Of a stretch of DNA of 64,000 bases, positions 1-64,000 are shown one piece after another. The position numbers and the translations under genes are program-made. The stretch is from positions 19,619 to 83,618 of the forward strand of contig JAHLKH010000121.1 in NCBI GenBank assembly GCA_025526915.1, read 5' to 3'. This stretch comes from Entophlyctis helioformis. Lineage: Eukaryota; Chytridiomycota; Chytridiomycetes; Chytridiales; Chytriomycetaceae. The notes under the pieces were generated by a model. It made no database searches. It worked only from the letters and a program-made list of their open reading frames with translations, and had not been told where the DNA came from. Each line of letters starts with the position of its first letter. Within the stretch, counting starts at the first letter, position 1.

Positions 1-697
1 TCAATACCTTGGATTTCTTGCATACTCGGCTGCGCACCGGGCGATGCAAACGTCCGCCTCGTGGTCACACCAATGAGCCGTATGCTGTGGCTTGGTCTCG
101 AGGATCTCCGCGATCGCCTCGTAAATACGCTGCTTGTCGTCGTGCGTGAGCGTGAACGAACGTCGCAGCGCCTGTCTGTCTTTCCTGGATCATTGATGGT
201 TAGTTAGAATCGCCTCGATGTGGCATGAAGAAGTGGACGCACCTGGTCAAGTGTTTCGATCTCTTGCACTTGCCGCGTTTGCGAATGCACCGCAGAACAG
301 TGGCCACCCCATTCAGGACCTTAACGGCACGGTTCCTGTGCTCGATCTTAAGCCCAGAGTCGCCGTGCTGACCGTCAACATGAAAGACGTATGTGTGCTT
401 GTCGCCGAACTTGCCAATGAACGACTCGAGTACTGGCTCGAGGACTGACTTTCGTTCGGCCATGGATGGTTGTAGATCAGGCCTTCCTTGCCCGATAAAG
501 TACGCAAAGAAGACGCTCATCACATCGACGTGGACGATGCCGCAAGTGCTGGGTGTGGCCGTGTTGGTGTCGCTCGGATCTCGTGGCGGTTGTGCATTGT
601 CCAACACAAATGTCAACGCCGAGGACCAAGGCACGTCCTTGTGTACGACGACGGCCTTTGCCTTCCTGGAATGTGCAGACTGGCCGATGATGCCCAT
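1..697 (-). CDS. XPG/FEN1-like nuclease, copy A (5' part; runs off the left edge)
   Basis: Seen: ATG at 697-695 opens exon 1 (697-243), then a 58-nt GT..AG intron with a CTAAC branch site, then exon 2 (184-8) ending at a GTATTG donor; the last 7 bases are intron. The protein starts MGI, as FEN1/EXO1/XPG family members do. It has an XPG_N-like hydrophobic block (GIVHVDVMSVFF), a VFHVDG strand, and an XPG_I-like core HWCDHEADVCIA that would carry metal-binding acidic residues. The rest of the gene, including the second Asp cluster, is outside the window. It is clearly paralogous to the copy at 41.8-46.6 kb: same order of motifs and the same intron positions (both introns contain GATTCTAACTAAC). 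Inferred: a structure-specific or single-strand nuclease encoded by a mobile element. No frame break is visible here, so this may be the intact copy. Confidence 0.72.
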
Positions 698-766
698 GTT
701 GTGTGTGCGTGTGTGCGCAGTTGCTGATCGTGCGTGTGTGTGTGTGGTGTGTGTGTGTGTGTGTGT

Positions 767-856
<90 letters not shown>

Positions 857-2184
857 AGTTGCTGATCGTGCGTGCGCGGCTGCTGATTGTGCGCGTGTGT
901 GTGCGAGTGCGTGTGCGGTTGCTGATCGTGCAGAACTCCTCGGCGCTGAAAGCTCAATCAGACAGTTGCAGAGTGTCCGGAAAGTTCGAAAACGCTTCTC
1001 CATTCCTTGCAGCGAGCAGCCCGATGGAACAATGGACAAAGGGCTCCACGCCTCGTCCTCCATGAGCATGGCCGTGGATGGCAAGCTGGGCTCGGCACAA
1101 GGCATTTGTTCCCTTTGGCCGAGCACAATGATTGGACGCCACTGGTCGCCAAATTTAATATCATTTCATTGTTCTTGGCCAGTCACTCTGAGCAGCGAAC
1201 AGATGGCATTGATGCGGATCGTCTCTGCTTTGAGGCTGGCTTACAGCCCATCTTGAAGGGTATGGCTTGATGGCCACTGGGCAGCATACCAAGGGCCATC
1301 CTGCTTGTGGCAGTCTCGACTGGTGACAGCCGGCATTCTTCTGCAGAGACAACCGCGTCACAGCAGACCTTGACGTCTTGGTTGATGCTGGAGTGCGATG
1401 GCGCGCACAATGGCGCACGCGTCGGTAGAAGCGCCACCCCTCTTGAAACAGGCAGTGATCTAAGGGTTGGTGGCACCCAGAGCGCCACGCCCATTGTCAA
1501 GTTGAAGTGGCTTCTGAGATCATCAACCCAGATCGCCTCGATTCCACGATGCTCATAGGTTGAATCTGCAACCAAAGGCTTGCTTGATGCTCAACGGCGG
1601 TTGGATGCTGGCATGGCAGCCACAGCACTGGTTGCCCATCCAGCCTTGTTCATAGGGTCCATGCCGCAGTTGGAATCACCAAGTGCACATGGAATTGCTA
1701 GATCTCATCCGTGTGAATACCTCCAACCTGATGCCCAGCCCTCCTTTGTGCTCTGAGCAGTACTGAGATGCGCCATATCACTATCTGGCTCCTTGGAACA
1801 GAGATTGCCAACCAACACCATGACAATCCTCCAATCTTTGACCGAGTAGTCATCCCAGATCTCACAAATGTGTCGCACTTTCTTGTGATGATGGTGCAAG
1901 GCGAGTTTCTCCTTGGGCACAGTGTCTTCATTGCCGACTTTGGATGCTGTTGACTTCAGTCGCCAGCAGGTCTGGGACGACTTGTTCTTTGCAGCCTGCA
2001 GTCGATCAGCCCTTTGTTGTTGACCGAGACTGTGCATGCTGCTCGTCATTGCATTCGCGGGCATGCTGACAAGCCAGGTGGGCGTGGCTGTTGGCTGTGG
2101 ATGACGGGGTGCGACGGCATCGTGCCTTGAATGCAAGACTTGCTGATTATCTGCGCTGCTGGCTGTTGCAAAGACACTCGTCGC
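698..2184. other. Region without a recognised gene
   Basis: This is upstream of nuclease copy A. It holds a long interrupted TG/CA microsatellite, then ordinary-composition sequence. A minus-strand ORF at 1575-1183 (containing VDDLRSHFNL) and another covering 1705-2184 look partly coding but match no family I can name. A 20-nt stretch at 2150-2169 (GCTGTTGCAAAGACACTCGT) matches 19/20 a stretch near 40105, in the same plus-strand orientation. Confidence 0.4.
704..853. repeat. (TG)n/(CA)n microsatellite with interruptions
   Basis: About 150 bp of alternating TG with periodic TGTGTGGTG and GCAGTTGCTGATCGTGCG interruptions; the latter 18-mer recurs near 715, 854 and 914. It lies directly upstream of nuclease copy A. 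The long HTHT- or VCVC-type ORFs here are artefacts of the repeat. Confidence 0.9.
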
Positions 2185-2956
2185 TGTGACCTTGCTGTGT
2201 ACACCAAGGCAGCCAGGACAGAGGTTGACATGAGTGGGCAGAATTGCTGCAGGCATTCTGTGTGTATCGCCTCGACAGTTCTCAAAGTCAGACCAAGCCA
2301 AGCGCGAGGCCTTACAGCAGCTCGACGATACGCGGCAGCTCAACGATGCGCCGAGTGATCCATCCATGTCCTTGTTGGTGAGCTCGTCTGCCTCTTGTGC
2401 AATGGCTGTCAACAGTTGCGACTCTGTTGACACTGTGTGCCTTGACAATCTCGACGACGACAAGGACCTTGCGGACGAGCATGGACAGCCAGCCGTTGCT
2501 GTAGCTGCCACGCCAACAGCCAGCCGCCAAAGAGCGTCAAGCAAGCGGAAGAGAGCAGCAGCAGCTGTGCCAGTGCGTCTGTGTCGGCTGTGACGTCGGT
2601 CGTTCGGACATTGCAGCAGGCAGCCCCAGCAGCACACACAAGTGCGCCGCCTGGACGCAGAAGGCCAACAGCTGCAACAGGAATGGCACGACAGTCTTCG
2701 TGACACTACCAACACGCAACCAACTGCTGCCCCTGGGACAGGCTCAGCAGCCCACAAGCCAGCGTCAAAGCGACCACGACTTGAGAAGGCATCGCTGCAG
2801 GCTGCTCAGAGTGACTGGGAATTCGGACAAGAATATGAAATTGGATTCAAAAAGTTGAAATTGGATGCCAAATTGAACAAAATTCGAGGCAAACCAGCCG
2901 GCCAATCAGGTGCCGGCGCAAGGTTTTCTATGGGAACGAAATCAATTACCCCCCCC
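2185..2956 (+). repeat. Dispersed repeat, copy 1, ending in a C8 tract
   Basis: Seen: this segment is highly similar, in inverse orientation, to 39597-38808. Shared coding frames include KR-x-ALQQLDDTRQL, NSCDSVDTVCLD, VAVAATPTASRQRA and LDAKLNKIRGKPAGQS. A 46-47 nt candidate intron is retained in both copies, so this is not a processed cDNA copy of the host gene. The right end is CAATTA followed by eight C (2949-2956) and TCA. Copy 2 ends at the same place in a run of 26. Homology to copy 2 stops abruptly at the left, making this a 5'-truncated copy of the unit at 38.8-40.6 kb. The C tract ends two bases before the SVP26 start codon. Confidence 0.75.
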
Positions 2957-2958
2957 TC

Positions 2959-4151
2959 ATGGGATCTCAGATTGCGTTCACGCTGCTGACCTGGACCGGC
3001 CTGGTGCTGGGCCTTGTGTTTGTGACGCTCTGTCTGGGTGAGCAGCCGCCCTGAGCATGCACGTCTTGGCCCGCACAGCCTGCATCCAGCACGGTGCTCT
3101 GCTGCTCTGCTGCGCTGCGCTATCCTCTGGCAAGCGGCCGGCCAGCCCGTGCCAGCCCGCCGCCCGCCGTGCAAGCATCGGCATCTGTGTTGTTGCTGCC
3201 AACACGTCAACCCGCATCAGCCCCATCTGAACCTCGCTGCATGCGCCTTGGCTCACACTGCTGCCCTGCCCTGCCCTGCCCTGTCCAGCCTGCGGCCTCT
3301 ACTTTATGGCAGAATTCGTCGAAGAGCACACGGTCCTCACAAAGCGGATAATCAAGTACACCACCTATGTACGGCCCCCTTGCACTTCTCGCTGTCTGCA
3401 GCCCTCTGTCTGACACTTGCCGATAGACCATTGGCGCGGTTCACGTCCTGATGGCCTTTGAAGGATTCCCGCTTGCTCGCGTCGGCTTCTCCGGTGCCTG
3501 TCTCGCCATCTACTCGCTCATGCTGCCCAGCTTCCCCTCGATCCAAGTCACCAGTCCCAGCTTTATCGTCAGTTGCAGTGCGTACATCGACATCCCTCCC
3601 TTCTGCACTCTCTTGCAACGAGCCTAGCATTCTAACCACAAGGCTGGCATCTGGCATCTGGCGTCTGGCGTCTGGCACTTTTCCAGTCTTGGTCATTTCC
3701 AACCACTTTGCATGGTTCTTTTACTTTACCACCAGGCGGCACACGTTCAACGAGATTGCAAGCTTCTTTGGCCTGCTCGTGTGGCTTGTGCCGTTTCTGT
3801 ATTTTGTATCGTTGAGTGCAAACGACTACACGCTGCCCTTTGGTGAGGATTCGGGCACGCGCGCACGTCATCTGGCTGTCGCACCACACTTTGAGCCACG
3901 ACTCACACAGCCTTGTTTGGTCGGCAGATACAAAACAACGAGGAAGCCCGCTGGCGGGCCCGCCAGGCATGGGCTCGCGCTCAGCGTCAGGCAGCAGCCT
4001 CGCACCCGATGTGGGCGAGCGGTACGCGTCGTCGTCCATGGCGTCGGCGGTCTACAAGAAACGCGGCGGCGGCAACATCATCAAGTCCATTGCCCAGTTT
4101 CTGTCGTCCAAGAAAGAGGCACTCATTCCAACGTCGTCCAAGTTTGTCTGA
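2959..4151 (+). CDS. SVP26: SVP26/TEX261-family ER-Golgi membrane adaptor
   Basis: Five exons: 2959-3037, 3289-3368, 3427-3577, 3687-3842, 3928-4151 (229 aa, phases agree throughout). The protein has four hydrophobic segments and the family's hallmark stretches: GLYFMAEFVEEHTVLTKRII, FPSIQVTSPSFIVSC, FVSLSANDYTLPFG and a C-terminal SSKKEALIP. Known for the family: Svp26/TEX261 sits in early Golgi and COPII vesicles and helps load type II membrane proteins such as glycosyltransferases. The ATG chosen opens the first transmembrane helix, but it lies two bases after a repeat-derived C tract, so the 5' UTR and promoter are made of repeat sequence unless an upstream exon exists. Confidence 0.88.
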
Positions 4152-4304
4152 GCCTGCTTCCCCACCCCTTCTCGTCAACATGCCACGGCTTGCACGGATG
4201 GGATCTGAATGGACAACATGTCGGATATACGCAGCCTTTTTCATTGGATTATGATAGTGAACGCAACCGTGCATAAAATAAGAGAGGGTGATGGAGAGAC
4301 GAGC

Positions 4305-7300
4305 TCAGATAGACAGGGGTGGTGGCAGCATGGCCGGCGTCATCTCTTCGTCAAGCGACTGCATGACCGTGGTGAACGCGGCAGCGGCATACTCCTCGTG
4401 GTTCGTGGGCACAAGAATCGGCGACACAATGAACATGGAGGCTGCGTCAGACTCGCGCCGTCCGAGGATTCCGTGTCCATGGTGGGAGGCATACGGCTGC
4501 AGGAAATGCGCGTGGCTGTTGCTGTTGTTGCTGTTACCACTACCATTCGCGCCAGCGCTGCTCTGGCCGATCCCGTGACTGTGGAACGAGCCGTGGCGGT
4601 TGCGAAGTGGCGTGCCGCGCGTCGGCGTGTGTGACAGGTACGCAGGAGAGCCGTGCATGGATCCAGGCGTGGCAGACAGCGGGCTCAAAAACGCGTCGCT
4701 ATTCGTGTTATGGATGCTTCCTCCACTGAACATGGCGTGTGAGCTCTGGCGGCGGTCAAACAGCGTGGCATTGAGCAGCGGCGACTTGAAGCCAGGGGAC
4801 AGCTTGCTGGCAAGATTGGCCTCTTGCCGTTGGCGCTTCTTGCGCGTCAGGCGTTGTGCACGCCAGAACGCGCCAATCGGAATGCGCTTCCACCGGGCAT
4901 GGTCAAAGTCGACGCCAGACGGGCCGTGCTCAATAATCATGTCCATGTCAGAGCAAGACGTCGGGTCTTCATCCACACCGCTCTCGAGCTGGTCAGAGTC
5001 GACAAGATCGTCCAGCCGCATCGTCTCGGCATGATGCGGCTCTTGGGCTGTCGCTTCGGGCGTGTCGGCGTCCTCAAACGCGCTGCTCTCCCTCTCGGTC
5101 GCATCGGCGGCCGGGATCGTGGATGGCGTCTCTGGCATGGACGGCGATGGCGAAAGACCCGAAGAGACTGACGCTGCAGCAGTGGCAGCAGACGCCTTGT
5201 CCCCGGCAGTGTATCCAGACTTGCTAGCACCCGGGCCAGACCCTGATGCAGACGATACAGCCGCACTACCGTTACTACCAGCAGCAGCAGCAGCAGCCGC
5301 CGCCGCAGAAGCGCCGGCCGTGATTTGAGCAAGAGCCGCCATGATCGAGTTGGTGTTTACGGCCGAAGATGAACCAGCACTAGCTGTCGCCTTTTGCGCC
5401 TCGACAATGGCCATCGCCTGCGTCTGGATGAGAGCCACGAGATCGTCCATGCTCTTGCCCCCAAGCGCAGGAGCGGCAGACACGACTGAGCCTGATGCGC
5501 CAGATCCAGATCCAGATCCAGATCCAGATGCGGATGCAGTCGAAGAAGCCATGGCATTCAAAGGCTCCGACTTGACCTTGGCGTCTGTGCCGCGACCAAG
5601 TGACGACGATGACGATGAAGACGACGCAGCTGTAGCGGCAGCGGCGGCAGCAGCGGCGGCTTGAACAGCAGCATTGATCTTGGCCTGGATGGCGTCTGCC
5701 TCGCGTTTGCGAACCTCGGTCAAGGCACGCATGGTGGCTGGGTTCGACACGAGGGCGGCAGCGGCGGCGGCAAGTGTTGCAGGGTTGATGTTGACACTGG
5801 TGTTCTTGAGCAACGTCGAGATCAGAGCTGCAGTGACTGCAGACGGCTGGCCAAACCCGGCCGTTGGGAGCGGACGCGCCAGAGACTTGGCGTCTGCACC
5901 AGATCCGGCTGTAGAAGATGATGCAGCCCCAGCGCCAACTGGCTTCTTGGCCGTGGCTGCCGCGACGGCTGCTGCCGCTGCTGCTGCCATGGCGTTGATC
6001 GTGCTCTGCTGGAACGAGGACATGGTGGACGACTTGAGCGCGGCGAGTGCAAGCCAGGGATTGGCTACAGCGGATTGAGCGGGCGAAGGCGTTGCTGGGA
6101 ACGAGGCCTTAGAACCACGCTTGCCGCCATTGCCGATGTTGTTCAATGGAGTCATGAACTTGGCGAGGCCCGCAGCAGCCGCGGCGGCGGCAGCAGCAAT
6201 GCTTGCACTGGGAGTCGTAGCAGCACCAATGCTGTTGTTTGCTGTCGGTGTGGATGGGGGCAGCGTGGATACCACAGACGCGCGACGCTTGCCCTTGTTG
6301 CCACCGCGGCCCTGTCCCGCGCCGCTGCCAGACCCCGCGGCATTGGCATTCGGCACTTGCAGCTTGATGCTCTTGGTGGTGGTGTGGATCTCGCCATTGG
6401 GCCCAACAAACGTCTTCTTGATGTCAAACGCGATCTGCTGGGGCTGCGACGGTGGAGCCGGAACTGGAAGCGGCTCCGACTCGGCTGGCTGGCTCACCAT
6501 TGACGAAAAGGCCAATGGCCGCCCATTTGCCACGGCGCTTGCCTGAGCCATGGGAAGCGACGTCTTGGTCAGACCGGACAGGTTGAGCAGCGCTGCCAAA
6601 TGGGTGTTGGCCGCGTCAAAGATGGCGCCAGGCTCCTGCTTCAGGTCGATTGGCGCGTCCGATGCAGTCGCTACGACGGCCGCAGATGCATCGTCGCCAG
6701 CCTCGTCGTCGTCCTGACTGTCGCCGCTGTTTTCGCTCTCGTCGCTGCTGGTGTCTCCATCCGTGTCCATTTTGGCCGACTTGGACACCATATCAGACGC
6801 CTTGGGGGTCGCGTCCATATCAGTGTCCATACCAGACTCGGCGGTGGTGGTCGATGCCGCGCCAAAGGCACTGGAGAAACTGGAACTTCTGCGACGCTTG
6901 GCAGGCCTGTCCATGTCATTCGCATGGTTCTTGCCCTCATCCTCCTCGTCGCTTTGCTCGTCTCCAGCATCATCGCCCTCATCGTTGACAGCGGCAGTCG
7001 CAGAGTCACCCTCCTGTTTGCCGTCAGAGAGTGCAGCGGCAAGCTCAAAGTCGTCAAACTCTTCAAACGACGTGGCTTGGGCTAGCGTGGGTGTCGGCAC
7101 CGTGCTCCGCATTTCGGGCGAGAACAGGTTGTCAAAGCCGTCGGCCTCTTCGTCATCATCGTCGGAGGAGCTCCAGCCAGCCAACAGTCGCTCTTGAACG
7201 AGCTCCATGATGATCTCCTCTTCGGCCTTGTAAACGTCGCTCGCATTGTCTTCGTCATCGGGCTCCTCGTACACCTCGAGATCGTCCGAAGAGTAGTCGT

Positions 7301-9495
7301 GGCGATCGGCAGACGAGTCTGGATCGTCGTCTTCGTCGCCAACTCCATCGGCAATGCTCACTTCGTCGTTGCTGTCATCAAAGTCGTCCTCCATTGCGGC
7401 CAGAAGCAAGAGGTCATTGTCGTCATCGTCCGAATCGTCGTGGTCGCCGTCGTCGCGTGCAAGGATCAGGACATTGTCTCCGCCATCGCTATCTTCGCTC
7501 TGCATCAACAGCGCTTTGCCGAGCGAATCTTCGTCCGAAGCAGAGAGACCGCCAAACACCTCCATGTAGTCGTCCTCATCGTCCTCGTCATAGACGAAGC
7601 TGATGTGAAAGTCGTTGTCGTCGTTGGCCGTCCGTCTTGGGGTCGTGTGAGAGGCGGCCGCGGACATGTCGGACTCGTCGAAAAAGGCAGTCGCGTTGAC
7701 CGTGGACGATGCAGATGCAGAGGCAGTTGGCGGTGCGCTGAATGAGACAGAGGTGGCGTGGGAGGCTTTGGAAGAGCCTTGTGGAGCCGCGGTGCCCGTA
7801 GAACTGCTGCTGGACGTCACCGACATGTTGCTGCTGCTGTTGCTGCGCGGGAATGGCGACGCGTCATGACTGCGTGCCAGTTTCTCGACTCTGCCCTTTT
7901 TGAGCTTTGTCGAGGCAGCTGCGGCTGCGGGTGATGGCGTTGCTGCTGTGGCATCGGATGCAACAGAGGATGCGGCTGCCATTGACGCGGAGGCGTTTGA
8001 CTGGGGAGAGAAAAAGTCAATGGCGGGCTCTTCGTCGTTGACATGCGACTCTGAGAGGGGCGGGTGTGCACCAGCCGATCCAGCAGATGAGCGCTTTGGC
8101 GGCTTGCCTGCCTTGGCCGACTTTGCTGTTGATGCCTTGGACGACTTGGGCGGCTTTGCTGACTTTGTCGACGCTGCTTTGGATGAGCTGCGCGCCGATG
8201 GCGGCATGTACACGTCGTCATCGTCGTCCATGATGGCGGGGATGAATGGCGGAGAAGACGGAGCTGCCGGCTCGTGAATGGGAGATGCGGCCCGTTCGTG
8301 CTTGGAGGACAGGTTGGACGTGTAGGCATGGATAGACTTTCCAGCAGTCTTTCCGGCGGTTTGCGGCCTAAAAGACGCCAGTGCGTTGGGCTCATTGGGC
8401 GAGGTTGCAGACAGAGGCTCGGAGGCAGCAGCGGAAGCAGCGAATGCCTCGATGGACTTGAGCGACTTTCCACTGAAGACGGGGCGAGACTTGGAGGCGA
8501 CGCTGGATCTGGCCGACGCCACTTGCTGAGCCGAGGAGGGAATGGGACGCGTCGCCGCTGGGGTTGCTGCTGTGGTTGCGGTTGTCGTTGTAGTTGCCGA
8601 AGCAGCAGGAGCAGAGTTGCAAGTGCAGTCGCCATCGCACACGGGGCAGATGTCGTCATCGCCAAGGTCCAAGTCTGGCGCGGCAACCGAGACAACAATG
8701 GGCGACGAGATGACGGGTGCCTTTTTCTTTGCATTGCGCTTGGCCTGTGCACCGGTGCCAGCTCCAGACGAGCGACGGGGAGCAGCCGGCTTCTTGACGG
8801 GCTTGCAGGCGGTGCACAGGAAGCGCTGCTGGGCGAGGTCTTTGGCGGAGATGCATGCGCCATGGAAGCGGGCTGCAGCGACGACGGGGCGTGGGCGACA
8901 CGGCAACATCAAGAGCGCATGTAAGGTGAGTATCAGGCAGGTGCGATCCGAGCCGGTGCATGCCTGGGCAGAGCAGTTGGGACGGATGCCTACCAAGACA
9001 GGTGTAGCAGGTGACCATTGGATCCTGCGGCTGGACGGCGCGCGAGCAGCCGCCGCAGATGGGCATGCCGGACGCATCTTCTTTGTTCTGTCGCTGTGCA
9101 GGCTGCTGCTGCTGTTGTTGCGACTGCTGCTGCTGTTTTGCAGAGGGACGACGTGGCTTGTGATCCGAGCCAGCGGGCTGTGCGTGGGCAGACGAGCCGT
9201 CCGAGGCGAGGGCAGCCAGAGCCGCGGCAGCAGCCTTGGGAACCGTCTTTGAGCCCGTCGCAGACGACGGCTGCTTGATCATTGACGAGGCGGGCGTCGT
9301 CGTCGTTGTGGTTGAGGTGGTTGCGGTGGACGTCGTCGTCGTCGTCGTTGTCGTGGGGACAGGTGGATGGGTGGTGGGGTGTGCAGAAGGGCCGGAAGAC
9401 TCCAGCTGATCAACTCGTTTTTTGGCTTGCGACGGCATGGATTTGCAGTTCGAATCTGCAGCAGGAGCGGCCGAGGGCGAAGCATTGTGCGCCAA
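4305..9495 (-). CDS. PHD-finger, IFH1/CRF1-like regulator with acidic and low-complexity regions
   Basis: Two exons, 9495-8994 and 8872-4305, give about 1,689 aa. A PHD finger is split by the intron: CGGCSRAVQPQDPMVTC before it, then FHGACISAKDLAQQRFLCTAC after it (Cys4-His-Cys3 pattern). Next come a short ICPVCDGDCTC motif, long Ser/Ala/Thr tracts, a very acidic stretch, and near the C terminus RWKRIPIGAFWRAQR followed by a basic run. From memory, ICPVC-x-x-x-CTC and the W..IPIG.F.R pattern recall fungal IFH1/CRF1 coregulators of ribosomal-protein genes. Inferred role: nuclear transcriptional coregulator reading histone tails. The PHD assignment is firm; the IFH1/CRF1 link should be treated as a lead. 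Confidence 0.7.
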
Positions 9496-10014
9496 TGGCG
9501 GACGGTGCCGTTGAGGGCGATGGCGTCGACGGGGCCGTTGGGGGCGGTGGCAGGTGGCAGGTGGCAGGCATCAGTCAGTGGCCGTGCTCTCTGCCCGTAG
9601 GCCCTCTGCCGTCCTCTGCCCGCCAGCCCGTCCATGCAGCCATCCAACGCAGGCAGCATGCACAGGGCCATCCAACGCAGCGCAGCCCAGCACAGGGCAG
9701 GGCCGCAGGCAAATTCAAGCTTCCTTCAGCGCAAGCGAGAAAAAAGAAGGCGGCAAACGGCCGGCAAGGGTTGCTCTGGCGCTTCCCTCCTGCGCTTCCC
9801 GCTGGCGCTTCCCTCCTGCTCGGCAGGCTGGCTGGACCACTGGCTGGACCACTCGCTCGCACGCACCTTGATTTCATCAACAACGTCGAGGTTGAAGCCT
9901 GTGTGTGTGTCTCGGTGGTGTGAGCTGCGCGCGGGCCGCTCGTTCTGATGTTGAGTTTGGCGGCAAGAGCGAGTGAGTCGTCCAACTGGTGATAATGCCG
10001 GGTTTATTGCGGGT
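9496..10014. other. Intergenic region, 5' of the PHD-finger gene
   Basis: 520 bp between the start of the PHD-finger gene and the 3' end of the next minus-strand gene. It contains repeated CATCCAACGCAG and GCGCTTCCCTCCTGC/GGCTGGACCACT units (9640-9860). I see no gene in it; it presumably holds the PHD gene promoter. Confidence 0.5.
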
Positions 10015-13000
10015 CTACGACCCAAAGCGCAGCAGCGACGACAGCAGCCCGCCAGATCCAGACGGCGTCGGCACAGGCGCTGGCCCCGGCACCGCCTGGT
10101 CGTCGCCCGAGTGGCCCGACGACGACGCTGTGCGCACGCTGTTGACCGTGGCCACGCTCTGGCGCTTCATCCCGCCTGCTGCGCCTGCTGCTGCTGCTGC
10201 CACCGCGCCTCCGGCCTGCGTCCCAAAGCCGCCCATCCCAATGCCGTATGCATCGTACTCGTCGGCCCCAGACCCAAACAGCGATCCAACTGCCGGCGCA
10301 AACCGCGGCCCCGCCCGCCCCCACTGTGCAGCTCCTCGCTCGTCGTCGTCGCCAGCGCGCGTCATGCGCTTGTGGCGCGGATAGCTGCCGCGCTCGTCCA
10401 GCTTGAAGGGCAATGCTGTGGCAGACGACGATCCCGCCGCTGGTGCTGCCCCCATGCCTGCGTTTGCTCCGCCTGCGCGCGATGCTCCTCCACCTGGCAG
10501 CCCCATTGGCCCGCCCTCGGCTGCGGGCTGCTGTCGCTGTGCAAGCGTCTGCCCTGCTCTTGCAGATCTGGCTGTCCATGTGCCGCTTGCTTGGCTGGAT
10601 GCAGAGTGATGCTGCCAGTACGCGTCTGCTCCGCCATCCTCGTCAGAGTCGTCCTCGTCTCGATACGCCATGCGGCCGATGCGGCGTCCATTCGACACCA
10701 TCATCTGCTGACCTTGCTGCTCTTGCTGCTGCTCCTGCTGCTGCTCATAACTATGGATCGCATGGTCATGCAGGGGCTGCTGCTGCTGCTGCTGCTGCTG
10801 CTGAGCCTTGAACGCCTCGCTTCCATGCACACCAAGCCCAAGCGACAGCGGCGCCACATCGGCAAACTGGATCTGCTCCTGCCAAGACGGGACTCTCGCT
10901 TGATCTGCAATGGCCGCCGATGCGGCCGTCAGAGACGACGACCTGGAAGCCAGCTTCGACCCATGCTGCTGCTCGGGAAGCGATGCCGACCGCTGCCGCG
11001 GAGCAGGCACTGCATACTCAGCTGCGCCAGACGCGGCTGCTGGCAGCTGCGTGGATGGCAGCATCGTCTGGTTGTTGGCGGGCGGACGCTGGCTCGATGG
11101 ATGATGCACCTCATCGGCTGATGCAATGCGGAGTCGTCGCTGCATGCTCCGGTACTGCACCTGCTGGTGTGAATGCGGATGCATTGGCTGCCGAGTGCTG
11201 GACTGGTCACGCGAAGTGGCCGAGCCATTCGAGCCCTGCCGCTGATGCAGTGACCGATCCCGTCCTCCTGCATCACCCCCCGAGACGGACGGCGCATACA
11301 TGACGGCCGAGTGCAGCGAGAGGCGATGCGAAGGCACCTCGGACAGCATACTGGCACGATCATGCTGCCCAACTGTGCTGTGGCTGCTGTTGCTGCCCGC
11401 ACTGTTCACGCGGCTTCTTGGGTCAGCGTGTCTGGCACCCTCTGCCGCGCTGTTTGCCAATGCTGCTGCCTCTTGCATGCCATGCAACGACGCATCGCGA
11501 ATAAACGGCTCGGACTGAGACTGCATGGCGACGCTGCGGATGGTGTTGCCATCCATCTGGTCATCCACACTCGACATGCGTAGATGGAGGGACTCGCTGC
11601 CGCCGTCCGAGCTTGCCTCGTACAGTGTGCTTGCCGCCATGTTGGTTGCATTGGAAGGCAGCCGCGCGTACGACTGGTCTGCCATGCGTCCCATGCGCGT
11701 CATGCGGTCCAAGGCACGCTCGAGCTCGTCAAAGGGAGAGTCCGAGGCTGCCGAAGACTCGCGAGAATGCACACCCGTGCGTCCAGGAGGCCCACCGCCA
11801 GGCCGTGCAGTCAGCGGATTCTCGTACCTTGGAGGAGACAGGAAAGCCAAGGACTGGCCATGTGTAGATCGAGGCGGCGAAACAAGGCTGCCAGCACGGA
11901 GACTGCTGCCCAATGCCAAGGGGACATGCTGCGCTTGGCCGCGCTCTGCTGCCGCTGCGGCTGCAGCCATGGTCGCTGGAGCGTTGGCAGCTGCTGCACC
12001 AACGCGAGTTGGCAAAGCCGAGGGCGATGCTGGTGAAGACTGTGGCGGCGAGATCAACGCGCCTTGGCCTGCACTGGGCTGAGCTGGACCTGAATGTGCT
12101 GCCGGGGCATCGTTGGCCGGCAATGCCTGCTCGCGCGTAGCCGAGGACGAGCCGATGCCAAGATCCTCCTCTTCATCAATGCTGCTCAGGTGCAACGGGG
12201 TTCGTCGGGGAGCCCGCACAAACGCTTGGTCGTCTGTCTTGTCCAAACGACTCATACGGTCCAACAAGCGATCCAGCTCGTCAAAATCGTCAGACTGGCG
12301 GCCTTTTGCAGACGATCCTTGCATGCCATTTGCAGACAATCTTGCACCAACGGCCCCTCTCGAGCTGCGCGGGGATGGCGAGCCCGAGCCCGAGCCCGAG
12401 CCCGACGCCGAACTTCCGCGAACCAGGCTGCGACGCGTCGCCGACGAGACGGCCTTTACAAAGCGTCCAAGACGGAAGCGGGGCGTGTTGGCTGGCGATG
12501 CCGACGCCGATCCTTGCCCGACACCAGCAGCGGGCAGAGAATCATTCGCCGGTGGTGCAAGGCCAAGGCCCATCCGGAAGTTGGCAGAGAGCTGCCGCTG
12601 CCGAGACGCCAAAGGCTGCGCGCTCTCAGAGTCGGCTGCAGCAGTCGGAAACACCTTGAGCGGATCGTCGTCATCAAGTCTGCGCTCGAGAGGAGGCCGA
12701 CTCGACAGAACAATGGGCTCGTCGCTGCGCTGTGAGGAATGCGTAGCGAGGCCGCTTCCAAGGCTAGGCGATCCACCGCTGGAATTGCCTTCCTTTTGGT
12801 CGGTCAAGCCTCCAGCAGCATCGTCGAGCTTGGGTTTGAGCGTGGCGCGCTGCTCAACAAGACGCGGAGCATCCATCCTGCCGACCAGCTGCGAGTAGTT
12901 CATCATCAACTCGCTCAAGCCACCAGGACGCATGGACGACATGGTCATGCTGCGCTCGAGACCAGCCTGCGCAGTCCGCCGCGGCACAACCTGGACAAGG

Positions 13001-15285
13001 GGACGGAGTTGCAGATTGTCGTCGTCACTGTCATCCTTATCCGACGAGTGGCCATGTTCGATGCCATCCTGCCTGGAATGCACGTGCGCGGCTCCGTGAT
13101 CGCCCAGACGACCCGCATCGAGCGCATCCTCTTGGTGCGAGCTGCCTGGAATGCTGCCATCGTCGCGTACAATGGTCAGCCGCGAGGGGCCAGCAGCGTG
13201 AGCGTACTCGATCGTGCCGCCTTCAGACGAGCTTGCAGTCGGCACCCAGGGTCGGCCAGACGCAATCAGAAACGATGGCCGCGTTGACAGCGCCAGGGAC
13301 GGCGTGTCCAGATACCATTGCTGCTGTGACGGCTGCTCATCTGCGACGTGGCTCAGGTCAGCGAGGTGGAATGACGGGAGCGTGCCCTCGATGGTTGCGA
13401 GAGAGCCGAAGCTTGCGCGGCCGACACGACGCGGAGCCGTGTGGAGCCCATAAGCGAATAACTCGTCTGCCGTCATGGAGCTCAGCCAGGAGCATTCGAT
13501 GCGATGCAACGAGAGCAAGAGGCCGTCAATGTTATCGCGCAGATGGGCCAGGACGGCCAGCTGCTCCTGGCTGGCGTCGTCGGGATTGCGAGACACGAGC
13601 GCGTCGGCCAAAGAGATGGATGCTGACGCCGTGGCTCCCAGATGCCGCGCGACAGCAATGGCGCTCCGAACCGTGCTGCTCGTGCTGCGCGATGCCTGCC
13701 AGTCGCCGGCAGTATTCATCCGAACGACAACAGACGAAGAATGAGGCGGGGGTGAAGCGGGCGAGACTGGCGTCGAGGTGGTTGCTTCGGCAAAGCCCAT
13801 GCTGGGCAATGACGTCATGGTAACGATGCTCTTTGGCCGAGGCGCCTTTGCCTTTGCGTGCGTGGATGGTGGGGGGCGCATGCCGCCAGCATTGGCTGTT
13901 GCCGCAGCAAAGGCATAAAAGGCTGACAAGGGACGGGAGTGCGAGGATGCAGCGGTGCTGAGCCGATAGCGCTGGGTCTGGATCGGCAGGCGCGAGCGTC
14001 GACGAGCATACTGAGAAGGCGTGTTTGACCACCGACGAGACGGCTGCTTCTGGGCTTCGTCACGGCTGTCGTCCAAGTCTTCGTACTGGTCATCGCTGTC
14101 TGAGCCCCCGTCGACGCCCCCGTCGACGCCAACGTTGTCCGGCGCGTGGGCCGCGGAGCTTGTCGCGGAGGCAGTGCCGTCGCTGTCGGAGACACGAGCC
14201 GTTGGACGGACAGCGCGGAGCTTGGCGGAGTTGGCGTCGGACAACGGTCGAGCCGTCACAGGCGTGGGGTGAAAGTGCGGGTCGTCCTTTGTGCAATGTG
14301 GGAGGGCAGGCAGGGCAAAGAGGTTCAGACGACGGCCGAGGTCTGGCATGGACAGCCATCAAGGATAAGCGGCAGGGCGTACCTGGAGCGTGCTGGCAGT
14401 GCTGTGGGCAGCAGGTGCAGCAGCAGGCAGGGGCATAAACGCAGGCTTGGCAGGCATGTTCTCGAGAAAGAGCAGGGCGTCGCTGGCAAACAGATCGAGG
14501 GCGTTCTTGGACGCATCCGTTGCTGTCGTTTGTGCAGCGGCAGCGACCAGCGAAGGCGGAGCAGACATTGCAGGCTGCTGGACAGAGTCTTGGGCAGATC
14601 CTTGGACAGAACCTTGGGCAGATGGCGCCAGGGCCAGCCCATCGGCCGGATCGATCGACGCCTGCCTCGAGCGAGCGTCTCTGGCGGCCCACGAGCCAAA
14701 CGGAATGACTTGGCTGGAGCCGCCGCCGACGAGAGCGGCATTCGTTAGGCTGGCGGATGGACGGGCTGGATCCCTGGCTGGATCTCTGGCTGGATCATCG
14801 TCGGCAAGTGCATTCGCCTTGCCTAGAGCGTCTGCAGGAGAGGATAGCGCGGCCTGAGTGGTGGTGGCACCGCCCGCCTGCTGCACCGACTCGCTGCTGT
14901 TGGTGCGCGACCGCTGGTGGTGCGCACGGATGAGCGACAGGCGCTTGCGGCCGTTGGTGGGCGGAGCCGACAATGGCACAGCCGCTGGGGGAGCCGATGC
15001 TGCTGGCGGCTCTGGCACTGGAGCGACTGGTGCGACTGGTGCAGTTGCTGCCGCAACTGATGCGTCCACTGCCGGGCCGCCCGCGTCTGGATCTGCGGCA
15101 CAGGCTGCGGCCGGGGCAATGGGAGCTGGTGCGGCTGGCGGGGTGGCCACGGCAGCTTGCAAGGCAGGCGGCGGCTCCTGCTTGGCGGTGGTGGTGGTAC
15201 TGGTAGTGGTACTACTGGTGTTACTGCTGGTGGTGCTGCGCAGACGCATGCGCTGCAGCTGAAACGGATGGACAGGGTCCGACAT
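10015..15285 (-). CDS. Large Ser/Gln/Ala-rich protein of unknown function
   Basis: Two long minus-strand frames, 15285-14359 (starts MSDPVHPFQLQRM, 308 aa) and 14349-10015 (1,444 aa), are separated by nine bases. They probably form one gene. A 41-nt GTACGC..CCAG segment (14382-14343) could be an intron, but joining there leaves the frames one base out, so either the intron is elsewhere, there is an indel, or these are two proteins. No catalytic domain is recognisable. Seen: a repeated module, FDELDRLLDRMSRLDKTDDQ (near 12.25 kb) and FDELERALDRMTRMGRMADQ (near 11.7 kb), and basic Arg/Ser patches such as KRLSLIRAHHQRSR. There is a poly-Gln run near 10.8 kb. The composition suggests a disordered scaffold or regulatory protein; function unknown. 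Confidence 0.6.
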
Positions 15286-16018
15286 GGTCGCAGTGGTCGC
15301 GGCTGTTGGCAAGAGAGCGAACCGTACCAGCCGCCGCGAGATGAACGGCCAGTGCCACCACTCCACCGTTTGGCCTAAACTCCGCCATTGGCACGCAATC
15401 GGCGTGCAGGACTGCAGACTGGACGACGGAATGGACCGACGGAACAGACCGACGGAATGGCATGCGACGTGTGGCGTACGACAAGAGGCATGTGACAGGC
15501 ATGTGGGCATGTGGGCATGTGGGCATGCGCATGCGCAACCAGACGCACGCCCACGCCCACGCCCACGCACACGGACAAACACGCACCAACAGACCCACGC
15601 ACGCACAAACAGTCAAGGCGTTTGTGTGCCTGAACAAACATACGTCCGCGTCAGTCACTGCGGCGAATGCAAAATTGAGGCCTGGGCGAGTGCCCCGCAG
15701 GACGGGCTTGGGGGGCGCAAGCAAAATTCGCTCGGCGTGGCGGCTGCGCGGCCGGTGGTTGCGGGTGGTTGCGGGTGCTCGGCGGCCCGCGCGTACTTAA
15801 AGAGGGGCGGGCAGCCCACCTGACCTTGTCTCCACTGACATTTAGACTCGGTATGCTCGTCTGTCTGGTTGTCTCGTCTGTCAGAGTGCCGTGCGTGTGC
15901 TTGCCGTGCGTGTGCTTGCCATTGTTCGCCTGGCCAGCCAGTCCGTGCATCGCATTGCATCGCACCGGGCCGCGGTGCACCGTCGTGGCACCGCACTGCG
16001 CTGCGCTGTGCTGCACAC

Positions 16019-16049
<31 letters not shown>

Positions 16050-16239
16050 TTTTCGCACTTGTTTGCGGGCCGACTGATCAGCCTCCTGCCCTGATCTGTG
16101 CCTGTCGCATTTTGCTCGTGTTGCCCTCGTCTGCTGCTTCTGCCTGCTGCGTGCTCGCCTGTCGCCGCCCGTATCTTCTTTGCCCGCACCGTCGCTCCTA
16201 CCGCTCCTACCGCTGCTGCCGCCGCCGCCGCCGCCGCCC
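15286..16239. promoter_or_regulatory. Intergenic region between two divergent genes
   Basis: 950 bp between the low-complexity gene (minus) and the acyl-CoA synthetase (plus). It has short tandem repeats: GCATGTGG near 15500, CACGCC near 15550, a run of 13 CA near 16020, and GCCGCC just before the synthetase ATG. No gene is evident. It must hold both promoters; I cannot point to individual sites. Confidence 0.5.
16019..16046. repeat. (CA)13 microsatellite
   Basis: An uninterrupted CA run about 200 bp upstream of the acyl-CoA synthetase start codon. Confidence 0.9.
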
Positions 16240-19200
16240 ATGTCTTCGTCGCCCGTGTCCCCGTGGGACGTCACCGTCTGGCTCGTCACCGCCGTGCTGC
16301 TGCCGGCGTTCCTGCTCAAGACCCTGCTTGGCCGCACCGTTTCCATCGAAGACGCCAACGCTTCCTCCCGAACCCACACCACCGACCCCTCAGCCGCCAA
16401 CATGAAAAAGTCCGTTCCCGTCAGCACGCCCGGTGCGCCTGCGCCCGCGCCCGGTGCCTCGAGCGCCTCGCTGGCCACCGCCGTCCCGCAGCCCGACAGC
16501 GAGGGCCGCTACCACGGCGTGCCCCGCCGCTCGGTGCTCGAGCCCACCAGCGACTACCTGCAGCCGCATCCCAACGTGCGCACGCTCTACGACATCCTCA
16601 AGCACGGCGCCGAGACCTTCAAGCCGTCGCACAAGCTGTTTGGCACCCGCGAGCTGCTGCGCATGGTCGAGGAGGAGAAGATGGTCACCAAGGTCGTCGG
16701 CGGCGTCGAGACCACCGAGAAGAAGGTCTGGAAGTACTTTGAGCTGTCCGGCTACTCGTGGATCACCTACAAGGACGCCTTTGCCACCGCTGCCCAGATC
16801 GGCGCCGGTCTCCGCAAGCTCGGCCTGGGCGTGCAGGACAAGGTGACGCTCTTTGCGTCGACCAGGTGAGCACGCCTTGCCATGCCTTGCCCCGCTGTGA
16901 GTTGGCCTATGGCGGCATTCGCTGGCCTGTGGCGGCACCCTCCCCTGGCACTCTCGCTGGCAGCCATCCTCCGCCTGCCATCCCACGCCATCCCTCGCGC
17001 AGCAATGCGGCCATGGATGTGGCCGTGGATGCCGCCGTGGATGCCGTCGTGGATCCATGCCATGCCACCATGGACGCCACCGTGGATGCCATGCCGCCAT
17101 GCATTCATGGCATGCATGCCAATGTGCGGTGCGGTGCGTGAGTGTCGCTGGTCGGCGGGCCTCGTCCGTCTGCCACTGCGTCACACGAGCTGCTGCATCC
17201 ACAGGCCTGCTCAGTCGCTGCCCAGAACGAATGCCCGCTCGCCTGACCGGCTGGCTAACGATATCTCCGTGCCGTCCCGCCGCCGCCGCCGCCGCCACAT
17301 TCTTCTCGTGCCCGCCGCCGCCGCCGCCTTGCCCGCGTTTTCCATATCCGCGCGCGTCCATCTCTCGCCACCGTCGCCTGACAATGCTGCTGCTGCTGCT
17401 GCTCCAGCCGCGACTGGATGCTGGTCGCCCAGGGCTGCTACTCGCAGAACATGCTCATCACAACCGCATACGACACGCTCGGCGAGGAGGGTCTCTCGTA
17501 CTCGCTCAACGAGGGCGAGGTCACCACTCTCTTCACCCAGGCCGATCTCCTGCCCATGGTCAAGAAGATTGGCGGCTTGGTTCCCACGCTCAAGAACATC
17601 ATCTACAACGGCAAGGCCTCGGAGGAGGCCGTCAATGCCGTCAAGGCTGCCCACCCCCACCTCAACCTCATCACCCTCGAGGACCTCCGCACGCTGGGCG
17701 CCAAGAACCCCGTCGCCCCCGTCCCCCCGTCGCCCGAGGATCTCTGCTGCATCATGTACACCTCGGGCTCGACTGGCACGCCCAAGGGTGTCATGCTCAA
17801 GCACAGAAACATTGTCGCTGCTGGTACGTGCATCGTCGCTCACCTTTTCGGCCTCTGCCACTGCCTCTGCCATTGCCTCTGTCACTGCCTCCGTGATCGC
17901 CAGTCTGCTGGGACGCGCTGCACTCGTGACAGACGCGATCGTGAATGGCGGCGGCCTCCCCGTGCGCAATCTTGGACCATGCACTCACCCCGTCTGTGTC
18001 TGCCTCTTTGACAGTTGCAAGTGCCGAGCGTATCTACGGCAAGGTCTTTGACGGCAACGACTACTACCTCGCCTACCTGCCTCTTGCCCACGTGCTCGAG
18101 TTCACGGTCGAGAACTTTGCCATGTTCCACGGCTTCTCCATTGGTTACGGCAGCCCCCGCACTCTCTCCGACTCGTCTGTCCGCAACTGCAAGGGTGACA
18201 TCCGCGAGCTGTCCCCCACCCTGCTTTGCGGTGTTCCCGCCGTCTGGGAGACGATCCGCAAGGGCGTCATGTCCAAGGTCAACGAGCTCAAGCCCTCCAA
18301 GCGCGCCGTCTTTGACTTTGCCTTCAACCTCAAGTGGTCGCTCATCAACATGGGCCTGTCGGGCAAGTTCATTGACAACCTCGTCTTCAAGGCTGTGCAG
18401 CAGCAGACCGGCGGCCGCATCAAGATGGCCCTCTCTGGCGGTGCCCCCATGCCCGCCGAGACCCAAAAGTTCATGACCGTCTGTGTCTGCACGATCGTCC
18501 AGGGCTACGGCATGACCGAGACCTGCGGCACCCTCGCCATTCAGACCCCCGAAGACGTGGGCGCCACCGGTGTTGTCGGCGCTCCCTTCCCCTGCGGCCC
18601 CATCAAGCTCGTGTCTGTTCCCGACACCGCCTACACCCCCTACCCCACCGAGCCTGGCGTCAACCCCCGCGGTGAGATCTGGGCTACCGGCGGCGCGATC
18701 ATGGCGGGCTACTTCAAGCAGCCCCAGGCCACTGCCGAGGCGCTCACTGCTGACGGCTGGCTCATGACCGGTGACATTGGCGAGTGGCTCCCCGACGGAT
18801 CTCTTGCCATCATTGACCGCAAGAAGAACCTGGTCAAGCTCTCCAACGGCGAGTACATTGCCATTGAGAAGCTCGAGGCCCAGTACAAGACGTCGCCCCT
18901 TGTCACCAACATTTGCGTCTACGCCGACCCCCTCGAGGCCTACGCTGTTGGTCTGATTCTCCCCGTCGAGAAGGAGATCCGTGCCATTGCTGTCGAGCTT
19001 GGTCTCGCCAAGGCCGATGGCCCAGAGGTGGACTATGCGGAGCTTTGCGCCAATCCCGAGGTCAACGCTCGCGTCTATGCCGGCATCAAGGCAAACGGTG
19101 TGGCTTCGGGCTTCAAGGGTGCCGAGATCCTTGGTGCCATCACTCTGATTGCCGACGAGTGGACTCCCCAAAACGACATGCTCACCGCCGCACAGAAGCT

Positions 19201-19267
19201 CAAGCGTGCCGACATCAACAAGCGCTACATGCCTCAGATCAAGACCATGTACGGCAAGAAGGCGTAA
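16240..19267 (+). CDS. Long-chain fatty acid-CoA ligase (FAA-type acyl-CoA synthetase)
   Basis: Three exons, 16240-16865, 17408-17823 and 18015-19267, give 764 aa with matching phases. It activates long-chain fatty acids to acyl-CoA with ATP. Motifs seen: the AMP-binding P-loop [26 protein letters not shown], and the C-terminal signature [20 protein letters not shown] with [18 protein letters not shown]. An N-terminal hydrophobic helix ([16 protein letters not shown], residues about 10-25) would anchor it in ER, peroxisome or lipid-droplet membrane. Length and layout match yeast Faa1/Faa4 and animal ACSL proteins. The first intron (542 nt) is rich in ATGGATG-like repeats near 17010-17120. Codon use in exon 3 is strongly C-ending, as expected for a highly expressed gene. 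Confidence 0.93.
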
Positions 19268-19441
19268 GGCCCTCTGTCTGTTGCACACTTGATCCCCCGC
19301 ATCCCAGCATCTTCTCTCTCCGGGCGAGCCTTCTTAATCCCGATTACCCACCGTCTTTCCATCTCACATCCCTGTCCTAAACAATCAATCGCATCAACAC
19401 TTGCACTTTGTCGACCTTGCACAATCATCTCAAAGCCAGCC

Positions 19442-20818
19442 ATGAAGATCCTCTTCAAAGACTGCAGCACTGTCCTGCGGCTCTTGAACAAGTCGTTCAA
19501 CCTGTGTGCCTACGGCATCGGGCCTGCGCTCATCGTGGTCGCCTTCTCGCTCATTGGCTGCGCTGCCTACGTCTACTTCACAGTGACCCTGCCAGCCTGG
19601 TTCCCGTCGCTCTCGTCGCAAGACCTCGATGCCGGCCTGAAAGAGCCAGCCACAAGGACGCTGCTGCGGATGCTCAACGTCGCCTTTGCAGTCTACCTGC
19701 TCGTGTGCATCGCCTTTCACTATGCTGCCGCAGTCTTGACAGACCCTGGCCGCACGCACGCTGGTCTGATTGAGCAGCTGCTGGGCGACGAGGTGGGGGC
19801 ATGCTCAACGGCAGCGCTGGATCAGGCTGTGCTCGCTGACCGAGCGTGAGCGAACAGGAAGAGCAATCGCAGCCGTCGCCGTCTGCCGAGTCGTTTGACG
19901 TTGGAGGGATGCAGGCGAGATGCCAAGCAAGATGCGCCAGTGCACAAAGTGTTCGTCCATCCTCGTGGAATGCACAGCCAAGTCGCCTGGACAGACTAAC
20001 AGCCTGCTGTTTACAGGTCTACTGCCCAAGCCGCCTCGCGCTCATCACTGCAGTGTCTGCAAGAGGTAACGCAAGTGGCCTGCCGTTTTCCAGCGCGAGG
20101 ATGCACTGACGGCTGAATGGCATGTCTGCGCAGATGTGTGATGAAGATGGACCACCACTGCCCTGTAAGAAACTGCCATTGCCATTTGCCTTGCCGTCAC
20201 TTGCTTGCTTATTGACGATCGTCCGTACATAGTGGATCCACAACTGTGTTGGCTTGCATAATCACCGCTACTTTTACCTCTTTCTCGTCTATCTGACCGT
20301 GGCAGCGACATACTTTGTCTTGCTGTCTGCGCCGAATGCATGGCGCGTTTTCATGCTTCAGGTTAGGCTGCTTTCACCATGTGCAGTGGCTGGACATGGT
20401 CTGGACATGATATGGACATGGAGATGTGACGGCCATCCTCTTTCGACTATGGATTGCTCCTGGATCTGATATGCATTGTCCGACAGACATCGAGTGTTCC
20501 TCCCGAGCTGGAAGCGTGGTTCATCTTTGCGTTTCTCATTGCTGCAGCCGTTGCCCCTCTGATCGGATCCATGGCCGTCTGGCATACATGGCTGATTGCC
20601 AGTGGACAAAACACAATCGAGTACTACGGCAGTTTAAATGCACGGCTCTCGTCCAGCATGAACGGCGAAGCAAGTTGATTGTGCTTGTCATGTGGCGTGT
20701 CCGATGCATACCAGACTAACATGCCACCTGCTGCTCCTGTAAACAGTCGTACTTTAACGACTACGATCTGGGAACTGTGCGCAACTTTCAAGACTTTTTC
20801 AATCTAACGCCACAATAG
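19442..20818 (+). CDS. DHHC palmitoyltransferase (zDHHC16-like)
   Basis: Seven exons: 1 starts at 19442 and ends near 19790; 2 ends at 19950; then 20017-20065, 20134-20164, 20233-20361, 20487-20669, 20747-20818. Spliced, the cysteine-rich domain reads CTKC-x3-KPPRAHHC, then CKRCVMKMDHHCPW, then NCVG, the canonical DHHC domain; the Cys of DHHC forms the acyl-enzyme. Two transmembrane helices precede it and two follow, with IEYY and a C-terminal FNDYDLGTVRNFQDFF as in zDHHC16-type enzymes. The exon 6 donor is GCAAGT (GC-AG intron). The exon 1/2 junction is uncertain. The 3' end converges with MRM1. Confidence 0.85.
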
Positions 20819-21006
20819 TAAGAAGCCTGCTGGCTGGACACGTTTGTATGTCGATGCTGGCATGTCCAGCCACTGACCACGATCGTGCCACACGCTCAGT
20901 CCCTGGTGGACCATTCTCATACCAAGACCGCGCCACGCTCGGAGCAATGGCGTGCACTACACAACGATCCGTGACATCAAGTCTTTTGTGCAATGAATCC
21001 CCCACT

Positions 21007-22725
21007 TCATGTATTGATAAGGAGCTCGTGGAGCAGGATCCCCGCCGCGACGCTCACGTTGAGAGAATCGAGGCGGCTGCGTCCATCGTCTCGCCTCTCC
21101 ACGCCTTGCCTGATGAGCACGTGGGCATGACATTGGCGAGACACGGACTGGCGCATGCCTCGCCCCTCGTTACCCAACACAAGAATGGTTGGTGCATTGC
21201 CAATGCGCAGTATGTGCGGCCGACTGCTGGATGGGCTGCCACGGTCTTGTTGCAAAGTGTCTGATGTTGGCGACGCCAAGGCTGACGAGTCAGACTCCTC
21301 GCTTAGTGTGTCTGGAAGGTACTTGACCAGATCCAAATGCACGCAGTCGCGCTGCCGCGCGTTGATGTCTGTTCCGAGGATCTGCCATCCATTCAAGGCG
21401 GACTCCTGCACATGGCAACAGAGCATGTTAGCAGGCAATGGACAGATGGCATACGCCCACTATTGGAGCCATGTGCAGACACTCTGCAGCGCGAACCTGA
21501 AGAAACTTGGTCACATTGGCTGCCGAGTACAAGTCCATGGCCTCCATGGCTCCAGCACTGGCTTTGGAGGACACTGGACTGAACGGGGCAGACTCGCGCT
21601 CAGTGACAACGACGCCGTCTATACCAAAAAAGTACGCCGATCGCAGAATGGCACCTAGATTTTGCGGATCCACAATCTGATCCAACACTGTCGCACGGAG
21701 CATCGAGTGTCAAACCACTCATCCACTCATCCATCCATCCATCCATCCATCCATCCATCCATCCATCCATCCATCCATCCATCCATCCATCCATCCATCC
21801 ATCCATCCATCCATCCATCCATCCATCCATCCATCCATCCATCAGCGAGCATTCTCCCATCCATGACTGCACACTTACTGAGCCAGACAGGGTATCTGCG
21901 AGACCCCAAAACACGCATCCTCTTGTGGTTGCCTGACGTGGTGCCAATCTCATACCTGCGGCCAAGCGTCTCTGTCGCGTGCTCGGCTTCGTCAACCTGG
22001 CCGTCAACACCGTCCAGATCGCAGTTGCCGAGATGCGTCAGGCCAAGCACTCTCGGGGGTAGCGTGGCCAGCACCATGCCTTGGTGTGGTCTGCCGCCCG
22101 AGAGTCTGTCCAGTTGGCTTGTCGGTGCTTCTTTGACGGGAACTTCGCGTCCGTTGGCCAGTGACACGGCCAGATCCATCAGCCCTCTGTCAAGCAGGCA
22201 GCGATGGCCATCATGGCCGGCCGACCCAGCAGCCGAATCCAAGTCCTGCAGTCAGCCCGCTGAGCACCGGTATCAACACCATGTGCGCCAGACGATCAGG
22301 CACTGCCGTTGGTCAACGAACCTGTTTTCATGCTCGATGGACGAAAGGTTGACACCAGCAGCTATCCTGCCTGACAAGACAGCCTCTCCATCTCCGCGCA
22401 TGCGCAGACGGCCAAAGCGCTCGTCTTCCTTGATGTACAGCCGCACAAACCGCCGCCGTCCGTGCTCGAGAGCCGGAACCACCACGTTTGCGCCATACAG
22501 AAACTCGACGTTGGAGGACGGCTTGGAAGGCGACGACGATGACGGCGACGACGATGTCTGGCTTGCTGGTCTGGACATGGGCCGCCTCTGCAGATGGATG
22601 CTTGTGCAGATGGCATGCTTGGCGTTGAGCGCACGGCCGATGGCTGATGCAGGTGTTGACTGCCACGCAGACTGCCAGCCAGACTGCCAGCCAGACTGCC
22701 GACCAAACCGCAAGCAGCTTGGCAT
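21007..22725 (-). CDS. MRM1: Mitochondrial 21S rRNA (Gm) 2'-O-methyltransferase, SpoU family
   Basis: Four exons: 22725-22322, 22245-21879, 21687-21497, 21405-21007. The N terminus is Arg/Ser/Trp-rich and plausible as a mitochondrial presequence. Then come the SpoU substrate-binding domain ([34 protein letters not shown]) and the three SPOUT motifs: [12 protein letters not shown] (motif 1), [11 protein letters not shown] (motif 2) and [15 protein letters not shown] (motif 3), which form the trefoil-knot SAM site. Yeast Mrm1 and human MRM1 modify the large mitochondrial rRNA. Intron 2 contains a long (ATCC)n microsatellite. The start codon is only 35 bp from that of the divergent SNF2 gene. 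Confidence 0.88.
21730..21842. repeat. (ATCC)n microsatellite in MRM1 intron
   Basis: About 28 perfect ATCC units (GGAT on the coding strand) inside the intron between the second and third MRM1 exons. Long WMDG/HPSI ORFs across it are repeat artefacts. Confidence 0.95.
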
Positions 22726-22760
22726 GACAAAGAGATCTCAACGAATCGCCGGAAACCGGT
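22726..22760. promoter_or_regulatory. Very short divergent promoter region
   Basis: Only 35 bp lie between the inferred start codons of MRM1 (minus) and the SNF2 helicase (plus). The two promoters and 5' UTRs must overlap each other's genes, unless one true start lies further downstream. Confidence 0.4.
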
Positions 22761-25700
22761 ATGCCAGCGACACTCGGCTTTCTGGTTGCATCCAGCCCGT
22801 GTGCAAGCGCACAAGCAAGTGGTGGCAACAAGAGCGACAACAGCAGCGGCAGCGACAACAACAACGGCGGCAGCAACAGCAGCAGCAATGCGATAATCGA
22901 GGCAATGCACACCCTGGCCGAATGCGGGCTCATTGTGGCACAACCCATGACGGCAGCAGCACCAGATACGTGGCGCATTGGCATCGTCGATGACCCGCCA
23001 AGCTCACGCACTTCCATGGCACTCAAGGTGCCTGGACAGAGAATGTCGACAGAACGGATCCTGGATGCTTGGTCGGTGCTTCTGCCAGCCATGTACAGCT
23101 CCTTTCCCTCGCAGTCACGCTCTAGCTGCACTAGCGGACGCGTTGGAAGCGACGACATTGGCATGGACGACGTTGGCATGGACGATGCCCCGCGACGTAT
23201 TGTGCGCTTCATGGATCCAGGCATGCATCTTGCACGCCTTTACCAGACCCTGGACTCGCCGAATCCATCCCATTTTAAGGCAGCCAGAGACGATCACAGC
23301 ACCACATGCAGCGTTCTGGATCCGCAAGAGGTGCTGGCAGCTGCTCAGTCCGAGTCGCCCATGGACGGGATGAAAACGGCCCTGTTCAAGTACCAGCGCC
23401 GATCGCTGTGGAAGCTCTTGCAGAGAGAGCTATTGCCGCAAAGGACTGCGTCGCCTTGGATGCTTCCACTCGATACTCGCGGCCCCTTAGCAACGTGGCT
23501 GGATCTGCGGACTGGATATGTGCATCGATGGCAGCCGCCTCACATTCAGCCAGGCGGCACATATGCAGACACTGCAGGCGGCATCATTTGCGAAGAGATG
23601 GGCACCGGAAAGACCATTCTCTGTCTGGCTCTTATTGTCGCCACACGCCAGTATCAGAGCCAGCCACCACCTGGACGTCAAGTGTATCCATGCGCCACAC
23701 GCGACATGCCGCTGAAGGAACGCGCTGCCTTGGTGCTAGCCACACATGGCGTGTCCATCCGCAACCTCGGCCTCGCGTTCCCCGATTGCGTGAAATACAC
23801 GACGCCCTGGTACATGCTGCACCCACCATCGCCAAATTCGCAGCGGCAGCATCCACTGAGCAGCCCAACAACGACCGTCGCTGCATCTGATCCCACGTCA
23901 GGTTCGAATGGACCCAACCAGCCCATTGCTGTGTTACTGTCGTCGGCCACTCTGGTGGTTGTCCCAGACACACTGGTCGACCAGTGGAGAAGCGAAATCA
24001 ACAAGGTACACTGACACTCGTGCGGTCTCTTCTCGGCATCCATTTCAAAGGCAGCCCGCTGACATGAGTGTAGCATGTCGGTGACAATGTGCTCGAGTAC
24101 ATTGTCGTGCCCAACAGCGGCACTGCCATACCCGACGCACATCAGCTCGCCAAGCTGGATCTGGTCATCATCTCGCACTCGCGCTTTGGCTTGGAGCATA
24201 AGCGAGGCAAAGTAATGTGGCAGTTTGGCGTGCAACGCAAATGCGTCTGCCCGTACCAAGGAAACACGAGAACAGTAGTGTGTGCTTGTCCGCGCTCCAA
24301 AACACTGCGCGTATCGCCTTTGCTCCAGGTCCGATGGCTGCGACTCATTGTCGACGAAGGGCACACCTTGGCCAAAGCAGGCGTGGCAGAAACCACGCTG
24401 CAGATCGACATGGCACATCAACTCGAGTGTGACCATCGGTGGATATGCACTGGCAAGTCTGTTGCAATCATGGACACACATACATGCCCATGCAGTCCAG
24501 GCACAGCACAAGGATCTAACGCCTGGGTCGATGGACGACAGGAACGCCGATGCAAAACAGCGTCAATCACTTTTCGGCGACGGTGGAGCGAAACGATGTG
24601 GATAAGCTGGGTGCGATTCTGACCGAGTATCTGGGCATTGAGCCGTTTTCCTCGAACCGAGGTCAGTTCTTGTCGTTCTTGTTTCAGGATGGCGCATTTA
24701 CAGATGGTTCATCCAGGTCTTCTCAAGCATATCCTGCAATCCTGTCCTGTCGCGCTTCGCTACGAGGTTCTTGGCAACATCATGGGGCGGATCATGGTTC
24801 GGAATCGCCACGAGGATGTCGTGTGTGATGTTCAGTGTAAGCCTGCAGCAGCGCGGTTCGAGCATTCTCGACTCGATCTGACAGCCAACTGGCCATCAAT
24901 GCAGTGCCTCCGCTGACAGTCGCGACAGTTGTTCTCGACTTTAACGAGCTACAAAAGCTGGCATATAATGCGCTGCTTGGGCTGATTGGCCTCAACGCCG
25001 TGCTCTCGGAACGAGAAGACCAAGACTACTTTTTCCACAAGAGCAATGTCAAGCCACTTCGCCAGGCAGTGAGCAACGTTCTCGCATCCTGCCAATGGTT
25101 CGGTGGTACCGAGTTCATGGCAACGATCCAAGAGGCAAACAGCAACCTCGAGAAAGCCTTGGCAAAGCAACCCGACGCCAAGTACTCGCCGGCCGACATG
25201 AAGCTTCTTGTGCAGATACGCGAGACATTTGAGCAGCTCCTGTCGCATCCGCAGTGGCATGGATTGGCGCAGCTGAGTGAAGCGCCATTTCTGGCCACTG
25301 GCTTTAGGCCTCACGGGATCCCGTGGCAGACCGACGCATTCCATCTGGATGTGGGTGCACACAAAGGATTGCAGCCCGTCTCATGGAGCACGATCCAAAT
25401 GTTTCGAGCACGCTATGCGTCACAGTGCCACAGCGCAAGCCCTGAGCAGGCGGTCTCAGATGCAGAACGGGCAGCCGCGGACGTTGGACGCAATGCCGGA
25501 TCGTTGCCACTGTCTGCAATCGATCAGGCAGAGACGCGTCCAAGCGACCACATTGCAGGTGGATCCATACTCTCGAGCCAAAACAGCCACGGCCAGTCGC
25601 ACGAAGAAGGCAACAGCTCAGGTGGGATTTGTGCGGACTCGCAGCAAGCCGCAGAAACAAGGCAGGATGTGCTGTTTTCGACCACAGCCATGGAAGCGTC

Positions 25701-26908
25701 GCATATCGTTGGCGCACTGAGCGCCAAGTGGGCGTATCTTCTCGAGCAGGTAATCATGCCAATCGATTGCACTCATCGCAAGCCACACTCATGCCCATGT
25801 TTGAATGCGTACAACCTGAACGGACCCACAGATGACCAAGACCAAGAGGCTGGGCGAAAAGATGCTGGTGTATGTGCAAACCCACAACGATATAGACTAC
25901 CTGCACAAACTGTGCCAGGTGGCTGGCATCCGGTGTTTACTCTTCCACTCTCTGATGAAGATCAAGGAGCGATCCAAGAACATCACCACGTTCAACACGG
26001 CCAGCAACATCCATGCGATGATCATGGACGCCAAAATTTCGGCATGGGGCATCGATCTGTCATCTGCTGTACGTGATTGTGATGCTGCGCACATGCACGG
26101 GTTTCTCGCCCATCTCTGCTCAAGCGCAAGCTGGTGGACCATGTTCTGATGCTGCTGTTCAACATCATCGGCTGAACAGTCGCGCGTCTATTTCGTCTCG
26201 CCTATATGGCAGTCTGACATGGAGCGACAGGCCATCAAACGCGCACACCGCATTGGATGCACTCGGCCCGTGTTTGTCGAGTCTCTTGTCATTCGCGGCA
26301 CAGTCGAAGAGGACATGCTCGCAAGCAAAGCACCAGCAAGCAAGTCCAAAAATGCCATTTGTTGTACTTGTCATATGCTTGCTGTATGCATGCCACTAGG
26401 CCGATCTGACAAAGAATGCACATGGACACCGTCCCATCCACGTGGCTTGGTCTGGCTTGGCCTGATGTCGCGCCATGCAGCTGCCGAAGGAGGCATCCCT
26501 AACCGTTCGCGTGCGCCAGATGCCGAAGACGCCAAGATCCAGCGGCTTCTCAAAGACGTCCGACTCATCCCTCTTGCTTCAAGCCACACACAGGAGCAGC
26601 AGACATGGTCCAGCCAGCCAACGTTATCCGTCCCGTTGCCGCTGGTGCTGACTGGCCACGATGCCGACGTGTACAGCGACACAATCCAGCCTCTGACGAA
26701 TCGGCGCGTGTCCAAGGACAAGACACGGCCGCCAAAGCTGACACCAGATCGCTCCATACAAGCCGTGCAGCGGACATTGGATGATGGCGTGCATGCACAA
26801 ACAGCACATGGCAAGCGAGGATACCAAGACAGTGCAGATGATGGCGGTATGGACAGCATTCGGGTAGGCAATGACAAACGGCCAAGGCGTGTCCAATTTA
26901 CAGAGTAA
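22761..26908 (+). CDS. SNF2-family ATPase/helicase
   Basis: Large exon 1 (22761-24005) is followed by at least five more (from 24074, 24542, about 24900, 25832 and 26175). Helicase motifs in order: Walker [21 protein letters not shown] (Ia); [10 protein letters not shown] (Walker B, DEGH); [11 protein letters not shown] (III, across an intron); then the C-terminal lobe with [17 protein letters not shown] and [11 protein letters not shown] (VI). Family role: ATP-driven translocation on DNA in remodelling or repair. The 24453 intron has a GCAAGT donor (GC-AG). A Zn-binding insert may be present ([16 protein letters not shown]). The exons around 24660-24900 cannot be placed exactly. The C terminus (KRPRRVQF) may be a nuclear localisation signal. 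The subfamily is not certain. Confidence 0.82.
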
Positions 26909-26917
26909 AGTGGCATT

Positions 26918-29293
26918 TTAATGATCGAGTCGGCGGCGCACGGCACGGCGGCTCTGCCGCTCGCCTTCCCCCTCTCCCTCCTCGATCTTGACAACGACGA
27001 AACCAGAGTTGGGTTCCTGTCGTCGCTTCTTTGGTTTTCTTGACGCGGAAGCCGTTTCAGAGACTGGCGGCGGAGGTGGCGATGGTGACTCTTCGCGTGC
27101 TTGGACAGGCTCATCGTCCGATATCGGCACGCCCATGTCTGGTGCGCCATGACTGCCTTTACCGACAAACATGGCCACAGAGACTTTGTGCTTTTTCAGC
27201 AAGAGCTTCTGTGCCTTTGCCAGGCCAAACGGAAAGCCGAGCGACCAGTTGAACGCAGAGTGGCTATCGTGCGTGTTGAGATCCAGCGCGCGATACGCGA
27301 CAATGTACTGGTAGAGACGATGGCCTGGAAGCAGCCCATCGACCAGCCATTATGGCGCATGTAAGCACGAGCCATCCACAACACAAGACGCGGTCGCAGA
27401 TCCAGCACTTGCTTTGAAACTCTGTCAGCGCAATGCGACCCGTGGGCACATGGTCCACACCAAAGTGCACCGATGGCCACCAGTAGCGACGGTCGGCCCA
27501 CTGTGCGGTTGTTGATCTGCTCGTTGCAGATGGCAGGCAATCAGGACACAATTTAGCAGGTGGCCTAGTCTGTTTGCATTAGAGTGATGAGAACAACGTA
27601 CGGGGTGATGTCAAGGTGCTCGACCAGCTCTTTCCACAGCCAAGTGTCGCCCGTTGCGTAATCGAGTCGATCAGCAATGACTCGCACAACGTCATCTCGC
27701 GCTAAAGATGTATGGGCTGACTGTTAGACATTGTTTGTTTACCAGTCGGGCACAGCCTTGTGCACCAGTGCAGGACCTGCTCGAATCTGCAGGCGGATAC
27801 ATACCCCCAATTGAGCTGTAATGTTTGATGAGCGGTACGAGTGCAGATTGCTCCTCAGCGAGAGGGTCTAGCGAAAGCAGCTTCTCTGCAAGAGGCACCC
27901 ATTCCTGGACGGTCTGTTGCGCCTCATCCTGCAGATCATCGGCATCGACATTGTCCTTGTCATCAACATCACGATTGCGCTGGGTTCTGGAACGCGTCTC
28001 GCGGTCGTCGCTATTGTTGGCATCCGTCTCACGAGGATAGTCTCGGAGGTGTCTGAGTCGTCTCTGATAGGCGATTGGATTGCCTGGATACAGACGTTCA
28101 TAGTCCAGCAAGATGGCGCGCGTCTCGTCAAGATTGCCAGCAGACACGTGTATCTGTCAAGGATCAGGATCAGGATGGAGCGGTCAAGTTAGCCGGGCAT
28201 TTCAATGAGAGCAAAACAATTACAAGTGAGCATTGCCATGCCAACCTACATCGGCCAAGAGGTGAACGAAAATGTCTTGCGAGGCGTTGATTGCAAGGGA
28301 CTGTTCCAAGTGCTGCTGAGCAAGGCGGAAGTAACGCGAGTTTTCTGGCGTCGTCTGTTCCTGTTTCCACATCAGGAAGCAGAGCAGCCCGGCGAATCCA
28401 ACGAGAAGTGAGTGCTCGTTGAATGGATGCAGAGACACAAGACTGGCGAAGACGGTCAAGGCGAATGCAAGTAAGTGGTGACGCGGTTGTGATTGCCGAT
28501 GCAGAAGCAGATGCGGTGCGGTGCGGTGCCAACCTCTCGATGCGCTCATAGGCCGTCCTGATTGTCCCTAGGCGGATGCCGAACAGCGATGCCTCGACCA
28601 GCAAGGTGATGTTCTGGACAGAATACCAGGATCAGCATCGAGCGAGGAGTGCATTCGCAAGCCGTTGCAGCCCAGATCCAAGGACGCTTGATCTACGCGG
28701 ACCAAAGGGGGGCATACCTGCTTTGTTCCCTGCGTGCTTGCCATGCGCAGCATGAACCGCGAGAGAGACTGCAGCGCAGTCTTGACAGCCTCTGCGGCTA
28801 TGGCAGCCGCTTGCGAGGCGGACGAATGGCTGCTGAAGGTGTAGTTCAAGGCAGCCGACGAGCCGGAGGGATGCGCCGGCATCGGCGCAGACCGAGCCAG
28901 TTCGTTGGCAAGCGACTGCGCATGCGACACTGCTTGGACACACATCACATGCGTGCCAAGCTTCCAAGCGGTCTCGAGGACCGACGGGGGTGCTCGGTAG
29001 GCAACGTATCGATATGGTCTGTAGAAGGTCCAGTTTGCAATCAGCAGCGAGGCCATTCGGATGATATCGCTGTGCGCCTGAGCCGGCGACGCCAAGTTTC
29101 CACGAGTGGCCGATGAGGTGCCTGCGGTGCTGCCAGTGTCTGCTCCAGTGTCTGTATCTGTGCCAGCGCTTGCGCTTGCGCCAAGCAACGGCAGCGACAG
29201 CAGCTCACTGCGCAGCGAGTACAGCAGCGACTCGTGCAGCTGATGCAGAACCGAGCTGCTGCTGTAGCGCTTTGGCGCGACCGACTGGAACAT
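26918..29293 (-). CDS. TPR-containing protein, possible TAF1A/Rrn11-like RNA polymerase I factor
   Basis: A multi-exon minus-strand gene starting MFQSVAPKRY and ending at 26918; exon edges are approximate. Helical repeat-like segments occur at RYFRLAQQHLEQSLAIN, NLDETRAILLDYERLYPGNP and VVRVIADRLDYATGDTWLW. Near the C terminus it has YWWPSVHFG, then FPFGLAKAQKLLLKKHKVSV, and a Lys/Arg-rich tail (KPKKRR). From memory, human TAF1A (an SL1 subunit) has a WWP-x2-HF motif followed by a Lys-rich helix at its C terminus, which this resembles. An acidic Asp-rich insert lies near 27960. Confidence is good that this is a gene, moderate that it is one gene, and low to moderate for the TAF1A assignment. 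Confidence 0.5.
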
Positions 29294-29364
29294 GGCGTTG
29301 CGGGCAAGTCGCGGTTGGAGGGCTGGGGCAAGAGTAATGTATTGTAGGTGGATGCACTGCGTGC

Positions 29365-30369
29365 TTATAGTGCTGGCTTTGAAGCCGCGGCAGGCTCCAT
29401 GGTAACCGTGGCAGACGAGCGCGATGGCTCAAAGGACTCGCTCAAGTCTTCGTCGTGCACCTGAACCTGTGACTGCTGCTCTTCGTAGTCCTTCTTGAGC
29501 CGGCTGTATCTGCAGCAGCAAAAGTCAATGACGAGATCCACGAAGAGGAGCACGCCGGACACATATGCAAGCACCAGGGTGATGATCGCCTGGCGGCCGA
29601 TGGATGTGCTCAGCGGCTCGTTGGTTGTCGTTGTGCTGCCTGATGACCGAGACGCAGCGCAAGGCGACGACGACGGATGGTCGCCACAAAAGTTGAGCGC
29701 CTCGAGAAAGGCAAAGAACAGCAGCACGACCTTGACGATGGTCGAGACGACGGTGATGACCGAGACGCTGCGGCGCAGCATCTCCTCCTTGAAGCCGTAC
29801 GGATACAGAATGAGCAGCATGGCACGAGTGCCGCCCACAATGACAAACAGCGTGAACAGGGTCTTGTTCAGTGGCGTTGGGTTCCTGAGATACGGCATGC
29901 CCTTCACAATGCAGAAGCCTCGATCGGCGACATGGGCTGTGCCGTGCGACAGTGCACAGGAGGTGGGCGGTTGGCGGTTGGCGGTTGGCGGTTGGCGGTT
30001 GGCGGGTGCAGGTGGGCAGTGCAGTTCAAGTGCCGTCCGAGTGCCGTCCGAGTGCCGTCCGAGTGCATCACAGCCTGGTCAGTCCAACGGCGGCCTGTGC
30101 ACCAGCACAAGTGCCAGCAGTAGCACCACCAGTAGCAGGAGCAGCCAGGCTGAGCGGCACATACCGAGCACCAAGAGGAGAATCAGCGCCTTGCCCGTGC
30201 CCGAGAACTCTGCCAGGCTCCACAAGAGGGCCAGGAAGAGGACGGTGGATGTGAAGCGGGCGATGTTGAATACGAGCAGCACGACATCAGCGACGTAGGA
30301 GAACCTCCCTCTGCCAGGCATGGCGAATTTTGGGAAAGCCTCGTCGAGGCCAGATGCGGCTGGCTGCAT
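29365..30369 (-). CDS. Small multipass membrane protein, unknown family
   Basis: Two exons: exon 1 from ATG 30369-30367 to about 30164, exon 2 about 29902-29365. The predicted protein (about 245 aa) has four or five hydrophobic helices (VADVVLLVFNIARFTSTVLF; ALILLLVLG; LFTLFVIVGGTRAMLLIL; VSVITVVSTIVKVVLLFF; AIITLVLAYVSGVLLFVDLV), a CCC motif after the last helix, and a Ser/Glu-rich cytosolic-type tail. I do not recognise the family. The intron carries tandem short repeats (GGCGGTT, GTGCCGTCCGA). Confidence 0.6.
29965..30066. repeat. Tandem minisatellites in an intron
   Basis: A tract of GGCGGTTGGCGGTTG-type 7-bp repeats is followed by three and a half copies of an 11-bp GTGCCGTCCGA unit. 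Confidence 0.85.
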
Positions 30370-31343
30370 GGGACGGCCACGTTGGCGCCGTTTCTCAGCA
30401 GGCGATCCGCAGCAACGGGCCCATCCATCCAGACGGACAGCGGATGCATCTGCACTAGGTGCACAAGGCGCCCGCCAAGGCGTGTGCCAACGCCCGCCAA
30501 CGCCCGCCAACGCCCGCCAACGCCCGCCAATGCAAAGGAGAAGACCAGACGCAAACCATGTGACCTGGGTGGCTACACCACGGGGCACCACTGCCAGATG
30601 CTCGAGTCACCGAGGCAGCGGCGGAGGTCCTCTCCGGTCGCTCGCGTGACCTTGTCGTGGCACGACCGCGACACGGCCGTGGCACACGGACAGTCAGTCC
30701 GCTGATGGCCAGCGATGGAGGCTGACGCCGTGTGATGCACGCACAGATCACGCATGGATCACGCATGGATCACGGGCGCCGGTCAGGCGTGCACGCCCGG
30801 CGGACATTCTCAGCGGCTCGGGCTGCGCTCCTTGGCCACCATTGACCCGTCGACGCCCGGTGACGCCGGCGGGCACTTGACAGCCCCCATGGACAAACCA
30901 TTCCTGCCCAAAAAGCGACGACTGCCTGCTGCAAGACCTGCTGCAAGACCGCCACCAAGACCACCTGCAAGCCCATCTGTAAGACCATCTGTAAGTCCAC
31001 CTGCACGACCACCTGCACGGCCAGACTGCCAAGCGCCTCCCCACGCGTGCAACTTCTCTTGCTCATTTTAGCCTGAACAGGTCGCCGGCTCGGACCCAGA
31101 CGCAGACGCAGACACAGGCTCTGACCCACAACCAGCGAGCACAAGGTGAGCACCACCGGCTGGCACAGGCTGGCACCGGCTGGCGCACCGGCTGGCGTAC
31201 CAGCAGGCGAGCATCCCATGCGTGTCTGTCTGCGGCTGTCTGACACTCGCCCGCCGCCACCACCACCCCGCAAGCAGCCACCACCACCACACCACCACCA
31301 GCACCACCAGCACCACCAGCACCACCACCGTCCACCACCACCC
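30370..31343. promoter_or_regulatory. Intergenic region between divergent genes, with minisatellite
   Basis: 970 bp upstream of both the membrane protein and the GATA factor. It contains a 10-bp tandem repeat (GCCCGCCAAC, 30478-30535) and, at 30942-31028, CCACCTGCAAG/ACCATCTGTAAG-like repeats. An ORF at 30889-31071 starting MDKPFLPKKRR may be an upstream exon: a GTGAGC donor at 31146 follows ACAAG. I cannot decide whether it is coding or 5' UTR. Confidence 0.45.
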
Positions 31344-34269
31344 ATGCCGTCGATCCTGCTCAAGGTGCAGCCGTCGGCCTCGGGCGCTGCGGCAGGCGCC
31401 AACGACTTTGCGCCGTTCGCCGACATCGACAACGGCGACGACCTGGCCAGCTCGTGGCGGGTCTGCACCAAGGTCAAGGGCGTGCTCGAGAACGGCTCCC
31501 GCCTCGAGAACCTGTCGTGGCGGCTCTGGCACCTGCACCAGTCCATGGTCGCCACCAAGAAAATGGCCAAGTGCGACTTCCGCAGGCTCTCGTGCGAGAC
31601 CTCGATGCGGCTCTCGCGCGACGACGCAAAGGTCGCAAAGACCGCCGCCGTGCGCCCCTCTCGCTTCGCCCCGCCGGCTGCTCCACCAGCTGCTGCTGCT
31701 GCCTCGGCGGCCCCGGCTGTCCTGGCTGTCCCCTTGGCGGCCCCCGTTGCCCCACCCGCTCTGCCGCGCAAGCCCTCTGCCCCTGTCGCCGCCTCGCAGC
31801 AACAACACGCCGGACACACCGCGTCGGTCCTGCTGGCGCCACTGCCTTCGGCTCACTCGTCAACCACCTACAGCAGCCAGCACTTGGTGCTCGACTCGCC
31901 AGTGACGCAGTATGCGGCCCAGGCCTACACGCCGCGCACGTCCCTCGCCGCCGCCCCGCTTCTGCCTGCCGAGCCTGCGATCGACCTCCTCGAAGATCGC
32001 CGCCCCATGCTCCTGTCTCGCGGCGCTCGGCAGCTACAGCAGCACCAGAGCCACCACCACATGCTGCTCCACCAGCAGCAGCCACCATATCCCAACCCGC
32101 CCAAAGCCTCGTGCCTCCTCTTGGACCCGTCTGCACAGGTGCATGACCGCATTTTCGATCTACCCGTCGACCGCAATGTGCAGATGGTGCACACGCACCA
32201 GGGCCAGTCGGCAGCCTCTGCTCTGGCTGTCCATGCCGAGCCCTCGTCGTCTGCTCCCGCCTCGATGGACATGCAGCACTATCAGTACAACCAGCAGCAG
32301 CAGAAGCAGCAGCAACAGCATCAACAACAGCAGCACCACCTGCATGCTCTTAGCACAACGTCTCGGCCTATGGACCCGCCTCTGTCTCGCCGCGTGTCAT
32401 CTGGAAGCAGCATCCGGCCCTTGTCGCTGACTCATCAACAGCACTCTCAGGCTCCATCCTCGGCAACTCGTTTGGAGCTCTCAACAGCAACGGTCACCAT
32501 TCCGTCATTCGAAATGCTCTTTGGCAACCAAAGCAGCGCGTCTGTTCTCAACATGGCTGGTGCTGCAACCGGCAGCTACTGCAATGGAATCGGCCAGGAT
32601 GGCGTGCAGTCGTTCTTCGACAGCCTTGACGCGTTCCAGCAGCCGAGCTCGCTGCCGCCGTCGTCGTCGCCGTCCACCCAGTCGGACCAATTGTCAATTG
32701 AGTCGTTCGGCAGCAATCTGCATTGCTCTCAGCCGCAACAGCAGCAGCAGCAGCAGCAACAACCACAACAGCAACCACCACCACCACAACAACAACAGCA
32801 GCAGCAGCAGCAGCAGCATCTTGGCGTCGCTCCCCGTCCGCCGCACATCCAGACCAACCAGTCGTCCATGTTCCCCATGATTTCATCAACAGACAGCCTT
32901 GGCCTCGGTTCGGTCTGGCTCCAGCCGTCGTCTGACCTTCTGTCGGCCTCTGTCCGCCCCCAGCTGGCTAGCTTGTCCACAGGCATGAACGGCGATGTCC
33001 CTTCGTTCAAGAAAGAGCCGCACTTCATGTCGCCCACCTCGGCTAATTCTACAGGCAGCTCCGCAAGTGGCTCGCTCCGCATGCTCTCTTTCCCTACCGG
33101 CCCCGCGGCCGATCTGTCGTTCTCGTCGCGTGCATTTGGCTCTTCCGGCCTGCTGGACTGCAACAGCTTTACCACTGGCCCCTCTGAGGCAGCTCGCTCG
33201 CAGGCGTTCGAGTTTCCCGATGCATCCTACATGGCATTGCAGCACCCAAGCAGCACATTTAGCGCATCGTGCACTGCCGGGGCTTCTTCCACACACGCAG
33301 ACGCGACGTCGTTGAGTAGCAACGTGCGTTTGTCCTGTTTTATCCCATCCATTTGCATTTTATCATTAGCCTGTGACATTTCTCTTTGGCTGATGCTGCC
33401 TTTAATCTACCGTGCCCATCGCTTCCGCACAGGCTCGATCCAGCCACTCGGCAGAAAAGCAAGCAACAGCTGCTCTCGATACACCGGCAGTGCATTCTGC
33501 AATCGACTTTGATGGTGCGCGGCAAGCCGCCAGCCACCACGAGCAGTCTCTAGACCTGCTTGCTGGCGTGCTTTCGAAACCGGTCCAGCGCTCTACCTCT
33601 GAAAAGCTCATCTGCCGCAACTGTGAGGTCACGTCGACCCCGCTTTGGCGCCGATCGACCGAAGACGAGCTGCTATGCAATGCCTGCGGGCTGTATTACA
33701 AGCTGCACAATGTTCACCGCCCCAAGACGCTCCGTGCTGGAGGCGCCAAGAAGGATGGCGAAGAGCCTGTCATTGAGTGCTTCAACTGCAGCACAACAAC
33801 AACGCCGCTTTGGCGTCGTGACGATTCCAACAACACGCTGTGCAATGCATGCGGTCTTTAGTACGTGCCGGTGCTGGATTTGCGTGGCCTGTTTGCCGTC
33901 GACTTTGATTGCGATTCTGACAGTTGATTGCTGCTTTATGTGCACATCGTCGACATCAGTTACAAGCTCCACCGCACCAAGCGTCCGCTGGTGTTCAAGT
34001 CTGAGCCTTTCAAGAAGCGCAGTCGTGACGAAAAACCACAGCAGTCCAAGTCGTCAAAGGCCAAGCGAGAGACTCTGCCCATGACGGTGGCAAGCACGGG
34101 TGCGGCCACTGCTGCTCGTGCCTCCACCTTTTCCGCCCAGCCGCAGCCACCCATGATGCAGCATGTGCACCCTTTGGAGATCGTGTCGAGCAGCAGCGAA
34201 AAAGTCGAGTACGACTTGTTTGATGACGATCTCGCCGACATGGTCCTTGGCGACAACACGTCGCTGTGA
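31344..34269 (+). CDS. GATA-type transcription factor with two zinc fingers and an AreA-like N-terminal block
   Basis: Three exons, 31344-33323, 33433-33860 and 33960-34269, give 905 aa. The N-terminal stretch [20 protein letters not shown] then [12 protein letters not shown] is the conserved block of fungal nitrogen-regulatory GATA factors (AreA/NIT2/Gln3/Gaf1; Pfam DUF1752). The middle is very Gln/His/Ser-rich. Two C-x2-C-x17-C-x2-C fingers follow: [25 protein letters not shown], and [25 protein letters not shown], the second split by the last intron. The basic tail after finger 2 is KRSRDEKP. Family role: binds GATA sites, usually for nitrogen metabolite control. AreA-type proteins normally have a single finger. 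Confidence 0.9.
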
Positions 34270-34453
34270 TAGACATGGCCATTCCCGTGGCCGCCTGCGC
34301 TGGGGTCATTTGCTCCGTCCTGTGACGCATGAGTTGGCCAAGGACTCTTTGACCTTTCTTTTTCTCTTCTTGCCTTTCCCTGTTGACCCAGACTTCCATT
34401 ATCTTTTGATGTCCAATGAATTCAATGCCATGTGTGGTCCATTCATTCTGGCC

Positions 34454-34748
34454 CTATGTCTGCAACGGCTTGAGACCGAGACTGGCGCGGAGGCGGTTGG
34501 TTTCTTCGACCGACAGCGACTCGCTTGAGCCCGCACCTGAAAGAGAAGCATTGGTCGCAGGGGCGCGATCGCGGCCACCGCTGTTTCCGCCAGATCCGCT
34601 CGATTCGCCAGCTCCAGTACTCTTCTTGAAAAGCGAGTCGACCTTGCGGCGGGACCAATCAGGCTTGCGCCTCGACGTCTCTTCGCCTTGGCCATTGGCG
34701 CGATTATCCACGCTCGACTTGCGGTGCGAATCTCTCTCGAGACCCCTA

Positions 34749-34784
<36 letters not shown>

Positions 34785-36242
34785 CTGCGGCGTTGATCGA
34801 GGTCTGTCTCGCGGCGACTCATCCGCCTGTCTGTATCGCGGTCCCGGCCATGGCTACGCTCATAATCCCCATCACGGCCACGGCGACGATCGTGGCTCCT
34901 GTCGCGAGCTTGACCGCGACGCATATCGCCTCTGTCAGCCCGATCGTCCCTGTCGCTGCTGCGTCTCGGACTGCGTCGCCTTGCTCGGATTTCACGGCGG
35001 TGCAGCTCGTCTGAGTCGCGATCTCTGCTGCGTTGGCGATCCCTGCTGCGAGATCGGCTTCGGCTATGGCTTCGGCTACGATGGCGCTTGCGAGATGAGT
35101 CGTCGTCGCGGCTCCAATCCTCGCGGGAATCTCTTGGGCGGCGATGATCCATGGCTCGACCGTCGCCCAGATCATTGCTTTGGCCTGGACTCTGCTGGCC
35201 AGAACTCGCAACATTGGCACGAATGCCGGCCCCATTTCCGTGCCCACGGTCTGCCTCAACCTGGCCGTCCTCTGCATCGCTCATTGCATCAAGCTCGTCT
35301 TCGAGCGGACTCACGCGTGGCTCAATGTCGCCCTGGTCCTCAAGAATGTAGCGCTTGGTGAGGCGCGGCAGTATGGTGTCGCAAGACCGATCTGCAGTCA
35401 GCAGTTCATCCACAAACTCGTCCATGTACGTGATCTGGAATGTGCCGGCTGTCAGGCAGAGCAGGTTCACCCGGACCATTTTGAGAGTGTCAGTTACATG
35501 ATCGTGCAATGCAGGATGAACACCAACAACGCCACAAGCCTTCCTCGCAAACGGCCAATGCGCTGGACTGCAGTCCTCCTATCACGGTAAACTCACCAGT
35601 GGTACGCCGCCGCAGCTTGCGTCGATCTTGAAGCAGAGGCTCCAGCCGTCTGTAGACATCGACACTCTCTGCCGTCAGACGAACAAAGAAAGCAGCCAGT
35701 GCTGTCAGGTACTTGAAATCCTCGTCAGCGAGGAACAGATCGATAATCTCTTCCTGTGGCTGCAGCTGCAGCAGTTTGAGGGCCAGGCAGATGAACTCGG
35801 TTGGGCGCTGGTTGCTGAATTGTCCGCCTATGTACTGCAGCTGCACGGCGCGGTCGACGAGCGTTTCCGAGGACACGGCAAACAGCCGCTCCTTCCAGTA
35901 CGCAGACTCGTAGATGCGCTCTCGCAGGATCTTTTCAATGAGGAACTGCGGATTCATGCCATGAATGACCTTGCGCTCGCTGCGGCTCTCCTGTTCATGG
36001 TCCTTGTCGAGCTGCTCATTGCCATCACTGTCGTGGTGGTCGCTGTCGTGATGGTCGCTGTCGTGGTGGTCGCTGTCGTCCACGTCATCGCCGTTGGCAT
36101 GGCCAACACCGGCACTATGCGTGCGCGAGGTCAGACCGTCCCTCTCCGTTGTGCTGCCGCTGCTGCTGCTGCTCTTGCCTTGGCGGTTCCTGGCATCTGC
36201 ATCGCCTGCCTGCCCTGGCGGGCCGCCAACATCGTCCGGCAT
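34454..36242 (-). CDS. PRP38: Pre-mRNA splicing factor PRP38 (PRPF38A-like) with RS domain and HIND-like tail
   Basis: Two exons, 36242-35597 and 35448-34454, give 546 aa. Family core: IHGMNPQFLIEKILRERIYE, YWKERLFAVSSETLVDRA, FICLALKLLQLQP, FKYLTALAAFFVRLT and ILPRLTKRYILED. It acts in the U4/U6.U5 tri-snRNP and is needed for spliceosome activation. An N-terminal extension of about 90 residues has a DSDHHDSDHH repeat, and a long Arg-Ser domain follows the core. The last residues, SVEETNRLRASLGLKPLQT, look like a Hub1-interacting (HIND) element, as known in Snu66/SART1 and plant Prp38. The gene is divergent from FMC1 across 283 bp. Confidence 0.93.
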
Positions 36243-36525
36243 CTGAGTGAATAGACGGAAACCACGTTTGGTGATTCAAAAACGGTTTGGCCAGATATGC
36301 CGCAACGCACTTGAGCTGCTCGTCAACCATCCCGCTCACAGCTGCTGCAGTGCATGGCGAGCATTCCAGCAGCGTCTCTCTTGTGCCAGTGCATCATCCA
36401 CAGCCGACTGATTGACCAAAGCGAGGCAGCCAGCCCACCAGTCCGATCACTTGCTTCGACCGACGATGCTCGAGCCGTTGTTTGCCAGTTGCCCGTGCTT
36501 CCAGCTTCGCCTTCCAAGATCCACA

Positions 36526-37115
36526 ATGTCGTCTGCAACTCGAGCCGAGGTCCTGTCAACGTACCGCGGGATTCTGCGTGAGGTGACCAAGCAGGTGAGC
36601 AAGAGCAGGCAGGCAGGCAGGCCTTGTGTGTGTGTGTGTGTGGTGCACAGGCGCAAACAGACTGACAGCGTCTCTTGCCCCAGTATGTGCGGTTCAACGG
36701 CAACCTCTTCTGGCGCCAGCAGGTCATGGCGACGTACCGCATGCGTGCGTCCAAGGACGTCGAGCCCAAGGTGCTGCGTGGGTTTGTCACGGACGGCGAG
36801 AACCTGCTGTCCTACCTGCGCAGCGGCCGCGAGCACAAGGCATGTCTGTCTGTCTGTCTGTCTGTCTGTTTGGCTGGCTGCTGACCGCTTGCGCAGGAGA
36901 TGATGGAGCGATACTGGCCAACGTCTGGGCTGACGACATCAGAGAAGCTCACCAAGACGGCCAACAAGGTCGGCTTCGCCATGCCCAAGCGGCTTGGCAA
37001 CATTCTTGGTCTGGGCGATGCCGACGCAGCAGCCGAAGTCAGAGAAGCACGGGAGGCATCAGAAGCAGCAGGACCAGATGCAGCAGGACCTGCCCCGACC
37101 TCCAGATCAGGATAG
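36526..37115 (+). CDS. FMC1: FMC1-like mitochondrial ATP synthase assembly factor (LYR-motif type)
   Basis: Three exons, 36526-36594, 36684-36839 and 36897-37115 (147 aa). It opens with STYRGILREV, an LYR-type helix, continues NGNLFWRQQVMATYRMRAS and ENLLSYLRSGREHKEMMERY, and has KVGFAMP, matching the FMC1/C7orf55 pattern (human GLVGLKLP at the same place). Known role: FMC1 helps Atp12 assemble the F1 sector in the mitochondrial matrix. Exon 2 ends AAG followed by GCATGT, so this intron is GC-AG; it also contains (TGTC)n. What else it could be: another small LYR protein, but the C-terminal motif favours FMC1. Confidence 0.72.
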
Positions 37116-37149
37116 ACCACCGCAATGAACCGGATTGTGAATGCAGGTA

Positions 37150-37785
37150 CTATTGTTCAACATCGCTCGGGTCCGAGTCGTCGGCAGCAAGATCGCCATG
37201 CACACAGGCTCCAAACGATGCGCTCGCGTCCATCGTCTGCCGTGCCGCCTCGGCATCGTGCGCATTGGTCATGTCCAGACCCTTGTCCTGCGCAATCAGC
37301 CGCATCGCTGCCTCGGGCACGAGCACGTTCTGGATGTAGTCGGTGACCGACAGCGGAGACGTGGCAGCGGCCTTGAGACGCAGGAGATGCGCGCTTCCAG
37401 TGGTCGATCCTGCCAGCTTCATGATGCCCTCCAGAGCCTTTCCGCGATCTGACATGCGCTTGCAGCGCATGGCAAACCGCTTGGCCTTGACCTTCTGTGG
37501 AATGCCATGCCATGCCATGCCATCCAGTGCAATCAGCAGGCGATCAAGCAGTATGGCGGTCATGCAATGGGCATCCAGAACCAGAGAAAACGTACCCGTG
37601 CATTCAGGAATGGCGTGCAGTACGCATGGCAGCGCAGATCCCAAAAGGCTCTCTCGCCTGCTGTGGCGTTTGGATCGGCATGCTTTGCGGTCTTGAATGC
37701 AATGGCCTCGTGGACGTCGGTCGGACACTTACCCGCCAATAGCGAACCTTGACGATCCAACGAGTTGAGCAAAGCAACCACACAT
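37150..37785 (-). pseudogene. Chimeric locus: Fanzor fragment joined to an RTC4-like C-terminal tail
   Basis: Seen: 37735-37385 (minus) is closely similar to 49745-50090 of the Fanzor gene, including AIAFKTAKHADP, AFWDLRCHAYCTPFLNA and KRMSDRGKALEGIMKLAGST, with the same intron. Similarity ends after LKAA. The frame then continues into DYIQNVLVPEAAMRLIAQD and EAARQTMDASASFG before the stop at 37150, which recalls the end of the RTC4 domain (VLVPE..RLI..D, then EAR..-S..G). There is no RuvC-I motif or zinc ribbon here, so it cannot be a working Fanzor. Either an element fragment landed in an RTC4-like gene, or a host exon was captured. No typical upstream exons of an RTC4 gene were found. Confidence 0.55.
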
Positions 37786-38768
37786 GGGCATTGTTGCAGA
37801 CGCAGAGTTCAGGCAGCGAGTCGCACTTGTCCGAGAACATCTCCGCAGCAATCCCAACGCACCTCTGCCGCAGATGTCCTGCACGCTGCGTCTCTTTGCG
37901 GCTTGGCCAGAGCTTCGTCGTGCTCCGAATATCGGACACTCGACCGAGGCTCTTCAAGCCATTCAGCAAGCACGCAAGCGCCGAGCAGCACAGCAGGTCT
38001 TGCGCCAACAACCAGCTTCACAACAGCGACAGCAGCCCCTGGTCACAAGCATCGCAGCGCCAGGACCCGGCTCATTACCAACAGCACAAGATCTGCCAGT
38101 GCCAGCAGAAACGGCAGCATTGCCGCAAACCGGCCGCCTATTTCAGGATGCCACAAAGCAACCCATGCATGGCACCACTCTTGCTGCTGCCTCGCACAAC
38201 GACCCTGACGACCCTGACGACGATGGTGACGACAGCGCCGATCGCAGCATCGTTGACGATGGTTCTGACGGACTCATTGACGGAGATGTTGGCGTGGAGT
38301 GTGGCGAGTCTCCTTCGATCGTCTCTGACAACGGACATTCACTGCCGCAAGTGCATGGCATCGATACATTGTTGGTAAGTCCGATACACAGACAGACATT
38401 CCCATGTGCACTGCGTTGATCTCTGTATGAGCCAACCAAGGATGCGCTTCAAGTACTGACGCGCCAGCCACTGCACCAGCCACAAGAGCAATGCGAGCGA
38501 ACGTTTGCCTGCGATCAAGAGTCTGGCGATCATCCAGAGCAGCAGCCAGGACCGGCCCAGTCGACCAAGCCAGATCAGCCCGAAAAGCACAAAGCAGCGG
38601 TGCAAGAACCGTTGGGAGATCGGTTTGGCAGCATCGCGGCTCTTGGTCTGGGGATGGATGACTTGTCTGATCTGGACTGGGAGCTTGGGGCGATCGCACG
38701 ATTTGTGGAAGATGACGTCTCTCTGGTTGTTGGCTCGTCCACCAGGCATCCGTCCTTACAGCCATAAA
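37784..38768 (+). CDS. Hypothetical protein, Gln/Asp-rich
   Basis: Two probable exons, 37784-38374 and about 38443-38768 (GTAAGT..CCAAG intron). It starts MGIVADAEFRQRVALVREHL; an acceptor-like TTGCAG lies at 37793-37798, so the true start may be further upstream. Features: a helical Gln/Ala-rich segment, an Asp run (DDPDDDGDDSADRS) and an acidic C-terminal helix (MDDLSDLDWELGAIARF). No family recognised. It overlaps the antisense Fanzor/RTC4 chimera only at its 5' edge. Confidence 0.4.
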
Positions 38769-38807
38769 CCACACGGCCAGGCAGATTGAACAGCGCAGCG
38801 CGGGTGA

Positions 38808-38833
38808 GGGGGGGGGGGGGGGGGGGGGGGGGG
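38808..38833. repeat. Poly(G)26 tract (poly(C) on the minus strand)
   Basis: An uninterrupted run of 26 G. On the minus strand it is the 3' end of the dispersed repeat and follows CAATTA, exactly as the C8 tract does in copy 1. Confidence 0.97.
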
Positions 38834-39597
38834 TAATTGATTTCGTTCTCATAGAGCACCCTGTGCCGGCACCTGATTGGCCGGCTGGTTTGCCTCGAAT
38901 TTTGTTCAATTTGGCATCCAATTTCCAATCTTTTTGAATCCAAATTCATATTCTTGTCCGGATTCCCCAGTCACTCTGAGCAGCCTGCAGGCGATGCCTT
39001 CTCAAGTCGTGCCCGCTTTGGCGCTTGCTTGTGGACTGCTGAGCCCGTCCAAGGGGCAGCAGTTGTCTGCGTGTTGGTAGTGTCACGAAGAACTGTCCTG
39101 CCATTGCCTGTTGCGGCTGTTGGCCTTCTGCATCCAGTCGGCGCACTTGTGCGTGCTGCTGGGGCTGCCTGCTGCAATGTCTGAACAGTCCAACGTCACA
39201 GCCAACACAGACGCACTGGCACCAGCTGCTGCTGGTGTCTTCCGCTTGCTTGGTGCTCTTTGGCGGCTGGCTGTTGGCGTGGCAGCCACAGCAACGGTTG
39301 GCTGTCCATGCTCGCCTGCAAGGTCCTTGTCGTCGTCGAGATAGTCAAGGCACACAGTGTCAACAGAGTCGCAACTGTTGACAGCCATCACACAAGAGGC
39401 AGACGGGCTCACCAACAAGGTCATGGATGGATCACTCGGCGGATCGTCGAGCTGCCGCGTATCGTCGAGCTGCTGTAAGGCATCACGCTTGGATTGGTCT
39501 GACATTGAGAACTGTCGAGGCGATACACAGAGAATGCCTGCAGCAATTCTGCTCACACATGTCAACCTCTGTCCTGGCTGCCTTGGTGTAGACAGCA
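38808..39597 (-). repeat. Dispersed repeat, copy 2, with poly(C) end
   Basis: Inverse counterpart of 2185-2956. It encodes the same frame (KRDALQQLDDTRQL, NSCDSVDTVCLD, KDLAGEHGQP). Unlike copy 1 it is continuous upstream with further exons of the same gene (to about 40.6 kb), so this appears to be the longer copy of the unit. It ends in the 26-base homopolymer. Confidence 0.75.
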
Positions 39598-40590
39598 TAC
39601 TCTTTCTGGACGGGATCGCTGATGGATCCCCATACAAAGATGTTGTACGATCTGTCGTAGGATGGTATGTGCTGTTTGTGCAGTCAGTCTGCTGTGCGAT
39701 CAGTGCATACACATCCTATGAGAATATCCTACCGGCATTTGAATGATGGCTCAACAAGGAATCCGCGCTGCTTGACGTCCATCGACCTGATCTTGAAGAT
39801 GAGTTGCATCTGTCGTGCGGCTGACATGAACTCTTCCAGGTCTGACTTGTCATTTCGGCCCTTTCCAGTCCGTCGTAAACTGTCTCGCCACGCGTTAAAC
39901 AGCTGTGTTGCATGCAATGGTTAGTGCTGATCGTCAAGGAGAGTGTGTTGTCTGCATGCTTGTAGGCTTACTTGCTCAACGGGATAGGACGTAAGCGCGC
40001 GACCATACAGGTGCATAAAGGTCGCTCCTTCTGGGACTGCAAACTCTGCTTTTGGATCAAGTGTCGCAAGCATGCCCAGATTCTGGTTGTTGGCTGCTGC
40101 AAAGACACTCGTCTCGGCAAACTGCCGTGTGAGGTTTAGAAGTCAGTGAGCGATTACACTGCTTAGTGTGCGTTGTGGGTGATCAGACTTACTTTGTGAT
40201 GATCGCGGTACTTTGCATAGTGCTCAAGGAGTTGGAGGACGCTGCTGTGAGGAGGCGGAAGGACTGCGGTTGGATGCACAAGATATTCATTGTCAGACCA
40301 GTAGCAGAGACAGGCAGGGGAGATGGAGGGTACCTGCGGTTGGATGCACAAGACGACAGCTGGGGCAAGTCTGGTGCATCGACCGCTAGCAAAAAGGCGC
40401 GTTCCAATAATGCCCATGCAGCCATTGGCACGCGGCATCAGTGCACAATGAGAGACACATTGCAGCTCATTACAGCTGCTCTTGAACGAGGGATCAGATG
40501 CAATGCCATGCATCATGATGTCAGGATTGCTGGGATCTACGAGGCACGGGAGCATGACGAGAAGCTTGTCAATGTCTTTGAGAAGCACCA
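38950..40590 (-). CDS. Unrecognised multi-exon gene whose 3' part is the dispersed repeat
   Basis: Exon-like blocks on the minus strand, with edges inferred from splice signals: HSSVLQLLEHYAKYRDHHK (donor GTAAGT near 40196); QFAETSVFAAANNQNLGML to ALTSYPVEQ (about 40135-39973); LFNAWRDSLRRTGKGRND to FLVEPSFK (about 39908-39735); YDRSYNIFVWGSISDP to TEVDM; then the frame shared with copy 1. No domain recognised. Because a truncated second copy of its 3' half exists at 2.2-2.96 kb, this is probably part of a mobile element rather than a host gene. A 20-nt sequence CTTGTGCATCCAACCGCAG is duplicated at 40268 and 40337. Confidence 0.4.
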
Positions 40591-40989
40591 CCTATACTTC
40601 ATGGCCGCCAAGTTTCACCTTGATGGCAAAAGCAGGGACGTTGTTGTTAAGTCATCTTGGAACGAAACTTGTCAGAACCAAGGGGAGGCGAGACACTTGG
40701 ATGCATATGACGCCTTTACGCGGGCCGTCTGTGAGCTTGACGAGTGGCAACAGCAAGTATATTTGGTTCTTCTTGTCCACCAGTGTCATGCTTTCAAATG
40801 AACCATTGTTGCAGTGGAAGCACAAGCCGCAGTCCAGAAGCCTCTCTCGTTGGGTCGATGACCTGTGGGTCTGCTTGACTGGGAGCTGGCTCTGTGGCGG
40901 CTGCTGCGTCCATGTCGTCCTGCTGGTGCACGGCGGCATGTGGTGGCTGTTGCTCGTCCATTCCAACTCTGTTGTCAGAGCGCCACTGC

Positions 40990-41245
40990 CACTGGTGGTG
41001 GGATCGCTGTGATTGGTCAAGCCCAGATCTGGTCATGGCACTTGCCCAAATGTGTGCCATCAATAGCGAGCACAACACGGGCGACAACACAGCGGCAGCT
41101 GACAGGCGGATGGTTCCGATGGGCACAAGAGTGCCATGCACATGGGCTGCCACATGACCAGTGCCTCGCAAGCCTTCACAAGCCTGCCGCACCATCAACC
41201 ACTCGGGCTTACCAAGTCGACACACAACCATCCATTGCAGCACGC
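40990..41245 (-). pseudogene. Possible transposase remnant (AIDGTHLGK motif)
   Basis: On the minus strand around 41090-41030 a short frame reads VVLAIDGTHLGKCHDQIWA and then hits a stop. The (A/V)IDGTH core recalls DDE catalytic regions of MULE- or PIF-type transposases. Neighbouring segments (VCRLGKPEWLMVRQACEGL) also look coding but in another frame. Too short and broken to classify. Confidence 0.25.
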
Positions 41246-41249
41246 CCCT

Positions 41250-41778
41250 TCACTGCGAGGCGGCATCCGTCAAGTCTTGCAGCCTTCGAGTGGTGCGTAC
41301 ATGCCGCTCATTGCCCAGTGGAGCCAGTCGACTGCCAACCACGGCAGCTGCCGCACTGTTGGAGCAGTGGTGAGCTGACTCTTGACCGTGCCTTGCTCCA
41401 CCTCCTGCCCACCAACCAACCGACCGCCCCATCCCGTCCAGCCCACGACGCTGTCCAACCCCCTCTTGCTCTCGCAGCCACACGCAGTCGCTCGGCCCGC
41501 AGACGGCAGGTTGGTGTGCTCCTGTCCATCCATCTACAGACCCAACTGCGTACTCTGACTGGCACTGACGCTCACACTTGCTGCCTTTGCTCTGTCCTCT
41601 CTCGCTCTTGCCGCCTCACTGTCCATGTCTGGCTGGCCCAGTTCTCAACGCACGCCGCCCCTCACCCGCCAATGCCTCCTTGCCCGCCAACGCCCCCTTG
41701 CCCACCAACTCGTCCAGCAAGCACGTGCTTGCACACTGACACCACCGCCACTGCCACCGCCACCGCCACTCGCGCAGC
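41250..41778. other. Region upstream of nuclease copy B, no gene seen
   Basis: 530 bp of C-rich sequence with short CCGCC/CCACC repeats ending just before the MGI start codon of nuclease copy B. It probably holds that gene's promoter; nothing specific can be identified. Confidence 0.4.
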
Positions 41779-42012
41779 ATGGGCATTCCAAGAGTGATCC
41801 CAAAAGTCATCAAGGGGCAGGGTGGCAAGGCACTACCTTTCGGGACGACGCTGTCTGCTGGACTGGATCTGGTGCTTGAAGACACCACGCAACACAGCAT
41901 CAGCAGCATTTACAACAGCGCGACCACTCGACCCCATCTTCTGCCACCACCATTGATGCTGCGCCTGCTTCAAAGGAAACCACCACCACTGTAACGGATG
42001 CTCGGTCGCGGT

Positions 42013-42045
42013 CACGTGATCCACGTGATCCACGTGACCCACGTG
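42013..42045. promoter_or_regulatory. Array of four CACGTG E-boxes (left LTR)
   Basis: CACGTG at 42013, 42022, 42031 and 42040, exactly 9 bp apart. CACGTG is the core site of bHLH(-Zip) factors such as Pho4, Cbf1 and USF. In the left LTR this array would drive transcription of the element. Confidence 0.75.
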
Positions 42046-43611
42046 ACCGGACAGACATTGTTGGGCCGCACCGGCCGCTCTGGTTTCCCCCGTTCTTGCA
42101 GTCGTCTGCCCGCCGTTCCCCTGTGTGCATACTCACTGCCCCGAGACCAGCCGGCAAGTCCGCCTGGAGGCCCAGTGCTACAGCAAGAACCCAACTTTTT
42201 TTTCGGTCGGGGCAGCATTGGTGAGCCTGGCTGGACATCCTCGCCGCCTCTGCTGCCTCGGCTGGAACCAGGGCCTGCTGGCGGTCGGCAGTCTTGCCAC
42301 CCAGGCCCTGCGGAGTTGCGCCTCGAGTCTCGCACACTGGACGTCTTTGTCTCAACGCTCCTGTGCTCTCGCGGCATCCGCTTGTCGACACTTGCCGCTG
42401 TGCACCAGCGCACTTTTTTTTCATGCGTCTTGGTCAGCAGCTGGCAGTGGGCAGTGTCGTCATCCACCACCGGCTCTGGCATCCTATGCCTCTTTACAGC
42501 CGCCTCACACTCACCTTCCGTCGCATGGTTCGATATCTGCCGGCATCAGCTCGCTCGCCAGCATCAGCTCCACCTGCTTGTCGCCGCATCTGCTTCTGGA
42601 CATTGTCTCCAGGCATGCTCTGTGCCTCCTGTGAGAGGAGTTGGGGCGGGATCCACAGCCGATCACCACTTACACCCTCAACTGCACCGCTGCAACTTTC
42701 GTCAGCCGCCACAACCACGCCGATCAGTCCTGACCACATCTGGATCAGCACGTCAGTATCGGCATTTGCTTCAGCACGGCACAGCCTGCATCTGCCACAG
42801 CTGCATTGACCGCCATATCAACCACCACTGGATCGGCTTGTGCCTCGCTGCTTCTGCAGCACGATGTTCTCGTCGACGGGCGCGTTCATCACCTCGGCCT
42901 TGGCAGCATCAGCCGCCTCAGCCACCCAGCTGCCATTGGTCTCGGCATCAGCATCCATCGGCCGCAGCCTGCAGACACCGGCCCCAGCACGTTGCACATC
43001 TGTAGCTCAGCATCAGCTCCTGGACCGGGTATCCAGGCCATGCTCGGTGCCTCTTGCGAGAGGAGTCTGGGGTGGGATCCCTTTTGGATCGCCACTTGAA
43101 CCCACACTGCGTCCCTGACCAGCCATCAGCCGCCACCCTACACCGTACGGCTCTGACCACATTCGGATCAGCTTACACCAACACGGCCACGCACGTCAGC
43201 TCGGTCACCACCGGCACGATCTTGCAGCTGCTGTTGCCTTTCCATCCTGATCGCCGCACCATCCGGCTTGTCCACCTGTTCATGTGTCTGTTGACCATGT
43301 TCACCCTCTCGGCCCTGATCTGTCCACCTCTCCACCTTTCCCTCTTCCATCCAATCCACCTCTCCATCTCTCCCCCCTCCATCCAATCCATCTCTCCATC
43401 TCTTCCCCTTCCATCCACTCCATCTCTCTCTCTCCTTGTTGCTCTGTGCGCACGGTTCCCCGTCCTGTGTCCTTCGCGTCCATTGTTGCCCACACCTCTG
43501 CTTCTTGTGTGTGCAACGCCCATGCATCCTCTTAGTCGCTGTTCATCCACTCTTCTTTCTTATGAGTGGCTGTCTACACTGGGGGGAGTGTAACGGATGC
43601 TTGGTCGCGGT

Positions 43612-43644
43612 CACGTGATCCACGTGATCCACGTGACCCACGTG
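43612..43644. promoter_or_regulatory. Array of four CACGTG E-boxes (right LTR)
   Basis: The same 9-bp-spaced array in the right LTR, about 200 bp before the point where the nuclease reading frame resumes. It could act as an outward promoter for the downstream nuclease and Fanzor genes. Confidence 0.7.
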
Positions 43645-46600
43645 ACCGGACAGACATTGTTGGGCCGCACCGGCCGCTCTGGTTTCCCCCGTTCTTGCAG
43701 TCGTCTGCCCGCCGTTCCCCTGCATGCATACTCACTGCCCCGAGACCAGCCGGCAAGTCCGCCTGGAGGCCCAGTGCTACACAGCGCTTATACCAGCACC
43801 CCCGATACAACCACCGCCACCACAACCGCCACAACCGCACATGATCGCATCTGGCATTATCTACGTTGACGTCTTGAGCGTCTTTTATGGACAACTCCGT
43901 AAACTGGCTGCCTCCCACTTGCCATCATCTGTCAGTGGGTGGTTGGCAATTCTTGCACCTGTCCTTGACAGCTTCCTCAAGTCGGTCGGCAACGGCCGGA
44001 TCGTCGTCTTCCATGTTGATGGCAGGCTTGCCGAGACTGGAATCAAGCAGCAGGCGCATGCCAGCCGCACCTTGGACGTCTTGCGTGCAGCAGCAACAGC
44101 TCAACAGTTGTGTGCCAAACGCAAACACCGTCACCGATGTGGGACATTAGAAAAGTAAGGTCACTTGTTTGTGCAGCATCAAGATGATTCTAACTAACAG
44201 TCATTGTTGCAGGAAAGAGGAGCAGGCGCTGATGCGCTGCTTCACTCTCACGCAAGGCAACAAGAAGCATATCAAGGAAGCGATTGAGGCGTTTCTCGAC
44301 CCGCTGTCATACCATGCTGTATGCTGGTGCGAACACAAAGCCGATGTTTGCATCGCACGCGCGGCCGCCCTCCATGTGCGTATGCACAGGTACAGATCGG
44401 CATGGCATCTGTCTGTTATGATTGATGGCTGACAACCTGCATCCCGCAGCAATGCCATGCCATTAGCAGTCATCACTGGCGATTCGGATCTCGTATTCCA
44501 TTGTGCTGGCCATTGCGGTGTCCTGATGACACGCATGCACAACGGGCATGCCACCAACATCCGCACGTTCAATCACCAGGGCGTTGTGACCATTGCAGCT
44601 GCCCTTGGACTGCGTGTTTTCCCTGGTGTATGTCAGCTGTTTGCTGCCATAGCAAACAATGACTATCACAGTTGCCATGGTTGCGGTATGTCCATTGCTT
44701 GACTCTGTGCTTGTGTTTGTCATCCATGTTGCAATGTTGACTAACTTGTGTTGCCATTCACATTGCCTGGCAGGCAATGCTGCTGCCGTCAAGTTCATCA
44801 ATGACCAGTTTGATGCTGCGGCCAAGGAGCGCGGCTTCAACAACCCGGCCGACTTCTGTGCACTGCTTCACGATCCTAAGGAGGCAGATGCATTTGCCAA
44901 TCGCGTCAAAGAATGCATATGTTGCTGACCTGCTGTCGCTGGATGGTGGTGTGGCTCTTGCCAAGAGCTTCCTCAATGCCTTTGGCGTTTTTGTCTACCA
45001 TGACGAGTCAGGGACTTTTGCCAACACGGTCACATTCCCAACCAGCGACGGCAGTCAATCTGGCAATGTGCCAAAGAAGAGGCAAGTCCTTGCATGACTG
45101 GTCATGGCATGGTGGCATAGATCCGTTTGCATGCATGGCACTCAACTGACCATCTCTCACCACATGGCAACGACAACAGCGTGGCTGTTGACGCGACCAC
45201 CACGCATCAAGCAAAGTATGTATGCATGCATGTGATCTCTTGGTGTGTCCTGCATGACTGACTCTGTGCTTCTGTCTTTGATGCAACCACTGGGATTGCA
45301 ATGCAGGTGCCAGCTACATGACGGCTGCCTCGTGATCCATCCCAAGGCGCAGCAAGGCAAGCAAAACCCCAACATCATCCATCTCATGCAGGACGACATC
45401 AGGCCACTTGTCAGGAACATTGTCAAGGAACAGCAGCTCAGTCTTACGCTGGACAAGGTCAAGGACTGCCCCACCGCACTCGACTGCGTCCTCCTGACAT
45501 GCGGCCGATTGCATCACTCACATCACCAATGGGGTCAAAAGGCCGCAACATTCTCGCAAAGATCAGCAGGTCGGCAAGTGTGCAACTGTTGGAGATTGTC
45601 CGCAAGCAGGCTCGTGAAGCGGAAGAGCGGGCAAAGCTTGGCCCGAAGGATCGGGCTATTTGGGATGGACGTGTAAGTTGCTGCATGTCTCTGATGCATG
45701 TGCACTCCTCGCCTGGACGTGTCAAACTCAATCCACTGTCATTGTACAGGGTGCTGCTTTGAGGATGAAGAAGCAGTTGGGCAAGATTGTCAATCGTCCA
45801 TGCAAATCACACCGCCACCTATCGACGCCAAGTATGCGTTGCTTGTATTGGAATGGCTTGACATCATGTACTGACAGCACCTTCTTTGCTGAACGGTGCT
45901 ATTCCAGAAACAGATGCACAGAAAGACTCACAGAAGGCCACAGCAAGCCACGCCAGCAAGTCAAGCATCAAGGCAAGGCCATCACCCGAGGCAGTTCCCC
46001 ATTGACCGCTGCCGACATCTGCGTCAAGGCGATCAAGAGGCGGGGGGCCTTGAAAGACCTCAAGAATTGCCGATTAGTGACACGCCACGAGCAGCTGAAA
46101 GAGGTCATTGACTTGCTACGTCCATCATCAAGCAAGCCACGGTACGTCTTCATCTTCACTGGCTGTGTGTGCATGCAATGACTTGGCACGATCACTCATT
46201 GTTCCACTTGACAGGAGGCTCAACTGCCCAAGCTGCCCGAGCAAGAACCGCCATCCGCCGACGGCCAGGCTGGTCAAGCAGACTGCAAGATCTTGTATCT
46301 CAATCAAGATGCAGACATCCGGACGACGGTCAGTTCTGGTGTTCCATTGGTGCTTGCGTATGCATTGTGTGCACTTGGAATGCATTGCTGATGATGCATC
46401 CAACCTCTACAGGCGCGACGCCAAATCACCAAGCAACAGGAGGTGGCGAACAAGCAGAAGCGCGAAAAGCAAGCTGCCAAGGCCGTGGCAGACAAGGCCA
46501 TCGACAGGAACAAGGAGAGTGCACGCCGGCAAGACCGCCATACCAAACCAGTGGACCCGAAGCAGACGTAGTGTTGTACACTGTGCCATGTGCCTTGGGC

Positions 46601-46703
46601 ATGCTTGCTGACATGTGTGGGCTTTGCAGACGCAAAGGTGGAGCACGAGTGACACAACGGTCGGGTTGACAGAAAGGGGGGACGCCTCACATCAGGGGCA
46701 CCC

Positions 46704-49700
46704 ATGACGCTCCCTGCGGCCATCGGCGGCAACAATCAACAAGCTGCTGTGCACGCGCCCGGTCAACCTGCTGCCGACACGCCTAGTCAAGCCGCCATGG
46801 ACGCAACCAATCAAGCCGCTGCAGACGCACCCGATCAACCTGGAGAGGATGCATCTGATCATCGTCATATGAGAGTGCTGCTGGAGGTATGATTTAGGAT
46901 TGCCATTCTGCCTGCATGCATGGCTTTGAATGTACTGACTCAGAGGTTGGCTTGCATGGTGCTCAGGACATGTTGTCAGGCGGCCCGCAGAGCGCCCCGA
47001 TCTTTGGCGTTCATGCCATCAGGTCATCAACAAGTTGGACACGCCGCCAACTTATTGAGGACATTGTCGCGAGGATTCAATCGTTCACGGTTGGCATGCG
47101 GCATGCCGGCCTTGTCGTCATCGGTGCCGTCGTCGAGGAACTTCTCGAGCTTGACCAGGACGCGCCTCTGCCACCGTCGTACCATGTCTACAAATGGCCC
47201 GATGGCAAGGCGACTCAGTATTGTTTCCTGGACGCTGATCTCAAGGACCTCATGACCTGGCGACAAGGACATCATCAAGGGCCTTGGCGCTGTCACGAAA
47301 GCGGAGCTCTTGTCCGGTCAGTTCATGCTTCGCGAGGACATTGCCGCGCGGACCATGTACGGCGCGAGTCAGTATAATGGCAGCAGCAAGCACCCTCGCT
47401 TCGGCCATCGCGTGCGACTGGTCAAGGGAACAAGACTTGAGCGCGTCATGTTCGAGAAGGTCGAGACGCGCAAGTTGCCCAACGGCCAGCCACCAGCACC
47501 AGCAGCACCAGCAGTGCCAACGCCCAATGAGCTGCTTGCGATGCTTGTCGCCAGTGAGTCGGGTGGCCAGACATCCGCAGCCTGCATCCTGCGGCACCTC
47601 TCGTTTGTCCTAACGGGCGAGCAGATGGTCAAGCCGATGTCCATCATGCTCACGCTCAATGCGTGGCTTGTCACGGTTGTCCAGCTGCTGATCCATCGCA
47701 GCTGGACACCTGGCAGCATGACCGACCAAGCTGCACCACCAGCCGACACGATCAAGGCCGACATGGACACTGGCAATGCGCAGCAGGCAGGCGCGCTGCG
47801 GACCACCGCGCGGATGGCCGAGATGAAGGCAGGCGCGCGTCGACCGGCCAAGAAGCAGCAGACTCGTGGGCGGCATCCAGACATGTGGTGGTCGAGCTTG
47901 CACCCAGCTGATGCACAGCAGGCCGACACACAGCAGGCAGTGGTGCCCTATCGGCTTGTCAACACCCTGTGCACGCGTGCGACCAAGCAGATCTTCGAAA
48001 ACCTGGCGAGGGAGGTGAGCGCCACACTCGCCAAGCACTTCATCGAGAACCGGTCAAAGCTGGCATTGGTCGCAGCCCAGAGAGCAATGCCTGCTGTGAC
48101 TCCCGAGCAGATTGCAGCGTGGGTCGATGCCATATTCAAGCCACTCAAGACCACCAAGGTTGCCAGGCATGCCGCTGCTCAAGACGCCGTTCAGGACGCC
48201 GTCAGGACGTTGCCATGGACGCCGCTCAGGACGCCACTCAGGACGACGCCATGGACGACGCCATGGACGCCACTCAGGATGTCGCTCCTCCCGCCCCAAG
48301 TCTCAAGCGGACTGCGTCACAGCTTCTTCTGGCCACTGATGGCAGTGCATCCAAGAGGCAAAAGGACGAGACTACTGCCCCTGTCGCCACAGATGCCATG
48401 CAAGACACACCACCAGCCGCACAGGACGGGGACGCCATCGAGATCCCACAAGAGCTGAATCCAATTCAGGCAATTGTGCGCAGCATGTCAACATCGGACA
48501 TTGGACGGTTCTACCAACTCCTCAAGCTCGCTGGCACTTCAGTGATGAAGCTATGCCCGCAGCCAGCAAGCCGTGACCCGTTCATCCTCGTCACTGAGGC
48601 CACGCTCTTTTGGGCGGTGGTGGGGCTGCAAAGCGATCGCATTGGCAATGAGCACGATCCTGTCCTCCAAGCATTGCGAAAGGAGCTCCTGGCCGCAGTT
48701 GGTAAGTTGCATGTGTCTATGCCAATGCCAATGCTCTTTGATGCTAACACTGCACTTTTATCCAAGACTACAAAGATGCCAAGTTGGAGCTTGGGACTGA
48801 CGACAAGGTCATCCAAAGGGCTTTCAGCAATAGCAAGGAGCTGGCCATCCTCGACATCCTCCTGCCCGGCCTCTGCCCCAAGAATCGACGCCGTCCAACG
48901 CAGGCCGAGGGTGACGAGGCCGCGGTTGATTCTCAGCCTCTGGTGGCTTCAAAGCAAGTGATCAGACAAGGCAGCATCATGACGGATGGATACACGGTCT
49001 ATCAGCTGGCACTGGACTGCCGCGCAGACCGTCCAGAGTCGCCTCGCAGTATGTGCCATGCTTGGATGCTTTGGTGCATGCATTGATTCTGACCACTGCC
49101 TTGCTCTGCAGGTCCCAACGCGGCGTCTCCAGCCCAGCAGCCCAGTCTTGCGGATGCTGCTGTTGGCATCCTTAATGCCTTGAATGGTCAATTTATCGAG
49201 CCTGACCACATGGACGTCACATGTGAGTTGCTGTGCCAATCCAGACGCGCACTTGTTGTCCACACCAACTGACATGCCATCCACAGCCGCCAATCCAGCC
49301 GACCCATCAGCCGCCAAGCCAAAAGCGACCAATCCTGTAAGTCACTTGCATGCCAACCTTGCGCATTGGTGCACATGCATTGTGCATTCCTCACTCATGC
49401 CATGGCATGACAGGCCCAGCGCAACTTTAATGCATCTCAGCGACTGCCCAATGTTGCTGATGCCAACAACTGTTCACTGACCAAGGCTAAGACTGTTCGC
49501 GTTGTCAGCTTTGATTGGGGCGAGCGGTACCTGTTTGGCGCGTCCAGCATGCTGGTCAATGTCGAGGACGAGACATACACGATGGAGTCCAACTACGTGC
49601 TCTCCTCTGGCATGGCACATGCCGAGCACAGCCTTCAGCGATGGTATGCATGCAATGACTCTGCCACGTGCACTCTTGACCAGATCAACTCACAGTGCCT

Positions 49701-50585
49701 GCCTCCTGTGCCAGGCTCAACAATCGATATGCCAAGGCTGTGGACGTCCACAAGGCCATTGCATTCAAGACAGCAAAGCATGCCGATCCAGGCGTCTCAG
49801 CAGGCGAGAGAGCCTTTTGGGATCTGCGCTGCCATGCGTACTGCACGCCATTCCTGAATGCACGGGTACGTTTTCTCTGTTTCTGGATGCCCATTGCATG
49901 GCCGCCATACTGCTTGATCGCCTGCTGATTGCACTGGACGGCATGGCGTGGCATGGCATTCCACAGAAGGTCAAGGCCAAGCGGTTCACCAAGCGCAGCA
50001 AGCGCATGTCTGATCGCGGAAACGCTCTTGAGGGCATCATGAATCTGGCAGGATCGACCACTGGAGAGCGCGCATCTGCTGCATCTCAAGGCCTGCTGTG
50101 ACAGCCAACAGAGAAGGACATTCCCGTTGTGTGGGCATTTGGCATCGACTTTACAGGCCAAGGTGGCCGGCACGCTGTGTTTGAGAAGTTTCTCATCAGG
50201 CATCTGCGGTCGTCTGGATATGCCTATGTGCGTCTGATGCCAGCTGTCCATCCATCCATCCTCTGTGCACCAACTGACCACACGATCATGCAACACACAC
50301 ACACAGATCTACCGCTGCAACGAGAACCTGACCAGCCAGATGTGCCCGCAGTGCAAGCAGCGGATCCCATACAAGAACCGCACCAACCTGCGACGCTTCG
50401 AGTGCACAGACTGCAAGACCGTCTACCACCGAGACGTGCTTGGTGCCACCAACATCGGAATGGTCGCACTGGGGCATCTGTTCCATGGACAACGGCCGCT
50501 CTACTTGACGCACACGCCAGCCGGTCAGCCTGTCAACAGCATCGCAGCAGTGTCCTCCACAGACACAGCACGTCACTCCATGTGA
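46704..50585 (+). CDS. Fanzor (eukaryotic TnpB-like RNA-guided nuclease), probably damaged
   Basis: Exons inferred from GT..AG sites: 46704-46886, 46967-48701, 48767-49048, 49112-49222, 49287-49336, 49414-49643, 49715-49865, 49967-50227, 50307-50585. RuvC-I is VVSFDWGERYLFGA (Asp codon 49513-49515). WAFGIDFTGQGGR resembles the Fanzor/TnpB strand before the ribbon. The zinc ribbon is CPQC..CTDC (50342-50414), and RuvC-III is HRDVLGATNIG. Family role: guide-RNA-directed DNA cleavage by a transposon-encoded protein. The N-terminal 700 residues contain an Ala/Gln/Asp-rich linker. Disruptions: frame changes near 47258 and 48202 and an in-frame TGA at 50099-50101 between RuvC-I and the ribbon. A canonical RuvC-II Glu is not evident. 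Whether the damage is real or an assembly error is open. Confidence 0.82.
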
Positions 50586-50609
50586 CTTGCACCACTACCA
50601 ACACTTTGA

Positions 50610-50660
50610 ATCGGGGCACCTCCCGATCGACCTAACGGGTCACTTTTTCTTACGAGAAAG
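50610..50660 (+). ncRNA. Three consecutive hairpins after the Fanzor stop: candidate guide-RNA scaffold
   Basis: Starting 25 nt after the stop: ATCGGG/CCCGAT (6-bp stem, 6-nt loop, 50610-50627), GACC/GGTC (50629-50641) and TTTCT/AGAAA with a TACG loop (50646-50659). In known Fanzor and TnpB loci the guide RNA comes from the 3' end and 3' flank of the nuclease gene. The stems are short, so this is a suggestion only; they could instead be part of the element's end or a 3' UTR. Confidence 0.3.
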
Positions 50661-50890
50661 GTAAGCCGCTCATGCATGTGGATGTGCCTCGCCTGCCTGT
50701 CGTCGCATGCTTGTTGCTGACTCGAACCTTCCATCGTGTGATGTGCGGGCTTGCATTCGTCGCCTCTCGGGTCGAATCCAATTCCAAAACGCTTGGCAAT
50801 TGTTTGAATGTCGGGCCATTTGCCGGCGGTTTGCCGGCATTCCCTCGCCCTATTGCCCACCCCTCAGCGCGGTGGCATTTATTGCAGATA

Positions 50891-51779
50891 TTACCGGGTT
50901 TGGCCCGAGACAGAGTCTGCTGTTTGTGCATGAAGTTGTGTGTACATTCGAACCAGCGAGTTGTAGCCGCGAACGTCGCCAGCACGAAGCAGGTTGGCTG
51001 CATCGCAATTCAAGGGACTGTCGGGTTCAGGGCTCTGTTCAGGTCACGCCAGGCGGGCAAGGTCCAAGCACGTAAGCATGCCAATTGCAGTCGAGAATGG
51101 CAGCGTGAGACAGACTGCCGATGCGCAGACAGACGACAAACAGTATGGCACGAGCAGGTCAACATGTACATCCGACATGCACAACTGACCGTCAAGAGCA
51201 CGCCAACGGCAAGACAGGCAGACTGCAATGTCCATGCCGGACTCCATGCCGATTTGAGCAGATCCAGACAGATCTCGCCTGTCTGTCCGTGCAACGGTTC
51301 GCCGTCAAGGACCCACATCAACGCCACAATGTGTCGGCGATCAGCCATCTTGAAGCGGTGACGATGCGCCTTCATGTGTGCCATGTGTGCCATGTGTGCA
51401 CAGTGCAACCAACCTTGAAATGCACGTTTGGATGGCATACGGCCGTGGTGAAGCGCATCGAGGGCGGGCGCATTGGGTAGTCGTCGGGCACTTGGATGGC
51501 CAGGTCGAACAAGCCGCCGCTGTATGGCGAGCCGGGACTGCCGGCGATGCTTGCTGTCCATGCAAACAGGTTGTCGTCGCTCACAGGTGCCAGTCGCTGC
51601 ACTTGCAGCTTCTGCTCCTGCTGCTGTTGCTGCTGCTGTTGAGACGGCTTGTTCCGACTCTCCTGCTCCTGCCCACTCTGCACAGCGCTATGCTCGCCGC
51701 CCTTGCCCTTGAGCTCAGAGCCCTGCTGCAACTGTCTCCGGTAGTCGTTGAGTTCCTTGAGCAATCTGCGTGCGGCCAT
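50891..51779 (-). CDS. PEX4: Peroxisomal ubiquitin-conjugating enzyme E2 (PEX4-like)
   Basis: Three exons, 51779-51414, 51282-51190 and 51034-50891, give 200 aa, all in phase. E2 fold markers: FAWTASIAGSPGSPYSGGLF, PDDYPMRPPSMRF, the HPN triad in CHPNVHFKTGEICLDLLK with the catalytic Cys, and AWSPAWTLQSACLAV. The C terminus SPEPDSPLNCDAANLLRAGD closely follows plant PEX4. Family role: monoubiquitinates the import receptor PEX5 at the peroxisome so that it can be recycled. A Gln-rich insert of about 35 residues (near 51650-51600) extends the N-terminal half. The downstream neighbour on the other strand is the Fanzor element. Confidence 0.88.
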
Positions 51780-51987
51780 TAATCGTAGTCGGGCGAAGGT
51801 AATTCGTTCGAGGGGAATGCCGGCAACCCCTGTGCACCATCAGCGATCCTCCCGTTCGACAAAAGGGGGGCCACTTGGCGGCACAGGTAGGTGGCTGGCA
51901 CTTGTGCATGTGCGTCATCCACCGACCGTCCGTGCAGGCCGCCGACTCGTTGGTAATTGCATGAGTATCGGGCCAAGATTCATTCCA

Positions 51988-53724
51988 TCAACGAAGCTCG
52001 ACTCCGCAGCGCTTTGCGACAGTCTCTCTCAGGTTGTTTTGCACAAAGTCGACCTCGGCATTGGTGAATGTGCGCTCCATCGATCTGTAGTTGATTCGAT
52101 AGCAGCGGCTGACTCTGTTGGTCTTGGGGTGCGTGAATTGATCCACCTTGCATATGCACGTTCAGTTAGTACGGTAGAGAGACAGAAGGAGCAGAGAAGC
52201 CGCAGCAGTATGGAAACACGTGGATGCGACGCACCAGCAACACTTCCTCGGCCATGTCGCCAGCAACTTCGCGGACGACTTCCATAAAGTCGTTTTCGTG
52301 AAACGACGGCGGTGTCCAAAACGACACGTCCTTGTAGCACGCAGGGTACTTTGAAAAGGGCACAAACCGCGAGATCCTTCCTGCCTTGAACTGCGAGGTG
52401 AAGCGCTGGTCGCTCGACCAAAACAGGCGGATATCTTGAATGTCAAAGAGCCGCATGGCAATGCGCTCAAGACCGAGCCCAAAAGCCCATCCGACACGGT
52501 CGCTGTTGCCGGATGCGTCCATAATCTGCTGCTGGATGATGCCACAGCCAAACAGCTCGAGCCACTTGCCGCAATGGAAAACCTCCAGCTCCCAGCTTGG
52601 GCTTGTGAATGGAAAGTAGGCGTCGATCCAGCGCAGCTGAAGGTTCGGGTCGTTGCCCATCATGCTGCGGATCAGAGTCTCGAGGGTGGTCTTGAGGTGC
52701 TGCCCAACAAACGCCGCTTCGGCGCTCGTGTGGCCTGGCTGGATGGGATTGGCATCGCTGGCACCCAAAAGGCGAACGACCTCGTCCATGCTGGTCAGGC
52801 CAACCGTCTTGGACGCGCTGGCCATGGCCGGTGACGTTGCAAGCAGCGGCACGATCGACTCGTGGAGCGATGCAGACGCCAGGTGCTTGCGATCAAACGT
52901 GCGGATCCCCTCCATCTGGTGGAAGACGGGATAGTGCGTCACGTCGATCTCGTCGCGCCTGTAGACATCTGCAGACAGCAGGTATCCGTCAGCCGAGCGG
53001 CCCTTTAGCACTTCGGACTGATGCGCCGAAGTATGGGTGCGAAGCACACGGTCTGCGTCCACGTAGTAGGTGTCTGTCCGCTGCCGGCCAGGATGGTCCT
53101 TGGTAATGAGCAGATCGTCAAAGTTCTGGACCGTTGTGACCACGGGGTTCATCGAGTCGACGATCTTGTAGATGCCGGGCTCCGTCTTGGCCAGGTGCTG
53201 CTCAATCATTCCCTTGAGGATGCCGAGCGGGTGGTTCGGCTCCAGATGCAGCCGCCGCTCAGTCTTGCTCAGGATGCTCGGCGATACATTGGTCCACGCA
53301 TCGGCCGTGTACGACTTGCCCAGGATCGAGACTGTCGGCAAGCGTCAGTTCCGAGACAGAAGGTGGACGCCACTTGCTGTCCACTTGCGGACTTGTCACT
53401 GGGCCAATGTCTTACAGCGCTGGCCGTGTTCGATGAACGAGGAGGCTGGCTGCTTGGGAGCAGACGGTGCTGCGGCCACTTCTGGTGCTGCAGAAGGTGG
53501 AGACGCCTGCGTTGACGTCGAAGCTGATGCGAGCCCGCGAAGCTGTCCACGGACGCAGGACCTGCCAAGAGATAGCCTGGCACGGACAGATGAGGCGGCC
53601 AGGTGCACGTCGGCGTCACCCGCAGGAGATGCACCGGTGGGCGAGTGCTCAGCAAGGCTCTCGCGCAGGGCCTTGCAGCCAAAACGGCCCGGTGTCTGTG
53701 GGCCAACACGATGGAGCGCAGCAT
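51988..53724 (-). CDS. FARS2: Mitochondrial phenylalanyl-tRNA synthetase
   Basis: Four exons, 53724-53620, 53542-53416, 53331-52235 and 52146-51988, give 495 aa with consistent phases. Exon 1 encodes an Arg-rich presequence (MLRSIVLAHRHRAVLAARP). Class II core: HPLGILKGMIEQHL, RTHTSAHQSEVL (motif 2 region), YRRDEIDVTHYPVFHQMEG, and WAFGLGLERIAMRLFDI (motif 3 with the ATP-binding Arg). The last exon completes the ferredoxin-like anticodon-binding domain (HPKTNRVSRCYRINYRSMER). It is the monomeric mitochondrial PheRS (yeast MSF1). It is divergent from the GrpE gene with 165 bp between start codons, a natural pairing of two mitochondrial biogenesis genes. Confidence 0.94.
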
Positions 53725-53889
53725 CGTTCGTTTTTTGACCGTTGGATAACAAACGAACTGTAAGCGACGGCCAACCTGGTGGATGAACAGCCGGCAGAGC
53801 AGCTGACAGGTTGATGGCTGGGACGGCTTGAACGGCTTGAACGGCTCGGACGGCCAACGATCCTTGGCTTTCGCAGACGCTTGTCCAGC
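53725..53889. promoter_or_regulatory. Bidirectional promoter region, mitochondrial PheRS / GrpE
   Basis: 165 bp between two divergent start codons of mitochondrial-protein genes. It contains a GAACGGCTTGAACGGCTCGGACGG repeat-like tract at 53825-53852. No TATA-like element is obvious near either start. Confidence 0.5.
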
Positions 53890-54234
53890 ATGAACCACAT
53901 TGGCCGTCTTGTCGCTCGCCAGCAAGCCCGCTCGCTCGCTCCGTTTCAGTCGCTGCAGAGATCTGCTTCCACAGCGGTCTCGCCATGCATGGCTCGTCCT
54001 ATGCAGTCTGTGCGCCTCTACTCGGCAGCGTCGTCTGCATCGGACAACAGCGGCAACGGCAACGGTGCCAAGGCGGACGGCGCCGCCGCCGCTTCTGATG
54101 CGGCTGCTGGCACGGATGCCGAGGCAAGCAAGACTGCGCTTGCCGAGAAGGACAAGCAGATTGCCAACCTGCAGGTCAGTGGTGGTGTTTGCTGTGTGTG
54201 ATCCCTTTGCTGTGCAGCATCTGCCAAGCAACGC

Positions 54235-54266
<32 letters not shown>

Positions 54267-54947
54267 TGACTGCTGCTGTGGCTGTTACTGCTGCGTCTGC
54301 CGCATGCACTCTCCTGCAGCCCTATTGTCTTCGAGTCATGGCCCTGTTGTGCACACACTTGAATGTCGTTTGATGCATTCGGATGAATGTTCACGATGGC
54401 ATGGCCCATTGGATCGAAGCATCAGCCGCAGGCCAGCAGTCGATGCGGCCCAGAGAGAGGCCCTGTAAAACGTTGCGTAAGATCTGGACTGACCATCTCA
54501 ACTGGCCATCGCATGCAGGATCTCTACCGTCGCGCACTGGCCGATGCCGAGAACGTTAGACAGCGCACTCGCCGCGAGATCGAGGAGAAGCAGACATATG
54601 CCATCCAAAAGTTTGCCAAGGAGCTGCTCAACACAGCCGACATTCTCACAATGGCGCTCGATGCCGTTCCCGAGGCCGAGCGCAACGGCTCCAACGAGCA
54701 CCTCAAGAGCCTCTACACGGGCGTGTCCATGACCAGAACCGAGCTGCTCAAGACGTTCAAGCAGTTTGGCATCGAGTCGTTCAGCCCTCTGGACGAGCCA
54801 TTTGATCACAATCTGCACCAAGCGCTTTTCCAGGCCCCGATCCCCAACAAGAAGCCCGGCACTGTCTTCCAAGTGACCAAGATTGGCTACAAGATCCGCG
54901 ACCGCGTTCTTCGCCCGGCTCAAGTCGGTGTTGTCAAGGATGAGTAG
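53890..54947 (+). CDS. MGE1: Mitochondrial GrpE, nucleotide exchange factor for Hsp70
   Basis: Two exons, 53890-54174 and 54519-54947, give 237 aa. Exon 1 encodes a presequence (MNHIGRLVARQQARS) and an Ala/Asp-rich linker. Exon 2 has the GrpE pattern: DLYRRALADAENVRQRTRRE coiled coil, FAKELLNTADILTMAL, FKQFGIESFSPLDEPFDHNL, and a C-terminal GYKIRDRVLRPAQVGVVKD beta domain. Mge1 releases ADP from mtHsp70 during import and folding. The 344-nt intron contains a CTG repeat run. The start was chosen at the first ATG followed by the presequence. Confidence 0.95.
54233..54292. repeat. CTG-rich microsatellite in the GrpE intron
   Basis: GCTGCTGCTGCTGCTGCTGC with interruptions, intronic. Confidence 0.85.
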
Positions 54948-55127
54948 ATGCAAAAACGACCAAACGACACACAAGCACACGCAAAGCCGCCTCCCATTGA
55001 TGATTAAACTCTGCATTGCACCATGCCCAGCCATGCCCAGCCATGATGCTCAACTCAACACGATTCATTTGTGCGTACTGAAAAAGGCTCGCTCGTGGCA
55101 CATGGATAATGGCAGCTCCCCTCTGGT

Positions 55128-57852
55128 TCACTGGTGCTTGCTTTGCGGCGTTCCATGCGAAGCGTGCGACGACTGATGCTGCTGCTGATCCATTGGGTGG
55201 AACCTGCGGACTGCCATGGGGTCGTCAGAAGTCCCCATCTGCGGTGGGCCGCCACGCATATCCATTGAAGAACGCGGGTGGTGCATCTGGCTTGAGAGTG
55301 GCTGCTGATGGGCAAGCGGATGCTGTGGTGTTGCGGATGTGCGCCTTGGGGATGATGGACGTGCTGGGCATGCATCTGGTGCTGCTGCTGCTGTTGGTGT
55401 GTCGGCTGCTGCTGTTGGGAATGCTGGCTTTTGATGCTGAACGTGCTGCTGAGTTGCCGGGCCCATGCCGCCTTTGCCGCCAGCCGGACCAAACGGTGGG
55501 GGCGGGTGCATGCTCTGACCAGACACGCCGTCATATTCACGATTCTGGTTGGAGCCCCGCACGGCAGGCATGCATTCAGGTCAGAGAGGAGCGCCTTGTC
55601 TGATCCGTCCGGAGCAAGCGCAAACCCCATGGGACATGCAAACGTGAAGGGTAACCTTAAATACCTGGTAGTGGGGAGATGGGCCAGTCTGAATACCGCT
55701 CACAACAGGATGGCGGTCGCTGGGTGTCGGCTGTTGCGGCTGGAGAGCCTGCACTGGAGTGCCGCTTGCCTGTGCGCTGCGCAGCAGCTGCAGCCGTTGC
55801 TTGATCTGGACATTGTCCGGATCGAGCTCAAGAGCACGCGTGTACGCATCTAATGCATCCGACAGCTGGTTGTTGCACGACTCGTAGAGCGTGCCAAGGT
55901 CGTACCTGGGCATGACAACGTGTGTCAGTTCCCAACACGGACACGATCCAGAATGCCAAGCAATCATGGCCAAGGACATACCAAACCTCGCTGATGTTTG
56001 GGTTGAGACGGATCGCACGGCTGTACGCATCGAGAGCATCGGCATACTGGTTGATTTGGTAGTACAGGACACCGATCGAGCACCAAAATGTCGGGTTTCC
56101 GCCATCACGGTACCTGTTCGTGCAAGCAGACCAGAAGCGTGCACACACTGTATGAGCAAACATAACTGGGCATGGGCCATGCACCCATCACGCCAAGAGA
56201 ATGTCGACATACACAGCCTGCTGGTATGCGTCGTATGCTTCGTTGTACTTTTGCTGTGACATGTAGCAGCGGCCAAGCAAGTACCATGTCTGTGGGTCGG
56301 CCATGTCTTGAGGACAAGAAGCCAGCCGGATCGCAACGGTCAAAAGGTTCAACAAGAGTGTCGATGATGGCGTGTTAACTCTGTGACCATGAAGCGCCGG
56401 CAGTCCATGCCATGGCAAGAAGATGGGGCATAGAGCACGTGAGCAGACATACCAGAGTCGAGCGATTGGCGCAGATACGCGACAGCGCGATCCTGGCTGC
56501 AAAACGGTGTATTGGATTGCTGGTAGAGCCAGCCGAGCTGCTGCAGAACCTTGGCGTGCTTGGGGTTCTCGCTCAGAACCTTTTCATAGGCCTCACGGGC
56601 GAGCTGGTACTGTATGCGATGGATTGATGATGCGATGAGCGCAATGTATAAAGGCAGCAAAACAGCAGGCATTGATGTGCTTCGGCACCGACCTCTTTCT
56701 GTTGCTCATACAGATGGCCAATCTGGAACCAAATGTCAACCTCGGTCAAGGGACTCGGAGGGCATGTCAAAATGTGTTTGAAGCACTTGTTGGGGAGATA
56801 AAGACGGCGTCCAAGAATTTGATTGTCAAACATAATGCGTAAATGCGGATGCCAGGATAGCAGAGTATGCAGACGATCGCCACTCCAAACTCACGTCCAA
56901 AGCAAGCTCAAACTTGCGCTCTTGCTTGTATATGATGCCCAGACGAAAGTAGATCTCGTTTGCCTTTTCAAATCCAGGCTCCATGCGAATGACGGCCGTG
57001 AACGCCTCTTCGGCCAGCTCATACGAGCCATAGCGATCATAAAGAATGCCAATGCCATACCACAGCTTTGGCTCCTGACGAAGCCGTGCATTTACAAGTG
57101 AGTTGAGACATGTGTTGGGACAAGTGCGCACGAATGGTGCACGGCAGCCAGCTGCCCGCGTACCTTTGGATCAGGAAGGTAGTACAGAGCCTTCTGATAC
57201 GCGGTGTATGCTTTTTGCAGGTCGTCGAGCATCAGATAGCAGTGGCCCAGCGCACCCCAAATCTCTCCGTTGTTTTCGTTGATCTTGAGGATGCGGTGGA
57301 AGAAGTCGGCCGCCTGCCAATCGCATCTGCGGTTAGCGCATGCCAGGATGGACTGCACGCATTGAATGCGCCTTACCTTTGCGTACTGCTCCAGCGATCG
57401 GCAGAGTGCGGCAATCAGCGTAAGCGTCTCTTCAGAGTGCGGGTTGTGTCGCAGCGCCGATTCGTAGGCAACAACGGCCCGCTCTGGCTCCATCATGACT
57501 TCCGCAAGCCTGCCTGCGGTCGATGCACCAAGGCAGGGTTGCATGTGAGCAGGAGAATGACAGCGGGAGGAGCCAAGCCACCCGCGTGGAGGGCATGGTC
57601 TTGCCCCCCTGCCAGACAAGTGGCAGCACGAGAGACTGCCCGAGAGACAGCCCGAGAGACTCCTTGCGAGACAGCCACCCTGGCCAATGATGGGCAAGGG
57701 CACAAAAGCGCAGCAGAAGCAGCCGTCGTCGAGACGCAGAGAAGGAACGTCCATGGCGTGCAGGCGCCTCGTATGCGAGACGTACCAATATGCAGCCATG
57801 TGCGTTCGTTGAGGACGGCCAGCTCTGCAGCGACTTTGGACGCCGACGACAT
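55128..57852 (-). CDS. SSN6: CYC8/SSN6 TPR corepressor
   Basis: Ten exons by splice signals: 57852-57786, 57513-57377, 57313-57164, 57074-56895, 56786-56693, 56609-56453, 56306-56215, 56114-55982, about 55907-55665, 55544-55128. Start MSSASKVAAELAVLNERTWL. Ten TPR-like repeats follow with the characteristic Ssn6 signatures: WGALGHCYLMLDDLQKAY, LWYGIGILYDRYGSYELAEE, KANEIYFRLGIIYK, KVLQQLGWLYQQ, FWCSIGVLYYQINQYADALD and DLGTLYESCNNQLSDALDAY. Known role: with Tup1, forms the general corepressor recruited by DNA-binding repressors. The C-terminal exon is Gln/Pro/His-rich and much shorter than the yeast tail. It is divergent from the TBL1-like gene. Confidence 0.95.
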
Positions 57853-58029
57853 GCGAGGATCTCGAGGGAGTTGACGGCTAAGTCGAAAAACAAAAGGTGG
57901 GTTGTGGCCACCAGACGCACAGTACCCGTCCACTACACCACCAGACGCACACCAGACGCACAGCTCCAGACCGCTCTTTGCACAGACAAGCACCGTCAAG
58001 TCTGCGTTGCTAACGCTGCTTACAACAGA
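57853..58029. promoter_or_regulatory. Bidirectional promoter region, CYC8 / TBL1-like gene
   Basis: 177 bp between divergent start codons of two corepressor genes. It contains ACCAGACGCACA repeated three times with variation at 57910-57962. Shared control of the two genes is possible but inferred. Confidence 0.5.
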
Positions 58030-61000
58030 ATGTCGATAACAAGCGACGAGGTCAACTACCTCGTCTACCGCTACCTGCTCGAGTCGGGTGAGTTCAAGGG
58101 CTGCTGCCGGCCACGAGCGGTGCTCCTGGGCCTTGTCCAGCAGTATAGCTGCCAACAACTGCTAGCCCAACGGACTCTCTCTGCCAAGCCAGCTCTCTGC
58201 TAAACCCACTCTCTGCTGCCTGCTGCGCTGGACAGGCTTCACACATTCGACGTTCGCCTTCCAGCACGAAACGGCCATCCATCGCGCTGAGATCAAGGGG
58301 GCCAGTGTCCGGCCAGGTGCGCTCATCAGCCTCCTGCAGAAAGGACTGCAGTATCTCGAGGTCGAGACGCACATCCAAGAGTTAGTAGCAAGCAGACGGT
58401 CGGCTGGCTATTCTCGCAGCCATGCCAGTGGAGCCACCGTGCCATGACGCTTGACTGCCCGTGCTGCCGAACATCCGAGCATCCAACGCAACGCTGCGCT
58501 GACATGGACGGCTGCGTGCGTGTCCTTGGCGGCCAATGCAGAACGGTGCAGAAAAGCGATGCATTGCACCATTCTCGCTTCTAGGCCCGCACGAGTGCCA
58601 GATCGTGCCAGCAGACGACGACGATGAATATGACGATCGCTTTGCCCCTGCAAAACGGTCACGGCGAGATGACCAAGTCTCCACGCGGCGAGACCGCCGT
58701 GAAGAGCGAAAGGCGGCAAAGCGCGACAAGCGCCTGCGTAAAGACTCTCTGCCGCTCGATGATCTGATGGAATCCAGAGGTGGGCAGCCCGTGCCGGCGC
58801 TCTGGTGCTAGCTTGCCGTGTTGTGCCCGACGCTCATGCATACCACAAATCGCTTGGTGTTGCTTTCAGGAAAGCAAGACCCGAATGAGCAGGACCGCCC
58901 AGTTGCTGATGCAGATGTTGAACTCTATGATGCACCCTTGATTGCAGACTCTGCACAAGAAGAATTTCTTGCCTCTGATGTTCGTCTACTTTTGGGCACG
59001 AGGCCGAGGTACAAACGTGCAAACCGCACAAAAACCGACTGTGCTTGCGATGCTTGCATGTACTGACAGACTCGTGGCGGCCGGTCTGGCACTCATTGGT
59101 CAGGTCTTTGTCTGCTCGTGGAATCCAAAGGAGGCCTCTGCTTGCAACAGGGTGCGTTGTTTAAAGAAGCCATCTGAGGTTTTGCAAGCGATCCTTGCGT
59201 CGTCGTTTGCAGCACGTTGACTCGGTGGCTGACGTTGTAGTCCCTTTCTTCCAGATCGGCAGATGGAACAGCTCGGATCTGGGACATTTCTGCAATCGAG
59301 AATGGATCAGCAGCAGCACCAATTCTTCTCATGCACAATGGTCGCGCTGCTGGCACTGCTGCTCTTCTGGCACTGCTGGCTCGAGTGAGACCAAGGACAT
59401 CACGACGCTGGATTGGAGCGTAAGTGACTGGCAGTCTCGTCAACTGTCTTGCTGGCCTTGCAGAGCCGAATCTGGGTGCTTCAGGCAGCTCAAGTAATGC
59501 AAATGACCGATGGCTTATCAACGCCGATAGCCGGATGGCAGTTGTCTGGCGACAGGATCTTACGATGGTCTGGCGCGCGTCTGGCATAAAAACGCGTGCG
59601 TGGTGTATTGTCTTGAATTTGCCCTCATGCTATGATGGTAAGCTGCTTGCCAGAACAGATGTGCTCAAAGTTCTATTCCAGCCACTGACGTGCTTTTTCC
59701 TTGCACCCATGCTTGGATGTGCATGCATAGGCGAGATCAAGTTTATCATGCGCAAACACGTCGGTCCAGTGTTTTCTCTCAAGTGGTCCAAGAATGGGGA
59801 CCTGCTGCTCAGTGGCGGAGTGGATAAAACAGCCATTATCTGGGATGCCAAGTCTGGCGAGGCCGCGGACAGCAGTTTGAGTTCCATTCGGCTCCAACAC
59901 TCGATGTCGACTGGCGCGATGACTCGACGTTTGCGACTTGCTCAACAGACAAGTCAATTTATGTCTGTCAGCTTGGATCTCTTGAGCCGCTCAAGGAGTA
60001 CACTGGCCACGAGGTACGTTGATGTGCTCAGAGTCATGTCTTGGCAAGTCCCCGTCATTGAACTAACTGCATCCTATACCTGGATGGATGGATGGATGGA
60101 TGGATGGATGGATGGATGGATGGATGGATGGATGGATGGATGGATGGATGGATGGATGGATGGATGGATGGATGGATGGATGGATGGATGGATGGATGGA
60201 TGGATGGATGGATGGATGGATGGATGGATGGATGGATGGATGGATGGATGGATGGATGGATGGATGGATGGATGGATGGATGGATGGATGGATGGATGTG
60301 TCTTGGATCACAGAATGAGGTGAACATTATCAAGTGGGACCCAACTGGAACGTATCTGGCATCGTGTTCCGATGACCACACTGCCAAGATATGGAGCCTT
60401 GAGCAGGATGATCCAGTTTGGGATCTGGTGGGACATCACAAGGAAATTTACACCATACGCTGGGGTCCACACACGACCGACGATCAAGCCCTGTACCTTG
60501 CCACGTAAGTTGCCCTGGTAGGCGCGGCCGACACATGCCAGGTGGCTAACTTTGGCAAGACGGCGCGATGAATGTGCTCATCGCGTCTGGCTGCACGGGT
60601 CACAGAGCCTCCTTTGACGGCGATGTTCGAGTGTGGGATGCTCGCACCGGAAGCAACATGTTTGTGCTCTCGGGCCACTCGGAGCCTGTCTATTCCATAT
60701 CATTCAGCCCGTCTGGGTTGTATCTTGCCAGCGGCTCGTTTGACCACCGTGTGTTTGTTTGGTCGATGAAGGCAAGTCGTATCCAGTGTGCACACACTGT
60801 TGTGATGGATGTGTTGTTCTGGGAAGTTGGTGTGATTTGGTGCTGACAAGGAAGGTATCATGACATTGGCACAATAGGACGGCTCCTTGATCAAGACGCA
60901 TCGAGGCGACGGGGGTGTGTTTGAGGTGGCTTGGAACGGCAGAGGCGATCGTCTTGCGGTGTGCTACACTGACAACAAGGTGGGATGTGGCATGGATCTG

Positions 61001-61090
61001 CCGACTTGGTACGCAGTCGACGCTGACATTGAATGGTGCCTTGTGTAGATTGTGCTGGTTAATGCAGGAGCAGCGCTCCCCATGGCCTGA
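58030..61090 (+). CDS. TBL1/TBL1XR1-like WD40 corepressor subunit (Sif2 type)
   Basis: The LisH domain is split by intron 1: [20 protein letters not shown], then [20 protein letters not shown] and [15 protein letters not shown], followed by an F-box-like segment ([13 protein letters not shown]). WD40 repeats from 59100 on: [88 protein letters not shown]. The final exon ends NAGAALPMA at 61090. Family role: scaffold of SMRT/NCoR or Set3C deacetylase complexes. Frame breaks occur near 59135 (one extra base before LLATGS), near 59300-59380, and near 59868 (before [15 protein letters not shown]). The intron at 60013-60312 holds a long TGGA repeat, and the 60775 intron is GC-AG. Confidence 0.85.
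60082..60297. repeat. (TGGA)54 microsatellite in the TBL1-like intron
   Basis: About 216 bp of perfect TGGA units between a GTACGT donor (60013) and a CACAG acceptor (60312). The ORFs of WMDG repeats spanning it are not genes. Confidence 0.95.
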
Positions 61091-61157
61091 ATCCCTTGCG
61101 AATGAACGATGACGGGTGGTCATTGGCCTGGATGGCGGTTGCCCACGATCTGGCATC

Positions 61158-63524
61158 ATGTTTGTGAAAAACCGTGCAAGCAGCGCCAGCAGCGGCAGCG
61201 ACTTTGGCGCGGCCTGCTCGCCGGCAGCAGGCGGCGGTGTGGTTGCAAACGTCGCAGCCATTGACGAAGAGACCGAGACGCTGGATGAAGAGCCCCGCAA
61301 CATCATCATGGGCATTATTGCTCAGCTGCGCAAGGGCATGGACCTGCATCGAGTGACGCTGCCCACGTTTGTTCTGGAGCCACGAAGCATGTGCGAGCGC
61401 ATTTCCGACTTCATGATCCATCAGGACCTCATCATGAGGCAAGTATCGGCAAACTCCCTGCTATCGTGCAGCTGAGCGCCTGCCTTTCTCTTTCATGTGC
61501 CTGCATGCGAAGGGTTGCCGCCCCTGTCTGGGGCCTCTCCAGTCCGTCTTGCTTGCATGCAACGTGCTCCGGGTTGTTGTTGGACAGAGGGTGGCTCAGC
61601 CAGCGAGCAACGCGACGTCACACGCGCAAAGCCTCATTGGACTGCTGCTGTTGTTGGCGTGATGCGCTCTGCCCTCGCATCCGCAGAGGTCTGTGCCTGT
61701 TGGGCGGACGCATCTGCCTCTGTGCGTCCGCTGGTCACGGCCTATCGCACGCTCCAAAGACACGCTTCTCCGTGCCATTAACGTGCTGGTCAAGCGTTGC
61801 TTGATGATGATCCTGATGATCACAATCCGCTAGCAGCCTGAAAGTGCCATCCTTCTCCAGCCGCTGGCACTCCCATGTTCAAGCAGCTCGGCATGTACTG
61901 ACAATCTATCAACCCCTGGCTGCTTCTGTATCTTGCTGCACACCAACATGCTCGCCCGGCTCGCCAGCACACCAGCAAAGGACGATCCTACTCAACGAAT
62001 GATTGACGTTCTTCGCTACTTTCTCTCTGGGTGGCACATTCGGCCAAAGGTCAGACACAGCAATAGCCTTGGCATTGTCTTTGCATGCCAGCTGCATGTA
62101 CAACTACAGATACTGCCGCGCCTTGAGGCTGACTCTGTTTTTCAATGCTCGATCGCATTCTCGGCCACACATCTTGGACGGCCTGGTTCTCTGTTGTAAC
62201 TTGCCGAGACGCTAGGGCGTGAAGAAGCCATTTAATCCTGTCTTGGGCGAGATTTTCCGCTGTCGCTGGACGCTGGAGGACGGAACCGAATCGGTTTATG
62301 TTTGTGAGCAGGTCTCGCACCACCCCCCTGTGTCGGCATACTATTACGCAAATCCCGAAAACGGCGTAAGAATTACGGGCGAATGCAAGCCACGCGCTCG
62401 GTTCCTTGGCAACTCGGCTGCAACGATGATGGAGGGAGGCTCCACAGTCTCGTTTTCGGCGCATCCTGGAGAAGTATACGATATCGTGGCACCCAACATT
62501 TACGCGCGTGGAATCCTGTTTGGAACCATGTACATGGAGCTTGGCGACACGGCGACTGTGCGATGTGCAAAGACAGATCTTGTTTGCACGGTAGACTTCA
62601 AAACCAAGGTGAGTGACGCCATTTTTGCACATGTCATGGGCTGCCTATGTTGCTGTGCGGTGACTAGGACTGACATGCTGTTGTGCATGCGTACATGTGT
62701 CGGATGGGGTGGTTAAATGGTATGGAAAATCTATGGCAACGCTTTGTCTGTGCAGGGGTATTTTGGAGGATCCGAAGCAAACGCGATCGCTGGGAAGCTG
62801 AAGCGCGAGAGCACGGGCGAGGTGCTCTACAAGATTGCCGGAAAGTGGTCGGACCAAATGTGGCTGCATGCACCAAAAAGCGACAAAACCAATCTGCTGT
62901 TTGACGCTCATAATGCCAAAAGCGCGCAGATGCTGGTTGAGGAGACGGCTGCCCAGGAGGAGTTTGAGTCGCGTCGGTATGTGTTGTTGGCGGCTCTGCG
63001 TGTGAAAACATTGAGTGGCGTGTGGGTTGCTTACTCGCATTGATCGTTGGGCCATGAACTCACGCGACGGATTGGGATCGCCGGTACTGCGCGCCACTGA
63101 AAGGCTATGGCAGAACGTCGCAAACGCGGTCGTTTCCCGAGACATGAATGCAGCAACAGACGAAAAGTCCAAGATCGAAGACAACCAGCGGGTCATTGTC
63201 AAGGCCCGCGAGGAAAGCAACCAGCCGTGGGAGTCGCGCTTTTTTGTGCCCGAGGGCGAGGGATGGGCATTCAAGTTTCTGCAAGAGTGGGTCTGATTGC
63301 CTCAAACATGGATGCACGGCATTGGCCTGTAAAATTACTTGGAAGCTAACCAGGATGCTTTGGATCGTCGCTGGACGTGCAGCATTCCAAAAGAGCCGAC
63401 AGAAGCCCGCAACTGGCTCAGAGAGATGATCTTCAAGAAGACGGACAACCCAATGCATGCAAAGTTCTGGGCGAGCCCTCATCTCCAAGGTGCCGCATCG
63501 GCCACATCCGCTGGATCCCAATAA
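61158..63524 (+). CDS. Oxysterol-binding protein-related protein (OSBP/Osh)
   Basis: Exon 1 61158-61438 (RNIIMGIIAQLRKGMDLHRV, LPTFVLEPRSMCERISDFM) is followed by a GC-AG intron (GCAAGT donor). Further exons include one ending at 62049 (MIDVLRYFLSGWHIRPK), 62216-62608 (VKKPFNPVLGEIFRCRW and the family fingerprint EQVSHHPPVSAYYY), from 62756 (GYFGGSEANAIAGKLKRES), about 63092-63285 (VVSRDMNAATDEKSKIEDNQ, ESRFFVPEGEGWAF) and a last exon to 63524. Known role: lipid exchange (sterol or PS against PI4P) at membrane contacts. No PH or ankyrin domain is seen, so it is a short Osh4/Kes1-like or Osh6-like protein. The exon between 61440 and 61940 is uncertain. Confidence 0.9.
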
Positions 63525-64000
63525 ATTCGGGTTTTCGAAAAACCTCACAATGACGGCGGGGAGAGGGACCGGTCAAGGTGCGTCTTGCAGCTGCAGCACA
63601 GTTGAGAAGGAGCGCATGCCTGGCTTTCAAAGCCTGTTCCACAGCACCTCTGCACACACGGCTGCTGCGCCATGGCAGGCTGGCCAGCCAGGTTGGCGCA
63701 CAGGCGCACGTCTGACTCGCTGGCCAGCAGGCGTGGCCGCTCTCTGCATCGCTTGCTCGTTGCAGATGGCGGGTTGGCAGCCGTGCGAAAGACTGCGCTT
63801 TGCTGCGGTGTATGGTGTGCAGCAAGCAAGCAAGCAAGGATACACAACACCTGCTACTGCTGTTCAGCATCGACTTGTTTGGTGATACATGTATGGCTGA
63901 CACTAGCTGCTGCTGTTGACGGACGCTCCAACAGCTGTCGCCCGTTGCGACCATTGATGCAAGCGTCGACCCATACGGTGACCAAGCTGACTTGGTTGAG
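63525..64000. other. Right-edge region; possible exon of a next gene
   Basis: Mostly without a recognisable gene. It has a GCAAGCAAGCAAGCAAG run at 63821-63837. After CTCCAACAG (acceptor-like, 63933) the frame QLSPVATIDASVDPYGDQAD stays open to the window edge and may be an exon of a downstream plus-strand gene. Confidence 0.35.

Follow-up and report, generated by a model that had tools for sequence, protein, structure and literature searches.

Fanzor transposons carrying an XPG/FEN-type nuclease, probably as one fused protein, in Entophlyctis helioformis

A transposon family of Entophlyctis helioformis, a chytrid in the family Chytriomycetaceae, carries a Fanzor together with a nuclease of the XPG/FEN type. 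We detected the family in a 64,000-nucleotide stretch of contig JAHLKH010000121.1 (hereafter the window), which belongs to an assembly of 29.57 Mb in 482 contigs. The element in the window is a member of a DNA transposon family of ~10 kb and occupies positions 38806-50865 of the forward strand, including later insertions. Its only recognisable gene comprises ~19 exons and ~1830 codons. We place a probability of about 0.62 on the reading that this gene yields a single protein of ~1830 amino acids, in which a basic linker joins an N-terminal XPG/FEN-type nuclease to a C-terminal Fanzor, and that this protein would couple a guided cut to the processing of flaps.

Fanzor transposons themselves are already known; what would be new is the fusion of a FEN/XPG nuclease to the Fanzor of such a transposon. 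The family resembles the Fanzor1 elements of fungal DNA transposons in its protein motif, here D-X(188)-TS-xx-C4-X(5)-RD, and in being a transposon with terminal inverted repeats (TIRs) and target-site duplications (TSDs), as the cited passages describe them (PMC3627910, PMC10432273). It differs from them in the apparent in-frame fusion to an XPG/FEN-type nuclease, which gives ~1830 amino acids compared with 633 in SPu-1-1p, and in its TIRs of ~6 bp compared with 33 bp in SPu-1. A second nuclease gene has also been described in some Fanzor1 elements: PGv-1 encodes a GIY-YIG nuclease and Mariner-2_PGv a putative restriction enzyme (PMC3627910). These share with our family the presence of two nucleases in one mobile element, but they are virus-borne and encode separate proteins of other nuclease families, whereas here one gene appears to encode both and the nuclease is of the XPG type. 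A search of titles and the beginnings of abstracts, with subscription journals and preprints largely outside its coverage, found no report of a Fanzor-XPG pairing.

The literature treats the role of Fanzors in the elements that carry them as an open question (PMC10432273). If a Fanzor is indeed fused to a structure-specific 5' nuclease in many natural copies, the processing of guided cuts would be part of the Fanzor's job, and the protein would be tractable for testing such processing. A guided nuclease with built-in flap or end processing would also be of interest to genome engineering, where staggered or resected ends alter the repair outcome. With 83 paired places from several subfamilies in one 29.6-Mb genome, some of them duplicates, guide RNA, target choice and activity could be tested by comparing copies.

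XPG and Fanzor move together in one element. Two XPG exons were searched in the genome, giving at least 145 (XPG-N) and at least 141 matches that merge into at least 161 loci, and the union of two further searches gave at least 173 Fanzor C-terminal places. The view that both components are multicopy, first taken from the sequence alone, is borne out by these numbers. Among the 161 listed XPG loci, 83 have a co-oriented Fanzor downstream within 12 kb, 77 have one within 10 kb, and in 69 the distance is 5.5-7.5 kb; two loci have only another XPG-Fanzor arrangement. By comparison, 1000 random placements paired 10.5 loci on average and 21 at most, and this null is conservative because placements were restricted to contig extents known from matches (10.2 Mb). 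Chance adjacency of two host gene families is thereby ruled out (83 against a maximum of 21), and the co-occurrence within about 10 kb that the sequence-only reading had offered as a check lies beyond chance as well (77 of 161). The paired places are not all independent insertions, since the assembly contains duplicated or allelic contigs: C312 shows a 98% match to the window over 42100-53551, past the right end of the element, and is therefore a duplicate, and C14 and C331 have common flanks.

That reading had also held that unpaired copies at most loci would speak against a joint element, and the division we find is about half and half. No listed partner was found for 78 of the 161 XPG loci and 90 of the 173 Fanzor places. 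The partnerless cases include a contig edge (C182, where the contig stops 3.8 kb past the start of the XPG-N match), a copy whose Fanzor half is present and is absent among the Fanzor matches listed (C312), and two deletion derivatives (C418 and C89). Single components recur within the window itself, where the two previously noticed pieces were recovered: an XPG paralogue at the left end (C121:19887-20162, window 269-544, minus strand) and a separate Fanzor fragment at ~37.4 kb (37369-37723, inverted).

Copies of the element share both termini. We compared the window with ten other copies to set the element borders. The left end (GAGGGG, a run of G, TAATTGATTTCG) is common to the window and to C38, C13b, C178, C13a and C130 (5/10), and the right end (...TTGCCCACCCCTC) is common to the window, these five, C3 and C240 (7/10). 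C53 and C50 fall short of one or both canonical ends, and the remaining copies are cut off there or duplicated. The element thus runs from GAGGGG at 38806 to CCCACCCCTC at 50865, in place of the extent of 41779-50660 proposed earlier. When the genome was matched to each end, the best 40 of 85 candidates (left) and the best 40 of 121 (right) contained 16 left-right pairs on the same contig and strand less than 20 kb apart. Eight of these span 9.7-10.3 kb, the window copy spans 12.0 kb, five span 16-19 kb and two are short. In the deletion derivatives, the ends lie 5.9 kb (C418) and 2.4 kb (C89) apart, with the Fanzor C-terminus kept and no XPG match between them.

The element is a TIR DNA transposon that generates TSDs. 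Its inverted repeat (GAGGGG.../...CCCCTC) is only ~6 bp long. Exact direct repeats adjoin the ends of 5 of 15 copies, with 9 bp in C178, 10 bp in C38 and C22, and 7 bp in C331 and the window copy; the exact repeats thus measure 7-10 bp and do not set a single TSD length, with 9-10 bp in the three clearest copies (C178, C38 and C22). The left copy in the window, AGCGCGGGT (38797-38805), has 7 exact bases and is decayed beyond them, and the right copy is AGCGCGGTG (50866-50874). The TSD is imperfect in C95 and C13b, and eight of the 15 copies have no clear TSD. None of 210 mismatched left-right pairs reaches the level of the five exact copies. These counts leave out C14, which duplicates C331; C53 and C50, whose ends are non-canonical; and C3, C240 and C312 (one end only, or a window duplicate). 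The termini were set by eye with a play of 0-2 bases. Pairing, common ends and TSDs all agree with the original proposal of a two-nuclease mobile element.

The window copy contains the whole gene and, judging from its sequence, is a dead member of the family. The 5' region (38834-41778, plus strand, as are all features below) is strongly conserved between two subfamilies over its first ~2.1 kb and shows no codon periodicity, and is probably non-coding. A third gene in this region was considered and rejected, as codon periodicity is lacking and the 5' region of C38 has no Pfam match in six frames, on either strand. A 228-bp insertion lies at 40247-40474. Exon 1 (41779-44154) provides the MGI start and the XPG N-region (VD, HVDG...K), and holds an LTR retrotransposon at 41990-43781, with LTRs at 41990-42182 and 43589-43781 that are 98% identical and a purine tract before the 3' LTR. 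This insertion is absent from C38, C13b and C178. Exon 2 (44213-44389) encodes CEHKADVCIA, the region of the E-x-D metal site, and exon 3 (44450-44685) encodes the metal sites ITGDSD (near 44470) and NNDY. Exons 4-10 with their introns (44774-46567) form the C-terminal part of the XPG half, which has no known domain. A junction intron of phase 2 with GT...AG borders (46568-46629) precedes exon 11 (46630-46886), which encodes the basic linker from the XPG half to the Fanzor half and contains an ATG at 46704. The N-terminal part of the Fanzor half is encoded by exons 12-15 with their introns (46967-49336), followed by exon 16 (49414-49643), with RuvC-I (VVSFDWG), exons 17-18 (49715-50227), and exon 19 (50307-50585). 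The last carries a C4 zinc ribbon and RuvC-III (YHRDVLGATNIG), matches PF07282, and ends in the stop at 50583-50585. Single-base differences from other copies shift the frame of the window copy, and exon 1 is also split by the LTR element; for these reasons we regard the copy as dead. The landmarks that the sequence-only reading had recognised, from the MGI ATG at 41779 through the XPG blocks and ITGDSD to the zinc ribbon and RuvC-III, were all found, but its stop and its element limits did not hold.

The element lacks a recognisable transposase. No Pfam transposase domain was found in six frames of C38 or in the C50 protein; a divergent transposase may lie within the tail of the XPG half or in exon 12. 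In the mechanism that we propose, a guide RNA would be read out through the structured 3' end of the element into the flank and loaded onto the Fanzor half, which would then cut an empty, sister or allelic site. Tethered at the cut by the fusion, the XPG half would trim 5' flaps, the displaced strand or staggered ends, and repair would then copy the element in. The first excision and insertion may be performed by a transposase in trans. That guided breaks promote element copying has been described for TnpB and suggested for Fanzor (PMC10432273). Both the copy-back and the functional link between the two nucleases are inferences here.

Alternatively, the element could be a non-autonomous passenger moved in trans by an unrelated transposase, for example from a superfamily with 9-bp TSDs such as MuDR, the fused nuclease then having a secondary function, for instance host defence or copy competition. 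We consider this a possible but rather unlikely explanation. Deletion derivatives that retain both ends (C89, C418) are consistent with it. A transposase is likewise missing from some published Fanzor1 elements, including MuDR-type ones that have 9-bp TSDs and lack the MuDR transposase (PMC3627910); in our family a TSD of exactly 9 bp occurs in C178, against 10 bp in C38 and C22 and 7 bp in C331 and the window copy. However, the MULE transposase PF10551, the one family searched genome-wide, had 0 matches at E 0.1. Furthermore, the XPG core and the Fanzor are, by their codon-position differences, under purifying selection, which implies that they matter to the element. It is unlikely, too, that the element is a self-sufficient transposon that needs no classical transposase, in which the RNA-guided Fanzor would open and cut the target and the tethered FEN/XPG nuclease would make a second incision, giving a staggered cut of ~9 bp and copy-paste movement.

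The nuclease of AcademX transposons is XPG-like. Our element might accordingly be an Academ-type transposon with an XPG accessory nuclease, the Fanzor being a captured passenger, and the fact that AcademX elements encode a nuclease (PMC10045372) is in keeping with this. Nevertheless, we find it distinctly unlikely. AcademX TSDs measure 3-4 bp, against 7-10 bp here where exact, and the passages on AcademX in that paper make no mention of Fanzor (PMC10045372). A second gene is missing from our element, and no transposase domain was recognised in it with Pfam. AcademH has TSDs of 9-10 bp, which would fit, but it carries a helicase (PMC10045372), and no helicase domain was matched here.

There is strong evidence in the aligned copies that one gene encodes both nuclease halves. 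The gene was spliced by hand in C178, and its exon limits were transferred to further copies through alignments. C50 has an uninterrupted frame of 1780 codons that begins in exon 1, crosses the XPG half and the linker and closes with the final stop of the Fanzor half; when the MGI part of exon 1 is included, the reading extends to 1829 amino acids with no stop. C50, a copy without the canonical outermost ends, is the only one of seven aligned copies that is stop-free throughout. C178, C13b and C13a have an open frame across the nuclease half and linker. In C130, five stops interrupt the nuclease half but none the Fanzor half, and C53 and C38 are broken. The junction intron is 62-63 bases long, with GT and AG borders in 10/10 copies where the site was found (the exact string was not found in C312). 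Its acceptor is TTTGCAG, and its donor is GTAGTG in the window, GTGAGT in eight of the nine other copies and GTACGT in C53. In three further subfamilies (C36, C15 and C109), with 33-41% identity to the window in the XPG-N exon, the intron has the same place and phase, and the frame is open on both sides in 3/3 tested. We base the single gene on this recurrence of intron, phase and open frame, and on C50 being open throughout. The gene is probably translated as one protein.

The nuclease had been thought to end at 46571, as one of two separate genes. Its stop (46569-46571) lies within the donor of the intron that ends at 46629, and the frame continues into the Fanzor. Thus, the adjacency and common orientation of nuclease and Fanzor stand, while one gene with a shared frame and a spliced junction is the most likely arrangement. 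Two neighbouring genes of the same element, XPG-like to ~46571 and Fanzor from ~46704, co-mobilised and translated separately, would account for the TGA or TAG that stands in frame at the donor in 9/10 copies if the intron is retained, with an ATG ~130 bp downstream. They would also account for the linker exon, where differences by codon position show no bias (4/3/4 for C50 vs C13a, 22/17/20 for C50 vs C178). The tail of the XPG half shows little bias (15/10/16 and 59/44/62). Among the best 8000 database candidates, no annotated protein of 1006-3200 amino acids matches the XPG region as a fused protein would. Even so, we judge two genes very unlikely. The stop coincides with a splice donor (GTGAGT in 8/10 copies) that is followed by the TTTGCAG acceptor, and C53, with GTACGT, has no stop there. 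C15 lacks the Fanzor methionine that corresponds to 46704, although its exon has another in-frame methionine 9 codons upstream.

The XPG half is divergent in sequence and is placed in the XPG/FEN superfamily by its predicted fold and its residues. The N-terminal half adopts the superfamily fold in an AlphaFold model of moderate quality (mean pLDDT 54.8), and whole-length Foldseek TM-scores are low (0.30 to EXO1). The metal-binding acidic positions D, D, E-x-D, D-x-D and D, whose naming as ligands follows FEN1, are invariant in 9/9 copies except for HVDG, where one of nine has N. The XPG core has a strong third-position bias, which indicates purifying selection. XPG_I_2 is the best family match, in 6/9 subfamily copies (best E 7.3e-5), and the database proteins of this genome miss the Pfam XPG cut-off (best 21.5 bits vs 24.2). 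The 5' nucleases EXO1, FEN1, XPG and GEN1 share the fold and metal-binding acidic residues of this half. They differ in sequence, with 8-18% identity among the structural alignments listed, and the present protein is also distinct in being transposon-borne, apparently fused to a guided nuclease and extended by a tail of ~400 amino acids. Asteroid- or Mkt1-type XPG proteins can be inactive, but an XPG half that has lost catalysis and serves to bind, directing the Fanzor to DNA structures, is the least probable of the explanations considered. The sub-cut-off XPG_I_2 match and the single N for D in HVDG speak for it; the invariance of all other metal-binding acidic positions in 9/9 copies and the strong third-position bias of the core speak against it.

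The Fanzor half retains the hallmarks of Fanzor1. The published C-terminal motif is D-X(125,275)-[TS][TS]-X-X-C4 zinc finger-X(5,50)-RD (PMC3627910), and C50 shows a gap of 188, TS, CPQC...ECTDC, a gap of 5 and RD. PF07282 matches with E 1.4e-8 in C38 and 6.8e-11 in C50 (42.6 bits vs a cut-off of 26.3), and all 150 of the best 150 places among 205 candidates in the genome exceed this cut-off. Differences between C50 and C13a over the Fanzor half number 56, 38 and 98 at the three codon positions. Three adjacent hairpins lie 3' of the stop (50608-50662) by local folding; two are conserved, and the third differs in sequence between copies yet still folds. The local fold has z -2.35 in the window and z -4.81 in C50, and the 280-nt 3' region taken as a whole does not fold significantly (z -1.23). 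The two Rfam matches are weak and score far under the cut-offs of their families. We treat the hairpins as a lead only, a candidate guide-RNA scaffold.

Both halves were compared with databases. When the protein database was searched with a profile of the XPG half, the best 8000 candidates yielded nine Entophlyctis proteins and one environmental XPG_I_2 protein (E 0.04). Phage records and IMG/VR viral contigs yielded no relative of the XPG half, and its sequence profile had four weak matches in the PDB, to unrelated proteins. The Fanzor half found nothing in the protein database at E 0.01, probably since low-complexity words crowded the candidates, and relatives elsewhere may well exist. Against plasmids, the Fanzor C-terminus had weak matches in 19 records, which among the matches listed are TnpB or zinc-ribbon proteins. 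The NCBI protein models P0001-P0009 are short fragments of 187-520 amino acids, and one of them, P0002 (BC831DRAFT_189128, Entophlyctis helioformis), agrees with the translation of contig C36.

Divergence between two copies of the element is mosaic along its gene. When the element in C50, a copy with an open reading frame throughout, is aligned with that in C178, a copy spliced by hand, exons 1-6 differ by 25-35%, exons 8-10 together with introns 6 and 8-10 by 0-4%, and exons 13-18 by 5-16%; several introns are closer between the two copies than the adjoining exons are. This pattern suggests that recombination or gene conversion has occurred among element subfamilies. C50, the only stop-free copy of the seven aligned, stops short of the outermost termini by ~60 and ~38 bases, with GGCGGAGTTTG present at both breakpoints. 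Its ends may represent alternative termini or subsequent deletion.

Some loci are represented more than once in the assembly. Window positions 42100-53551 match contig C312 (G000:C312) at 98%, well past the element's right end: C312 holds the window locus again, either as an allele or haplotig or as a segmental duplicate. Likewise, two further element copies (G000:C14:143150-160300 and C331:4200-14650) have identical flanks, pointing to segmental duplication or an assembly duplicate.

Within the window copy, an LTR retrotransposon (41990-43781) lies inside exon 1 of the element gene, with two 193-bp LTRs that are 98% identical and a purine tract preceding the 3' LTR. Comparison of the window with other copies also gave LTR-like matches in C3 and C312.

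Just beyond the element boundary, an inverted Fanzor fragment (37369-37723) shares 88.8-94.3% identity with the matching stretch in ten other copies. Matches to XPG_I_2, the best-matching, below-cut-off Pfam family for the nuclease half, also fall in long open frames at G000:C1:247972-248244 (1474 aa) and G000:C38:89474-90367 (771 aa), the latter 5.6 kb from an element copy; both are possibly host genes. The window also carries long tetranucleotide-type repeat arrays at 60081-60292 and 21710-21843, in inverted orientation.
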